Source: an uncultured bacterium | Lineage (GTDB): Bacteria; Patescibacteriota; Saccharimonadia; Saccharimonadales; Saccharimonadaceae | DNA length: 64,000 nucleotides | Reading direction: 5' to 3' | Assembly: GCA_903952435.1 (NCBI GenBank) | Contig: CAJBFN010000002.1 | Coordinates: 1 to 64,000 of the forward strand | Shown: piece by piece, positions 1 to 64,000 of the stretch | How the letters are laid out: each line of letters opens with the position of its first letter | Numbering within the stretch: the first letter of the stretch is position 1 | Notes under the pieces: generated by a model | What the model saw: the letters and a program-made list of their open reading frames with translations, nothing else | The model's database searches: none | Told to the model about the DNA's origin: nothing | Position numbers and translations under genes: made by a program

Positions 1-13
1 GGAGTTATAAATT

Positions 14-1825
14 ATGGACCAGGAAAAGTTATCCATAATACGACATAGTTTGGCCCATATTATGGCTGCGGCAGTTCAAAGGCTTTGGCCAGAGGCTAAA
101 TTTGGTGTTGGACCGTCGGTAGAGAATGGTTTTTATTATGATATTGATCTTGGTGATGTAAAAATATCTGAAGCAGATTTTCCTAAAATTGAAAAATCAA
201 TGCGCCAGATTATCGAATACGGTGATACTTTTGAAAAAGTAGCTATGCCTATTGAAGATGCTATAAAGTGGGCAAAAGATAATAACCAGCCATATAAAGA
301 AGAATTATTGAATGATTTAAAGCGGGCCGGAACTACTGCGGCTAAAGACATAGATGCCGATGAATTAGGTGTTGCAAGTGACGGTAATTCAGCGGTTGAA
401 AATGTGACTTTTTATAAAAATGGTAATTTTACTGATCTCTGCCTTGGGCCACATCTAGAGAGTACCAAGGATGCCGGCGTATTTAAACTTATGCGTGTAG
501 CTGGTGCTTATTGGCGCGGCAATGAAAAAAATCCTCAGATGCAACGTATCTATGGTGTTGCTTTTGCTGCTCAGGCCGAGCTTGATGATTACATTGAGCT
601 TCTTGAGCAAGCAAAACTTCGCGATCATAGGAAATTAGGCAAAGAATTAGATTTATATACAGTTTCGCCACTAGTTGGGGCTGGCTTGCCACTATTTACC
701 CCACGGGGAACTGTAATTCGCGATTTGGCGGCTCAGTATTCTAATCAACTACGTCAAAGGTACGGTTTTGAAAAGGTTTGGACGCCGCATATAACCAAAA
801 AAGACCTTTATGAAAAGTCTGGACACTGGCAGAAGTTTGGTAGTGAGCTATTTCTTGTAACGAGCCAAGAAACTAGCGATAATTTTGTCTTAAAGCCAAT
901 GAACTGCCCTCATCATACGCAAATTTTTGCCAGTAGGTCTCGAAGCTATAAAGAGATGCCAGTCCGCTATCTTGAAACTACGACTGACTATCGTGATGAA
1001 AAAACTGGTGAGCTCGGTGGATTAAGTCGCGTCCGGTCATTAACCCAAGATGATAGTCATATTTTTTGTCGTAATGATCAGATAGAGCTAGAGATTAATA
1101 ATCTACTTGCTAGTGCCAGGGAATTATATAAATCATTTGATATGAAGTTAAGGGTAAGGCTGTCTTATAGGGATAATAGCGATAGGTATTTGGGCGATGT
1201 GTCTTTATGGGATTTGGCTCAAAAACAAATAAAATCTGCAGCAATAACTAATGACTTAGAATATTTTGAGCAAGACGGCGAAGCAGCCTTTTATGGTCCA
1301 AAGATTGACTTTATGGCTACGGATGCGATAGGTCGCGAACATCAGGTTGCGACAGTTCAGCTTGATTTTGTACAACCTGGTCGTTTTGGCTTGGAATATA
1401 TAGATCAAGAAGGTAATGGCCAGACTCCGGTTATGATCCACTGTGCATTACTTGGTTCGATAGAGCGCTTTATGAGTGTGTTTATTGAACATACTGCTGG
1501 TTGGTTTCCATTTTGGATAGCACCTGAGCAGATTAGGATTTTAACAATAAATGATACGGTGTCGGATTATGTAGGTGAAATTAAATCAATATTAGATGAA
1601 TTAATAATAATGGAGCCCGTAAAATATAATAAAGTTCGATATGCGGTTGATGATCGCAATGAGTCATTAGGTAAAAAGATTCGTGAAGCTGCCGGTTGGA
1701 AAATACCAGTGCAATTGATTGTTGGCCAAAAAGACAAAGATGCTCGTGAAGTTAGTGTTCGGACTCAGTCAGGCGAAGAAAAAGTCAGTCTGGATAAACT
1801 ATCAGATTATCTAATGAATTTGTAA
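14..1825 (+). CDS. thrS: Threonyl-tRNA synthetase (starts at the editing domain; no TGS domain)
   Basis: 603 aa; HSLAHIMAAAV editing-domain motif; class II aaRS core (KPMNCPHH, YRDE); SD-like GGAG upstream of ATG. Confidence 0.96.
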   Translation: MDQEKLSIIRHSLAHIMAAAVQRLWPEAKFGVGPSVENGFYYDIDLGDVKISEADFPKIEKSMRQIIEYGDTFEKVAMPIEDAIKWAKDNNQPYKEELLNDLKRAGTTAAKDIDADELGVASDGNSAVENVTFYKNGNFTDLCLGPHLESTKDAGVFKLMRVAGAYWRGNEKNPQMQRIYGVAFAAQAELDDYIELLEQAKLRDHRKLGKELDLYTVSPLVGAGLPLFTPRGTVIRDLAAQYSNQLRQRYGFEKVWTPHITKKDLYEKSGHWQKFGSELFLVTSQETSDNFVLKPMNCPHHTQIFASRSRSYKEMPVRYLETTTDYRDEKTGELGGLSRVRSLTQDDSHIFCRNDQIELEINNLLASARELYKSFDMKLRVRLSYRDNSDRYLGDVSLWDLAQKQIKSAAITNDLEYFEQDGEAAFYGPKIDFMATDAIGREHQVATVQLDFVQPGRFGLEYIDQEGNGQTPVMIHCALLGSIERFMSVFIEHTAGWFPFWIAPEQIRILTINDTVSDYVGEIKSILDELIIMEPVKYNKVRYAVDDRNESLGKKIREAAGWKIPVQLIVGQKDKDAREVSVRTQSGEEKVSLDKLSDYLMNL

Positions 1826-1840
1826 ATTGGCTTAAATTAA

Positions 1841-2716
1841 ATGATAAACAAAAATAAACCCTTAGTTGTTATAGTTGGCCCGACTGCTAGCGGTAAGACT
1901 TCTTTGGCTATTGATCTTGCCAAAGAATTTGGCGGTGAGATTATATGTGCTGATTCTCGTAGCGTCTATAAGGATATGAATATAGGTACGGCTAAAGTTG
2001 CCAATGCTGAAATGAATGGCATACCTCATTGGGGTTTAGATTTAGCGTCTCCTGGTGATTATTTTAACGCCTTTGATTTTAAAAACTATGCTATTAATAA
2101 AATTGCCGAAATTAGATCTCGCGGCAATATTCCATTTTTAGTTGGCGGAACTGGCCTTTATGTTGACGCCATAATTTTTGACTATCAATTTAGTAAAGGG
2201 GTGGATGTAGACGAAAGAACAACGCTTGAAAAAATGACAATTACAGAACTGCAGGACTATTGCCGTAAGAATAATATTGAGTTACCGGAAAATAATAAAA
2301 ATAAGCGACATTTAATTCGCTCAATTGAAACAAAAGATCATCCGGCAGCTAAAAAAGATAAGCCAATTAATAATACTATAATTGTAGGATTAACAACATC
2401 TAAAGATGAGCTTTTGACTAGAATTGAGTTTAGGGTTGAACAAATGTTAAAAGATGGAGTTGTGGAAGAGGCGATATTGTTGGGTAAAAAATATGGATGG
2501 TCAAGCGAAGCGTTAAAATCTGACATATATCGAGTAATAAAGTTATATATTGACGGGGTGATAAAATTTGACGAAATAAAAACAAAAACTACCATTCTTG
2601 ATTGGCGATTATCGAAAAGGCAAATGACATGGTTAAGGCGTAACAAATTTATAAAATGGTTTAACATTAAACAAGCAAAAACATATATTTATTCACAACT
2701 CGCCAAGCTTGGCTAA
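1841..2716 (+). CDS. miaA: tRNA dimethylallyltransferase
   Basis: N-terminal VIVGPTASGKTSLAIDLA P-loop, ICADSRSVYKDMNIGTAK, FLVGGTGLY. Confidence 0.95.
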   Translation: MINKNKPLVVIVGPTASGKTSLAIDLAKEFGGEIICADSRSVYKDMNIGTAKVANAEMNGIPHWGLDLASPGDYFNAFDFKNYAINKIAEIRSRGNIPFLVGGTGLYVDAIIFDYQFSKGVDVDERTTLEKMTITELQDYCRKNNIELPENNKNKRHLIRSIETKDHPAAKKDKPINNTIIVGLTTSKDELLTRIEFRVEQMLKDGVVEEAILLGKKYGWSSEALKSDIYRVIKLYIDGVIKFDEIKTKTTILDWRLSKRQMTWLRRNKFIKWFNIKQAKTYIYSQLAKLG

Positions 2717-2759
2717 GCGTGTTATTATTAGAGCACGAAAGTTATACGGAGTTGAATAT

Positions 2760-3362
2760 ATGATTGATGCATTATTTGGATCAAAAACTAGGGTAAAATT
2801 ACTTCATCTGTTTCTTAATAATCCAGGTCAATCTTTTTTTGTTCGTGAAATAACTCGCAAAATTGATGAACAAATAAATTCAGTTCGGCGCGAACTGGCA
2901 AATATGTTAGAGGTTGGTATTATCGTCAGTGATAGCTCGAATAATAAGCTTTATTATCAAGTTAACCAGCGATATGATTATTATGTTCCTTTTAGATCTA
3001 TATTTAGTGATACAAAAATAAAAAGCACCACTGCTAGCATGTCTAGCGGTAATCAAACCGAAGATTATTCATCATTATTGGGCAGATTGCATGGGGCTAG
3101 ACTGGTGATAACGGCTGGAATCTTAGTCGATGGCTCAAATTCGCCAGTAGATATACTAATCGTCGGCGATGTTTCATCCGTAAAAGTTAAATTAGCTGTC
3201 AAAGAGATTGAATCGACCGAGGGTCGTGATGTTAACTATAGCGTGTTGCCTTATGATGAGTTTTATTACAGGTTAAGTGTGAAGGATAGGTTTATTACCG
3301 AAATACTTAATAGCCAGCATAAGATAATACTAGATAAAGATAAAGTTTTAATTAAGGAATAG
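2760..3362 (+). CDS. Winged-helix transcriptional regulator with nucleotidyltransferase-like C-terminus
   Basis: ORF 2709..3362; likely start at 2760 (MIDALFGSKTRVKLLHLFLNNPGQSFFVREITR wHTH). Confidence 0.65.
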   Translation: MIDALFGSKTRVKLLHLFLNNPGQSFFVREITRKIDEQINSVRRELANMLEVGIIVSDSSNNKLYYQVNQRYDYYVPFRSIFSDTKIKSTTASMSSGNQTEDYSSLLGRLHGARLVITAGILVDGSNSPVDILIVGDVSSVKVKLAVKEIESTEGRDVNYSVLPYDEFYYRLSVKDRFITEILNSQHKIILDKDKVLIKE

Positions 3363-3371
3363 GGGAATATA

Positions 3372-4007
3372 ATGTTTGAACTTGAATATAAGGGTGCTAA
3401 TTGTGTCATCATAACAACTAAAAAGGCTAAGATTGTTGTTGATCCAAGATTATCAATTGTTGGCATGAAAGATGTGTCAACTAAGGATGCGGTCGAATTG
3501 TGTACTGAATCAAGATTTTCGGTTAATAGTCGAGATGCTAATATAATGATCGAGGGTCCTGGCGAATATGGTGTTGCTGGTCTTGATATAAAGGGTATCG
3601 CATGCCAGCGCCATTTAGACAGTGAAAAAGATAGTAAGCAGTCTACGATTTATCGTATTGAGGCGGGCGACTTAAGGGTTGGTCTTATAGGAAATATATA
3701 CGAGAAATTATCAGATGAACAGCTGGAAAAGTTAGGTGTAATTGATATTTTGATTATTCCTGTGGGTGGAAATGGCTACACGCTTGATGCCAGTGGCGCC
3801 GCAAGTTTAGTTAGGTTAATTGATCCTAAGATTGTAATACCTGTTCATTATGCGGATAGTTCAATAAAATACGAAGTTCCTCAGTCGGGTCTTGATTTGT
3901 TTTTGTCAGAAATCAGTGCTCCAGTAGAAAAAGTTTCCAAGTATAAACTAAAGCAATTGCCGATAACTCAGACCGGCTTATCTATAATTGAAGTAACTCG
4001 TAGCTAG
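3372..4007 (+). CDS. MBL-fold metal-dependent hydrolase-like protein
   Basis: 211 aa; GPGEYGVAGLDIKGI and VIPVHYAD motifs typical of UlaG-like MBL proteins. Confidence 0.7.
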   Translation: MFELEYKGANCVIITTKKAKIVVDPRLSIVGMKDVSTKDAVELCTESRFSVNSRDANIMIEGPGEYGVAGLDIKGIACQRHLDSEKDSKQSTIYRIEAGDLRVGLIGNIYEKLSDEQLEKLGVIDILIIPVGGNGYTLDASGAASLVRLIDPKIVIPVHYADSSIKYEVPQSGLDLFLSEISAPVEKVSKYKLKQLPITQTGLSIIEVTRS

Positions 4008-4026
4008 GTTTTGTATTTGTTTAATA

Positions 4027-4054
4027 AAAAATGACCCCGATGGGGTCATTTTTA
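4027..4054. terminator. Bidirectional intrinsic terminator
   Basis: AAAATGACCCC-ga-TGGGGTCATTTTT between convergent genes. Confidence 0.8.
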
Positions 4055-4057
4055 TAT

Positions 4058-4252
4058 TTAGCCTAGGATGCCTTTTTTCTTCAATGTGCGGATGGCTTGA
4101 GTGCTTAGGGTCATGGTTATTTTTTGACCATCAATTGCAAAAGTTTTCTTTTGCAGATTTGGTTTAAAGACTCGTTTTGTTCTACGCAAAGAGAAGCTCA
4201 CATTGTGGCCAAATTGTTTACCTTTGCCTGTTAATTCACAGCGTGCTGCCAT
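4058..4252 (-). CDS. rpmB: 50S ribosomal protein L28
   Basis: MAARCELTGKGKQFGHNVSFSLRRTKRVFKPNLQ. Confidence 0.95.
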   Translation of the reverse strand: MAARCELTGKGKQFGHNVSFSLRRTKRVFKPNLQKKTFAIDGQKITMTLSTQAIRTLKKKGILG

Positions 4253-4340
4253 AATATACTTCCTTTATTTTTTACAATCTGTATCAGTATAGTATTTTTT
4301 ACCCTTTGAGTCAAGAGCTATACGCATATACGTAAAGTTA

Positions 4341-5003
4341 TTGAGTTGGTATAATGGATTAATAATGAGTTCGGAAATTAGCTATTTATTAATTGTTTTA
4401 TTGGTTATTTTATTTTCCATGACTATACACGAGGCTATGCACGCATTTGCTAGCTATTGGCTTGGTGATGATACTGCAAAAATGCTTGGTCGCTTGACGC
4501 TTAACCCTATAAAACATATAGACCCAGTGTTGACTATATTGATGCCTATATTATTAGCGATATCTGGCGGCCCTATATTTGGAGGCGCCAAGCCAGTTTC
4601 GTTTAATCCTAATAATCTTCGTTTTGGAGAATGGGGAATGGCTATAGTGGCCCTGGCTGGTCCTATCTCTAATCTGATAATTGCATTTCTATCTTTTGGC
4701 CTATGGGCGTTATTAAAAAATTACAGTGGTTATGATATGTTAAGCGATATATTTGCTATATCTATTTCTGTTAATTTGGGATTTTTTGCATTTAATATGA
4801 TTCCGATACCGCCACTTGATGGTTCTAGGGTGCTTTATGTTCTAGCGCCAGATTTTTTTAGGCGAGGTATGGACTATGTCGAAAGATTTGGCATATTAAT
4901 CATATTTGCAATCATATTAGTCTCCGGATCATTTATTAGTAATCTAATATCATCTGTTGTTATGTTTTTTATAACTATTTTTGGCCATTTTTTTGGCCTT
5001 TAG
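4341..5003 (+). CDS. Site-2 protease family (M50) membrane metalloprotease
   Basis: HEAMHAF (HExxH), hydrophobic helices, NMIPIPPLDGSRVL. Confidence 0.88.
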   Translation: MSWYNGLIMSSEISYLLIVLLVILFSMTIHEAMHAFASYWLGDDTAKMLGRLTLNPIKHIDPVLTILMPILLAISGGPIFGGAKPVSFNPNNLRFGEWGMAIVALAGPISNLIIAFLSFGLWALLKNYSGYDMLSDIFAISISVNLGFFAFNMIPIPPLDGSRVLYVLAPDFFRRGMDYVERFGILIIFAIILVSGSFISNLISSVVMFFITIFGHFFGL

Positions 5004-5005
5004 AA

Positions 5006-5014
5006 TGTTATAAT
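5006..5014 (+). promoter_or_regulatory. Extended -10 promoter for the small RNA candidate
   Basis: TGTTATAAT (TGnTATAAT) 5 nt before a hairpin-rich segment. Confidence 0.55.
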
Positions 5015-5018
5015 AGAT

Positions 5019-5180
5019 ATGTCCCAGGAATAATCCTAGGCGTATATGATTTTCCTGAATATCATATAGATAGGGAGCTTTAATGATGCATTTCCGTGGA
5101 AATGCTTTGCGAGCACCCACCTTGCCTTTACGGTAGGGAATATCTTGCGCTAAAAGATGTTTTTGGGACATTTTTGTTGT
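5019..5180 (+). ncRNA. Structured small RNA, possibly 6S RNA-like
   Basis: Terminal stem ATGTCCCA/TGGGACAT followed by a T-run; internal hairpins TATATGAT/ATCATATA and GCATTTC-cgtg-GAAATGC; GCACCCACCTTG...GGTAGGG resembles the 6S 3' half. Confidence 0.5.
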
Positions 5181-5187
5181 TTTTTGA

Positions 5188-5193
5188 TATAAT
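5188..5193 (+). promoter_or_regulatory. -10 element for rnpB
   Basis: TATAAT about 7 nt upstream of the P1 stem. Confidence 0.5.
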
Positions 5194-5199
5194 AACAGA

Positions 5200-5571
5200 G
5201 GCAGTTTATTAGATGATCGCTTCTCGTCATCTTTTCTCGTTATACGAATAGCGTGCAAAGATGACGAGGAGAGGAAAGTCCGGACAGCGCAGAGTATAAC
5301 AGTTGCTAACGGCAACCGGGGGTAACCCTAGGGAAAGTGCCACAGAAACAAAACTACCCTAAGATTTATCAAAGGGAAAAGGTGAAACGAGTGGGGTAAA
5401 AGCCCACAGCGTGTTATGGTGACATAGCAAGAAGGTAAACCCTGTTAGCTGCAAGGAGATTTGCATAAAGGACTACTCGTCCGCAGATCGATATCCGCTT
5501 GATCTTGTAGGCGACTATAAGGCTAGATAGATGATCATCCAAGACAGAACCCGGCTTATCGATAGACTGCC
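5200..5571 (+). ncRNA. rnpB: RNase P RNA
   Basis: GAGGAAAGTCCGGAC and AGACAGAACCCGGCTTA signatures; P1 stem GGCAGTTTAT/ATAGACTGCC. Confidence 0.95.
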
Positions 5572-5613
5572 AAATAAAATAACCACTCTTATGGAGTGGT
5601 TATTTTATTTGGC
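5569..5613. terminator. Bidirectional terminator
   Basis: 20-bp perfect inverted repeat GCCAAATAAAATAACCACTC/GAGTGGTTATTTTATTTGGC. Confidence 0.85.
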
Positions 5614-5624
5614 TTTGACGGATA

Positions 5625-5966
5625 TTATTTAGTTTTTTCAACTATTTGTGCAAAAGCTTTTGGTTCGCTAACCGCTAACTCTGAAAGCACTTTGCGATCT
5701 AGTTGTATATTTGCTTTTTTAAGACCAGATATAAGTTTACCGTAAGTAGTGCCAAGCTCGCGTGCAGCTGCGTTAATTCGGGTAATCCACAAACCTCTAA
5801 GGTCTCGCTTTTTATTACGTCGGTCACGATAAGCATATTGTAGGGCTTTTAAAACAGCTTGTTTTGCCATTCTAAAAGAGCTAGTGCGGTAGTGTTGCAT
5901 ACCCTTAGCCAGTTTAATCATCTTCTTGTGTTTAGCTGTAGCAGCTACGCCTCGTTTTACTCGCAT
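5625..5966 (-). CDS. rplT: 50S ribosomal protein L20
   Basis: [22 protein letters not shown]. Confidence 0.97.
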
Positions 5967-5976
5967 ATTTTCTCCT

Positions 5977-6171
5977 TTAGATTCCTAATGCTCTTTTTAC
6001 TTTTTTTGCCATACCGCCAGTTACGATAGCTGTTGTGTTGATGGCTCGTTTTCGGCTTTTGCTCTTTTTTTGTAGCATGTGGTTGCCGAAAGCGCGTTGG
6101 CGAGTTAATTTACCAGTGCTGGTAAGTTTAATCCGCTTTGCGGTTCCTTTGTGGGTTTTCATTTTTGGCAT
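5977..6171 (-). CDS. rpmI: 50S ribosomal protein L35
   Basis: [22 protein letters not shown]. Confidence 0.97.
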
Positions 6172-6677
6172 TATTTGCTCCTTATAACTATACTTAGGTT
6201 GCGCCCAGCCATAACTGGCCTTTGCTCTAATATTGATTCTTCTTCTAGTTTTGCTGCTATTCTATTTATCATCTCATAGCCTAGATCTTGGTGGGCCATT
6301 TCTCTTCCTCGGAAGATAACAGTTATTCTTACTTTATGGCCATCTTGTAAAAATTCGCGAATTTTGCGGAGCTTAATGTCTAAGTCATTTGCTCCAATTT
6401 TGAGACCCATTCGCATCTGTTTTAGCTCAACTGTCTTGGTGTTTCTGCGGTTCTTCTGTTGCTCTTTCATCTTTTGGTACTGGTATTTACCCCAGTTGAC
6501 GATTTTCGCGACAGGTGGAACTGCGTTGGGGGATATCTCAATAAGATCTAATCCTTGTTCTTCGGCAATTTTTAATGCCTCGGATAAACTCATGATCCCT
6601 AGCTGCTCTCCGCTTTGCCCAATAACGCGAAGTTCTTTTGCCCTGATCTCTTGGTTTATTCTGATTGAATTACTTAT
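6171..6677 (-). CDS. infC: Translation initiation factor IF-3 (non-canonical start inferred)
   Basis: Track ORF starts at 6593, but the same frame extends upstream into conserved IF3 sequence (..SIRINQEIRAKELRVIGQSGEQLGIMSLSEAL); SD AAGGAG at 6690-6685, 7 nt before ATA at 6677. Confidence 0.85.
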   Translation of the reverse strand: MSNSIRINQEIRAKELRVIGQSGEQLGIMSLSEALKIAEEQGLDLIEISPNAVPPVAKIVNWGKYQYQKMKEQQKNRRNTKTVELKQMRMGLKIGANDLDIKLRKIREFLQDGHKVRITVIFRGREMAHQDLGYEMINRIAAKLEEESILEQRPVMAGRNLSIVIRSK

Positions 6678-6764
6678 CTTGGATCTCCTTTTTATAAATC
6701 TCTTGACAATTGAGCGGTTACTCGCTAGCTATTCTACCAGATAAGGACTTGTATTTCAAGCGTT

Positions 6765-8273
6765 TTAATTTCTGTACTGAAGAGCCTCGCTAATGTGCTC
6801 AACCATAATCCTATCGTTACCGGCTAAGTCGGCTATAGTTTGAGCAACTTTTATGGTCTTAAAGTAGCTCCTGGCGCTTAAATTAAGACGCTCGGCCGCT
6901 TTTATTAGTAGGTTTTTTGAATCATCAGGCAAGTTAATATATTTTTTTATATCACTATTCGTTAATGAAGCGTTGTATTTTGAACTACTTTTATAACGCT
7001 TACTTTGTCTTTCTATGGCTGATTTTATTAAAGCATAAGCTGTTACGTGTTGCGAATTATTCAACGTTTCTGTAGATAATAATGATTCACTTGGTACTTT
7101 GGCGACATTAATTGTTAAATCTATTCGATCGAGAAGCGGACCGGATAATCGCTTTTGATATGCCATAATTTGAGTGTTCGTACATACGCATTCTTTTGTT
7201 TTATCACCTAAATAGCCACAAGGGCAGGGGTTCATTGTGGCAACTAACATAAAATCTGACGGATAAGTTACGTGTGCACTAGCCCTACTAATATCTATTT
7301 TTCTATCTTCAATTGGCTGCCTTAGAGACTCTAGCGTAGATCTGGTATATTCTGGTATCTCATCTAGAAATAAGACTCCGGTATGGGCTAGGCTTATTTC
7401 ACCTGGCTTGGCGTGGGAACCACCTCCAATCATAGATATAGGGCTCGCTGTGTGATGTGGCGACCTAAATGGTCTATTTTTAATAACTTCGCCACTGACA
7501 TTACCCGCCAGACTATGTATTTTTGTTACCGCAATTTGCTCTTCTTTTGATAATTCTGGCAACAGGTTGGCTAGGGTTTTTGCTAGCATGGTTTTGCCCG
7601 CTCCAGGAGCCCCAGAAAGCAAGATATTGTGATGGCCACTAGCTGCTATGATTAAAGCCCTCTTTGCCTGCTCCTGGCCTTTTATATCGTCCAAGGAAGG
7701 TGATATTTTGCTCAAGTCCCGCCCGATTAAAGACTCCTTTTGCTCGTAGGGCAATAATATCTTTTCTTTTTTAAGATGTAAGAACAAATCTTTTAGTGAT
7801 TCTACTCCAAATATTTCTATATCATCAACTAGGCTTGCTTGGCTGGCGTTTATAGATGGCAAGTATATCTGTTTAAATCCGGCTTGTTTCGCGGTTTGAG
7901 TTATATTTATTGCGCCTTTTATTGGCCTAAGGTCGCCATTTAAAGCTAGTTCGCCCGCAAAAATAGTATCATTTACATCTATCTGGTTAAGCTGGCCGCT
8001 TACACAGAGTATCGATAATGCGATAGGCAAGTCGTAATGGGCGCCGTCTTTTGGCAGCTCCGCAGGTGCTAAATTTATTGTTATTCGTTTTTTGGGAAAT
8101 TCCAGTAGTGAATTAGAGATAGCGCTTCGAACTCTCTCTTTTGCCTCATCTATGGCCTTATTGCCAAGCCCGACTATCTGTAAAGAGGGGAGGGCTTTGG
8201 TAGCGTCGCTTTCAACTTCGACGATTATTCCATCAAAACCAACCGGCGCTACTGTTATTGTTCGTGCAACCAT
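6765..8273 (-). CDS. comM: YifB/ComM family Mg-chelatase-like AAA ATPase
   Basis: GAPGAGKTMLAKTLANLLP, RPFRSPHHTAS, NPCPCGYLGD. Confidence 0.93.
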   Translation of the reverse strand: MVARTITVAPVGFDGIIVEVESDATKALPSLQIVGLGNKAIDEAKERVRSAISNSLLEFPKKRITINLAPAELPKDGAHYDLPIALSILCVSGQLNQIDVNDTIFAGELALNGDLRPIKGAINITQTAKQAGFKQIYLPSINASQASLVDDIEIFGVESLKDLFLHLKKEKILLPYEQKESLIGRDLSKISPSLDDIKGQEQAKRALIIAASGHHNILLSGAPGAGKTMLAKTLANLLPELSKEEQIAVTKIHSLAGNVSGEVIKNRPFRSPHHTASPISMIGGGSHAKPGEISLAHTGVLFLDEIPEYTRSTLESLRQPIEDRKIDISRASAHVTYPSDFMLVATMNPCPCGYLGDKTKECVCTNTQIMAYQKRLSGPLLDRIDLTINVAKVPSESLLSTETLNNSQHVTAYALIKSAIERQSKRYKSSSKYNASLTNSDIKKYINLPDDSKNLLIKAAERLNLSARSYFKTIKVAQTIADLAGNDRIMVEHISEALQYRN

Positions 8274-8341
8274 AAGTGATATTAGTTAACCATAGCTAGT
8301 CTTTACAAGCAAATTATGGTATAATTGACCAGTGTTCCATT

Positions 8342-8747
8342 GGGGCTGACTATAGCTTTCGACGGAAGGACCTTAATAGATTATTTTGCAAGCCGAAGGT
8401 ACTCGTTAAGTACAAATTTTAATTGCAACATTTACTGCAAAAGCAAAAAGCTTTGTAGCTAGTATCGCTAACGCTTTACAGCCACAATCTTTAGCAACAG
8501 TCTTAGCTTAATTGCTTTGACCATCCTTTCATCCAGGCGACATAGAGATGATAGGGTGTTATAAATATGCCGCTAGCTGATTAACTGGGGAGCAACATTA
8601 ATTTAGTGAAACTTATTGCGCGACGAATCAGATATTTTTTGTTTGGTATCTAGTTTGATCTGTCGTAAAAAAATAAACCAGACTAAGCTTGTAGACGAAT
8701 AGTCGATTACCTTTCGGACCGGGGTGCGATTCCCCGCAGCTCCACCA
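8342..8747 (+). ncRNA. ssrA: tmRNA
   Basis: GGGGCTGACTATAGCTTTCGACGG 5' end; tRNA-like 3' end TTCGGACCGGGGTGCGATTCCCCGCAGCTCCACCA; internal tag ORF ending at TAA 8509-8511. Confidence 0.95.
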
Positions 8748-8760
8748 ATTTTATGTATTA

Positions 8761-8787
8761 AAACACCCAATTATGGGTGTTTTTTTG
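8761..8787 (+). terminator. Intrinsic terminator after tmRNA
   Basis: AAACACCC-aattat-GGGTGTTTTTTT. Confidence 0.85.
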
Positions 8788-8795
8788 TAATAAAA

Positions 8796-8822
8796 AACAA
8801 CCGCCTGCGAGGAACGGTTGTT
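8796..8822. other. Hairpin with 8-bp stem
   Basis: AACAACCG...CGGTTGTT. Confidence 0.5.
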
Positions 8823-9452
8823 TATTGTGGAGTTTTTGATTTTCTGTTTATTTTTGGCTTCTGTATAATTTTTTTATTCAGGAGCTATCCCTATAATATG
8901 ACGGCAAAGTGCTTGTGTCAATAACATTTTTTAAAATCTTTTATATATAAAATATAACTGTGGAAAACTTTATTTTGACTGTCTTTTGCATTGTTATTGG
9001 TATTATTAGACTTTATTTTTATCTTAGCTTGGTTGATAGTAGCAATCGGAGTATAGCCAGCATCGTCATTTAATAGTCTTATATTTGTCGTTTGTTTTTA
9101 AATAAATTAAGTCTTTTAGGCTTATTATTAAAACTTTAAACTTGTCTTAATATAACTGTGCCTAATAAGTTAATTATCTTGTTTTTTATTTTTGTGCCTG
9201 TTTGTGATTGTTGTGGCGCGTTTAGACTTTTGTTATCGAATTATTTATTGGTTTTTTTTGAAGAGTCCATTTGCTAATAGGTGATTAGGTCCAAAAAATG
9301 GCAGTGGCGGAGTGTGATTTTGGCATATATATACATTATGATGTTTAAAAAACAATATTGTATTTATGTATATTTTTTATAAACACATCTTTAATTAGTA
9401 GGTAATATTGTATTTGTAGTTAAAAATACTTATAAATACCGGTTATTTAGCG

Positions 9453-9481
9453 TTGACTGTAGTAAAGGCTTATGCTAATGT
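9453..9481 (+). promoter_or_regulatory. Sigma70-type promoter
   Basis: TTGACT - 17 nt - TAATGT, with TATGC immediately before the -10. Confidence 0.65.
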
Positions 9482-9488
9482 TTATTTA

Positions 9489-9880
9489 GCTTATGTTAAA
9501 AACAAAAACAAACAAAAGCGAACAAAAAAACCTTAACAATTCAAAAAAATACTGATCTGGATTTTTGACGGAAATCCGGTGACGACACCTATAACACTGT
9601 AAAATATTACTATAACTTATAGTAATAAGCACCTTAAGTTCAAGTTCGATAGGAAAAGAAAACAAAAACAAAAAGTGTTCCAAGTTGTTGGCGTCGCCGA
9701 TGCTCCGCCAAATGGCGTAGAAGCGCAACAGACCATTTGCCCCGAGTTTTTCTCGGAGCGGTCAGTAAAATCCTGCAGCGGCAGGTTGCTAACTGGCTCA
9801 CACGCCCAATTTTTAATTTTAAGGCGTATGCTGCAGCCTTAGCTATAAGATCTGTCGCTCAGGGTTATTTAAACTCTTAA
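9489..9880 (+). ncRNA. Candidate structured RNA or long structured 5' leader
   Basis: No convincing ORF; CTGGATTT/AAATCCGG, GGTG-acga-CACC, 11-bp TATTACTATAA/TTATAGTAATA, CGCC-aaat-GGCG, GACC..CCGAG-ttttt-CTCGG..GGTC, CCTGC-agcg-GCAGG, ACGCC/GGCGT downstream of a promoter. Confidence 0.45.
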
Positions 9881-9905
9881 AATTAACTGGTATAGTTATT
9901 TAGTA

Positions 9906-10292
9906 ATGTTAAAGAAATTAATAACTACAATAACAATTATTAGCCTCTGCTTATTGATTGTTTTACTAAATAGTACCACTCCATCTTGGCCTGGACCTCT
10001 AGGTGTTTTAGCTGTATTTATTTGTGCATACTTATCGTCACTTGGGATAGTGGCTTATTTGATTTATTGGTCTAGTAGGGTATTTTCTTATTTATCAAAG
10101 CACCTTACTTCGCGTAAGCCACTATTAGCTTTAGATTTTAAAAGATCTTATTATTTTGCTACTGTCCTGGCTGTTGCGCCGGTTATATTTATAGGGTTGC
10201 AATCAGTCGGCGATATAGGGCCATATGAGTTTTTATTGGTTGCTTCTTTTGTTGCGCTGGGTGTTTTTTATATTTCAAAAAGAACAAAATAA
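9906..10292 (+). CDS. Hypothetical membrane protein
   Basis: 128 aa; multiple hydrophobic segments. Confidence 0.65.
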   Translation: MLKKLITTITIISLCLLIVLLNSTTPSWPGPLGVLAVFICAYLSSLGIVAYLIYWSSRVFSYLSKHLTSRKPLLALDFKRSYYFATVLAVAPVIFIGLQSVGDIGPYEFLLVASFVALGVFYISKRTK

Positions 10293-10334
10293 TTTTGAAT
10301 ATATGCTTGTGCTTTTTGTGATATAATTACAGAT

Positions 10335-10751
10335 ATGAAACCGGAGATTCCAAATCCTATTGAGCGTTTTAACGCGTCTAATCAGAATCAGTCTAGTGCT
10401 GAATTTGGTTTTAATTTACAGAAAACACCAGAAAATTCATTCAATAGTAGTCCAGAAAAAAATGAAAATATAACTAATTTTAGTCAAAATTCATCAGATG
10501 TTATTCTTACAACAGTGATACCGAAACCTGTTGTTGACGATAAAACTATTGTTCAACCTACAACACTAGACGATTCGCCAGCTATAGCAGCGGACGATGA
10601 TTTAATAGAAAAAGAATGGGTTGATAAGGCTAAAAAAATAGTCTCAGAAACTAAAGATAATCCTAGAAAAAGAGAAGAAGATGTTAGCAAGCTTCAAATT
10701 GATTATTTAGCGAAGCGATATGGAAGGAAAATAGGAGTAGCAGATAATTAA
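10335..10751 (+). CDS. Hypothetical soluble acidic protein
   Basis: 138 aa; between membrane ORF and ATPase, same strand. Confidence 0.6.
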   Translation: MKPEIPNPIERFNASNQNQSSAEFGFNLQKTPENSFNSSPEKNENITNFSQNSSDVILTTVIPKPVVDDKTIVQPTTLDDSPAIAADDDLIEKEWVDKAKKIVSETKDNPRKREEDVSKLQIDYLAKRYGRKIGVADN

Positions 10752-10776
10752 CATCTGAGCTCATATTAATAAAGAT

Positions 10777-13629
10777 ATGCCTTATTTAAATATGATAATA
10801 ACGACACTTATAGTATTGATACTACTGATTGCTGTTTTTGTTTTTATATTTAATCAATATCAAAAGACTTTACGTGAAGCTAAAAATTATGAGCGGGGAT
10901 TGAAGATGATTCCTATGTATATACATATACCGCCATCGGGCGAGGATTTGGAATCTAATGGGCGTGACGAACGAGATATAAATGAGGAAGTTCTCTCTAA
11001 GGCACAAGTAATGTATAACATTATATCTAGCACGGTCACAAAAGGATTCAAAAGCCGTATTTATGGCCAAAGACATATGTCTTTTGAAATTATCGCGCAC
11101 GAAGGCTTGGTGCATTATTATGCTATCGTCCCTGCTGTTTTAACAGATGTCGTTAGGCAGGCTATCTCTGCCGCTTATCCTACTGCTAGGTTAGAAGAGG
11201 TTGAGGAAAAGAACATATTTAGCCAATCGGGTAGGATAGGCGGAACTACTGGTGGGGAATTTACTTTAAAAAAGAATTACGCATATCCTATATCCACTTA
11301 TCAGGAGTCTAAGACTGATGGCGCTAGGGCGCTTTTAAATGCCTTATCTATGGCGGGCCGAGATGATGGTGTTGGTATTCAGATTATGATTAGACCAGCT
11401 TTTGACGGCTGGACTAAAAATTCTATTTTTAGTGCAGGGCAGATAAAAAAAGACAAGGGAACATCAAAGCCCAGTATTGGGGAGCTGTTTAATCCAAAAG
11501 GCGTTCTGGGCGCATTATGGAAACCACCAGAGACCAAAGAGGCTAAGCTAGAGGATAAGCAATTAACCTCACTTGAGCAGGGAATGGTTGATGCAATAGA
11601 AGAGAAAACTCGTCATCCGGGATATGAAACCTTAATAAGAGTTGTTGTGTCATCGGATACGGCTATTAAATCACAGGCTTTATTAAAGAATATCGTGGCG
11701 GCTTTTTCTTTATTCGATTCGACTACTAATAATGGCTTTAAATTTAATTCAGCAAAAGATGTTGAAGACTTGGTCACTTCTTATATTTTCCGTTTTTTTC
11801 CGCAAACAATTAATCAAAGTATATTAAATAGCGTAGAATTGGCAACAATATTTCATCTACCAAGTCAAAACAGTATTCCGACATCACAAGTTCAAAGACA
11901 GATGGCAAAGCAGGTCGATGGTCCGGTTCAGGTCATGGAAGAAGGATTTTTGCTTGGCTATAACGAATTTCGCGGTGTTAAAAAACAGATCAGATTAAGC
12001 ACTAACGACAGGCGAAGGCATACTTATTTTATTGGTCAAACTGGTACGGGTAAGTCTGGATTGCTAGAGAATTTAGCTTATCAGGATATGATGGACGGTC
12101 GTGGTTTTGCTTTTATTGATCCACACGGTGATTCAGCCGAAAAGTTATTGGGTGTCGTTCCTAGAGAGCGAGTGGAAGATATTATTTATTTTAATCCTAG
12201 CGACATGGAAAACCCGGTGGGGTTAAATTTATTCGAATTTGAAACCCAGGATCAGCGTGATTTCTTGATTCAGGAAGCTATAGCTATGTTATATAGGCTA
12301 TATGACCCAGGACATACTGGTATTATCGGTCCTAGATATGAACATTGGTTCCGTAATGCGGCCTTAACTATTATGAGTGACCCAAATGGATCAACCTTTA
12401 TTGATGTCCCGCAGGTATTTAATGACCAGGCTTTCACGGATGAAAAGCTAAAATATGTAACCGATCGTACTGTATTGGATTTTTGGAATAAGGAAATGGC
12501 TCAAACTAGCGAGGCTAATAAGTCTGAAGTTCTAGGTTGGTTTGTGAGTAAATTCGGTGCTTTTTTGTCGAATGAGATGATGAGGAATGTACTAGGCCAG
12601 ACCAAAAGTGGATTTAATTTGCGAGAAATTATGGATAAAAAGAAGATCTTAATTGTCAATTTATCCAAAGGAACAACTGGCGAGCTAAACTCTCAGTTGC
12701 TAGGTATGATATTTATAATGAAATTTCAGGCAGCGGCCATGGGTCGAGCTAGTATCTCAGAGAATGAACGTGAGGATTTTTCATTATATGTAGACGAGTT
12801 CCAGAACTTTGCGACTGATTCATTTGCAACGATTTTATCTGAAGCGCGAAAGTATCGATTAAATCTAATATTAGCAAATCAATTTATGACACAGCTAACT
12901 GATAATATACGTGAAGCTATATTAGGAAATATAGGTACGGTTATTAGTGGACGCCTTGGTATTACTGATGCGGAAATATTACAAAAGAAGTTTATGCCTA
13001 CTTTTGACGCAGAAGATTTAACAAAATTACCAAATTTCCAGACAATAACGTCGGTCTTGATCCATGAAGTTCCATCGGCCGCTTTTAGTATGTCGCTTAT
13101 ACCTCCAATGGTAAAGCCAAATATACAATTGCAAGGTGCGATTAAAAAATTATCGGCTGCAAAATACGGTCGACCTAGATTGCAAGTTGAAAAAGAAATT
13201 TTTGAGAGGCTGGGTGCTGGTGATGCTGCTAAAAAAGCTAAAATTGAAGCTATGGCAATGTTCAAGCAACAGGGTTCTGGCAGTGGCGCTGGCGGTCAAA
13301 TGAGGCCTCCTATGTCCACTAACGCTGTGACTCAGAATCCGGCTACTGCTCAGCCAGCACCAAGCTTGTCGGCTGCTGTTAATTCTTCTAATGGATCGTC
13401 TTTTTTGGATAACTGGTTAGCTAAAAGGCAACAAATTAAATCCGTAGAAGAACCATCGCCGCAGCGAATAAATTCGCCGAATCTAAGTATTGCCCAACAG
13501 TCAGACGCAATTCAGCTTCAGGCGCAATCTCAACCCCAGCAACAGCAATCGCAGCATAGGGCTGATGAGTTGCACATCCGCAAGGATGGTGCGGGTGGTG
13601 ATGGTGTAGCTATAAATTTACGAGATTAA
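10777..13629 (+). CDS. Type IV secretion/conjugation coupling-like ATPase
   Basis: 950 aa; N-terminal TM, FIGQTGTGKSGLLENLAYQDM Walker A, FIDPHGDSAEKLL, LYVDEFQNFATDSFATILSEARKY Walker B; Q-rich C-terminus. Confidence 0.85.
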   Translation: MPYLNMIITTLIVLILLIAVFVFIFNQYQKTLREAKNYERGLKMIPMYIHIPPSGEDLESNGRDERDINEEVLSKAQVMYNIISSTVTKGFKSRIYGQRHMSFEIIAHEGLVHYYAIVPAVLTDVVRQAISAAYPTARLEEVEEKNIFSQSGRIGGTTGGEFTLKKNYAYPISTYQESKTDGARALLNALSMAGRDDGVGIQIMIRPAFDGWTKNSIFSAGQIKKDKGTSKPSIGELFNPKGVLGALWKPPETKEAKLEDKQLTSLEQGMVDAIEEKTRHPGYETLIRVVVSSDTAIKSQALLKNIVAAFSLFDSTTNNGFKFNSAKDVEDLVTSYIFRFFPQTINQSILNSVELATIFHLPSQNSIPTSQVQRQMAKQVDGPVQVMEEGFLLGYNEFRGVKKQIRLSTNDRRRHTYFIGQTGTGKSGLLENLAYQDMMDGRGFAFIDPHGDSAEKLLGVVPRERVEDIIYFNPSDMENPVGLNLFEFETQDQRDFLIQEAIAMLYRLYDPGHTGIIGPRYEHWFRNAALTIMSDPNGSTFIDVPQVFNDQAFTDEKLKYVTDRTVLDFWNKEMAQTSEANKSEVLGWFVSKFGAFLSNEMMRNVLGQTKSGFNLREIMDKKKILIVNLSKGTTGELNSQLLGMIFIMKFQAAAMGRASISENEREDFSLYVDEFQNFATDSFATILSEARKYRLNLILANQFMTQLTDNIREAILGNIGTVISGRLGITDAEILQKKFMPTFDAEDLTKLPNFQTITSVLIHEVPSAAFSMSLIPPMVKPNIQLQGAIKKLSAAKYGRPRLQVEKEIFERLGAGDAAKKAKIEAMAMFKQQGSGSGAGGQMRPPMSTNAVTQNPATAQPAPSLSAAVNSSNGSSFLDNWLAKRQQIKSVEEPSPQRINSPNLSIAQQSDAIQLQAQSQPQQQQSQHRADELHIRKDGAGGDGVAINLRD

Positions 13630-13637
13630 TATTTTAG

Positions 13638-14210
13638 TTATTTTTTGCCAGTTATCATAACTCTTAAATAGTCAAAAATAACTCCAATAATCCAACCAAT
13701 TGTAAACGACAATATAGATTCTGAGCCTGATAATTGGTATCCTGATGACTTCGCCATTAAATAAACTGCTAATGTGATTACGAATGCGCTAAATGAACCA
13801 AATAATATAGAATTTGGGCGGGCTATAGTGTTGCTGGCGGTATCGCTGATCTTTTCGATTACTTTATTATGAATAACTTTACTAAAGGTTCTAGCGGCCG
13901 GGCTTAGTTCTTTTTGGACTTGTTTCATTGTTTTTTTGTAGCTTTTATCAAGATGGTTTTTATTTATAGATTCAATTTTTTTGAATGGGGTAGAGTTGTT
14001 TGTAGTTTCTATGACTTTGCTCTTATTTTCTATACTTATCGCCACTTCAACTGCTTTATCTCGAGCTGATTCGGCCTTGGTTTCATTATTATCTGATAAT
14101 TTTTCAGATGACTTGTCCTTGCCAATTTTTTCAAGCTGTTCTGCTGCCATATTATAAGATTCTATTTTATTTTCTGGTCCTATATTTATTATTTCAGGAG
14201 ATTGGCTCAT
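13638..14210 (-). CDS. Hypothetical protein with C-terminal transmembrane segments
   Basis: 190 aa; charged N-terminus, two C-terminal hydrophobic segments. Confidence 0.6.
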   Translation of the reverse strand: MSQSPEIINIGPENKIESYNMAAEQLEKIGKDKSSEKLSDNNETKAESARDKAVEVAISIENKSKVIETTNNSTPFKKIESINKNHLDKSYKKTMKQVQKELSPAARTFSKVIHNKVIEKISDTASNTIARPNSILFGSFSAFVITLAVYLMAKSSGYQLSGSESILSFTIGWIIGVIFDYLRVMITGKK

Positions 14211-14211
14211 T

Positions 14212-15381
14212 TTAAATTCCTTGTATCATGCCTGATATTGCATCTTTTTTAATTATATTTAATTCTTTTCTCATTTGACGAGTTCTGGCGTAAAAATAAG
14301 TCGTAAGGGCGATTAGTACAGATATAAAGATTATATTTTCGGTTGGTCCAGTTACTGGCAGTTGGGTGACGGTTTGCTCGAGTATTTTTGGCGCAGGACA
14401 GTCAACTTTGATATTAGTTGAATTGCCAAAAGTATTGGTCATTATACAATCAAATGATGTGCCATTGCTTTTTCCTTTTGCCGTTGATGGAATAGGGTCT
14501 AGCAATTTGGCTATAAATGTTCTGGTTTGTTTATCGCCTGGCGACAGGTTGACATCTGGCCATGATAAAACATTAGTATTTGGATTTAATGTTCCGCCAC
14601 CGGCGTCTATTAAGGTTGAATATTCTAATATGTCAGATAAATTATCTTCGAGTTTGGTTTCATATGCCACAGAACTGCCATTATTAGAAATTGATATTGT
14701 ATAGTTTATTCTGTCTGAGGCTGTGGCAGTTAGGCTGGTTGCATCAACAAACCCATGAGAATTATTAATTGCTGTTTTTGAGAATATAATACCAGAAGTC
14801 GGATAGTTATTAGATGTAGGGATTGTGTCTGTGACAAGATTACCGTTGTCTTTCGTAATTGCAAACCAGCCCATTTTTTGAGAATAGCCAACCCAACCAG
14901 TAGCATCTGAATTTGCGCCAAGCCATAATTTAAGTGGGCCCGAGTAAACTGTTATTGCCTTACTATCAATTGTAGTAATACTATGCTGCCTTTCTCCGTC
15001 CGTATAGCTAAAATGCGATAAAAAGCCCCATGATATCTTTTCGTTGACTCTCCATGATGAGTAGGTTGTTGATAATATCTCTGACCTCGTTATACCGGCG
15101 TAGTTCATTACGTCTTTTAGGTTTCTAATGTTGGCGTCGTATGATTGCAAATACTCATTTAATGAACTTATTCCGCCATTAACCATATCGTTTTGGCTGG
15201 CGGCATTGGCCGATTCTGAGGGTTGAAAAACTACAAGGGCCTGAACGGCCATGGCGAGCGCCATAAAAATCAAACCGAGTCGTCTAGTGGCCTCCTCTTT
15301 TCGTAAACGTTTTGCATAAAAACCTACTTGTTCTATTAAAGCAGAGCTAAACGGCAAGTTTGACACGATTTTTTTGAACAT
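14212..15381 (-). CDS. Surface protein with DUF11-like domain and LPVTG sortase-type tail
   Basis: N-terminal TM/signal, NYTISISNNGSSVAYETKLEDNLSD, LPVTGP + hydrophobic helix + RTRQMRK. Confidence 0.8.
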   Translation of the reverse strand: MFKKIVSNLPFSSALIEQVGFYAKRLRKEEATRRLGLIFMALAMAVQALVVFQPSESANAASQNDMVNGGISSLNEYLQSYDANIRNLKDVMNYAGITRSEILSTTYSSWRVNEKISWGFLSHFSYTDGERQHSITTIDSKAITVYSGPLKLWLGANSDATGWVGYSQKMGWFAITKDNGNLVTDTIPTSNNYPTSGIIFSKTAINNSHGFVDATSLTATASDRINYTISISNNGSSVAYETKLEDNLSDILEYSTLIDAGGGTLNPNTNVLSWPDVNLSPGDKQTRTFIAKLLDPIPSTAKGKSNGTSFDCIMTNTFGNSTNIKVDCPAPKILEQTVTQLPVTGPTENIIFISVLIALTTYFYARTRQMRKELNIIKKDAISGMIQGI

Positions 15382-15504
15382 TTTTGTTTTTTATACCTCT
15401 TATATAACACTTTAGCATAAGAAATATGTTCAATGCAATAGCTTGAGTGAACACAAATTATTCGGTATAATAGTATTATTGTAAATGGCTAGATTAGTCT
15501 GTAA

Positions 15505-17502
<1,998 letters not shown>

Positions 17503-17504
17503 TT

Positions 17505-20021
17505 ATGGAAGATAAAGAAAACAATTTACCAGTAGAGGGCGAGGTCATCGTTGCCCAGACTCACTCGAGAGTTGTAGAAAACCAAACCATTGAAGACACA
17601 ATGGAAGATAATTTTTTGCGTTATTCAATGAGCGTTATTATTGATCGTGCTTTGCCGGATGTTCGTGACGGGCTAAAACCTGTTCACCGTCGAATTTTGT
17701 ATTCAATGGGCGAACAAGGCTTAAAGCCAGGCGGTAAATTTACAAAATCAGCTCGTATCGTCGGTGATGTAATGGGTAAATATCATCCACATGGTGATAG
17801 CTCGATTTATGATTCTATGGTGCGCCTAGCCCAAGATTGGACGATGCGCTATACGCTTGTTAATGGCCAAGGAAACTTTGGCTCGATGGATGGAGACCCA
17901 GCGGCTGCTTCTAGATATACGGAAGCTCGTTTGGACAAGGCTGGCTTTGAGATGTTAACCGACTTAGATAAAGAAACGGTTGATTTTCGTGATAACTATG
18001 ACGGGTCAGAACAAGAACCAGTTGTTTTGCCGGCTAAACTGCCAAACTTATTGCTAAATGGCCAGATCGGTATTGCTGTTGGTATGGCGACCAGTATTCC
18101 ACCACACAATCTAGGGGAATTAGTCGACGCTTGTGTTGTATTAATTGATAATCCAGAGGTTACGATTGATGATCTTTTGAAGCATGTTAAGGGTCCTGAC
18201 TTTCCAACTGGTGCGATAGTTTACGGCGGTTCACCGATGAAACAAGCTTATCAAACCGGCCGGGGCAGTGTGGTTATTAGGGCGGTTGCTAATATTGAAG
18301 AAACCAAAAAAGGCCGAAGCCAAATTATTATAACTGAGATGCCTTTTGCTGTAAATAAAGCAACATTAATCGAAAAAATCGCTGAATTAATTAAGGATAA
18401 AAAGATAGTTTCGATTAGCGACTTGCGCGACGAGAGCGCGCGAGGTGTCGTTAGGGTTGTTATTGAGTTAAAGAAAGACAGCTATCCAAAGAAGGTATTA
18501 AACCAATTATTTAAGCTAACTTCTTTGCAAACAAGCTTCCATTACAATATGTTGGCCTTGATCGACGGAATTCAGCCACGAATATTAGGTTTGCACGAAA
18601 TTCTATCTGAGTTTATTAAGCACCGTCAAATAGTTGTTAGGCGCCGAACCGAATTTGAGCTGCGAAAAGCTAAAGAGCGCGCGCATATTTTAGAGGGTTA
18701 TAAAATTGCACTTGATCATATTGATGAAGTCATCAAGACTATTCGGGCTAGCCAAACTAGTGAAGAGGCCGAGGTTGCCTTGATTGATAAGTTTAAATTG
18801 TCTGTTATTCAAGCCAAGGCTATTTTGGCGATGCAGTTACGCCGTCTTACTGGCCTAGAGCGTGAAGCGATCGAAAATGAATTGAAAGAACTAATGGCTT
18901 TGATTTCTAAGTTAGAAGCTATTTTGGCTGACGAAAAAGAAATTTTGCGAATTATCAAAGAAGAATTGCTTGAAATGAAAGACAAATTTGGTGATAAAAG
19001 GCGCAGTCAGATGATTAATCACGAGTTAGGCAAATTTAGCGACGAAGAGTTAATCCCAGAAGAAGATAGCGTTATATTATTAACGGTTGAAAACTACATA
19101 AAACGAACACTCGTAAGCGAATATAGGCGACAAAATCGTGGAGGCAAGGGCAAGCGTGGTATGGCTACAAAGGCCGAGGACACAATTACGCATCTGGTAC
19201 CTGCTAGTACGCATGATTATTTATTATTCTTTACAAACCGTGGCCGAATTTTTAGGCTTAAGGCCTACGAAGTGCCGGCTGCAAGTTTGGCGACAAAGGG
19301 TGTTGCAGTTGTAAACTTATTAAATCTACAACCAGAGGAAAAGATTACTTCGATTATTCGTCATGAAAAAGATGCTAGTGACGAAGGTTTCTTGTTTATG
19401 GCAACTACAAAGGGCACGATCAAAAAGACGCCATTTAAAGAGTATGCCAACATTCGAACCAATGGTTTGATTGCTATTAAGTTAGATGATGGCGATGAAT
19501 TGCACTGGATTCAAAAAACAACTGGCGAAAATGACGTTATTGTATCGACATCGGCCGGTCAGGCAATTAGGTTTAACGAAAAAGACGCTCGACCAATGGG
19601 ACGATCAGCTCGCGGTGTCCGCGGTGTTCGTTTACGACCTAATGATCATGTTGTAGGTATGGATATAGTTAGCAGTGACGACCAGAGACTGCTAGTTATT
19701 AGCGACAATGGCTATGGTAAAATTACCAAAGTTTCAAATTTCCCAGTCCATAAGCGCGGCGGAGTGGGCATAAAGGCTGCAATTATAACCACCAAGACTG
19801 GTCCAATCAAGACTGTCAGCAGTCTAGACCCAGAAGCAAGTGAAGTTTTGATTATTTCGACTGAAGGCCAGACGATCAGGGTTGCCTTGAAGGATATTTC
19901 GGTACTGGGCAGAACTACTCAAGGCGTTAGAATCATGAATATGCGCGATGGTGACAAAGTTGCATCACTTGGATTAATGCCAGAAAAAGACGAAGAAGCA
20001 TCAGAAGAAGCAGGAGAATAG
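17505..20021 (+). CDS. gyrA: DNA gyrase subunit A
   Basis: [48 protein letters not shown]. Confidence 0.97.
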
Positions 20022-20095
20022 CCGCAAAAAACATACTTCACAACTAAAAAATTTATGTAGTTGTATTTTTATCAACTATTAAATTGAAATAACCC

Positions 20096-20125
20096 TTGAC
20101 TATAAGGTAAGTTGTGAAGTATGAT
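20096..20125 (+). promoter_or_regulatory. 16S rRNA promoter
   Basis: TTGACT - 18 nt - TATGAT, upstream of 16S. Confidence 0.75.
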
Positions 20126-20196
20126 TGGTAACAGTCTGATTGAGCTGCTTTAGATTGGCTCAAAACAACGTGGAGTTGAAACAGATGAAAAGACCT

Positions 20197-20225
20197 TTAA
20201 CAATTTGGTTGTGCAAATCATCGTC
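20197..20225 (+). other. 5' arm of the 16S processing stem
   Basis: TTAACAATTTGGTTGTGCAAATCATCGTC complementary to 21890..21917 with a 1-nt bulge. Confidence 0.9.
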
Positions 20226-20265
20226 AGTTTATATTGAGTATGTTATTGTATCGATTTATCGATAC

Positions 20266-21748
<1,483 letters not shown>

Positions 21749-21889
21749 AGGGAGTTGTTATGCCTAGTGTTCGAGAAATCAACACTAGAAGCTAGGTCGG
21801 TCTTGTTGTTATATTGAGCTTATATAATAACGAAGTCCTTGATTTATCAGGGACAAGACAAAGTTCGAAAAAAATCTCGACTTAGATTT

Positions 21890-21917
21890 GACGATGATTG
21901 CACAACCAAATTGTTAA
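21890..21917 (+). other. 3' arm of the 16S processing stem
   Basis: GACGATGATTGCACAACCAAATTGTTAA complementary to 20197..20225. Confidence 0.9.
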
Positions 21918-21919
21918 TA

Positions 21920-21955
21920 AAAAAATAACCCCTATTTTCAAGGGGTTATTTTATT
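21920..21955. terminator. Terminator after the 16S unit
   Basis: AAAATAACCCC-tattttca-AGGGGTTATTTTATT directly after the 16S processing stem. Confidence 0.8.
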
Positions 21956-22184
21956 CGGGAAAAATCATTAATATCAAATTATATAGGATAAAATAGTGCA
22001 GATTAAGCGATACGATTAGCCCCAGACCGCAAATTCCAAGGCCGACCAATTTAAATCGATCGTAGCTTGCAGCGCCAGATGCTAGGTTATCGGCGATCTT
22101 TTGGTGCCATTTTACAAAAAGCACTCCGACCAGCATGATGCCCAGGCCAACAAAAAAAGAATTAAAATCAAATTGATATTCCAT
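21951..22184 (-). CDS. Small hypothetical membrane protein between 16S and tRNA/23S
   Basis: 77 aa, two hydrophobic segments, opposite orientation to rRNA genes. Confidence 0.5.
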   Translation of the reverse strand: MEYQFDFNSFFVGLGIMLVGVLFVKWHQKIADNLASGAASYDRFKLVGLGICGLGLIVSLNLHYFILYNLILMIFPE

Positions 22185-22201
22185 TAATACTATTATAACA
22201 C

Positions 22202-22230
22202 TTGCGAATATCTGGTTTCTACGCTAAAAT
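22202..22230 (+). promoter_or_regulatory. Promoter for the tRNA-23S-5S unit
   Basis: TTGCGA - 17 nt - TAAAAT. Confidence 0.5.
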
Positions 22231-22294
22231 GTGTAAAGTTTATGACATTGGCAGTTGGGTACTAATTGGCATGTATAAACGAGTTTAAAAATAT

Positions 22295-22371
22295 GGGGAT
22301 ATAGCTCAGTTGGCTAGAGCACCTGCTTTGCAAGCAGGGGGTCCAGGGTTCGAGTCCCTGTATCTCCACCA
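22295..22371 (+). tRNA. tRNA-Ala(TGC)
   Basis: GGGGATATAGCTCAG...CTTTGCAAG...GGTTCGAGTCCCTGTATCTCCACCA; G3:U70 present. Confidence 0.97.
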
Positions 22372-22374
22372 TAT

Positions 22375-22410
22375 GGGGCAGAACAGGCGAAAGTCTGAAC
22401 TGCTCCACCA
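22375..22410 (+). ncRNA. tRNA-Ala acceptor-like minihelix with encoded CCA
   Basis: GGGGCAG-AAC-AGGC-GAAA-GTCT-GAA-CTGCTCC-ACCA: 7-bp acceptor-like stem with G3:U70, A73, CCA, inner stem with GAAA loop. Confidence 0.6.
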
Positions 22411-22419
22411 TAAACTTAA

Positions 22420-22496
22420 GGGGCTATAGCTCAGTTGGTTAGAGCGCGTCACTGATAATGACGAGGTCTGTGGTTCAAGTCCCCATAGCCCCACCA
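22420..22496 (+). tRNA. tRNA-Ile(GAT)
   Basis: GGGGCTATAGCTCAG...ACTGATAATGAC...GGTTCAAGTCCCCATAGCCCCACCA. Confidence 0.97.
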
Positions 22497-22835
22497 AAAA
22501 ATTAAAATTTTATATCAAATAACCCTTGCAAAATAGTGCAGGGGCGAGTACAATAATCAGAAGTTAGCGAATGTTCAATTGAACCTCTGGCGATACGCAG
22601 TAAAAAGTGCATCGTAAGAGGTTCTATTTATTGCAAAAATAACAACAATTATCACTTTACAGCATGCGAGACTGGGTGGTAAGATTGAAAGGCTTGAATT
22701 TAGACAGTATGCATCGCAGATGTATATTAGTGTGAACTCAAGGTGGAGATACACAAGTTTTTTAACAATTTGGATGTAAAAAAGAAAAATTTTAAGATTG
22801 ACGGCAAGTAGTTGCAATAAATGGTTATTGCCAAT

Positions 22836-22848
22836 TACTAGTTAAGTC
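22836..22848 (+). other. 5' arm of the 23S processing stem
   Basis: TACTAGTTAAGTC, perfect complement of GACTTAACTAGTA at 26100..26112. Confidence 0.8.
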
Positions 22849-22851
22849 GAT

Positions 22852-26052
<3,201 letters not shown>

Positions 26053-26099
26053 TCCTTATCATCAATGTTAATGCTTGCATTAACAGAGGTGATAGGGTA

Positions 26100-26112
26100 G
26101 ACTTAACTAGTA
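26100..26112 (+). other. 3' arm of the 23S processing stem
   Basis: GACTTAACTAGTA. Confidence 0.8.
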
Positions 26113-26257
26113 TTTGGTGCTAATCACCAGTAAGAAACGTCAATTTTAAAAATTTTTGCATTCAAAAAACCGTGTCCATTAGTTTTGGACATCGAATTAA
26201 GGTTTTAGGCCCACCCGCGATGACTATATGTATCTGCGAAAGCGCTTCAAGCCTTAC

Positions 26258-26366
26258 TTCGGTGCCCATGGCGCTGGGGAAATACCTGTTCTCATTCCGA
26301 ACACAGAAGTCAAGCTCAGCAGCGGCGATCATACTGCCACAAGTGGGAAAATAGCACGGTGCCGAA
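26258..26366 (+). rRNA. rrf: 5S ribosomal RNA
   Basis: TTCGGTGCC...CCGAACACAGAAGTCAAGCTC...GGTGCCGAA, 9-bp terminal stem. Confidence 0.92.
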
Positions 26367-26370
26367 TTAT

Positions 26371-26403
26371 AAAAAGACCATCCGAATAGGGTGGTCTTTT
26401 TCT
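26371..26403 (+). terminator. Terminator after 5S rRNA
   Basis: AAAAAGACCA...TGGTCTTTTTC. Confidence 0.8.
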
Positions 26404-26427
26404 TTATTTACAGATATAATATTGCTT

Positions 26428-26700
26428 ATGGTAAAGAAAATAAATACCTCAAAAAGCGACCTAAGAATGGCTGATATCTGTGGCTGGTATGGCATGTGCG
26501 CTATGATTCTTGCCTATGTTTTGGTCAGTCTGAATATTTTAAAAGCTGACGGATTGGCTTATCAGTTGCTAAATATAACCGGTGGAGCTGGTTTATTGAT
26601 AGTTGCCGAATCAAAACACGTAATTCAGTCAGTTATTGCTAATTTATTCTGGGTACTAATAGGTTTAGTGATTTTGTTTCGAATTTTGTTTAACTTTTAG
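26428..26700 (+). CDS. Small membrane protein (CBU_0592-like)
   Basis: ORF 26359..26700; upstream part lies in the terminator, so start 26428 preferred; three hydrophobic segments. Confidence 0.65.
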   Translation: MVKKINTSKSDLRMADICGWYGMCAMILAYVLVSLNILKADGLAYQLLNITGGAGLLIVAESKHVIQSVIANLFWVLIGLVILFRILFNF

Positions 26701-26794
26701 TCTATTTACTAAAGTCGACTTTACTTTTTTATCTATGTTTTTTCATATATCCTTGGGTTAGGGACAACTAGTAAGGTATAATCCAAGGAGTAAT

Positions 26795-27505
26795 ATGAGT
26801 TTAGAAGTTAATATCCACGACGCGCAGATGGTTATTTTGCGAGAATTATTATTTCATCCCAGCGTGGGCTTTGCTAAATTGCAAAAATTAACAGATATGA
26901 GTAGTGACCATTTTAATTTCCATCTGCAAAAATTAATAGAGTTAAAGTTAGTCGAAAAGTTATCGCGCGGTACTTATACCCTAGCTCCTCGCGGTAAAGA
27001 ATACGCTAATAAATTAGACACAGATAATCATACAGTCGAAAGACAGCCAAAAACGACAGTGATATTGGTTGTTGAGCGTAAAGTTGGAAAAAAAATCGAA
27101 TATTTATTCCAAGAACGTTTAAAGCATCCATATTTTGGTTTTTGGGGCCTTATTAGCGGCAAAATACGTTGGGGCGAAACCATAGTTCAGACTGCTGAGC
27201 GTGAGCTAATGGAAGAAACTGGTTTAATGGCTGATTTTAAGTTCGCTGGCATATATCATGAACTTGCTTTTCAAAAAGGGTCTAATGAACAGTTAGAAGA
27301 TAAGATTTTTTTTGTGATGTACGGCACTAATGCGCAAGGAGATCTAAAAGAGGAGTTCGAAGGTGGTAAAAATAGCTGGATGTCATTTAAAGACTTTGAT
27401 GTTAAGACAAATAAGTTTAAAAACATGGATATAAAGATAGGATTAGTGTCTTCAGCAGAAAAATTCATCGAAAAAGTCGTAGAATACGAAAAAGATTTAT
27501 TTTAG
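26795..27505 (+). CDS. NUDIX hydrolase with N-terminal winged-helix domain
   Basis: Nudix box-like GLISGKIRWGETIVQTAERELMEETGL; wHTH N-terminus. Confidence 0.85.
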   Translation: MSLEVNIHDAQMVILRELLFHPSVGFAKLQKLTDMSSDHFNFHLQKLIELKLVEKLSRGTYTLAPRGKEYANKLDTDNHTVERQPKTTVILVVERKVGKKIEYLFQERLKHPYFGFWGLISGKIRWGETIVQTAERELMEETGLMADFKFAGIYHELAFQKGSNEQLEDKIFFVMYGTNAQGDLKEEFEGGKNSWMSFKDFDVKTNKFKNMDIKIGLVSSAEKFIEKVVEYEKDLF

Positions 27506-27540
27506 CCTTGTATTTTGCGACTATAGCAAAAATACACAAA

Positions 27541-27577
27541 AAACGACCAATCTCGCAGATGTGGTCGTCTTTTTTTG
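27541..27577. terminator. Intrinsic terminator
   Basis: ACGACCA-atctcgcagatg-TGGTCGTCTTTTTTT. Confidence 0.7.
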
Positions 27578-27686
27578 TAGTCTTGCTTAAATCTAATTTG
27601 GATTCAAACAGGTGCTTATTAATATTATAGCACTAGGGTTATAATTGCAATAGTAGCATTATAATAAAAAAGTGCTTGTGTATATA

Positions 27687-27715
27687 TTGACAAAAAGCAT
27701 AAGCTATGCTAATAT
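27687..27715 (+). promoter_or_regulatory. Sigma70 promoter with palindromic spacer
   Basis: TTGACA - 17 nt - TAATAT; GCATA-agc-TATGC within the spacer. Confidence 0.75.
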
Positions 27716-27827
27716 AACAACTATACACATATCATGTGTGGGATATAAACGAGGGTTTCTATGCTATTTATAGCGTGGAAATCTTTTTAATTTAGACACC
27801 TAAATGGTGGATAAAAAGGAGATTAAG

Positions 27828-28022
27828 ATGGCAGGAACAAAAACTGGCGGCCAAAAGGCTGCTGCTAAAAACTTGGCACGTGATCCTTTCTTTTACGCAA
27901 AGATCGGCGCTAAGGGTGGAAAAAATGGCACAACTGGTGGTTTTGCCGCTAACCCAGAGTTAGCTCGAATAGCTGGCGCTAAAGGTGGACGTATTAGTCG
28001 CCGTAAAAAAATAGTACAATAA
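27828..28022 (+). CDS. KGG-motif small basic protein
   Basis: MAGTKTGGQKAAAKNLARDPFFYAKIGAKGGKNGTTGGFAANPELARIAGAKGGRISRRKK; SD AAGGAG before ATG 27828. Confidence 0.8.
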   Translation: MAGTKTGGQKAAAKNLARDPFFYAKIGAKGGKNGTTGGFAANPELARIAGAKGGRISRRKKIVQ

Positions 28023-28055
28023 TTTAGATTTTTATTTATACGAATCTAAAAAGCA

Positions 28056-28085
28056 AAAAGCGCACAAATTATGTGCGCTTTTTTG
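28056..28085. terminator. Bidirectional terminator
   Basis: AAAAGCGCACA-aatta-TGTGCGCTTTTTT. Confidence 0.8.
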
Positions 28086-28551
28086 TTTGGTATCTGCGCA
28101 AAGCGCAAGTCTTAGCTTCGTTAACTTGCCAGCTATTATTACAGACCGGGCAATTATAGCCGTTTTTACTGGTCTGCAGGCCTGTTGAGTGACATTTGGG
28201 GCAAGAACTGCGTGCATGTAGCCAGTCGCGGTAACTGTCCATAGTTGATTGAACCAGGCTATCTGGTAGTTTTAATCTAAAATCTAATGCCATCTCGGCG
28301 GTTTTGTCCCAGGCTTTTCTTTCGATGGCAATTAATTCTATATCTTGGTTGTATTTTTCATGACCCAACAAGGCGTGTGATAGCTCGTGTAATAATAAAA
28401 ATGATAAATCGGGTGATTTTTCGTCGTAGAATATTACATTATCAGATGAAGACCAGGCAAAATTATCGCCTGGTTCGAATTTAAACTGAGGATATTTACT
28501 TTTTAAATCCGGTAATATTGAGGTTGTCGACGGCATAATAATAGCATCCAT
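28069..28551 (-). CDS. Predicted metallopeptidase with C-terminal zinc ribbon
   Basis: LLHELSHALLGHEKY (HExxH) and CPKC...CPVC. Confidence 0.7.
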   Translation of the reverse strand: MDAIIMPSTTSILPDLKSKYPQFKFEPGDNFAWSSSDNVIFYDEKSPDLSFLLLHELSHALLGHEKYNQDIELIAIERKAWDKTAEMALDFRLKLPDSLVQSTMDSYRDWLHARSSCPKCHSTGLQTSKNGYNCPVCNNSWQVNEAKTCALRRYQTKKRT

Positions 28552-29326
28552 AAATAACTGCTAGCTCGGGGTGTTTGGCTTGAATAAATTTTGGGCACGG
28601 AATGTGGTCGGGGAGTTTTTCTTTTAATATATTTTGAAGCTTTTCGCCATATTTTTTAAAATAAGTTCCCATACTGCCACCAATAATGATCACATCGGGT
28701 TGCAAAATAGGTATAACTGCCAAAAAACCACGACTGATACGATCGGCAATTTGGTTCCAGACGCGCTTATCGGTTATGTCATGGGCGTATTTGCCATAGG
28801 TTTTGTAAATTGCTTTACCAGAGGCAAAACTTTCCCATTCGCGTACAACACCGTCATATTCGACTAGGGCATGGCCAGCCTCGCTGTTGCGAAGGCTTTC
28901 GTTGATGTGCCCATCTGTTATAATGCCAGATCCGATACCGGTGCTGACCGTGACATAAAGCGACTGGTCTGGAATTTTTTTCATGATTCTAGTTTCGGCT
29001 AGGCCGGCGAGGTTGGCGTCATTTTCGACTAAAATTGGCGTATTGTCAACTAAAACTCCGCCTATAGCTTTAGCAATATCGAATTTTTCCCATTTAAGAT
29101 TTGGGCACCATAATGCAACGCCATTTTTGATGATTCCAGGGGCGGCGATTATAATAGCCTTAACTTTTTTCTTGCCATAATTATCGATAAGTATTGAACG
29201 GAGTAAGATAGTATATTCGGTTGGGTCTTTTGGGGTTGGAAATTTAATTTGCTCGCCTAAAACGCCGTTTCTATCAAAACTGGCAACTAAAGTTTTTGTT
29301 CCGCCCGTATCAACTACCACTAACAT
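28496..29326 (-). CDS. ROK family protein/sugar kinase
   Basis: VVDTGGTKTLVASFD, TVSTGIGSGIITDGHI, IIIGGSMG. Confidence 0.88.
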   Translation of the reverse strand: MLVVVDTGGTKTLVASFDRNGVLGEQIKFPTPKDPTEYTILLRSILIDNYGKKKVKAIIIAAPGIIKNGVALWCPNLKWEKFDIAKAIGGVLVDNTPILVENDANLAGLAETRIMKKIPDQSLYVTVSTGIGSGIITDGHINESLRNSEAGHALVEYDGVVREWESFASGKAIYKTYGKYAHDITDKRVWNQIADRISRGFLAVIPILQPDVIIIGGSMGTYFKKYGEKLQNILKEKLPDHIPCPKFIQAKHPELAVIYGCYYYAVDNLNITGFKK

Positions 29327-29413
29327 AATTCTAGTTTAGCACAATTTTTTAGAGTTGCTTTTATTGTAAAAAAGATGGATAATATAGTTATATCCTATAA
29401 ACAGAGGTAATTT

Positions 29414-29815
29414 ATGAGTCAGATACGACGAACAAATCAGGGTGGTTCGATTGTATTAGTTATAATCGTAGGAGTTTTAGTGGTTTTGGGCCTAATTGGA
29501 GGTATTTATTTGCTTAAACAAAGAGGCGAGCAAGCGCGTCTTGATCAAGCTACGGCTGCCGCTAATCAACAGATTGCAGCTGAAAATGCCAAAAAGACAG
29601 CCGCTACGGTTGCCGCTAGCAATAGTGCCGCTAATGCTGCGACAAGATCTACTGCAGCTAGTGCTGCAACTGCAAATATAAGAACTGATAACGAAGAGGA
29701 TTTGCCGGTTACTGGACCAGAATCTTCAGCCCTAGAGTTGATCGGTATTGGCGCTTTGACGGCATTTGTGGTTGGTTATTTACGTTCACGACGAACCTTA
29801 GCTTGTTCTCTTTGA
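29414..29815 (+). CDS. LPVTG-tailed surface protein with Ala-rich linker
   Basis: N-terminal TM, Ala-rich coil, DLPVTGPESSALELIGIGALTAFVVGYLRSRR. Confidence 0.75.
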   Translation: MSQIRRTNQGGSIVLVIIVGVLVVLGLIGGIYLLKQRGEQARLDQATAAANQQIAAENAKKTAATVAASNSAANAATRSTAASAATANIRTDNEEDLPVTGPESSALELIGIGALTAFVVGYLRSRRTLACSL

Positions 29816-29918
29816 CTTATATCTTTATCTGAGGTACAATAAGCGTCAGTCTTGGGGTTTTTATTTTAAATATGCCCCGGAAAAATATTAATTAAGGAAG
29901 GAGTCTTAAAAAAGACTT

Positions 29919-30998
29919 ATGGCAAAAGCCACTACTATGGATGAATTGCTCGCTAACGAAAGCGATAGCGTCAAGCAATTAGCACAGGGCGATTCAATCG
30001 TCGGAAAAGTTTTATCAATTCGTAAACACGAGGTTTTAGTTGACCTTGGAGCACAAGGTATCGGCCTGGTTCCTCGTCGCGAAGTTGGTTTTTATAGAAA
30101 TTTAAGTATCGGTGATGAAGTATCAGCTAGCGTTGTTGACTCTGAAATGGATAACGGATATTCATTGTTGTCGCTACGCAAAGCTGCTAAAGACCGTGGT
30201 TGGGACGACGTTGTTGTCCGAATGGAATCGGGTGAAATTCTTGAAGTCACGCCTTATGATGCAAATCGCGGCGGCTTATTGGTTGAATATGACGGGGTTC
30301 GTGGTTTCTTGCCAGTATCTCAACTTTCAGCTGAACATTATCCACGAGTTGGTAGTAGCGACAAGGATGAAATTTTGCAACGATTAAACACTTTGATCGG
30401 CAAAAAATTAACTGTTCGAATTTTAGACTGCGACCGTAAGGCTAATAAGTTAATCTTTAGCGAAAAAGAGGCAATCAAAGATGGCCTTAACGCTCGCTTT
30501 GAAAAACTTACAGTTGGCGACAAGGTGCAAGGTGTCGTAACCGGTGTCGTTGATTTTGGCGTATTTGTAAATGTCGAAGGTATTGAAGGTTTGGTTCATA
30601 TTAGCGAAATTAGTTGGGAGCGTGTAAACAACCCTAGTGATTACGTAAAAGTTGGCGAAACTATTGATGCAAAGATTATTGCAATCGACAAAGATCGTCT
30701 AAGCCTAAGTATTAAACAGTTATCAGAAGATCCTTGGATGACTGAAGTTGACCAGTTTAAAGCCGGCGACAAGGTTGAAGGAACTGTAACTCGAATTACG
30801 CCTTTTGGCGCATTCGTACAAATCAGCCCAGCAGTCGAAGCCTTAGTTCATGTTAGTGAATTAGGTGATGGCGACGAAGCTGATCCTGAAAAAGTCTTTA
30901 CTTTGAATGAACGTAAAGAATTCGTAGTTTTGGAAGTTGAAAAAGAAAATCGTAAGATTTCTTTAAGCCTCAACAAAACTAAAAAAGCTAAAAAATAA
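29919..30998 (+). CDS. rpsA: 30S ribosomal protein S1 / S1-domain protein
   Basis: 359 aa; repeated S1 domains (GVVTGVVDFGVFVNVEGIEGLVHISEIS). Confidence 0.93.
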   Translation: MAKATTMDELLANESDSVKQLAQGDSIVGKVLSIRKHEVLVDLGAQGIGLVPRREVGFYRNLSIGDEVSASVVDSEMDNGYSLLSLRKAAKDRGWDDVVVRMESGEILEVTPYDANRGGLLVEYDGVRGFLPVSQLSAEHYPRVGSSDKDEILQRLNTLIGKKLTVRILDCDRKANKLIFSEKEAIKDGLNARFEKLTVGDKVQGVVTGVVDFGVFVNVEGIEGLVHISEISWERVNNPSDYVKVGETIDAKIIAIDKDRLSLSIKQLSEDPWMTEVDQFKAGDKVEGTVTRITPFGAFVQISPAVEALVHVSELGDGDEADPEKVFTLNERKEFVVLEVEKENRKISLSLNKTKKAKK

Positions 30999-31031
30999 TA
31001 GCCTTTGAGCGGGCAGAAGGGAGCTTTTAGT

Positions 31032-32804
31032 ATGGCTGATAAAGTTATTGTAATTGCAAATTCAATAACAGTAGGCGAGCTGGCTGAAAAACTCAATCTG
31101 CCCGTAACTAAGGTTATTGGTGAGTTGTTTAGGAACGGTATTGTTTCAACAATTAACCAATTGATTGATTTTGAGACAGCGACAATTATTGTTGAAGAGC
31201 TTGGCTTAGAAGATGTAGTCTTGGAAAAAAAGGAAGCAGCTATTTTAAGTGAGCGAAAAGTTCATCAACTTTCTGACAAGGCAGTAACGCGTCCGCCAAT
31301 CGTAGCAGTCATGGGTCATGTTGATCACGGTAAGACTAGCTTGTTAGACGCAATTTTAAAAACTAAAGTTGCTGATGGTGAAGCTGGCGGCATTACGCAG
31401 TATATCAGCGCTTACCAGACGGTTCGTAATGGTCGCTCAATAACATTGTTGGATACGCCGGGTCATGAGGCTTTTGCGGCTTTAAGGCAGCACGGAGCAG
31501 TTTTGACGGATGTAGTTATAATCGTGGTTGCGGCTGATGATGGCGTAAAGCCTCAGACGATTGAGGCAATTAGATTTGCTAGAATGGCGAATGCTAAAAT
31601 TGTCGTTGCGATTAATAAAATTGATAAGCCTGCCGCTGATGCGGCTCGCGTTAAGGCTCAACTTGCAACCGAGCATAATCTAAACCCCGAAGAGTGGGGC
31701 GGCGATGTCGTGATGGTTGAAGTTAGCGCAAAAACTGGCGAGAACATCGATAAACTACTTGATATGGTGCTGTTGGTGGCTGATGTCGAGGATTTAAGAG
31801 CGGATATTGATGTTCCAGCCCAAGGCTTGGTCATTGAATCACATATGGAAGTTGGCCGCGGGCCAGTTGTTGGTTTGTTGGTTGAACATGGTATTTTGAA
31901 GCCTGGCCATTTCTTAGTTGCCGGTACGACATTTGGGAAAGTCCGAACATTACTTGATTTTGCTGGTAAGACTCTGCGTGAAGCCGGTCCATCAACACCT
32001 GTAACCGTAACTGGTTTTAAGGAATTACCTCAATTTGGTGATGACTTTTCGATTGTAAAAAACGAAAAAGAAGCTCGTCAGGCAGCTATGATGTCTAAGA
32101 TTGAACGAGAAAAAAATGCCGCTAGTACTAATATAACTGGTGCTGATTTGTTGAAAATGATGAGCCAAGATCGCGAATCACAGAATTTAAATATTATAGT
32201 CAAGGCCGATGTACAGGGATCTTTGACTTCGGTTATAAATAGCTTGAAAATTATTGATACTCAGGGAGAGATTACGCTCCGAATTATCGGCAGTGGCGTG
32301 GGTAATATATCCGAAAACGATATTCGTTTGGCCTCTGGTAATGATACGATTATTTATGGTTTTAATGTTAATATGTCCAGCGCCGTCAAGCAGTTGGCGT
32401 CGCGCGATAAGGTTAATGTAAGGGTTTTTGATGTTATCTACAAACTTCTTGATGACGCTCGCCAATCAATGGAAGAATTGCTAGCGCCGGAAGTTGTCGA
32501 GACTGAAATTGGGACTTTGAAAATTAAAGGCGTATTTAGAACTTTGAAGGACGAAATTATTGTTGGTGGTGAAGTCACTAGTGGAAAAGTTACGGCTGGG
32601 GTTTTGGCTAGAGCAAAGCGCAAAAAAGAACAATTAGCCGAACTGGAAGTTGTAAGTGTTCAGCGCCAACAACAAGAAGCTAAAGATGTTTTTGAGGGTG
32701 AAATGTGTGGTCTAAACTTAAAAACTAACAAAAAAGTATTACTTGAAGAGGGTGATACGTTGGAGTTGTTCACTCGCGAACTTGTAAAACGAACTATTAA
32801 ATAA
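31032..32804 (+). CDS. infB: Translation initiation factor IF-2 (short form)
   Basis: VAVMGHVDHGKTSLLDAI, ITLLDTPGHEAFAALR; start MADKVIVIANSITVGELAEKL. Confidence 0.96.
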   Translation: MADKVIVIANSITVGELAEKLNLPVTKVIGELFRNGIVSTINQLIDFETATIIVEELGLEDVVLEKKEAAILSERKVHQLSDKAVTRPPIVAVMGHVDHGKTSLLDAILKTKVADGEAGGITQYISAYQTVRNGRSITLLDTPGHEAFAALRQHGAVLTDVVIIVVAADDGVKPQTIEAIRFARMANAKIVVAINKIDKPAADAARVKAQLATEHNLNPEEWGGDVVMVEVSAKTGENIDKLLDMVLLVADVEDLRADIDVPAQGLVIESHMEVGRGPVVGLLVEHGILKPGHFLVAGTTFGKVRTLLDFAGKTLREAGPSTPVTVTGFKELPQFGDDFSIVKNEKEARQAAMMSKIEREKNAASTNITGADLLKMMSQDRESQNLNIIVKADVQGSLTSVINSLKIIDTQGEITLRIIGSGVGNISENDIRLASGNDTIIYGFNVNMSSAVKQLASRDKVNVRVFDVIYKLLDDARQSMEELLAPEVVETEIGTLKIKGVFRTLKDEIIVGGEVTSGKVTAGVLARAKRKKEQLAELEVVSVQRQQQEAKDVFEGEMCGLNLKTNKKVLLEEGDTLELFTRELVKRTIK

Positions 32805-32892
32805 TTTATAAACATATATTTTTGCTCATAATGGTAAATTTGTTCGTGGTATAATATAAAAAGCAATATAACTGGAGGCGATTGGTCGTAAT

Positions 32893-33309
32893 ATGTTTCA
32901 ACTAGATGAAAATTTTTTACAAGACATTGGACTGAACGATCTGCCCGAAGATCAAAAGAAGCCATTTTTGCAACACATTTACGATGAGCTGGAACTACGT
33001 GTGGGTACAAAATTATCGGATGGTATGAGCGATACTCAGCTTCAGGAATTTGAAGCGATTATTGATCGTAAGGATGATATCGTAGTAGCTTGGTTAGATA
33101 AATACGTACCAAATTGTCATAATGAGCCTGACTTTATACGGCTGCAACAAGTTACTGACATGGATGTAAATGATCCAGCGTTGCGTTCAGAATACGCAGC
33201 TACAAAATGGCTAGAGATCAATCGTCCAGACTATAAATCAGTTGTTAATCGGGTATTGGAAGATTTGAAGCAAGAAGTTATTGCTAATCGTAGTTCGATT
33301 TTAAATTAA
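32893..33309 (+). CDS. DUF5663-like protein
   Basis: MFQLDENFLQDIGLNDLPEDQKKPFLQHIYDELELRVGTKLSDGMSD. Confidence 0.65.
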   Translation: MFQLDENFLQDIGLNDLPEDQKKPFLQHIYDELELRVGTKLSDGMSDTQLQEFEAIIDRKDDIVVAWLDKYVPNCHNEPDFIRLQQVTDMDVNDPALRSEYAATKWLEINRPDYKSVVNRVLEDLKQEVIANRSSILN

Positions 33310-34194
33310 TTTGTAACCGTTTAAAAAATCTTTGGCGCTCATTTTTTTACCACTTGGCGCTATTAATTCGTCAATAACTAAATATTTATTATCAATACAC
33401 AATATGTCGATTGGTGATTGGTCTTCGTCGCCGATATGAGCCTTTGTAATTATCAATACTTTGTCTGAGATAATTAATTTTGTTTTTGGGAAATCTAAAT
33501 GCGCCCTAACCAATCTTTCTGCATTTAAAGATGTTATATTTGATAAATTTAAAAAGGCATCTTGTTTATTTAGCATTGAGCAATAAACGGCATCGCTATT
33601 TTTTTGTTCTAAGGGTTTTAATTTACTATTCAATATATCTGGTAGATTTTCTACTATTAATTTAGTGCCAAGTTTTGCTAAGGTTTTATATAATTCTGGC
33701 TGAGTCTCGTCGCCATTTAATTTATATTTTGATTGACAGTATATTGGGCCAGCATCCATCGAGCTGACCAATTTAATAATTGAAATGCCGGTTTCACTGT
33801 CACCATTTGCAATTGCTGATTCTATTGGCGTCGGGCCGCGGTAGATTGGCAATAGTGACGGGTGAACGTTGATTATACCTGGGTCAAATAGATTAATTAT
33901 TGAATCTGGTATGATTCGGCCATAGCTTACTAATATGCCAACTGTATCTTTGCCGATTTTTTTAATATCATTCTCAATCTCTGATAATTTTATTGGTTGC
34001 AGCACCGGTATGTTGTTTTCGATTGCTATTTTCTTGACACTTGAAATAGTTGTTTTTTGACCGCGGCCACTTTTACTATCTGGCTTTGTGACGACAGCGC
34101 TTATTTTATAGTCAGCTTGGATTAAGGCTTTTAGGGTTTCTGAGCTAAATTCATCAGTCCCAAAGAATACTATTTTGTGCGATATTTTTTTCAT
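33301..34194 (-). CDS. fmt: Methionyl-tRNA formyltransferase
   Basis: KIVFFGTDEFSSETLKALI, GIINVHPSLLPIYRGPTPIESAI. Confidence 0.95.
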   Translation of the reverse strand: MKKISHKIVFFGTDEFSSETLKALIQADYKISAVVTKPDSKSGRGQKTTISSVKKIAIENNIPVLQPIKLSEIENDIKKIGKDTVGILVSYGRIIPDSIINLFDPGIINVHPSLLPIYRGPTPIESAIANGDSETGISIIKLVSSMDAGPIYCQSKYKLNGDETQPELYKTLAKLGTKLIVENLPDILNSKLKPLEQKNSDAVYCSMLNKQDAFLNLSNITSLNAERLVRAHLDFPKTKLIISDKVLIITKAHIGDEDQSPIDILCIDNKYLVIDELIAPSGKKMSAKDFLNGYKLI

Positions 34195-34729
34195 AATCTA
34201 AAGGTTTTAGCTCGCCTTTCTCGTCGAGTTCAAAAAATGCATCTTTTTGATCGCGAATATGATCAATAAAAACAATTCCATTAGTATGATCGACTTCATG
34301 TTGGATTAATCTAGCCAGAAAGCCGTCAGCTTTAAATCGAACTTCGTTGCCGTCAATGTCCATAGCTTGGACGCGTATCTTGCTGTGTCTAGGTACTAGC
34401 CCGTAAACGCCGGGTACACTAAGGCAGCCTTCGTAGTCGGTTTCGATTTTGCCTTCAAACTTTATGATTTTAGGGTTAATCAAAGCGGTAAAAGTGCGCA
34501 TGTCTTTATCTTCAAATTCATCGCGGATAATCGTTACTTTATATGGTTGGTCGATTTGGACTGCGGCCAGAGCGGCGCTAAGTTCATGCGGTCGAGAATT
34601 TTCCCAGTCAATCGAGACTGCGACCATATCATCAACGAGTTGTTTGATTTCTGGCGTCACAAAACTAACCTTGGTCGATTTCTGCCTTAGTTTAGGGTTT
34701 GGTAATGTGATTATGGCTTCTTTTTTCAT
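34154..34729 (-). CDS. def: Peptide deformylase
   Basis: EGCLSVPGVYG and QHEVDHTNGIVFID. Confidence 0.95.
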   Translation of the reverse strand: MKKEAIITLPNPKLRQKSTKVSFVTPEIKQLVDDMVAVSIDWENSRPHELSAALAAVQIDQPYKVTIIRDEFEDKDMRTFTALINPKIIKFEGKIETDYEGCLSVPGVYGLVPRHSKIRVQAMDIDGNEVRFKADGFLARLIQHEVDHTNGIVFIDHIRDQKDAFFELDEKGELKPLDYEKNIAQNSILWD

Positions 34730-34759
34730 CTTTTGCTGTTGTTATTATAACAGGGGCAG

Positions 34760-36700
34760 CTATAACAGGCTAGTCGGATCGAGTTCATATTGCCAGTGGT
34801 TTGGCGGCAATAGTTTAATAGTTTCAATTAAATATTCTCTTTTTAGGCTTTTTAGTGTCAATTGCCATCTGTAAGTTCCACGTTGACGTTCGTAGAATGA
34901 TGGCGTTGGTCCGAGTATTTGTATTGAGGGATTTATTTTATTTTTTAATTCTTTGGCTATTTTTTGGGCATTTTTTATGGCCGAGGTTTCAGTTTTATAG
35001 ACGCAAGTTAATTTTAAAAGATGGGTAAATGGCGGAAATGAGTTTTTCTTGCGTTCTTTAATTGTCTGTGTATAAAAAGTTTCATAATCTTGTTTTATAC
35101 CGTTAATTATACTTGGGTGGTTAGTTTGATATGACTGGACGACTACATTAGTTTCATGTCTATTACGTCCAACGCGTCCTATTACTTGAGATAGCAATTG
35201 AAATACTCGTTCGTTAGAGCTAAAATCTGGCAATGATAAGCCTGAATCGGCTTGGATGACACCAACTGTTCGTAGATTTGGTAAATCTAGACCTTTGGCG
35301 ACGACTTGTGTGCCGATGGCTATATCAATTTTGCCATGATATAAATCATCATACCGGCTATTAACAGTTTCGTTGTCGCTGTTGTCAGCATCAAATCTAG
35401 CAATATTGGCGTTAGGAAATATTTTTTTAAGTTCGGACTCAATTAATTTTGTGCCAATTCCTTTATGGATTATGTCGGCGCCGTGGCATTGCTGACAAGA
35501 TGTGGGTACGCCAGAGTTATGGCCACAGATATGACATAAAAGTTTGTGATTATCGGAGTGTAGTGTTAATGGCAAAAAACATTTAGGGCACTCGGCAGTC
35601 CAGCCGCAATCTTTGCATAATGTCGTACTTGTGCTGCCGCGGCGATTATGAAAGATTAAGACTTGTTTTTTAATATTTAAAGTTTTTGTAATTTCATTAA
35701 TTAATCTTTTAGATAAAAATCTATGACCGGAAAAATTATCACGATTTTTCATATCTATCAAATCAATCGTCGGTAGTAAGCTGTCTTTTTGGGCCGGTTT
35801 GGTTAATTTTAATATCGGCATTTCAGATTGTTCTGCTAGGTAGCGATCGATTATGCTTGGGGTTGCGCTACCAAATATAACTTTTGCCTGATGTGCACGG
35901 CCAAGTATTGTTGCTACTCTTAGGGCTGAATATTTGGGCGACTGTTCTTGTTTATAGCTTGGTTCGTGGGCCTCATCGATTATTATTGCGCCGATATTAG
36001 CTATTGGCATAAATAGGGCTGAACGAGGCCCTATGGCTATTATTGGCTTTTTACTATTTAAAGCCTCAAGCCAAACGCTATGTTTGGCTGATTCGCTCAT
36101 TCTGGAATGTGTTACCAGTAGGTTATCAAAATGATTTGAGAACTCGGCAATTAACTGTGACGTTAGTGCAATTTCTGGTACGAGGACTATAGTTGATTTT
36201 CCAGCTGCTAATGATTTTTTTGCGGTATTTATGTATATTTCGGTTTTGCCAGATCCAGTAACACCTTGCAAAAGGAAAGTGCCGCTTTTATATTCACCGA
36301 GTGTTTTTATCACTGATTCTTGTTCTGAATTGAACACAATATTTGTTCGATTTCTCTCGGCTTTATTAGGGGCTTCTTTTTGTGGTCGACGGTTTTTTCT
36401 GATACCGGTAGGTAGTAGCGTCTGTAACACGTTGGCTAGCGGCGTCGCATAATATGCAGACATCCACAAAGCAAGATCGACTAATGATTTTGGTAACGGC
36501 GTAGCTTCGATTATTTCGGAAATATTTTTTGTTTCATAGGTTGGTTGGTTTGTTTTTTTAATAATAACGCCTACAATTTGTTTTTTTCCAACTTCAACTA
36601 GAATGATCTGGCCTATTTTCAGAGGGCCCTCTGAACAATAAGTAAAAGTGTCGCTACCTGAGCGAATTATTTGTTTTGGCGCCACCTCATAATAGTGCAT
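34760..36700 (-). CDS. priA: Primosomal protein N' (replication restart helicase)
   Basis: LLQGVTGSGKTEIYI, IIIDEAHEPSYKQEQSPKYSAL, paired Cys zinc motifs. Confidence 0.95.
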   Translation of the reverse strand: MHYYEVAPKQIIRSGSDTFTYCSEGPLKIGQIILVEVGKKQIVGVIIKKTNQPTYETKNISEIIEATPLPKSLVDLALWMSAYYATPLANVLQTLLPTGIRKNRRPQKEAPNKAERNRTNIVFNSEQESVIKTLGEYKSGTFLLQGVTGSGKTEIYINTAKKSLAAGKSTIVLVPEIALTSQLIAEFSNHFDNLLVTHSRMSESAKHSVWLEALNSKKPIIAIGPRSALFMPIANIGAIIIDEAHEPSYKQEQSPKYSALRVATILGRAHQAKVIFGSATPSIIDRYLAEQSEMPILKLTKPAQKDSLLPTIDLIDMKNRDNFSGHRFLSKRLINEITKTLNIKKQVLIFHNRRGSTSTTLCKDCGWTAECPKCFLPLTLHSDNHKLLCHICGHNSGVPTSCQQCHGADIIHKGIGTKLIESELKKIFPNANIARFDADNSDNETVNSRYDDLYHGKIDIAIGTQVVAKGLDLPNLRTVGVIQADSGLSLPDFSSNERVFQLLSQVIGRVGRNRHETNVVVQSYQTNHPSIINGIKQDYETFYTQTIKERKKNSFPPFTHLLKLTCVYKTETSAIKNAQKIAKELKNKINPSIQILGPTPSFYERQRGTYRWQLTLKSLKREYLIETIKLLPPNHWQYELDPTSLL

Positions 36701-36729
36701 ATCTACTAGTATACTGCTAAAATAAGCAT

Positions 36730-37383
36730 ATGTATTTTGAAAGTCGCGAAGAGGCTGGTCGGAAAATAGCCGAGTTGGTTAATAAATATCGTTATGATGA
36801 CTGTATTGTAGTTGCCCTAAGCGATGGAGCTGTTATTGTTGGCGAGCAAATAGCAAGTTATTTGCATTGTTTATTGACAATGTTATTAATAGAAGAGATT
36901 GATGTTCCTGGCGAAGGTGTCAGTTTTGGCGGTATATCTTCAAGCGGTAATTTTACTTATAACGGCTGTTTTTCTTCTGGTGAATTGGAGGAATATTTAG
37001 GCGAGTATCACGGATATTTGGATCAGCAAAAGCGTGAAGCTTTTAGTAAAATAAATCGATTATTAGGTGACGGCGGTATTATCGATAATGATATGCTGCG
37101 CGATCGAATTGTCATTTTGGTCTCTGACGGTTTAAATACAGGCTCATCATTAGATGTTGCGGCTGATTTTGTAAAGCCGATTCGAATAAAAAAGCTTGTC
37201 ATCGTAACTCCTACGGCGAGTGTCTCGGCGGTTGATAAGATGCATATAATTGCTGACGAGCTATTTGTACTAGATGTGAAATCTAACTTTATGGGCGTCG
37301 ACCATTACTATAATCAAAATATAATACCGTCACACGAAGATACAATCGCCAAAATTAATAAGATTATATTAAATTGGAAATAA
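36730..37383 (+). CDS. Phosphoribosyltransferase-like protein
   Basis: MYFESREEAGRKIAELV; IVILVSDGLNTGSSLDVAADFV. Confidence 0.75.
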   Translation: MYFESREEAGRKIAELVNKYRYDDCIVVALSDGAVIVGEQIASYLHCLLTMLLIEEIDVPGEGVSFGGISSSGNFTYNGCFSSGELEEYLGEYHGYLDQQKREAFSKINRLLGDGGIIDNDMLRDRIVILVSDGLNTGSSLDVAADFVKPIRIKKLVIVTPTASVSAVDKMHIIADELFVLDVKSNFMGVDHYYNQNIIPSHEDTIAKINKIILNWK

Positions 37384-37457
37384 ATTGCTGTTGCCAGGTG
37401 TTGTAAGATTGTGCTACGATTAATACTAACAAGTGAGATATTAGCGTAAGGGAGATT

Positions 37458-37754
37458 ATGTTAGACATTTTTATTACATCTAGAGTGCGTCGTAAAATTG
37501 TGGTTGTCTATGCTAAATATCCAGATTTTCGAACTCATGTTAGAGGCCTAGCAAAACTTATTAAAGAAGATCCGGGCAATATTCAACGCGAATTAAAGCG
37601 CCTTGAAAAAGTTGGTTTTTTGACTAGTGAAAAACAGGGTAATACTAAGATCTATTCTACTAATAAGCAATTTCCTATCTTTAAAGAATTGCAAAGTATC
37701 GTTATTAAATCTCAGCAACAAGCTGTCCGACCTAAAAGATCATCTGAATTTTAA
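37458..37754 (+). CDS. Winged-helix transcriptional regulator
   Basis: 98 aa; RRKIVVVYAKYPDFRTHVRGLAKLIKEDPGNIQRELKRLEKVGFL. Confidence 0.75.
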   Translation: MLDIFITSRVRRKIVVVYAKYPDFRTHVRGLAKLIKEDPGNIQRELKRLEKVGFLTSEKQGNTKIYSTNKQFPIFKELQSIVIKSQQQAVRPKRSSEF

Positions 37755-39382
37755 TGTCATTATTTGAAAGAATACTTATCGCGCGAGGCTTGCGAAGCGA
37801 GACTGAGCGTGAGGCTTTTTTATCGCCGGATTATTCATTATTACATGACCCATTCTTGTTGCCTGATATGGAATTGGCAATAGATAGACTAGCCAGGGCA
37901 AAAAAAGGCCAGCAAAAAATTACTATCTATGGTGATTATGATGTTGACGGTCTGACCGCTACGGCGCTATTGCTGGACGCATTTTCAAGTTTTGGTTTTG
38001 AAAATGTTGATGTATTTATGCCTAATCGTTTTGTCGATGGTTATGGGATGACGGTCGAGGCGGTAGAGGAGATTGCTAGTCGCGGTACTAATCTTATAGT
38101 AACAGTCGACTGCGGTAGTTTAAGCGAAAAAGAAATCATTAGAGCCAATGAGTTGGGTGTTGACGTTATTGTTACTGATCATCATGGAGTTGCCGAGGTC
38201 CAACCACCAGCGATTGCAATCATAAATCCTAAAAGAACTGATAGTAAATATCCTTTCTCGGATTTAGCTGGTGTTGGGGTGGCATTTAAGTTAGTCCAAG
38301 CTATGCAAACAAAAATAACCGGCATGGCGGTTGGCCGGGAAAAGTGGTTACTCGATTTAGTCGCGCTTGGAACGGTTTGCGATATAGTCCCGTTAATCGA
38401 TGAAAATCGCATCTATGTTTTTTGGGGATTAAAAGTTTTAGCAAAAGCGAGTCGTCCCGGTTTAAGAGCTTTGATGATTATTTCGGATATCAATCCTAAA
38501 AACCTTAATGCTCGGTCATTAGGTTTTGGTCTTGGTCCAAGGATGAATGCGGCTGGGCGTATAGACACTGCTAGGCAATCACTAGATTTGTTAAATTGTG
38601 ACGATTTGGGCAGCGCAAAAGGAATCGCTTGTTTATTGGATAATATGAATAAATCTAGACAATTTGAGCAAAAAAAGATTTTAAAATCTGCGATTTTGCA
38701 AGCTGAAGAATCTATTAACGATTCAGTTTTGGTCGTCAGTAATCCAGATTGGAGCCATGGAATTGTAGGGATTGTTGCATCGAAATTATTAGAAAAATAT
38801 CAAAAACCAGTTTTTGTTTTTCAAGAGATGGGCGAAGACTCAAAGGGTTCGGCTAGGAGTTTTGGTGATTTTGATATTGCCGCAGCAGTTAAATATGCCA
38901 AAGATTTAATTATTGGCGGCGGCGGACATAAATTAGCAGCCGGTGTTACCTTACCGACAAAAAATATTAATAGTTTTAGAAAAAAAGTTAATGATTTTTA
39001 TAAAAACCAAAAATTAAAAAACCAAAAATTGTTATTAAACCCTAAGGCTGATGCAGACGCTGGTTTATTTGAAGTTAACGAAGATTTAGTTGAACTAATT
39101 AGTAGCCTAGAACCGTTTGGTAACGGAAATCCCCAGCCAATATTAAAAACAGACAACCTGACAGTTGTTGACATAAAAAAGATGGGCGATAATAATCAAC
39201 ATATAAAAATTGAACTAAAAGATGAAGATGGTTGTAGATTAAAATTTTTAGCTTTTGGCGCGCCAGAACACTTTTTTGTTGATATAGGTGCTAAAGTCAA
39301 TGTTTGGTATTATATTGATATTAACGAATGGCAAGGTTCGCGAACGGTTGAAGGCAAGCTTCTTCATCTGGAAGCAGAATAA
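37754..39382 (+). CDS. recJ: Single-stranded-DNA-specific exonuclease RecJ
   Basis: ITIYGDYDVDGLTATALL, VTDHHG, GGGGHKLAAG. Confidence 0.95.
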   Translation: MSLFERILIARGLRSETEREAFLSPDYSLLHDPFLLPDMELAIDRLARAKKGQQKITIYGDYDVDGLTATALLLDAFSSFGFENVDVFMPNRFVDGYGMTVEAVEEIASRGTNLIVTVDCGSLSEKEIIRANELGVDVIVTDHHGVAEVQPPAIAIINPKRTDSKYPFSDLAGVGVAFKLVQAMQTKITGMAVGREKWLLDLVALGTVCDIVPLIDENRIYVFWGLKVLAKASRPGLRALMIISDINPKNLNARSLGFGLGPRMNAAGRIDTARQSLDLLNCDDLGSAKGIACLLDNMNKSRQFEQKKILKSAILQAEESINDSVLVVSNPDWSHGIVGIVASKLLEKYQKPVFVFQEMGEDSKGSARSFGDFDIAAAVKYAKDLIIGGGGHKLAAGVTLPTKNINSFRKKVNDFYKNQKLKNQKLLLNPKADADAGLFEVNEDLVELISSLEPFGNGNPQPILKTDNLTVVDIKKMGDNNQHIKIELKDEDGCRLKFLAFGAPEHFFVDIGAKVNVWYYIDINEWQGSRTVEGKLLHLEAE

Positions 39383-39565
39383 ATTTAAAGCTTAAAATTA
39401 GCTTTCGACACGCTTTTCTTTACAGGATTGCTAATGCGCTTTTATTTGAGCTTTCGGCCTGAAATCGATGATTACTATCGATTTTATAATATTCTATGTG
39501 GTTTTTAGGCTTAGGTTTAAATATTAGTTGCGCAAACTCTGCCTATCTGTTACAATGGCCTTCAT

Positions 39566-39778
39566 ATGGTACAAGTAACACGAAAAGACGAACGAGAAGC
39601 AAACGAAAATATTATCCGTCGCTTTAACCGTAAGGTTTTGCAAAGCGGTATTTTAGCTGAAGCCAAAGAAGTAATGCGTTTTGAAAAACCTATTTCTAAA
39701 ACTGAACGTCGTAAAAAAGCGATTATTCGCAAAGCTCGCAAGGCTGACAAACTAGATAAAACACGACTAGGGTTGTAA
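39566..39778 (+). CDS. rpsU: 30S ribosomal protein S21
   Basis: MVQVTRKDEREANENIIRRFNRKVLQSG. Confidence 0.9.
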   Translation: MVQVTRKDEREANENIIRRFNRKVLQSGILAEAKEVMRFEKPISKTERRKKAIIRKARKADKLDKTRLGL

Positions 39779-39780
39779 AA

Positions 39781-40233
39781 GTGGCGCTAAAAGACAAAAT
39801 TAATGACGATTTAAAAGCCGCCCTCTTAGGCGGCGATCGTTTTAAGGGTGAGGTTTTGCGCGGCTTAAAAGCTGTTATTTTAAACGAAGAAGTTGCCCAG
39901 GGCAGGCGCGACGAAGGTCTTGACGATTCTGTTATCGAGCAGCTAATTGCTCGTGAGGTTAAGAAACGTAATGAAAGTGCTGTTATCTATGATGGCGCTG
40001 GCCGATCAGAATTAGCCGAAAACGAGCGCGGCGAAATGGCGATAATCAGTACTTATTTACCTGAACAAGTTTCAGAAGCTGATATCAAAGCGGCTATCGC
40101 TAAGGCTATCGAAGATTTGGGCGTAAATAATCCAACTGGTTTTGGTCAGGTTATTGGTGCGGTTAAAAAAGAATTCGGCAATTCTGCCGATGGCGCGTTA
40201 GTTGCTAGACTTGTGAAGGAAGCGTTAAATTAA
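39781..40233 (+). CDS. GatB/YqeY domain-containing protein
   Basis: LKDKINDDLKAALLGGDRFKGEVLRGLKAVILNEEV; GQVIGAVKKEFG. Confidence 0.9.
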   Translation: MALKDKINDDLKAALLGGDRFKGEVLRGLKAVILNEEVAQGRRDEGLDDSVIEQLIAREVKKRNESAVIYDGAGRSELAENERGEMAIISTYLPEQVSEADIKAAIAKAIEDLGVNNPTGFGQVIGAVKKEFGNSADGALVARLVKEALN

Positions 40234-40250
40234 AAAATAAGGGGACAGGG

Positions 40251-40796
40251 ATGATTCTATTTTTTGGGGCAGCTGGTTCTGGTAAAAGTGATCAGGCAAA
40301 AAAAATGGTTGATAATGAGGGCTGGTTTTGGATCTCGACGGGACAGTTACTGCGGGATACTACCGATCCAGAAGTGCACGAACTTCAGCAAAAAGGTGCA
40401 CTTGTGCCGATTGAAAAAGTTAATCAAGTTTTGGCCGAAGCTTTAGATAAAAAAGCTCCAGCCGAAAAATTGGTTCTTGATGGTTATCCTCGCCAAATCG
40501 ATCAAGCTAATTGGTTGGTTGAAAATTGTGCGTCTCGAAACATAAAAATCAAGATGGCGTTTAATTTTAATGTAGACATGAAAGAACTATTAAAACGTAT
40601 GGATCTTCGTGGCCGAAGTGATGATACGCCCGAATCGATTAATGAGCGTCTGGCTATTTATCACAAAGAAATTGATCCAATCTTAGAATTCTTGTCTGAT
40701 AAAGGAGTCAAGGTTGTCCATGTCGATGGCAATGGTACTCGTGAGGATGTCCATAATCGAGTTATGGCAGAATTTGAAAATTTTAAGTTAATTTAA
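40251..40796 (+). CDS. Adenylate kinase-like nucleoside monophosphate kinase (copy 1)
   Basis: FFGAAGSGKSDQAKKM P-loop, DGYPRQIDQA, LRGRSDDTPESINERL. Confidence 0.88.
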   Translation: MILFFGAAGSGKSDQAKKMVDNEGWFWISTGQLLRDTTDPEVHELQQKGALVPIEKVNQVLAEALDKKAPAEKLVLDGYPRQIDQANWLVENCASRNIKIKMAFNFNVDMKELLKRMDLRGRSDDTPESINERLAIYHKEIDPILEFLSDKGVKVVHVDGNGTREDVHNRVMAEFENFKLI

Positions 40797-40808
40797 AGGG
40801 GCTATATA

Positions 40809-41339
40809 ATGATTATAATTTTTGGTCCAGCCGGAGCCGGCAAAACCGTTCAGGGAAAACTTTTAGCCACTGCGAAGAATTGGCAGTGGTTATCGGCTGG
40901 TCAATTATTGCGAGATAGCAATATGCCTGAGTTGTCGGCAATTATTAATAATGGAGATTTAGTTCCGACTGAGGCTGTCAATAAAGTTATAACCGAGGCT
41001 TTTAATCAGTCGTCTAATATGGATCATATTGTCTTGGATGGTTTTCCGCGTCAATCTGAAGAGGCTGAGTGGCTATTGGAAGAAAGTTCTTTTGTTGGTC
41101 ATATAATTGACGCCGTGATTTTGCTTGAAATTAATAAAGATGAAATTATAAAGCGTCTGTCTTTGCGTGGCCGAGATGACGACACGCCACGGGCGATTGA
41201 AGAGCGACTTGAAATTTATAATCAAAAAATGAAACCAGTTGTAGATTATTTTGTCTCAAAAGGCATTAAATTATTAAAAATAGACGGTGTTGGATCGGTT
41301 GAGCAAATTCATCAGCGCATTATGGAAGGGTTATTATAA
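40809..41339 (+). CDS. Adenylate kinase-like nucleoside monophosphate kinase (copy 2)
   Basis: IFGPAGAGKTVQGKLL, DGFPRQSEEA, LRGRDDDTPRAIEERL. Confidence 0.88.
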   Translation: MIIIFGPAGAGKTVQGKLLATAKNWQWLSAGQLLRDSNMPELSAIINNGDLVPTEAVNKVITEAFNQSSNMDHIVLDGFPRQSEEAEWLLEESSFVGHIIDAVILLEINKDEIIKRLSLRGRDDDTPRAIEERLEIYNQKMKPVVDYFVSKGIKLLKIDGVGSVEQIHQRIMEGLL

Positions 41340-42100
41340 TGAAAACTCGTCAAGAGTCAAAAACGGCCGATCAAATTCAGGCTATGCGTGAAGGCGGTAA
41401 AATTATTGCGACTATTTTAGATAATCTAAAAAAACACGTTATCGTTGGTATGACTGAAATGGAAGCCAATGATTGGGTTGAGACAGAGATTAAGAGATTG
41501 GGTGCCGAGGTTACCTATAAGACCGATGAAGTTAAATTTCCTTATGCAATTTGTGTTTCGACAAATGATGAACTTGTGCATAGTATTCCGACCGACTATG
41601 CATTCGAAAAAGGTGATGTTGTTTGCTTTGATTTAGTTATAACCTATAAAGATATGAAGGTTGATAGCGCCTTTACGATGGTTGTTGGTGAAATGCCGAC
41701 TGGTGTTAAAAAGCATTTGTTAAATTTTACTGAGCGTAGTCTATATGCCGGAATTGATGCTATAAAAGGCACAGTCCGAACTGGTGATATTGGCGCAGCT
41801 GTCGAAAAAGTCTTGAATGATGGCAAGTTGGGGATTATTCGCGATTTAGTTGGTCATGGTATAGGCCAAAAAATGCAGCAACCTCCAGAAGTTCCAAATT
41901 ATGGTCGAAAAGGCACTGGGGAATTATTAGTTCCTGGTGATACTATTGCGATTGAGCCAATGGCGACACTTGGTGGTGAAGCGATAAAGACCGATGCTGA
42001 TGGCTGGACGATTAAAACTCGCGACGGCAGTTTAGCGGCTCATTTTGAACATACAGTTTTAATTACTGAAAACGGTGCTGAAATTTTAACAAGACTTTAA
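41339..42100 (+). CDS. map: Type I methionine aminopeptidase
   Basis: IVGMTEMEANDWVE, LVGHGIGQKMQQPPEVPNYG, HFEHTVLI. Confidence 0.95.
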   Translation: MKTRQESKTADQIQAMREGGKIIATILDNLKKHVIVGMTEMEANDWVETEIKRLGAEVTYKTDEVKFPYAICVSTNDELVHSIPTDYAFEKGDVVCFDLVITYKDMKVDSAFTMVVGEMPTGVKKHLLNFTERSLYAGIDAIKGTVRTGDIGAAVEKVLNDGKLGIIRDLVGHGIGQKMQQPPEVPNYGRKGTGELLVPGDTIAIEPMATLGGEAIKTDADGWTIKTRDGSLAAHFEHTVLITENGAEILTRL

Positions 42101-42736
42101 TAGTCTTTCCACGCGATAAATAACCGCTTTTGACGGTTCAATAACCCTAGCTCGGCCTTTACATATCTTTACGATAAAATCTTTTATCCAATAGTAGTGA
42201 GTGCAGCCCAAGACGACAACATCAGCGCCTTGGTCGCATAAGTCGTTGATTACTTTTTCTATTTCTTCATAATTTATTTGATTATTCTCGATCATTTTTG
42301 CCCAATCGCTGCAGTCTGGTTCGATTATTTTTAAATTATAATCAAACTTTTTGACTAATTTTTTATATCTGTCACTTCCAAGTGTGGCTGGCGTAGCGCA
42401 GACGGCGATAATATTCGATTTTGTTAATTTTGCGCCAGTTCTTATCATTGGCTTAATACCAATAAATCTTTGATTTGGATATTTTAGCCTAAGACTATCA
42501 ATCGCAAGAACTGTCGCCGTATTGCAGGCAATTAGAATAATGTCACAGTTAGCTTTTAGCAATGGCTGAATGGCGGCATCTGTTAATGAAATAATTTCGG
42601 ATTGTTTTTTATCTCCATAGGGCACATTTTTATGGTCATCAACTATTATTATTTCTAAATTGTCACCAAGGGCTAATTCTAATTCGTGGGCCATTGCCTT
42701 GCCGCCAATGCCACTATCAAATATACCGATTTTCAT
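42086..42736 (-). CDS. murI: Glutamate racemase
   Basis: IGIFDSGIGGKAMAHEL, ILIACNTATVLAID, VVVLGCTHY. Confidence 0.93.
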   Translation of the reverse strand: MKIGIFDSGIGGKAMAHELELALGDNLEIIIVDDHKNVPYGDKKQSEIISLTDAAIQPLLKANCDIILIACNTATVLAIDSLRLKYPNQRFIGIKPMIRTGAKLTKSNIIAVCATPATLGSDRYKKLVKKFDYNLKIIEPDCSDWAKMIENNQINYEEIEKVINDLCDQGADVVVLGCTHYYWIKDFIVKICKGRARVIEPSKAVIYRVERLLKSC

Positions 42737-42800
42737 AATACTTATTTTAGCTCATCGTCTGCTGTAGCCAAAATGTCCTTTAGGCTATATAATTTATGTT

Positions 42801-44039
42801 ATGCAAGAGATATCTAAATACGCGGTAGGAATAGATATTGGTACAACGACAGTTCGTTGTGTTGTTGGCCATATTGATGGCACAACTGGCGCACCTACTA
42901 TTATTGGTGTCGGAATAGCTCCAAATAGCGGTATGCGAAAAGGCACGGTGGCCAATCTTGAGGGCCCAGCTCAGGCGATAGATGCAGCTTTGGCCGAGGC
43001 CGAGCGGATGAGTGGTTATCAAGTTGATGCGGCTACAATCAGTATAAACGGGTCTCATATAGTTAGTACTCATGCTGATGGCATGGTGGCTGTTAGCGGT
43101 CCTAATCATGAAGTTGTAAGTGATGATTTGGCTCGAATTGAAGAGGTTGCTACGGTCGGTAAAATACCGGCCAATCGTATAATCTTGGAGTTTGTTCCAC
43201 ATGCCTATAAATTAGACAGCCAGGATAATATCAAAAGCCCAATCGGTATGAATGGAACTAGGCTAGAGGTTGATGCCCATGTTGTTTCGGTTTTAGAGCC
43301 TAATCTTGATAGTTTACAAAAAGCAGCCGAAAAGGCTAATGTTGCGCCTAGGTCTGTCGTGGTGGCCGGAGTTGCCGCTGCTAGAGCGGCTTTGAGCGAA
43401 AAGCAGATTGAAAATGGTGTTGCTTTGATTGATATTGGTGGCTCGACAACTAATATTGCTATTTATGAAGAGGGCGACCTGCAATATGCGGCCGTTGTGC
43501 CGATCGGCGGCATTAATATTACGAACGATTTAGCGATTGGCTTAAAGACGGATCCAGAAATAGCCGAAAAGCTGAAAATCGAACATGCCTCAGCTTTATT
43601 TAATCGTGATCCGTCCGGTGTTAGTTTGAAATATAATGATCAAATTCATAATTTTAGTATGTCCGATATGGACGAGATTGTTGAAGCTCGGTTAGAAGAA
43701 TTGTTCAGTATGGTAAACAAAGAGCTGCAGCGAGCTGGTAGGGCCGGCAAATTACCAAATGGCGCAGTATTAACTGGCGGCACAGCTCATCTTAAGGGCA
43801 TTGCTGAATATGCTAAAAATGCACTTGGACTAGCAGTTCGTGTTGGTCATGTCGATGATTATGGTTCGGTGACTGATAATATTTGCGAGCCACAATTTGC
43901 AACTGCAATTGGACTGATGTTAATTGACTCTGAGCTTGGCGTTCAGAATAGTAAAAATCCTGGCAGTATATTCAAGACTAAAAAGACACTTGTGGGCGGC
44001 GGCAAGATCTCTAAATTCTTTGGGCGTTTTAGGATATAG
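42801..44039 (+). CDS. ftsA: Cell division protein FtsA
   Basis: YAVGIDIGTTTVRCVVG, ALIDIGGSTTNIAIYEEG. Confidence 0.94.
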   Translation: MQEISKYAVGIDIGTTTVRCVVGHIDGTTGAPTIIGVGIAPNSGMRKGTVANLEGPAQAIDAALAEAERMSGYQVDAATISINGSHIVSTHADGMVAVSGPNHEVVSDDLARIEEVATVGKIPANRIILEFVPHAYKLDSQDNIKSPIGMNGTRLEVDAHVVSVLEPNLDSLQKAAEKANVAPRSVVVAGVAAARAALSEKQIENGVALIDIGGSTTNIAIYEEGDLQYAAVVPIGGINITNDLAIGLKTDPEIAEKLKIEHASALFNRDPSGVSLKYNDQIHNFSMSDMDEIVEARLEELFSMVNKELQRAGRAGKLPNGAVLTGGTAHLKGIAEYAKNALGLAVRVGHVDDYGSVTDNICEPQFATAIGLMLIDSELGVQNSKNPGSIFKTKKTLVGGGKISKFFGRFRI

Positions 44040-44103
44040 ATTTTTTACGCCAAAGTGTTATAATTATAAATAAGATTATAAATTTGGGGAGATAATATAT
44101 AAC

Positions 44104-45288
44104 ATGCCTGAAGTAAAACCAAGCGATATACAAACTTTTGCTAGCATAAAAGTGGTAGGTGTTGGTGGTGCGGGCGGTTCAGCCGTTAACCGTATGAAAG
44201 AGGCCGGGCTAACTGGCGTCCAATTTATTGCAATGAATACTGATGCCCAGGCTTTACATAACAGCAAGGCTGATGTAAAAATTCATCTTGGATCATCAAC
44301 AACTGGTGGTCTAGGCGCGGGTGCTGATCCAAATGTTGGTGAAGCGGCAGCTAACGAATCTAGCGAAGAAATAAAAGCAGCACTTGAAGGTGCCGATATG
44401 GTTTTTGTCACAGCTGGCGAAGGCGGTGGAACTGGTACTGGTGCGGCACATGTTGTTGCTGGAATCGCTCGTGAACTTGGAATTTTAGTTGTTGGGGTAG
44501 CTACAAAGCCGTTTAGCTTTGAGGGCGAAAAACGACGTCAAAATGCTGAATGGGGCATATCAAGACTTGGTCGCAACGTCGATACATTGATTACGATTCC
44601 AAATGATAGGCTTTTGCAAACAATTGATCGCCGAACGCCATTACTTGAAACTTTCAAGATTGCTGACGATGTTTTGCGACAAGGTGTTCAGGGAATTTCA
44701 GAATTAATTACTGAACACGGTTTGATTAACTTAGACTTTGCTGACGTTCGTGCAATTATGAGCAATGCTGGATCGGCATTAATGGGTATTGGTCGCGCCA
44801 GTGGCGACAATCGTGCTGCATTGGCCGCGCAACAGGCAATTGAATCACCTTTAATTGAAGTTTCGATCGATGGCGCTAAGGGTGTACTATTCAATGTTAC
44901 TGGCGGTTATGATATGAGCATGAGTGAAATCCAAGAGGCGGCTGAAATTATTACCAGTGCGGTTTCTCCAGATGCAAATATTATTTTCGGTGCAACTTTA
45001 AAGGCTGAAATGGAAGATGAATTAATAATCACTGTTATTGCAACTGGTTTTGATTCGGCATATTTCCATCAATCAGACAAAAATCAGACTCCTGAAAAAG
45101 AAGTTCAAGAAGATGTCCAAGTTAGCGATGAAACGGTTGGCAATATTGATTTAAATCTAGATCATACCGAATCAGCGGCAATTTTTAACGAAGATGACTC
45201 TAATAATATTTGGAATCAACCTGATGACGAAGACGAATCTGATGTTCCAGCTTTCTTGCGTCGTCGCAAAAAGAATCAAAAGGATTAA
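44104..45288 (+). CDS. ftsZ: Cell division protein FtsZ
   Basis: [34 protein letters not shown]. Confidence 0.97.
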
Positions 45289-45293
45289 TTAAA

Positions 45294-45749
45294 ATGGCTA
45301 AATATAATATTGGCGACAGTCGAGTAATTGAATCTCGCGAAGTTAGTGATGGCGTTACGATTCGCCGCCGCCGTGAATCTCCAGACGGCAAAAGGTTTAC
45401 TACTTACGAGCGAGTTGAGCGACCAAACTTAGCAGTTATCAAAAAAAATGGTGATCGCGAGTTATTCGACCGTGACAAATTAGCAATTGCCGTTAAGCGC
45501 TCAGTTGGAAAATTCTTTTCGTCAGAAGTTGAAATTGAAGAGATGATTGATGAGATCGAGGACGCGCTTTATGCGATTGGCGAGAATGAAATAACTTCAA
45601 AACAGATTGGTGATCAGGTGCTAGACGGATTAGTCGGCCGTAATGAGGTTGCCTATGTTCGATTCGCCAGTGTTTACTATAAATTTAAAACCTTAGACGA
45701 TTTTGTTAAGATTTTAGAGCAGCGGCTTAACAGTAAAACCAAGGGCTAA
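45294..45749 (+). CDS. nrdR: NrdR-like ATP-cone protein lacking the zinc-ribbon cysteines
   Basis: DSRVIESREVSDGVTIRRRRESPDGKRFTTYERVERPNLAVIKKNGDRELFDRDKLAIAVKRSVGK aligns with NrdR; no Cys in the ORF. Confidence 0.85.
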   Translation: MAKYNIGDSRVIESREVSDGVTIRRRRESPDGKRFTTYERVERPNLAVIKKNGDRELFDRDKLAIAVKRSVGKFFSSEVEIEEMIDEIEDALYAIGENEITSKQIGDQVLDGLVGRNEVAYVRFASVYYKFKTLDDFVKILEQRLNSKTKG

Positions 45750-45756
45750 ACGTAAA

Positions 45757-46023
45757 ATGCGCGTGGTGGTTATTTATAAAAAAGAAACAGAATACGAAAG
45801 AACTGTTTTGGATTTTTTGCGTGATTTTGAATATCAAACCGGCCATGTTTTAGAAACGATGGATCCTAACTCTTTGGACGGGTCTCGTTTTTGCGAAAGT
45901 TATGATATTGTCGAATACCCTTCAATTATTGTCTTAAGTAACGACAGCAGGTTGCAAAATTATTGGCGTGGTATACCACTACCAACAATAAGCGAGGTTA
46001 GTTATTATGTTGGACAAAGTTAA
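45757..46023 (+). CDS. Thioredoxin-fold-like small protein
   Basis: 88 aa; VVVIYKKETEYERTVLDFL, IVEYPSIIVL; overlaps VKOR start. Confidence 0.5.
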   Translation: MRVVVIYKKETEYERTVLDFLRDFEYQTGHVLETMDPNSLDGSRFCESYDIVEYPSIIVLSNDSRLQNYWRGIPLPTISEVSYYVGQS

Positions 46024-46639
46024 AGATTTTTTTATGCATCGTGATAAAGAGTTGCGATCTAATCGCTGGATTTTTATTACGATTTTAATAACTTCCGTTT
46101 TGGCGCTAATTGCTGCTTTTGTTTTGTCGGTCGAGGCTTTCGAGCTGGCTAAAAATCCAAACGCTGTTTTTGAATGCAGTGTTAATGCAGTCGTCAATTG
46201 CGCAACGGTCGCTAAAAGTTCATATGCATCACTACTAGGCTTTCCGAATAGTTTACTGGGTATGATATCTGAACCGACATTCATTTTATTGGCGATTTTA
46301 CTATTAATAGGCGTTAAATTGCCTAAAAAATTTATGTTTGTAATTCAGGTTTTTACTGTAGGCGCCTTATTTTTCGCAATCGGATTATTTTATATCAGTA
46401 CAGCGTTAATTGGCGCACTTTGCCCTTGGTGTATGTTGGTTTTGGCGTCGACAATTGTAATGTTCTTTGCCATAACTAAATATAATATTCGTGAAGATAA
46501 TCTGTATTTTTCAAAAAAAATAGCCAAAAAAGCTAAAAATTTTATTAAAAAAGATTACGATAAATTTTTGCTAGCGTTGATATTTGTAATAATAGTTGCG
46601 ATTATCGTTTTAAAATACGGTAGCGGATTATTCGCGTAA
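46007..46639 (+). CDS. Vitamin K epoxide reductase (VKOR) family protein
   Basis: Four to five TM segments, loop Cys pair (CSVNAVVNC), LCPWCMLV CxxC. Confidence 0.88.
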   Translation: MLDKVKDFFMHRDKELRSNRWIFITILITSVLALIAAFVLSVEAFELAKNPNAVFECSVNAVVNCATVAKSSYASLLGFPNSLLGMISEPTFILLAILLLIGVKLPKKFMFVIQVFTVGALFFAIGLFYISTALIGALCPWCMLVLASTIVMFFAITKYNIREDNLYFSKKIAKKAKNFIKKDYDKFLLALIFVIIVAIIVLKYGSGLFA

Positions 46640-46672
46640 ACACTTTAGCTTGCGCCTAGGCAACTATAAGAT

Positions 46673-46678
46673 TATAAT
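46673..46678 (+). promoter_or_regulatory. -10 element for the ileS leader
   Basis: TATAAT upstream of the T-box-like leader. Confidence 0.5.
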
Positions 46679-46684
46679 AATAGT

Positions 46685-46860
46685 CTGAACATCCTATAAA
46701 AAGGTTAGTGGTTATCAGCCATGAACGTTCTTCGGAAGAAAGTCCTAAAAAAACGATTAGAACCGAGCAATTAAGCGCTAAAAAGAATCTCTTTTTAGAA
46801 ACTGGATGGTACCTCCCTTAAAAATTTGGGATCCAGTGACTAAATAGGGATTTTTGTTTT
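46685..46860 (+). promoter_or_regulatory. T-box-like riboswitch leader upstream of ileS
   Basis: ACTGGA-[TGGTACC bulge]-TCCC...GGGA-TCCAGT antiterminator-like element; stem CTAAAAAG/CTTTTTAG; T-run at 46851. Confidence 0.8.
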
Positions 46861-46877
46861 TATAGAAAGGAAACAAA

Positions 46878-49742
46878 ATGAAATTCAAAGCAAACACTCG
46901 TCGTAGGGCGCTAGAATATGAAAAAGAATTAGTTCAGACATGGAAATCTGAAAAAACTTTTCAAAAATCAATTGATAATCGCGACAAACAAAATTCGTAT
47001 GTCTTTTATGATGGTCCGCCATTTATTACTGGTGTTCCTCATCACGGAACTTTGCTTTCTAGCCTTGTAAAAGATGTCGTGCCCAGATACCAAACTATGA
47101 AGGGCAAGCGAGTCGAGCGAACTTGGGGTTGGGATTGTCATGGTCTGCCAGCTGAAAATTATGTCGAGAAAAAGCTAGGCATTACTGACCGACATGATAT
47201 TGGTACAAAAATTAGTTTAGAAGATTACATTAAAACTGCTCGTGAAAGTATGGTCGCAACTGGAAACGCTTGGGAAAGTACGGTTGATCGAATTGGCCGC
47301 TGGGTTGATTTTAATGGTGGTTATAAAACCATGGACAAAAAATACATGGAATCTGTTTGGTGGGCTTTTAAACAGTTGTACGAAAAGGGTAAGATTTACG
47401 AAGGCGAACGAGTCTTAATGTACGATACCCAGTGGGCAACACCACTTTCAAAAGCCGAAGTTACCATGGATACTGGCGCCTATGTCGAAGTTACCGATCC
47501 AAGCGTATTTGTAAAATTCAAATTAGACGAAAATCTATATATTTTAGCTTGGACAACTACGCCTTGGACTTTGTCTGGCAATACGGCACTAGCTATAAAT
47601 AAAGACATTGAATATGTTCAGATTGAGGTTAATGGTGAAAATTTAATACTTGCCAAAGATACGCTCGACAAAGTTTTAACCGACGAAAAACACAATAAGC
47701 TTGATTATAAAATTATCAAAACAATCAAAGCCGCAGATTTAATCGGTAAATCTTATCAGCCTGTGTTTAGTGACGGCGAAATTTTAGAAAACTCCAACAA
47801 AATTTGGCAGGCTGATTTTGTTACAACCGAAGCCGGTACTGGCATTGTTCATATCGCGCCAGCCTATGGCGAGGATGACTTTAATTTGGCGCGTGCTAAT
47901 AAAATTCCGGTGGCTCATACAATCGATGATTATGGTAAATATCTGACAGGGCAGTGGTCCGGCCAAGATATTTGGGACGTCAATAAAATTATTGCTAAAA
48001 CTTTACACGAAAATGGTATCGTCTGGAAAATTGAATATATTCGTCATGAATATCCACACAACCCGCGAACTAATCATCGTTTAATTTATCGTGCCCATCC
48101 AAGTTGGTTTTTTGATGTTGATTCTCAGCGTACCGAAATGCTTGAGCAAAATGCTGGAATTAATTGGTTCCCGTCTCATATTAAAAATGGTCGTTTTGAA
48201 AACACGATATTACAAGCGCCAGATTGGAATTTGTCTCGTGACCGTTTTTGGGCAACTGCTATGCCAGTTTGGAAAGGCACAGACGATGAAGGTAATGAGC
48301 ATATCAAAGTTATCGGCAGCTATGCAGAATTAAAAGATCTAAGTGGTGTCGAACTGGAAGATTATCATCGCCCATGGGTTGATGATATTACATTTGAAAT
48401 CGATGGCGTCAGCTACAGCCGCATTGATAAAGTTTTGGATTGTTGGTTTGAAAGTGGATCGATGCCGTTTGCTCAATTCCATTATCCGTTCGAAAATGTT
48501 GAAAAATTTGAAGCCAATTTCCCTGGCGATTTTATCGTCGAATACGTCGGCCAAGTTCGTGCTTGGTTTTACTATGTCCACGCCGTCAGTGTTGGCTTAT
48601 TCGGCAAAAACGCATTCAAGAATGTCATCGTAACTGGCAATATTGCCGGTAATGACGGTTCTAAAATGAGCAAAAGTAAAGGCAACTTTACCGATCCCGA
48701 AGAGTTAATGGACAAATACAGTGCCGACAGTTGGCGATTCTTATTGCTGTCATCACCGCTGTTAAATGGTGAAGATTTTGCCTTGCAAGACAAAGATGTC
48801 GCCGACGTTGCCCGAAAACTTTCAATGATCTGGAATATGTACGATTTCTTTACAATGTATGCCGAAGTTGATAAATGGGAATTTAATGGTGAAGTTACCG
48901 ATCCAAGTGCCGACCTAACTAATCCTCTTGATTTATGGGTGATTAGTCGAATGCATCAATTGATGAATGAAATTGAAAAAAATATGGATACCTATGATAT
49001 TCCAAATGCCCTAAAACCGATTTTGCCGTTTATAGAGGACGCCAGCAATTGGTATGTTCGCCGTAGTCGCCGTCGTTTTTGGAAGGCTGGTGACGACACT
49101 GATAAAAATAACGCCTACCGAACACTTCATTATGTTTTGGTTCGATTATCTGAGGTTTTGGCTCCATTTGTTCCGTTTTTGGCCGAAGAATTGTATCAAA
49201 AAATAACCGGTGGCGAGAGTGTACATTTACTAGATTGGCCAGAAGCTGGTCGAGTTAACGAGCTTGTGACGGCTGATATGGAGTTAGTCCGTGAATATGT
49301 AAATCAGGGCCTCAGTATGCGTGCCAAGCAACAAACCAAAGTTCGTCAGCCCCTTGCTAGTGTTACTATTCCAAAATCTGGTCAATTTGTTGATTTTGCG
49401 GATATTTTAAGCGAAGAATTAAATGTCAAAGAGGTAAAAATAGGCGACGAATTTTCTATAGATTTTAATATAACTCCAGCCCTAAAAAGCGAAGGTTTGG
49501 CTCGTGAAGTAATTCGTCACATCCAATCAGCTCGCAAAGAAGCAGGTCTAAATATTGATGATCGTATTGAATTAGTGTTATCGACTGATGTCGAAGAGTT
49601 AAAACAGGCGATTATCGAACACAAAAAGACGATAACAGATGAAACTTTGGCGACAGATTTTGCCGATATGGGCGAAAAATCATTCCAGATAGATGTGAAA
49701 ATAGACGGTTTTTCACTTAAAATTGCACTTCAAAAAGTATAA
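46878..49742 (+). CDS. ileS: Isoleucyl-tRNA synthetase
   Basis: FYDGPPFITGVPHHGTLL, DGSKMSKSKGNFTDP, GWDCHGLPAENYVEK. Confidence 0.97.
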   Translation: MKFKANTRRRALEYEKELVQTWKSEKTFQKSIDNRDKQNSYVFYDGPPFITGVPHHGTLLSSLVKDVVPRYQTMKGKRVERTWGWDCHGLPAENYVEKKLGITDRHDIGTKISLEDYIKTARESMVATGNAWESTVDRIGRWVDFNGGYKTMDKKYMESVWWAFKQLYEKGKIYEGERVLMYDTQWATPLSKAEVTMDTGAYVEVTDPSVFVKFKLDENLYILAWTTTPWTLSGNTALAINKDIEYVQIEVNGENLILAKDTLDKVLTDEKHNKLDYKIIKTIKAADLIGKSYQPVFSDGEILENSNKIWQADFVTTEAGTGIVHIAPAYGEDDFNLARANKIPVAHTIDDYGKYLTGQWSGQDIWDVNKIIAKTLHENGIVWKIEYIRHEYPHNPRTNHRLIYRAHPSWFFDVDSQRTEMLEQNAGINWFPSHIKNGRFENTILQAPDWNLSRDRFWATAMPVWKGTDDEGNEHIKVIGSYAELKDLSGVELEDYHRPWVDDITFEIDGVSYSRIDKVLDCWFESGSMPFAQFHYPFENVEKFEANFPGDFIVEYVGQVRAWFYYVHAVSVGLFGKNAFKNVIVTGNIAGNDGSKMSKSKGNFTDPEELMDKYSADSWRFLLLSSPLLNGEDFALQDKDVADVARKLSMIWNMYDFFTMYAEVDKWEFNGEVTDPSADLTNPLDLWVISRMHQLMNEIEKNMDTYDIPNALKPILPFIEDASNWYVRRSRRRFWKAGDDTDKNNAYRTLHYVLVRLSEVLAPFVPFLAEELYQKITGGESVHLLDWPEAGRVNELVTADMELVREYVNQGLSMRAKQQTKVRQPLASVTIPKSGQFVDFADILSEELNVKEVKIGDEFSIDFNITPALKSEGLAREVIRHIQSARKEAGLNIDDRIELVLSTDVEELKQAIIEHKKTITDETLATDFADMGEKSFQIDVKIDGFSLKIALQKV

Positions 49743-49758
49743 AATAATTAGCGGGTGA

Positions 49759-49787
49759 GTTGACAATTCATCTCGTTTATGCTAATA
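49759..49787 (+). promoter_or_regulatory. Sigma70 promoter
   Basis: TTGACA - 17 nt - TAATAT with TATGC before the -10 (approximate coordinates). Confidence 0.7.
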
Positions 49788-49815
49788 TTAAAAGTATAAG
49801 GAAATAAAAACAAAA

Positions 49816-50007
49816 ATGTCACTATTAAACTATTTACAGCCACAAAAAATTGATGAAATGTCCGACGAATTTTATGATGGTCGAATGACTGATGATCAAA
49901 TTGAATTAAATGACCAAATTGACGAAGATTCATTAGAGCAATTTTGGGATAAAGTTGTTGATGATATTCATAAAGACCCCAGTTGGTTTAACTTTGACGA
50001 TAAATAA
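49816..50007 (+). CDS. Small acidic hypothetical protein
   Basis: 63 aa; preceded by promoter, followed by terminator. Confidence 0.65.
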   Translation: MSLLNYLQPQKIDEMSDEFYDGRMTDDQIELNDQIDEDSLEQFWDKVVDDIHKDPSWFNFDDK

Positions 50008-50012
50008 TAAAT

Positions 50013-50038
50013 AACGAGCCTAAAAAGGCTCGTTTTTT
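50013..50038 (+). terminator. Intrinsic terminator
   Basis: AACGAGCC-taaaaa-GGCTCGTTTTTT. Confidence 0.85.
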
Positions 50039-50067
50039 AAACATAACTGTTTTATAATATTTATGTA

Positions 50068-50967
50068 ATGTCCGGTAAATTGGAAAACAAAAAAATAACA
50101 CAAAAATCTTTCTGGAAAGTCACAGCCAATGTGGCCAAGTTATTGTTTGTTCCGCACCACGCCAATAATTACAAGCCACATATTATTCGTAATTATGGAA
50201 TAATCTTGGTCCTCGCGACGGTTATTGGGTTAAATTTTGGCTATAATGCTATCAAGACTGGTGATGTTTTAGGCCAATCAACCGAGGTTACGATTAGTTT
50301 ATTATTGGACCAGACTAATTTGCAGCGACAAAAATCCGGTTTGCAGCCATTGGCTTTGAATGACAAACTTGACCAAGCAGCTTATTTAAAAGTTCAGGAT
50401 ATGTTTGCCGAGCAATATTGGGCCCATAATGCGCCCGATGGTACTCAGCCTTGGAAGTGGTTAGGCGATGTCGGCTATAACTATGATGAAGCTGGCGAAA
50501 ATTTGGCTAAAAACTTTACAACCACATCTGCTGTCGTCAAGGCTTGGATGGATTCACCTGAGCATCGGGCAAATATCTTAGAGGCAAATTATAGCGAAGT
50601 TGGTTTTGCGGTGATGGATGGCCAACTGGATGGCAAGCCAGCTTCAATTGTGGTGGCGCTTTATGGCGCGCCAGCTAGTAGCGCGGTTCTCGGTATGAAT
50701 CGCTTTAATGGGGCAGATTCTATTGGGCGGGTAGGCATGCTGGACAAATTTGGTATCGCAATGCGTTCTGTTACATCGGTTATGTTGTTTTGTATCGGTG
50801 TTATTATTCTAGTTATGTTGGTTTCTTTTGCGGCACATTTCAAGCGACATAAATTACCAAAGAAACTGGCAAAATCTTGGCGTAAAAATCATGGGATGTA
50901 TAAGGCAGTTGGACTAGCTGTATTTGCTACGGCTTTGATTTTAATCAGCAGCGTCGGACAAATATAA
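50068..50967 (+). CDS. CAP-domain (SCP-like) membrane protein
   Basis: LLDQTNLQRQKSGLQPLALNDKLDQAAYLKVQDMFAEQYWAHNAPDG, MDSPEHRANILEANYSEVGFAV. Confidence 0.88.
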   Translation: MSGKLENKKITQKSFWKVTANVAKLLFVPHHANNYKPHIIRNYGIILVLATVIGLNFGYNAIKTGDVLGQSTEVTISLLLDQTNLQRQKSGLQPLALNDKLDQAAYLKVQDMFAEQYWAHNAPDGTQPWKWLGDVGYNYDEAGENLAKNFTTTSAVVKAWMDSPEHRANILEANYSEVGFAVMDGQLDGKPASIVVALYGAPASSAVLGMNRFNGADSIGRVGMLDKFGIAMRSVTSVMLFCIGVIILVMLVSFAAHFKRHKLPKKLAKSWRKNHGMYKAVGLAVFATALILISSVGQI

Positions 50968-51053
50968 ATCTATAATCTACTCAAGGGCGTTGCATCAGCA
51001 GTCCTAATCTGTTATAATCAACAATCGATTAGTAAAAATAATAAGGAATCATT

Positions 51054-51362
51054 ATGAAAAAAGCAGTCGTTAAGATCGGTGGAAAACAATTTATTGTCGC
51101 CGAAAAAGAGACCCTACTGGTGGACCTCCTCCAGGAAGGCACAAAAGAGCTCACGCTTGATGCACTGTTGGTTATCGATGGCGATAAAACGCAAGTCGGC
51201 ACACCAACTGTTGAAGGGGTCAAAGTAACCGCCGTGGTTATCGAAGATCTTGTCAAAGGTGAAAAAGTTCGAGTAATTCGCTATAAAGCGAAAAAGCGCG
51301 TCCACAAAGAAAACGGACACCGCCAAAAGTATAGCAAAATCGAAATTACTTCAATCAAATAA
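51054..51362 (+). CDS. rplU: 50S ribosomal protein L21
   Basis: KAVVKIGGKQFIVAEKETLLVD; KKRVHKENGHRQKYSKIEI. Confidence 0.95.
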   Translation: MKKAVVKIGGKQFIVAEKETLLVDLLQEGTKELTLDALLVIDGDKTQVGTPTVEGVKVTAVVIEDLVKGEKVRVIRYKAKKRVHKENGHRQKYSKIEITSIK

Positions 51363-51370
51363 TTTCCACA

Positions 51371-51400
51371 AAATCCCCGCCTAAAAAGCGGGGATTTTTA
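51371..51400 (+). terminator. Intrinsic terminator
   Basis: AAATCCCCGC-ctaaaaa-GCGGGGATTTTT. Confidence 0.85.
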
Positions 51401-51460
51401 ATTATAAACTCTAAGACGCTCGTGGTATAATAGACCAAAAGGATAAGGGTAATATTAACA

Positions 51461-52228
51461 GTGGCGACGATTATAGCTGTGACTAATCAAAAGGGCGGTG
51501 TGGGTAAAACAACCACGGCTGTTAATTTGGCTTATTATTTAGCAAAATCTGGCAAAAAGACGCTTTTGGTTGATTTTGATCCACAAGGTAATGCAACCAG
51601 TGGCCTGGGCGTTGACAAGCAAGCTTTGACATTAACAATGGCTGATGTAGCTATGGAGTCGGCGACGCTGGATCAGGTTACTCTGGATACGGCTTATAAA
51701 AATTTATTTTTAGCACCATCAGTGCCATGTTTAGCGGACGTCGAAGTTCAACTGGCTCAGGCTGAAAAGCGTTTTTCGCGCCTAAAGATGGCAATTGAAA
51801 AAAGCGAAGGGGCATATGACGTAATCGTAATTGACAGTCCGCCAAGTCTTAGCTTACTGACCGTCAATGGCCTGATAGCTGCAAAATATGTATTGTTGCC
51901 GGTTCAGGCTGAATTTTACGCCCTGGAGGGCCTGGGCCAGCTACTCGAGACAATGAAGTTAGTCCGCAAGATGATGAATCCAACTTTGGAATTATTGGGT
52001 GTTCTACCGACAATGATGGACAGGCGCACAACTTTAAGCGGCCAAGTTCACGAAGAGATTAAAAAACATTTTCCTGGTAAAGTTTTTGAAACTACTATTC
52101 CGCGTAATATTCGTCTAGCCGAGGCTCCAAGCCATGGTTTGCCAATTGGCGCATATGATCAGTTTTCAAAAGGCGCCAGGGCTTATAAGGCATTTGCAAA
52201 GGAGGTAATTGGTCGTGCCAGTATCTAA
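51461..52228 (+). CDS. parA: ParA/Soj chromosome partitioning ATPase (GTG start)
   Basis: IAVTNQKGGVGKTTTAVNLAYYL. Confidence 0.95.
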   Translation: MATIIAVTNQKGGVGKTTTAVNLAYYLAKSGKKTLLVDFDPQGNATSGLGVDKQALTLTMADVAMESATLDQVTLDTAYKNLFLAPSVPCLADVEVQLAQAEKRFSRLKMAIEKSEGAYDVIVIDSPPSLSLLTVNGLIAAKYVLLPVQAEFYALEGLGQLLETMKLVRKMMNPTLELLGVLPTMMDRRTTLSGQVHEEIKKHFPGKVFETTIPRNIRLAEAPSHGLPIGAYDQFSKGARAYKAFAKEVIGRASI

Positions 52229-53117
52229 ACAAAAGATTCAAAAACATGGTTTAGGTCGAGGCTTTTCTAGCTTAATTCCAACTGATTTATTAGATGAGTC
52301 TTTTGACCCGACAGCCGATCAAGATCAGCAGATTAGTGAACTACGTCAGATAAAACTTGATCAGATTCATGCTGATCCAGATCAACCCAGAAAGGTTTTT
52401 GAACAAGATGCCTTGGACGATTTGGCAGCTTCTATAGGGCATCACGGCGTCTTGCAGCCCATAATAGTAACTCCGGACAGCACTGGCTATAAAATTGTTG
52501 CCGGCGAGCGTCGATATCGTGCCGCCAAGATTGCGGGTCTAGATAAAATTCCAGCATTAGTTCGAACTTTAACTGATCAGCACAGGCTAGAATTATCTTT
52601 GATTGAAAACTTACAACGTGCTGACCTAAACGTAATGGAAATTGCCACAGCTTATTTAAAATTGCGCGATCAGTTTAATATGACCCTGGAAGAAATACGC
52701 AAAAGTGCCGGTGTTAAATCGATCAGTGCTGTCTCTAATAGATTGCGCTTGTTGAAATTACCTAATATCGTAATCGAAAAGTTAGTTGATGGCAGTATCA
52801 CCGAGGGTCAGGCTAGGCCGTTAATTATCCTTGACGAAGAAACCGTTGGACAAGTGCTAGATAAGATAATTAAAGAGGATTGGAGCGCTCGCCATATTGA
52901 GCAATTTGTTAATAATTACAAAAAGAATCTTGATAATAAGGAATTAACTAAAACTAAGCGAATTACGGCCAATCCTTATGAACCACAGCTAAAAAAGTTA
53001 CAGTCGAAATTAGGTTCGGGTGTTAACATTACTATTAATAATAAGGGTGCTGGTTTTATAAAAATCAAATTCAAAGACGAAGAAGAGTTTGAGCGGTTAC
53101 AAAAAATAATTTGTTAA
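52209..53117 (+). CDS. parB: ParB/Spo0J partition protein
   Basis: GLGRGFSSLIP, DQIHADPDQPRKVF, IVAGERRYRAAKIAGL, LIENLQRADLNVMEIA. Confidence 0.95.
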   Translation: MVVPVSKQKIQKHGLGRGFSSLIPTDLLDESFDPTADQDQQISELRQIKLDQIHADPDQPRKVFEQDALDDLAASIGHHGVLQPIIVTPDSTGYKIVAGERRYRAAKIAGLDKIPALVRTLTDQHRLELSLIENLQRADLNVMEIATAYLKLRDQFNMTLEEIRKSAGVKSISAVSNRLRLLKLPNIVIEKLVDGSITEGQARPLIILDEETVGQVLDKIIKEDWSARHIEQFVNNYKKNLDNKELTKTKRITANPYEPQLKKLQSKLGSGVNITINNKGAGFIKIKFKDEEEFERLQKIIC

Positions 53118-53118
53118 T

Positions 53119-53718
53119 TTAGAACCCGCGTATTTTGTCAAACGGAAAGATTCGCATACTAACCGGGCCGATAACATCGTAAAGTGGAATTGTGCCAAGG
53201 CCGTTGCGTGAATCGTATGAGTAATTTTCTTGGCGATGGTCACCTGACACGAATAATTCACCATTTGGCACAGTTGTGTCAATTTTACCGCTAGTTGGGG
53301 CACCTGGTTCGCCATTATTAGCATCATCAGGGTTGAAACCGTTAGGGTTAGCTTCGTTAAAGACGACATACTTGCCATCTTTTAATATTACACGTTCGCC
53401 GGCAAAAGCAATTACTCGCTTTACGATATATTCATCACCGATACCTTGTGAATATTTTGGGTTTTTGAAAACGATTATTTGGCCGCGTTCTGGTGTATAT
53501 GTTTTATTTTGTAATTGAGCCCAAGTTGCAGGCAGGCGACTAACGATTAGGCGGTCATTAGTGTATAAGGTTTTTTCCATACTGGCACCGACTACGCTGA
53601 AACTTCGAAAAACAAAAGAATTTATTAAAAGCGTGCCAGCTATGATGCATGCCATAAAAATAGTAATACTAATGGCATCTTTTAAAAAAGGGTGCCGCTT
53701 GAAAAAACTTGCTTCCAT
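53119..53718 (-). CDS. lepB: Signal peptidase I
   Basis: VVGASMEKTLYTNDRLIV, YIVKRVIAFAGE, VSGDHRQ. Confidence 0.93.
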   Translation of the reverse strand: MEASFFKRHPFLKDAISITIFMACIIAGTLLINSFVFRSFSVVGASMEKTLYTNDRLIVSRLPATWAQLQNKTYTPERGQIIVFKNPKYSQGIGDEYIVKRVIAFAGERVILKDGKYVVFNEANPNGFNPDDANNGEPGAPTSGKIDTTVPNGELFVSGDHRQENYSYDSRNGLGTIPLYDVIGPVSMRIFPFDKIRGF

Positions 53719-53818
53719 ATATAATAACTATACATTGGTTGACTGTTTATAACTAGAGATAAGCTAATGTTTAATGTTCCAAAATGGTACAAAGTTCGGT
53801 ATAGTAGATGAAGTATTT

Positions 53819-55504
53819 ATGAATAAACCCGAAAAACGAAAAGTTTCGATTGATGGCTTTATCCCTCGAAGGGCTGGCGACCAGCTTGGTGGTCTGCATA
53901 ATCTTGATCGTAAAAAAATAGTTAAATCGAACATTTTAGAGCCAAAATTAATGCATACTACTGGCAGTAATTTGACGCGTGATCTTGGGCAGGTTAATTC
54001 TGGTTATGATTTAGCAAAGGCTAATATTTCTGATGAGATCGAAATTAGCATTCCTGAAAATGATAATTTTTTTACGGACAAACCTAAAAAGCTCAGTCGC
54101 AAAGAGAAAAAACTTCTAAAAAAGCAAAATAAAAAGCCTAAATCTTTAACTAGGCGGATTGTAAAATGGACGATATTGACTATTGTTTTGGCATTAGTTG
54201 GTTTTGGTGGTTATTTTGGTTATAAATTTATGAGCGCTGGTAATAACATATTTCTTGGCGGCAACTTATTTGGAATTTTGCAAACTAGCCCAATAAAAAA
54301 GGATGTTAATGGTCGAACTAACTTTCTAATTTTAGGCACATCCGAGGATGATCCGGGTCATGAAGGCGCTAGCTTAACTGATTCGATGATGGTTGTTAGT
54401 ATTAATCAAGACAAAAAAGATGCCTATATGTTCAGTATTCCGCGCGATTTATATGTCGAGTATGGCATGGCTTGTAACTCTGGTTATCAGGGAAAAATAA
54501 ATGAATATTTTAGCTGTTCTAATCAAGGTGATTCTGTTTCGGACGAGCAAGATCGCTTAAGTCAGACTCAAAGTTTTATTGGTGGTATTTTTGGCCTAGA
54601 TATTCAATACAGCATACATGTCAACCAGACCGTTATCAAAGAAATTGTTGATGCAGTGGGCGGTGTTGATGTTGATATTCAAGGCAGTGGTGACGCGCCT
54701 GGTATATTAGATCGTAATGCTGACTGGCGCTGTAATTATACTTGTTATTATGTGCAGTATGATAACGGCGTTCATCATTTAGACGGCGAACATGCGCTGT
54801 ATTTGTCGATGGCACGCGGGCATGAGGCTCCAACTTACGGCCTGTCTAGATCTAATTTTGATCGCGAAATAAATCAACAAAAAATCATCATGGCCGTCAA
54901 GGATAAAGCCGTCAGCACAGGTATGATTACAAATCTTAGCGCTATTACTAAATTGATTGATGCTTTGGGCAATAATCTACGAACAAATATAAAGATAGAA
55001 GAAATCCGTACTCTTATGCAAATTGGTGGCGAAATAAAGGCTAGTGACGTGCATTCGATAAGTCTAATAGAGGGTAACGAAAAGGTTATGACGACCGGCA
55101 TGTATGGCGATGCTAGTGTGGTTATGCCATCGGCTGGAATATTCCAATACGACGACCTAAGGGTGTTTATTCAAAAGAATTTGACAAATTATGCTGTATT
55201 CAACGAGGCGGCGTCGGTCGCTGTCTTGAACGGTTCGGGCATTGGCGGTTTAGGTCAGCGCGAGGCTAACAAATTAACCGATGCCGGTTTTAATGTAATT
55301 ATAGTCAGCACTGCGCCCGATGGTAGTATTGCTGAAACAGAGAGGATTGCGATTTATCAGATAGGTGATAATGATGATGGCGGTGATGCAACTGCTAAAA
55401 AGCTAGCCGAGATGTTTAATGTATCGTTATTAAAATCAGATCCACCAGTTCCAGTTAGTGGTGATGTTAAATTTGTTGTTATTTTTGGGCCAGCTAGTAA
55501 CTAG
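53819..55504 (+). CDS. LytR-CpsA-Psr family protein with LytR C-terminal domain
   Basis: NFLILGTSEDDPGHEGASLTDSMMVVSINQDKKDAYMFSIPRDLYVEY; ORF start 53774, start at 53819 preferred. Confidence 0.92.
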   Translation: MNKPEKRKVSIDGFIPRRAGDQLGGLHNLDRKKIVKSNILEPKLMHTTGSNLTRDLGQVNSGYDLAKANISDEIEISIPENDNFFTDKPKKLSRKEKKLLKKQNKKPKSLTRRIVKWTILTIVLALVGFGGYFGYKFMSAGNNIFLGGNLFGILQTSPIKKDVNGRTNFLILGTSEDDPGHEGASLTDSMMVVSINQDKKDAYMFSIPRDLYVEYGMACNSGYQGKINEYFSCSNQGDSVSDEQDRLSQTQSFIGGIFGLDIQYSIHVNQTVIKEIVDAVGGVDVDIQGSGDAPGILDRNADWRCNYTCYYVQYDNGVHHLDGEHALYLSMARGHEAPTYGLSRSNFDREINQQKIIMAVKDKAVSTGMITNLSAITKLIDALGNNLRTNIKIEEIRTLMQIGGEIKASDVHSISLIEGNEKVMTTGMYGDASVVMPSAGIFQYDDLRVFIQKNLTNYAVFNEAASVAVLNGSGIGGLGQREANKLTDAGFNVIIVSTAPDGSIAETERIAIYQIGDNDDGGDATAKKLAEMFNVSLLKSDPPVPVSGDVKFVVIFGPASN

Positions 55505-55527
55505 TTCGTGATATACTGGTAACAGAT

Positions 55528-56337
55528 ATGGATTTTTTAAAGATTGTTAAACGTCGCTCTTTTTTGCACGAGTTTACCTATATAGCATTAAATGTCGCTT
55601 TGGCTGTTGGTCTGATGTTTATCGTCAGATATGCTAATTCAATTTGGCCAGCTTTCTTTTTATTACTGCTTAGCAAATGGCGAGTTTTGGCAGTTCGTCC
55701 CAGGTATTGGTTTGCTAATATTCAAAGTGACCTTGTCAGCCTGATAATCGGCATCAGTTTTATAGTTGGCTTGTATAACTTAAACAATGCCAGTATTGGT
55801 GATGTCAGTTTATGGGTTTCGCAGATTTTATTTACCTTGGCATACATAGCATGGTTGCTGTTTTTGCGACCACATGCAAAACAAAAATATGTCATTATGC
55901 AGGCTGGTGTGGCGTTGTTTTTTGGAATTTCGACGATATATTCAATATCTTATGGTTGGTCGGCTTCGTTGGTCGTTTTGATGGTTTGGTTGGTTGGTTA
56001 TGCGACTGCCAGACATACACTAAACAGTTATGAAGAAGAGCCGCATATGGTACTTTTAAGCTTGGCCTGGTCGTTGATATTAATCGAGATCGGCTGGATA
56101 GCTTATCATTGGACGATTGCTTACAGGATGCCAATCATTAATGGTATTTTATTGCCACAAGTTTCGATCATTACACTTTGTTTCGGTTTTTTAAGCTTTA
56201 AGGCCTATGACTCATTTGTTCATCATCAAAAAGTTCGCATGCAAGATATTTTACTTCCACTTATTTTTACAATCAGCATTATCGCTGTTTTAATCTTGGC
56301 ATTTAATAATGTCAGTATTAGCGCAACTAATATTTAA
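55528..56337 (+). CDS. Hypothetical polytopic membrane protein
   Basis: 269 aa, many hydrophobic segments. Confidence 0.7.
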   Translation: MDFLKIVKRRSFLHEFTYIALNVALAVGLMFIVRYANSIWPAFFLLLLSKWRVLAVRPRYWFANIQSDLVSLIIGISFIVGLYNLNNASIGDVSLWVSQILFTLAYIAWLLFLRPHAKQKYVIMQAGVALFFGISTIYSISYGWSASLVVLMVWLVGYATARHTLNSYEEEPHMVLLSLAWSLILIEIGWIAYHWTIAYRMPIINGILLPQVSIITLCFGFLSFKAYDSFVHHQKVRMQDILLPLIFTISIIAVLILAFNNVSISATNI

Positions 56338-57163
56338 TTAATGATAAAATATAGCCAGTTTGTTTTGCTAGCATATATTGGTGTTTATGAGCATAATCGG
56401 TCAACGCGTCATGTTGGCGCGGATCGGCTTCTAGTATAAGGTAACTGCCAGCTCTTTGTAGTTTTTCGGCTTGGCGAATTAGCTTTTTAATTAGCGCCAT
56501 GCCATTATCTTTGGCAAATAAGGCCTTGGTTGGCTCGTGGTCGGTCTCGGATGACCTATCCCAGCTTTTATCGACATACGGAAGGTTGGCAATGATGATA
56601 TCGGGGCGCTCGTTGATGTTTTCAAGTAAATTGCCACTAGTTATGTCCAGGTCAGCACGTAATTTTACGGCATTAAATCTGGCGACGCGTAGTGCATCGA
56701 TTGAAACGTCAGATAATGTTACTTCCAGTCGTGGAACTTCTAGTTTTGCAGTAATTCCCAGACAGCCGCTGCCAGTGCCGATATCTACCAATGTCACTTC
56801 GTTGTTTTTAAAATCTGGTTGTTTGCAAATCGACTTTACGACATCAATTATATCTTCGGATTCGGGGCGGGGAATTAACACGGCTTTGTCGGTAAAGAAT
56901 TTGCGGCCGTAAAATTCTTTGTATTTCAAGATGTATGACATTGGGATATTTTTAAGTCGTTTTTTAAACATCCGATTGATTGCTCGCAGTTGTTTTGGAC
57001 TAATAATTTTTTCGGGGTGAGCGTGCAAATATGTGCGCTCGACTTCTAATATATTAGTCAAGATTAATTCACAATCTAACACAGCCGTGATTATTTCGGC
57101 TTCTAATAGTTTTTTGGTGGCTTCAACCAGCCAACTTTTAATTGTTGCTGGCGTTTTCGGCAT
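56327..57163 (-). CDS. prmC: Release factor glutamine methyltransferase
   Basis: [29 protein letters not shown] (NPPY-like site reads NLPY). Confidence 0.9.
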
Positions 57164-58241
57164 TTAGTTCGCGCTCGTAGTTTTGTAATTGTTCGACTAA
57201 ATCATCGATATCGCCATTCATAGCGCCCGGGATATTACTGCGTGAATAGCCGATGCGGTGATCGGTAATGCGATCTTGTGGAAAGTTATAAGTTCGGATT
57301 TTTTCGCTGCGATCGCCAGATCCGATTAGACTACGGCGCTGCTCGGTTAATTTGGCTGTATCGGCATCAATTCTTTGTTGCAGCAGACGGCTGCGCAATA
57401 CGCCCATAGCTTTCAATTTATTTTTTAATTGAGATTTTTCGTCCTGGTTAATTACGACCATGCCGCTAGGGATGTGGGTGATGCGAACGGCGCTGTCGGT
57501 AGTGTTGACGGATTGGCCACCGTGTCCGCCAGATCGATAAATATCGATACGCAGGTCGTTCGGATTAATTTCGATATCGGTTTCTTCGGCCTCGGGCAAC
57601 ACAGCAACTGTGACGGTGCTGGTATGGATGCGACCTTGTGATTCGGTTTCAGGAACGCGCTGGACGCGGTGAACACCGGATTCAAATTTAAGTTTTGAAT
57701 ATGGCGCATCCCCGCCTGTCTGTCCGACAGGACGGGCAGGGCCTTTGACGCTAAAGACAACCTCCTTATAACCACCGGTGTCGTTTTCGCTAGAACTCAT
57801 AAATTCAGTTCGTAAGCCGTGAGTTTCACAGTAGCGTAAATACATTCGGTAAAGTTCAGCTGCAAATAAGCTGGCTTCGTCGCCACCAGCGCCAGCGCGA
57901 ATTTCAACGAAAATGTTTTTGTCATCGTTTGGATCGCGGGGTGCTAACATTATAAACAACTCATCGTTGATTTGTTGTAATTTATCGGTAATTTCGGCCA
58001 CTTCGGCGCGAGCGATATCGGCTAGTTCATCGTCGCTGTTGGCTAGCTCTTCGGCCTCAGTTAATTGAATTTCAAGAATGCGGCGCAGATTAGCTTTGGC
58101 GATTAAATTGTCCAGTTCTGTTAGGCGGCGATTTTTGGCAGTATATTCAGGATCGGTATAGGCGGTTGGACTGGATAAAAATGAAGTTAGCTCGGAATGT
58201 TCGAGTTGTAATGTATTAATGTCTAGTTGGATTTTTGCCAT
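57138..58241 (-). CDS. prfA: Peptide chain release factor 1 with in-frame insertion
   Basis: [44 protein letters not shown]; insertion [10 protein letters not shown] before [17 protein letters not shown]. Confidence 0.95.
57716..57745 (-). repeat. Imperfect 30-nt palindromic insertion inside prfA
   Basis: Minus strand CCTGCCCGTCCTGTCGGACAGACAGGCGGG, GC-rich, encodes [10 protein letters not shown]. Confidence 0.65.
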
Positions 58242-58301
58242 ATGTTTTATTGTAACAAAAAAGAGGCCATCGCGATACGACGACCCCTTATTGTTGCGTA
58301 G

Positions 58302-58622
58302 TTATTTTTCAGCTTTTTTAGCTTTAGTTGCTTTGGCTTTGATAGCCTTGCTAGCTAATGCAACTTTGCGAGCTTCAGCAGCAGCAAACTTGGCCTTGAA
58401 TCGATCAACACGACCTTCGGTGTCGATGATTTTTTCTTCACCAGTAAAGAATGGGTGAGAAGCTGATGAAATATGCATTTTAATCAATGGATATTCATTG
58501 CCGTCTTCCCATTTAATTGTTTCGTTGGTTTGTGCTGTTGACTGAGTCAAAAACGCAAATCCAGCCACCTCGTCGCTAAATACGACAGGGCGATATTCGG
58601 TTGGATGTATCTTTTGTTTCAT
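58302..58622 (-). CDS. rpmE: 50S ribosomal protein L31 (type B-like)
   Basis: [44 protein letters not shown]; start 58622 preferred over 58691. Confidence 0.88.
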
Positions 58623-58747
58623 AATCTGTATATTGTATCTGTTTGTCTGTTGTTTGTCAACGTAAAAAACAGATAAACCCTGAGTTAACATGATGCCAAA
58701 TAGTTTAGCATTGTTTAAGCAGGGTATTTAGTAGATACTATTAAATA

Positions 58748-59998
58748 ATGGAAGAAGCAGATAAAGATAATCAGAGATATCCAACCTATACGCATAAAAA
58801 TAGAGATGTGGTTTTGAAAGAGTTCGAATATGCGCATAGTGCCGCTAGTGGCCAATATAGGTATTTACAATATGTGATTGGTATATTGGTAGCCGCTGTT
58901 ACGTCTGTTACGTCTGTAATGTTAGGCACAGACAAAAAAGCTTTAGTTATTGGTGTGCCGGCTTTTATTCTATTCTTCGGGGTGTCATATATTATTTTAA
59001 GATATGTCGCTGAATTGCAAAAACACTTAGTTATAAATTCCAGGAAGGTCGTAGTGTTGCGTCAAATGCTAGGGCTGGATTATGGTAAGACGCGTCTTGT
59101 TTTGCCAAATTGGAGATTTGAAGGCGCCACAGAACCATTTGCAATTAAGATGTTCCCAGGTTGGGGGCTTAAGTATCCTATAGCCCTATCTTTATGGGCG
59201 GTTTTATTGGCTGGTAACTTAGCATTATTCTGTTTTGCGGAGCCTGATTTTTGGCTTATATTTATGATTTTATATAGTACATTGCTTATGCTATCTTTTA
59301 GAAGGACACTGTATGATAACAGTGAAAACAATTATTTATTATTTGCAGGTTTTTTGTCGGTGTTGATACGCGTTAGATTGGTGGATAATGTAGAATATAT
59401 TGTCTACCGGGCAAGATTGGCGGTCGCTGAGATGCATCGATTAGACTTTAATTTGGACAATATTAAAGGTATATTGATTAAAGTAGAAGACGATAGCTTT
59501 TTAGAACATAAAGGCATAAATCTTAGGAGTCTTTTTAGAGGTATTGTCTCAAATGTATTAATGATTCGAAACAGGCTTAATATTTTAAAAAGTGGCGGAT
59601 CGACCATTAATATGCAACTTGCCCGCACTCTTTTCATCAACGGCGATGATTATAACAAAAAGATCAGGCGGAAGGTGCTTGAAATCATATTGGCGAAGTG
59701 GATAAATAAGGAATTTTCTAAGACAGAAATATTAGAGTTTTATCTAGCATCAGTGCGCTTTAGTCGTAACATCATGGGGATGCCAGCAGCGTCTTTTTAT
59801 TTTTTTCGCAATAGTAATAAAAAGGTTTTTTCCAACGAGGAGGCTTTGTTCCTGATAGAACGTATATCTAGTGCGAGTGCTACTTATAGGCAAAACAGGG
59901 TTCATTATTTAGCAAAGAAGGTCGATTGTTGTGAAGTAGACGCGAGCAAATTAGATGATCTCTATAAGAAGCTGAAGAGCGAAGGAATTCTTTCATGA
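58748..59998 (+). CDS. Membrane protein with C-terminal GT51 transglycosylase-like domain
   Basis: Several N-terminal TM segments; VEDDSFLEHKGINLRSLFRGIVSN and KSGGSTINMQLARTLF; no transpeptidase domain. Confidence 0.75.
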   Translation: MEEADKDNQRYPTYTHKNRDVVLKEFEYAHSAASGQYRYLQYVIGILVAAVTSVTSVMLGTDKKALVIGVPAFILFFGVSYIILRYVAELQKHLVINSRKVVVLRQMLGLDYGKTRLVLPNWRFEGATEPFAIKMFPGWGLKYPIALSLWAVLLAGNLALFCFAEPDFWLIFMILYSTLLMLSFRRTLYDNSENNYLLFAGFLSVLIRVRLVDNVEYIVYRARLAVAEMHRLDFNLDNIKGILIKVEDDSFLEHKGINLRSLFRGIVSNVLMIRNRLNILKSGGSTINMQLARTLFINGDDYNKKIRRKVLEIILAKWINKEFSKTEILEFYLASVRFSRNIMGMPAASFYFFRNSNKKVFSNEEALFLIERISSASATYRQNRVHYLAKKVDCCEVDASKLDDLYKKLKSEGILS

Positions 59999-60086
59999 TT
60001 CGTACGGCGAACTCGATAATTTGATGCGTGGTATAGATAATCAAAGTCAAACAAGCTATACTTACATTTAAGTTAAGCGAGGGTAA

Positions 60087-60908
60087 ATGGTAAAAAATAG
60101 TATTTTGGAAAATATAAAAAAGAAGCCTTATTATTTAAATAACGGCTCTGTTTTATATAAATCTGATTGTTTGGATATCCTGGCGCAAATACCAGAAAAT
60201 TCTATTGATATGGTTTTTGCCGATCCTCCTTATTTATTATCGAATGGCGGCTTTTCGTTGCATGCAGGTAAGCGCGTTAGTGTCGACAAGGGCGAGTGGG
60301 ATAAAAGTAACGGGTTGAAAAAAGATTTTGAGTTTCATCTAGAATGGATACAAGCAGTTAGGCGTGTTTTAAAGCCAAGCGGGACTCTTTGGATAAGTGG
60401 GACATACCACTCAATCTATCAATGTGGTTTTGCGCTTCAGGTTGCTGGCTTTCATGTCCTGAATGATGTTGCGTGGTTCAAGCCTAATGCTTCGCCTAAT
60501 CTTAGTTGTAGATTTTTTACTGCAAGTCACGAGACGCTTATTTGGGCAAGAAAAGACAAAAAAGCTAAACATATTTTTAACTATGATTTAATGAAAAATG
60601 GGACTTGGCCAGAAGATGCTTTTAAAAAGCCTGGTTTACAGATGCGCTCAGTATGGTCTATGGGGACTCCTAGGCCTATAGAAAAGAGGTTTGGTAAACA
60701 TCCAACTCAAAAGCCAGAAGATTTGCTAAAGAGAATTATTTTAGCCAGTACAAATGAGGGTGATATCGTATTGGATCCTTTTACCGGTAGTTCTACAACT
60801 GGCGTTATGGCGGTTAGGTATGGGCGAAAGTTTATAGGCATAGACCTAGAAGATAATTTTCTAGATTTATCAATTAAGCGCTTAGACGCGGAAATCAAAG
60901 GAGAGTAG
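60087..60908 (+). CDS. DNA adenine methyltransferase, DpnA/HinfI-like
   Basis: ADPPYLLSNGGFSLHAGKRVSVDKGEWDKS, HPTQKPEDLLKRIILAST, DPFTGSSTTGVMAV. Confidence 0.92.
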   Translation: MVKNSILENIKKKPYYLNNGSVLYKSDCLDILAQIPENSIDMVFADPPYLLSNGGFSLHAGKRVSVDKGEWDKSNGLKKDFEFHLEWIQAVRRVLKPSGTLWISGTYHSIYQCGFALQVAGFHVLNDVAWFKPNASPNLSCRFFTASHETLIWARKDKKAKHIFNYDLMKNGTWPEDAFKKPGLQMRSVWSMGTPRPIEKRFGKHPTQKPEDLLKRIILASTNEGDIVLDPFTGSSTTGVMAVRYGRKFIGIDLEDNFLDLSIKRLDAEIKGE

Positions 60909-60911
60909 TTT

Positions 60912-61445
60912 ATGAAAACAGGCGGCATTGGTGGCGGTAATACTCAGACGGGATTGGTATTTGAAGGCAAGGCAGATTTTCTTACTTTGTTGGAGAATAT
61001 AAAGGGTTACGATGTTAAAAAGGCTAAAATTGGCTATGATGTCATATTTAATAATGTTTGCGTTGCACATACCTATAAAAAACATGATTTATACAGATTC
61101 CTTGATAGTGTTGGTGTTGATTGGCAGAAAATACTATCTAAAAAATTACTTCCAGATGATGCCATATATGTGATAAAAGAAAACACAATTTTTATTATAG
61201 AAATTAAATATCAATGCACAGAGGGTTCAGTTGATGAAAAACTTCAAACTTGTGATTTTAAAAGAAAACAATATCAAAAGATATTTAGTGAACTAAATTA
61301 TGAAGTCGAGTATATTTATGTTTTGAGCGATTGGTTCAGGAAAGAAAAATATCGGGATGTTTTAGACTATATTATCTCTGTTGATTGTAAATATTATTTT
61401 GAGTATTTGCCATTACATAAAATTGGCTTACCGGTTCCTAAATAA
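60912..61445 (+). CDS. PD-(D/E)XK-type restriction endonuclease (predicted)
   Basis: GGIGGGNTQTGLVFEGKADF, LPDDAIYVIKENTIFIIEIKYQ; 3 nt after methyltransferase. Confidence 0.75.
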   Translation: MKTGGIGGGNTQTGLVFEGKADFLTLLENIKGYDVKKAKIGYDVIFNNVCVAHTYKKHDLYRFLDSVGVDWQKILSKKLLPDDAIYVIKENTIFIIEIKYQCTEGSVDEKLQTCDFKRKQYQKIFSELNYEVEYIYVLSDWFRKEKYRDVLDYIISVDCKYYFEYLPLHKIGLPVPK

Positions 61446-61570
61446 GCATAATCATCTTATACAATAATGCTCGTGCTATTGCAAATATTTTAGACTTAAC
61501 TTATAATTAGTAATATAATTTATGCTAAAAAGAGTTTAGACGACATTTTATCATCAAAATAGGAGGTTAT

Positions 61571-62566
61571 ATGGGATGGGATCAGGCGCAACTGGACAAG
61601 TTAAATAATATAAAAGATTGTAATATCGGCTCACTTTTACGTGAAGGATCGGAGTTTAACTTTCTTGACATTAAAGAAAAAGTTCAATTTACAATATCGG
61701 TTATTGAGAGACTACTGGATAATTATGAGTTTTGGCAACAGCTTCCAGAAGTAGATAAAGTAGACATTAACAACAAAGTCGATCAAATAATACAAGTTTT
61801 TGAAAAAATGAGTGGGTTCGATTCAAAACGTGACAATGCTTGGTCTGAACGAGCTGGCATAATTAGCTCGTTTGAATCTCAATATAAACAGTTTTATTCT
61901 TATTTAGTTGAAAAACTTAATTCATTTCTTGGGCAAAAAGCTTATTCGCAAGAACTATCTAGTAAATTCGGCGAAGAAGCAAAGATTGATTTAGCAGAAA
62001 TTAGGAAATATAAAAAAGAAATTGAGAAAATAAAGATTGATGTGCAGAATGCTCAGACTATATCTGGTGATATAGCCAGCACCGTAACTGCAAACTTTTT
62101 TGATAGCCAAGCTGAAATATATAAAGAATTAGCAAAAAGATGGCTAATTGCCGTTATTTGTTCGGGGGTGGTAGTATTTATTATTTCCGTAATCTTCTCT
62201 TTAAGTGCAACGGTCAAGATTAATAATTTGGATGCGATTTTAAATAATAGTGCAACTCTCGCTGTGCATATTATAATATTGAGCATAACTTTGATATCAT
62301 TAAAGTTTTCTATTAAAAATTATTCTGCTAACCAACATTTATATGTCGTTAACAAGCATAGGGCAAATGTGCTAAAGTCCATGGAAGCTTTCAGAACTAG
62401 CGCTGCTAGTGATGAATCAAAAGATACGGTTCTTATTTCTGCAGTAAACGCAGCTTTTGGGCATATAGAAACGGGGCTCATATCAACAAAAGAAGGGGCT
62501 GGCTCTTCTGGCGGCGACGAGGCATCTAACAGCCTAGTGTCAATAATAAGTATGCTTAAAAAGTAG
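61571..62566 (+). CDS. Hypothetical coiled-coil protein with two TM helices
   Basis: 331 aa; coiled coil, two hydrophobic helices, VNKHRANVLKSMEAFRT. Confidence 0.7.
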   Translation: MGWDQAQLDKLNNIKDCNIGSLLREGSEFNFLDIKEKVQFTISVIERLLDNYEFWQQLPEVDKVDINNKVDQIIQVFEKMSGFDSKRDNAWSERAGIISSFESQYKQFYSYLVEKLNSFLGQKAYSQELSSKFGEEAKIDLAEIRKYKKEIEKIKIDVQNAQTISGDIASTVTANFFDSQAEIYKELAKRWLIAVICSGVVVFIISVIFSLSATVKINNLDAILNNSATLAVHIIILSITLISLKFSIKNYSANQHLYVVNKHRANVLKSMEAFRTSAASDESKDTVLISAVNAAFGHIETGLISTKEGAGSSGGDEASNSLVSIISMLKK

Positions 62567-62596
62567 AAAATGAAAAGGCAATATTATAATAAATTC

Positions 62597-63028
62597 ATGA
62601 ACATCTATCTAGATATTGATGGAGTATTATTGGCGAATGATCAGCAGCGGGCGAATTTTGCGCCGGAGTTTATTAAATATTGCGTGACGAATTATCCTGA
62701 CAGCACATATTGGCTAACGACTCATTGCCAGGGTGATGCAAATCGGCCGATTCAAAATATTGGGCATTTGTTTGACGATGAAACGGTTGAATTGATGCGC
62801 AAAATTAAGCCAACGATATGGCATTATTCTTCTTCCAAAACCGAGGCGATTGATTTTTCACAGCCTTTTTTGTGGTTTGATGACGATTTATATATTAACG
62901 AGCGCAAAGCCCTAATCGAGCATGGTGTTTTGGAAAACTGGATCGAAGTCAACCTGCGCAAAAACCCCGACGCGCTGGGCAAATTTTTGCAAAGCTTTCC
63001 GATCCCGATTAATGCTTTGGAAAAGTAG
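62597..63028 (+). CDS. HAD-like hydrolase
   Basis: MNIYLDIDGVLLANDQQ, FLWFDDDLY; ORF start 62570, start 62597 preferred. Confidence 0.7.
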   Translation: MNIYLDIDGVLLANDQQRANFAPEFIKYCVTNYPDSTYWLTTHCQGDANRPIQNIGHLFDDETVELMRKIKPTIWHYSSSKTEAIDFSQPFLWFDDDLYINERKALIEHGVLENWIEVNLRKNPDALGKFLQSFPIPINALEK

Positions 63029-63112
63029 ATTATAGATTTTAGATTGTGGATTATAGTATAAATCACAAGAAACGGGCTCGCTGAAAGGTATTTCGGATAA
63101 AATATATGCCTA

Positions 63113-63142
63113 TTGACAGCAGCGCTAGGGGTTTGGTAGAAT
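63113..63142 (+). promoter_or_regulatory. Strong promoter-like sequence without a downstream plus-strand CDS
   Basis: TTGACA - 18 nt - TAGAAT with TGG extended -10. Confidence 0.6.
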
Positions 63143-63177
63143 TTATAACATAAAAGATCGTAGGAGACCCTGGTGGC

Positions 63178-64000
63178 TCAAGCGGTCTTTTCCTTGTTTT
63201 TGGCTTTTTTCTTGGGTTTGTCTATAGGCAATATAGATAATCCTTTGATTCGTGAGTAATATTCCTTTTTTTCTGGTTTGGACGTGCCACTGGGCATTGA
63301 TAATAACTTATTTTCAAATATAGTTATGATTTTTTGTTCGTATGACTTTTTATCAAATTTTTTACCAAGAGATTGTTGAAATTTTGATATAGCAGCGTAG
63401 CTGAATATATCGGCAATCTGCATTTCGGTATCATGGTTTAGTTTGTTTGCGAAAGTTATTGATGTTAACTTCTTTCTGACGTCTACAAAGTCGGCGCAGT
63501 GGGTTGATCGTGGATCAAGGTATTGATGAAAAGATGCAAGATAGATTTTGTCACGCGTAGCACCAGAGGATTCATAAACTATCCTGCCTTGAGCGTTCTG
63601 CCCATATAAAAATGACATATAATCTAATACCAGTGCTTCACTGGCTTTTGCAAGAATAGTTTCTACATTCCAACCTGTTTTGTAAGCCTTAGCCTTATCT
63701 ATAACGGCTGCTATTATGTAGATTGGGCAAGAATTGAGAAAGCCAAGGAATTGTTTTTCGAAACGAATACCTAATGCTTTGTCGTCAGCGAATTGTTTGA
63801 AATCGCCAATTTTATGCCCTATCTCTTCCGAGTGAAAAACGATATTTGTTTTGTCCCAATACTTGAACCTCAGTTGGTCGGCTTTGATTTTTAATTCAGT
63901 TTGGTTCTTATCTTCAATAATAACGCCGACAAGTGTAAAATGCGTTGATTTGTGGTTTTGGTGTGGATGGCCAGTCTCGTCAATGAATAATTTATAATGG
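63178..64000 (-). CDS. DUF3800 family protein (5' end truncated by window)
   Basis: Frame stays open upstream of 63618 to the edge: LFIDETGHPHQNHKSTHFTLVGVIIEDKNQ; conserved FIDETG. Confidence 0.75.
   Translation of the reverse strand, partial: HYKLFIDETGHPHQNHKSTHFTLVGVIIEDKNQTELKIKADQLRFKYWDKTNIVFHSEEIGHKIGDFKQFADDKALGIRFEKQFLGFLNSCPIYIIAAVIDKAKAYKTGWNVETILAKASEALVLDYMSFLYGQNAQGRIVYESSGATRDKIYLASFHQYLDPRSTHCADFVDVRKKLTSITFANKLNHDTEMQIADIFSYAAISKFQQSLGKKFDKKSYEQKIITIFENKLLSMPSGTSKPEKKEYYSRIKGLSILPIDKPKKKAKNKEKTA

Follow-up and report, generated by a model that had tools for sequence, protein, structure and literature searches.

A conserved minihelix gene of Saccharibacteria with the alanine determinants of tRNA and a possible role as alanine donor in cell-wall synthesis

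Can a genome encode a tRNA that is reduced to its acceptor arm, and which process would such an RNA serve? This question is raised by a 36-nt hairpin between tRNA-Ala and tRNA-Ile in an rRNA operon of an uncultured member of the Saccharibacteria, within the 64,000-nucleotide stretch of DNA analysed here (the window). Minihelices charged by a synthetase have been laboratory models since 1989 and provide a picture of primordial tRNA, and an acceptor-arm 'half tRNA' has been proposed as the ancestor of tRNA. We know of no genome-encoded charged minihelix, the mini-tRNA being familiar to us only from the test tube, and our literature search found no genome-encoded minihelix of this kind. The reading that we favour and consider reasonably probable, judging from sequence comparisons, is that of a non-ribosomal mini-tRNA-Ala that would receive its alanine from AlaRS and serve FemX-type enzymes in cell-wall branching.

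A tRNA-like hairpin in the 16S-23S spacer

The element occupies positions 22375 to 22410 of the forward strand, on which all features described below are located, and is present as a single copy in a genome of 686 kb. The operon has the order 16S, tRNA-Ala, element, tRNA-Ile and 23S. The element starts 4 nt past the CCA of tRNA-Ala(UGC) (22295-22371), which also carries G3:U70, and ends 9 nt ahead of tRNA-Ile(GAU) (22420-22496). A preliminary description, made from the letters alone, had placed the same sequence at exactly these positions, and the fold predicted here is identical to the one that it proposed. An acceptor-like stem of 7 bp is formed by GGGGCAG (22375-22381), in which G1 to G4 are invariant, and CTGCTCC (22400-22406). 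It is followed by a 2x2 A-rich internal loop (AA at 22382-22383 and again at 22398-22399), which represents layers 8 and 9, one of them being paired in many relatives. The distal stem of 5 bp (CAGGC, 22384-22388; GTCTG, 22393-22397) is closed by a GAAA tetraloop (22389-22392), in place of which relatives have UUCG, GCAA, UUAC or others, and the discriminator A73 and the encoded CCA tail (22407-22410), both invariant in relatives, complete the element. G3:U70, likewise claimed earlier, corresponds to 22377 and 22404, and C71 to 22405; the preliminary description also likened the first five pairs to those of the E. coli tRNA-Ala acceptor. The predicted fold has an energy of -19.6 kcal/mol and accounts for 98% of the ensemble (z = -5.0), and none of 200 shuffles reached this stability. 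In the TAT leader (22372-22374), the last position before the hairpin is a U, as in nearly all relatives, which fits an RNase P cleavage site. Based on the fold, a covariance model with its relatives and standalone homologues, we annotate the element as a candidate mini-tRNA-Ala, i.e. a 36-nt minihelix with an encoded ACCA.

ARAGORN and Rfam recovered the flanking tRNA-Ala and tRNA-Ile and no tRNA at 22375-22410, where a single hairpin is folded instead of the cloverleaf of the tRNA family (RF00005), and no Rfam family matched the element at either gathering or permissive thresholds. An intrinsic terminator or attenuator is not apparent either, because the stem in the window is followed by ACCA and then by TAAACTTAA with no direct T-run, and the T-runs of some relatives come only after the CCA. 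The element possesses the sequence determinants of an AlaRS minihelix, namely G3:U70 in an acceptor helix, A73 and CCA, which the window copy has and which do not vary among 39 distinct sequences, and all of the arms that characterize a tRNA are missing from it.

Distribution, covariation and standalone genes

The Ala-Ile region was searched in 60 relatives, an approach that does not presuppose the element, and the same hairpin was found at the same place in nine further genomes and in a decayed form in a tenth. In ten copies, pairing is complete (100%), and five of the pairs differ in both of their nucleotides. With a covariance model, 53 of 393 genomes of the order were found to have one copy each, the few weakest of which are chance matches; the weak matches L080, L081 and L083 were judged to be so. 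With a broader model, the element was detected in 71 of 246 genomes and 22 of 50 genera of the window's family, and there were almost no copies in the rest of the phylum. Five additional families contain it, four of them recovered, with well-folded copies, by an exact-pattern scan of the order and one, of the same class, by the phylum search. The homologues are single-copy and 33 to 38 nt long, nearly all of them 34 to 38 nt.

Conservation and covariation across Saccharibacteria, which the preliminary description had proposed as a check, are both pronounced. In 30 distinct copies of 36 nt, 94.6% of the cells are paired and eight pairs show double changes; the double-compensatory cells amount to 52, versus 13.0 in shuffles and 7 to 12 in slid controls. 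Nine distinct 37-nt sequences with a bulge, all from one genus, gave the same result (99.2% paired). Pair 3:70 is G:U and pair 2:71 is G:C in all 30 and all nine of these sequences, and G1:C72, A73 and the encoded CCA are equally invariant. The covariance models do not demand G:U at pair 3, and the exact-pattern scan is silent on the invariance of G3:U70, since the pattern itself requires GGGG...CTCCACCA. For mere stability, a wobble at 3:70 is the weakest choice, yet it is invariant; a comparable wobble lower in the stem, at pair 13, becomes G:C in 7 of the 30 copies. Gene conversion with the nearby tRNA-Ala could partly account for the invariant GGGG/CUCC, which the standalone copies described below keep as well.

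In a scan of named genomes, the folding copies adjacent to a tRNA belonged, among the matches listed, only to Candidatus Saccharibacteria, save for one contig. This contig, L098 (JAODAV010000056.1), is labelled Rhodoglobus and probably misbinned; it contains an array of Saccharibacteria-type tRNA-Ala, minihelix and tRNA-Ile, and no other match outside the Saccharibacteria among those listed adjoins a tRNA. About half of the listed pattern matches were dismissed as chance, and a further pattern match, L219 (G122), was rejected because its coordinates overlap the AlaRS gene. A search for other small CCA-ending hairpins beside tRNAs returned only this element and its sub-hairpins. The loop is C-rich (CCCCC or CCCCCC) in L103, L123, L126, L154, L160 and L166, mostly of genus g2, and there it is complementary to the element's own 5' GGGG.

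Loss of the stem, G3:U70 or CCA in close relatives had earlier been named as the finding that would speak against a functional element. Such a loss exists: in the congener L003 (genome G007), the minihelix is decayed and has lost G1 and G3, while the CCA is kept and FemAB genes are still present, and other relatives are without the element. In L003, the gene is in the course of being lost naturally. All intact copies that DNA similarity or a covariance model brought up have retained the stem, G3:U70 and CCA. In the spacers L011, L012, L024, L025 and L026, tRNA-Ala and the intact tRNA-Ile are separated by incomplete tRNA-Ile copies in decay, which suggests repeated duplication and decay in these spacers.

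Most copies start 3 to 14 nt past tRNA-Ala or tRNA-Ile. The 16S-23S spacer is a common location, and in the window, too, the copy is located inside the rRNA operon. Genus g38 has eleven loci away from any tRNA-linked position. All of them show a TATAAT-like hexamer (5 to 6 of 6 matches) exactly 11 nt before G1, and this -10 box has a mean of 5.55 matches at that offset versus 3.3 or less at any other. Within the next 80 nt, a terminator hairpin with a T-run is found in 9 of the 11 loci versus 3.7% of random positions; some of the loci are near-identical and several are clearly different, so that they do not count as eleven separate events. G043, G047 and G192, which belong to other families, likewise have standalone copies with -10-like boxes. 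As the copies of g38 have their own promoter and terminator, the element is an independent RNA gene, and we regard its conservation as such as virtually certain. An 82-86 aa protein is encoded directly downstream of several standalone genes of g38 (L057, L058, L060 and L280); the 86-aa gene was set aside, as it shows just a marginal HU-type DNA-binding match and its position probably reflects synteny within the genus.

The preliminary description had left three options side by side, a chargeable mini-tRNA, a processing or attenuation element and a tRNA remnant, and these findings separate them. A hairpin that functions in processing, spacing or attenuation within the rRNA operon would agree with the usual position a few nucleotides past a tRNA in the 16S-23S spacer. 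It is largely refuted, however, by the standalone copies, which are located outside rRNA operons and have a promoter of their own and a separate terminator, and it assigns no role to the strict G:U at pair 3 or to the CCA, which makes it very improbable. That the hairpin is what remains of a deleted tRNA-Ala copy, or that it arose by chance, is scarcely credible: decayed tRNA-Ile copies do exist in neighbouring spacers (L011, L012 and L024) and one relative, L003, has a decayed element, but the length is kept in nearly all copies over several families, and the covariation counts refute both versions. The standalone genes exclude a role solely as rRNA-spacer structure as well as a passive remnant, and together with the covariation these copies, far from rRNA and tRNA, contradict two of the three options. 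The chargeable mini-tRNA is favoured, because the AlaRS determinants are invariant while the remaining stem covaries, because in one genus the gene is provided with a promoter and a terminator of its own, and because the AlaRS that would charge it is devoid of the C-Ala domain.

Charging by AlaRS and the link to FemX-type enzymes

In the window genome, AlaRS consists of 627 aa (G000:C1:154570-156453; L248:171-2054) and matches PF01411 and PF07973 only; it thus has catalytic and editing domains, a C-Ala domain was not found in it, and among NCBIfam models it is matched best by the short form NF002436. C-Ala is the domain of AlaRS that binds the tRNA elbow, and the C-Ala-less AlaRS of Tupanvirus charges a tRNA-Ala microhelix in a G3:U70-dependent manner (PMC10036535). 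By analogy, charging of the minihelix by a C-Ala-less AlaRS is plausible, and we consider it probable that the element is charged with alanine by AlaRS. A PF01411 match was present in 40 of 40 relatives checked, nearly all of which have similarly short genes (about 630 aa), with or without the mini-tRNA. The short AlaRS is therefore permissive and not specific, as carriers and non-carriers have it in common. In one genome (G154:C1:300436-305346), the normal AlaRS gene is accompanied by additional AlaRS-like sequences, one of which contains an internal stop.

The window genome encodes at least two FemAB proteins (PF02388, E = 1e-87 and 9e-30), one of whose genes lies no more than about 3 kb from a Mur ligase gene and 4 kb from a gene for a Ddl-Mur ligase fusion. 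The nearest curated NCBIfam model of these proteins is the FemX alanyltransferase, with scores far below the cut-off. Within the window's family, FemAB is found in 38 of 39 carriers of the element versus 21 of 23 non-carriers, a comparison that is uninformative because FemAB is near-universal there. Outside this family, FemAB is present in all ten well-folded carriers versus 12 of 66 non-carriers (p = 7e-7), after two poorly folding pattern matches without FemAB (G036 and G038) had been excluded from the carriers in retrospect; counting them gives 10 of 12 versus 12 of 66 (p = 2e-5), and collapsing to families gives 5 of 5 versus 6 of 28 (p = 0.002), whereby the p values count genomes that are not phylogenetically independent. 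In G192 and G043, which represent two families, the mini-tRNA precedes a MurF-like ligase gene by 67-75 nt, and genes for an alpha/beta hydrolase, a DegT aminotransferase and a FemX-like protein follow, all in one orientation. The linkage is not strict: G157, the main exception, has a perfect mini-tRNA, and no FemAB or PF13480 match was found in it. Conversely, many FemAB genomes are devoid of the element, which is thus not essential for FemX.

Reviews report that FemX of Weissella viridescens uses Ala-tRNA and requires G2-C71 (PMC4052509) and that it does not need G3:U70 (PMC6765224). The invariance of G3:U70 therefore speaks for AlaRS, and G2:C71 fits FemX; both pairs are invariant, as expected of an RNA that serves AlaRS and FemX. 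As regards a peptidoglycan donor, the window genome has both a FemABX transferase gene and, in the element, the FemX identity element G2-C71.

We propose that the element forms a helix of about 12 to 14 continuous layers, the size of an acceptor stem stacked on a T stem, with a tetraloop at one end and A73-CCA at the other. In the window, the mini-tRNA would be cut from the 16S-23S pre-rRNA together with tRNA-Ala and tRNA-Ile, with RNase P cleavage behind the U at -1 to generate its 5' end and trimming back to the encoded CCA to generate its 3' end; some relatives would transcribe it from its own promoter. The RNA would then accumulate and be charged with alanine by the C-Ala-less AlaRS via G3:U70. 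Decoding is impossible for an RNA that has neither an anticodon nor a D or T loop, and the alanine of the mini-tRNA would most likely be handed to FemX-type (FemAB) transferases, which would add it to peptidoglycan precursors in cell-wall branching. The alanine supply of the cell wall would thereby be separated from translation. That FemX-type enzymes are the main users appears rather probable from the co-occurrence and the gene neighbourhood; this likely link to the cell wall was absent from the earlier readings.

The same RNA gene, charged by AlaRS in the same way, might instead supply a different user, such as an aminoacyl-transferase of another kind, an enzyme of peptide tailing or lipid modification, or a regulator sensing the charged minihelix. 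The occurrence of the gene without FemAB in G157 and the many FemAB genomes that manage without the gene would be explained in this way. A different user is nevertheless unlikely, because the co-occurrence outside the window's family and the neighbourhood in two families point to FemX, and lipid aminoacylation of the MprF type was rejected as a candidate, since the lipid synthase PF09924 exceeded the cut-off in just one of 40 genomes. It is less likely still that the RNA is an uncharged decoy or regulator, i.e. a tRNA mimic whose binding to AlaRS, EF-Tu, RNase P or the CCA-adding enzyme would modulate their activity or the output of the rRNA operon. Its usual place inside the rRNA operon beside tRNAs and its tRNA-like ends would suit such a mimic, and a decoy of AlaRS would likewise keep G3:U70. 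However, a decoy needs neither an invariant encoded CCA nor a neighbourhood of FemX and Mur ligase genes, and a pure mimic for RNase P or EF-Tu has no need of G3:U70.

Relation to known tRNA-like RNAs

An alanine-accepting tRNA mimic is known in the form of tmRNA, which is, unlike the element, a large RNA with a reading frame (RF00023). Synthetic minihelices and microhelices of tRNA-Ala are substrates of AlaRS (Francklyn and Schimmel 1989, as cited in PMC9976931), and they share with the element an acceptor-type hairpin, G3:U70, A73, CCA and a size that AlaRS charges in vitro. They are laboratory constructs, whereas the element is a natural, conserved gene that is apparently transcribed independently in some species. 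The non-proteinogenic tRNA-Gly of Staphylococcus aureus, which serves FemX/A/B, is likewise an RNA presumed to be set aside for peptidoglycan enzymes (PMC4052509, PMC9976931), but it is a full cloverleaf with an anticodon and carries glycine, whereas the element is without D arm, anticodon arm and T loop and would carry alanine. In Weissella viridescens, FemX depends on G2-C71, the pair that is invariant in the element, and Ala-helices have been used as FemX substrates; the donor there is an ordinary tRNA-Ala and not a dedicated small RNA (PMC4052509, PMC6765224). The minimal tRNAs of mite mitochondria are also shortened and natural, but they keep an anticodon and decode, which the element cannot (PMC2797822).

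As a system, the element would resemble the staphylococcal non-proteinogenic tRNA-Gly, with a far smaller RNA. The chances appear evenly balanced that it is a dedicated, encoded minihelix which receives alanine and, acting exclusively away from the ribosome, donates it to FemX-type enzymes, and thus a living acceptor-arm 'half tRNA'. If this is true, the operational code of the acceptor stem would be used alone in living cells, and the diversion of aminoacyl groups from translation to cell-wall synthesis would have a clean and directly testable answer. The cell envelope of Saccharibacteria, a group to which human oral epibionts belong, would also become accessible in a new way; the oral taxa HOT-352 and HOT-348 are among the carriers in the matches listed from the named-genome scan.
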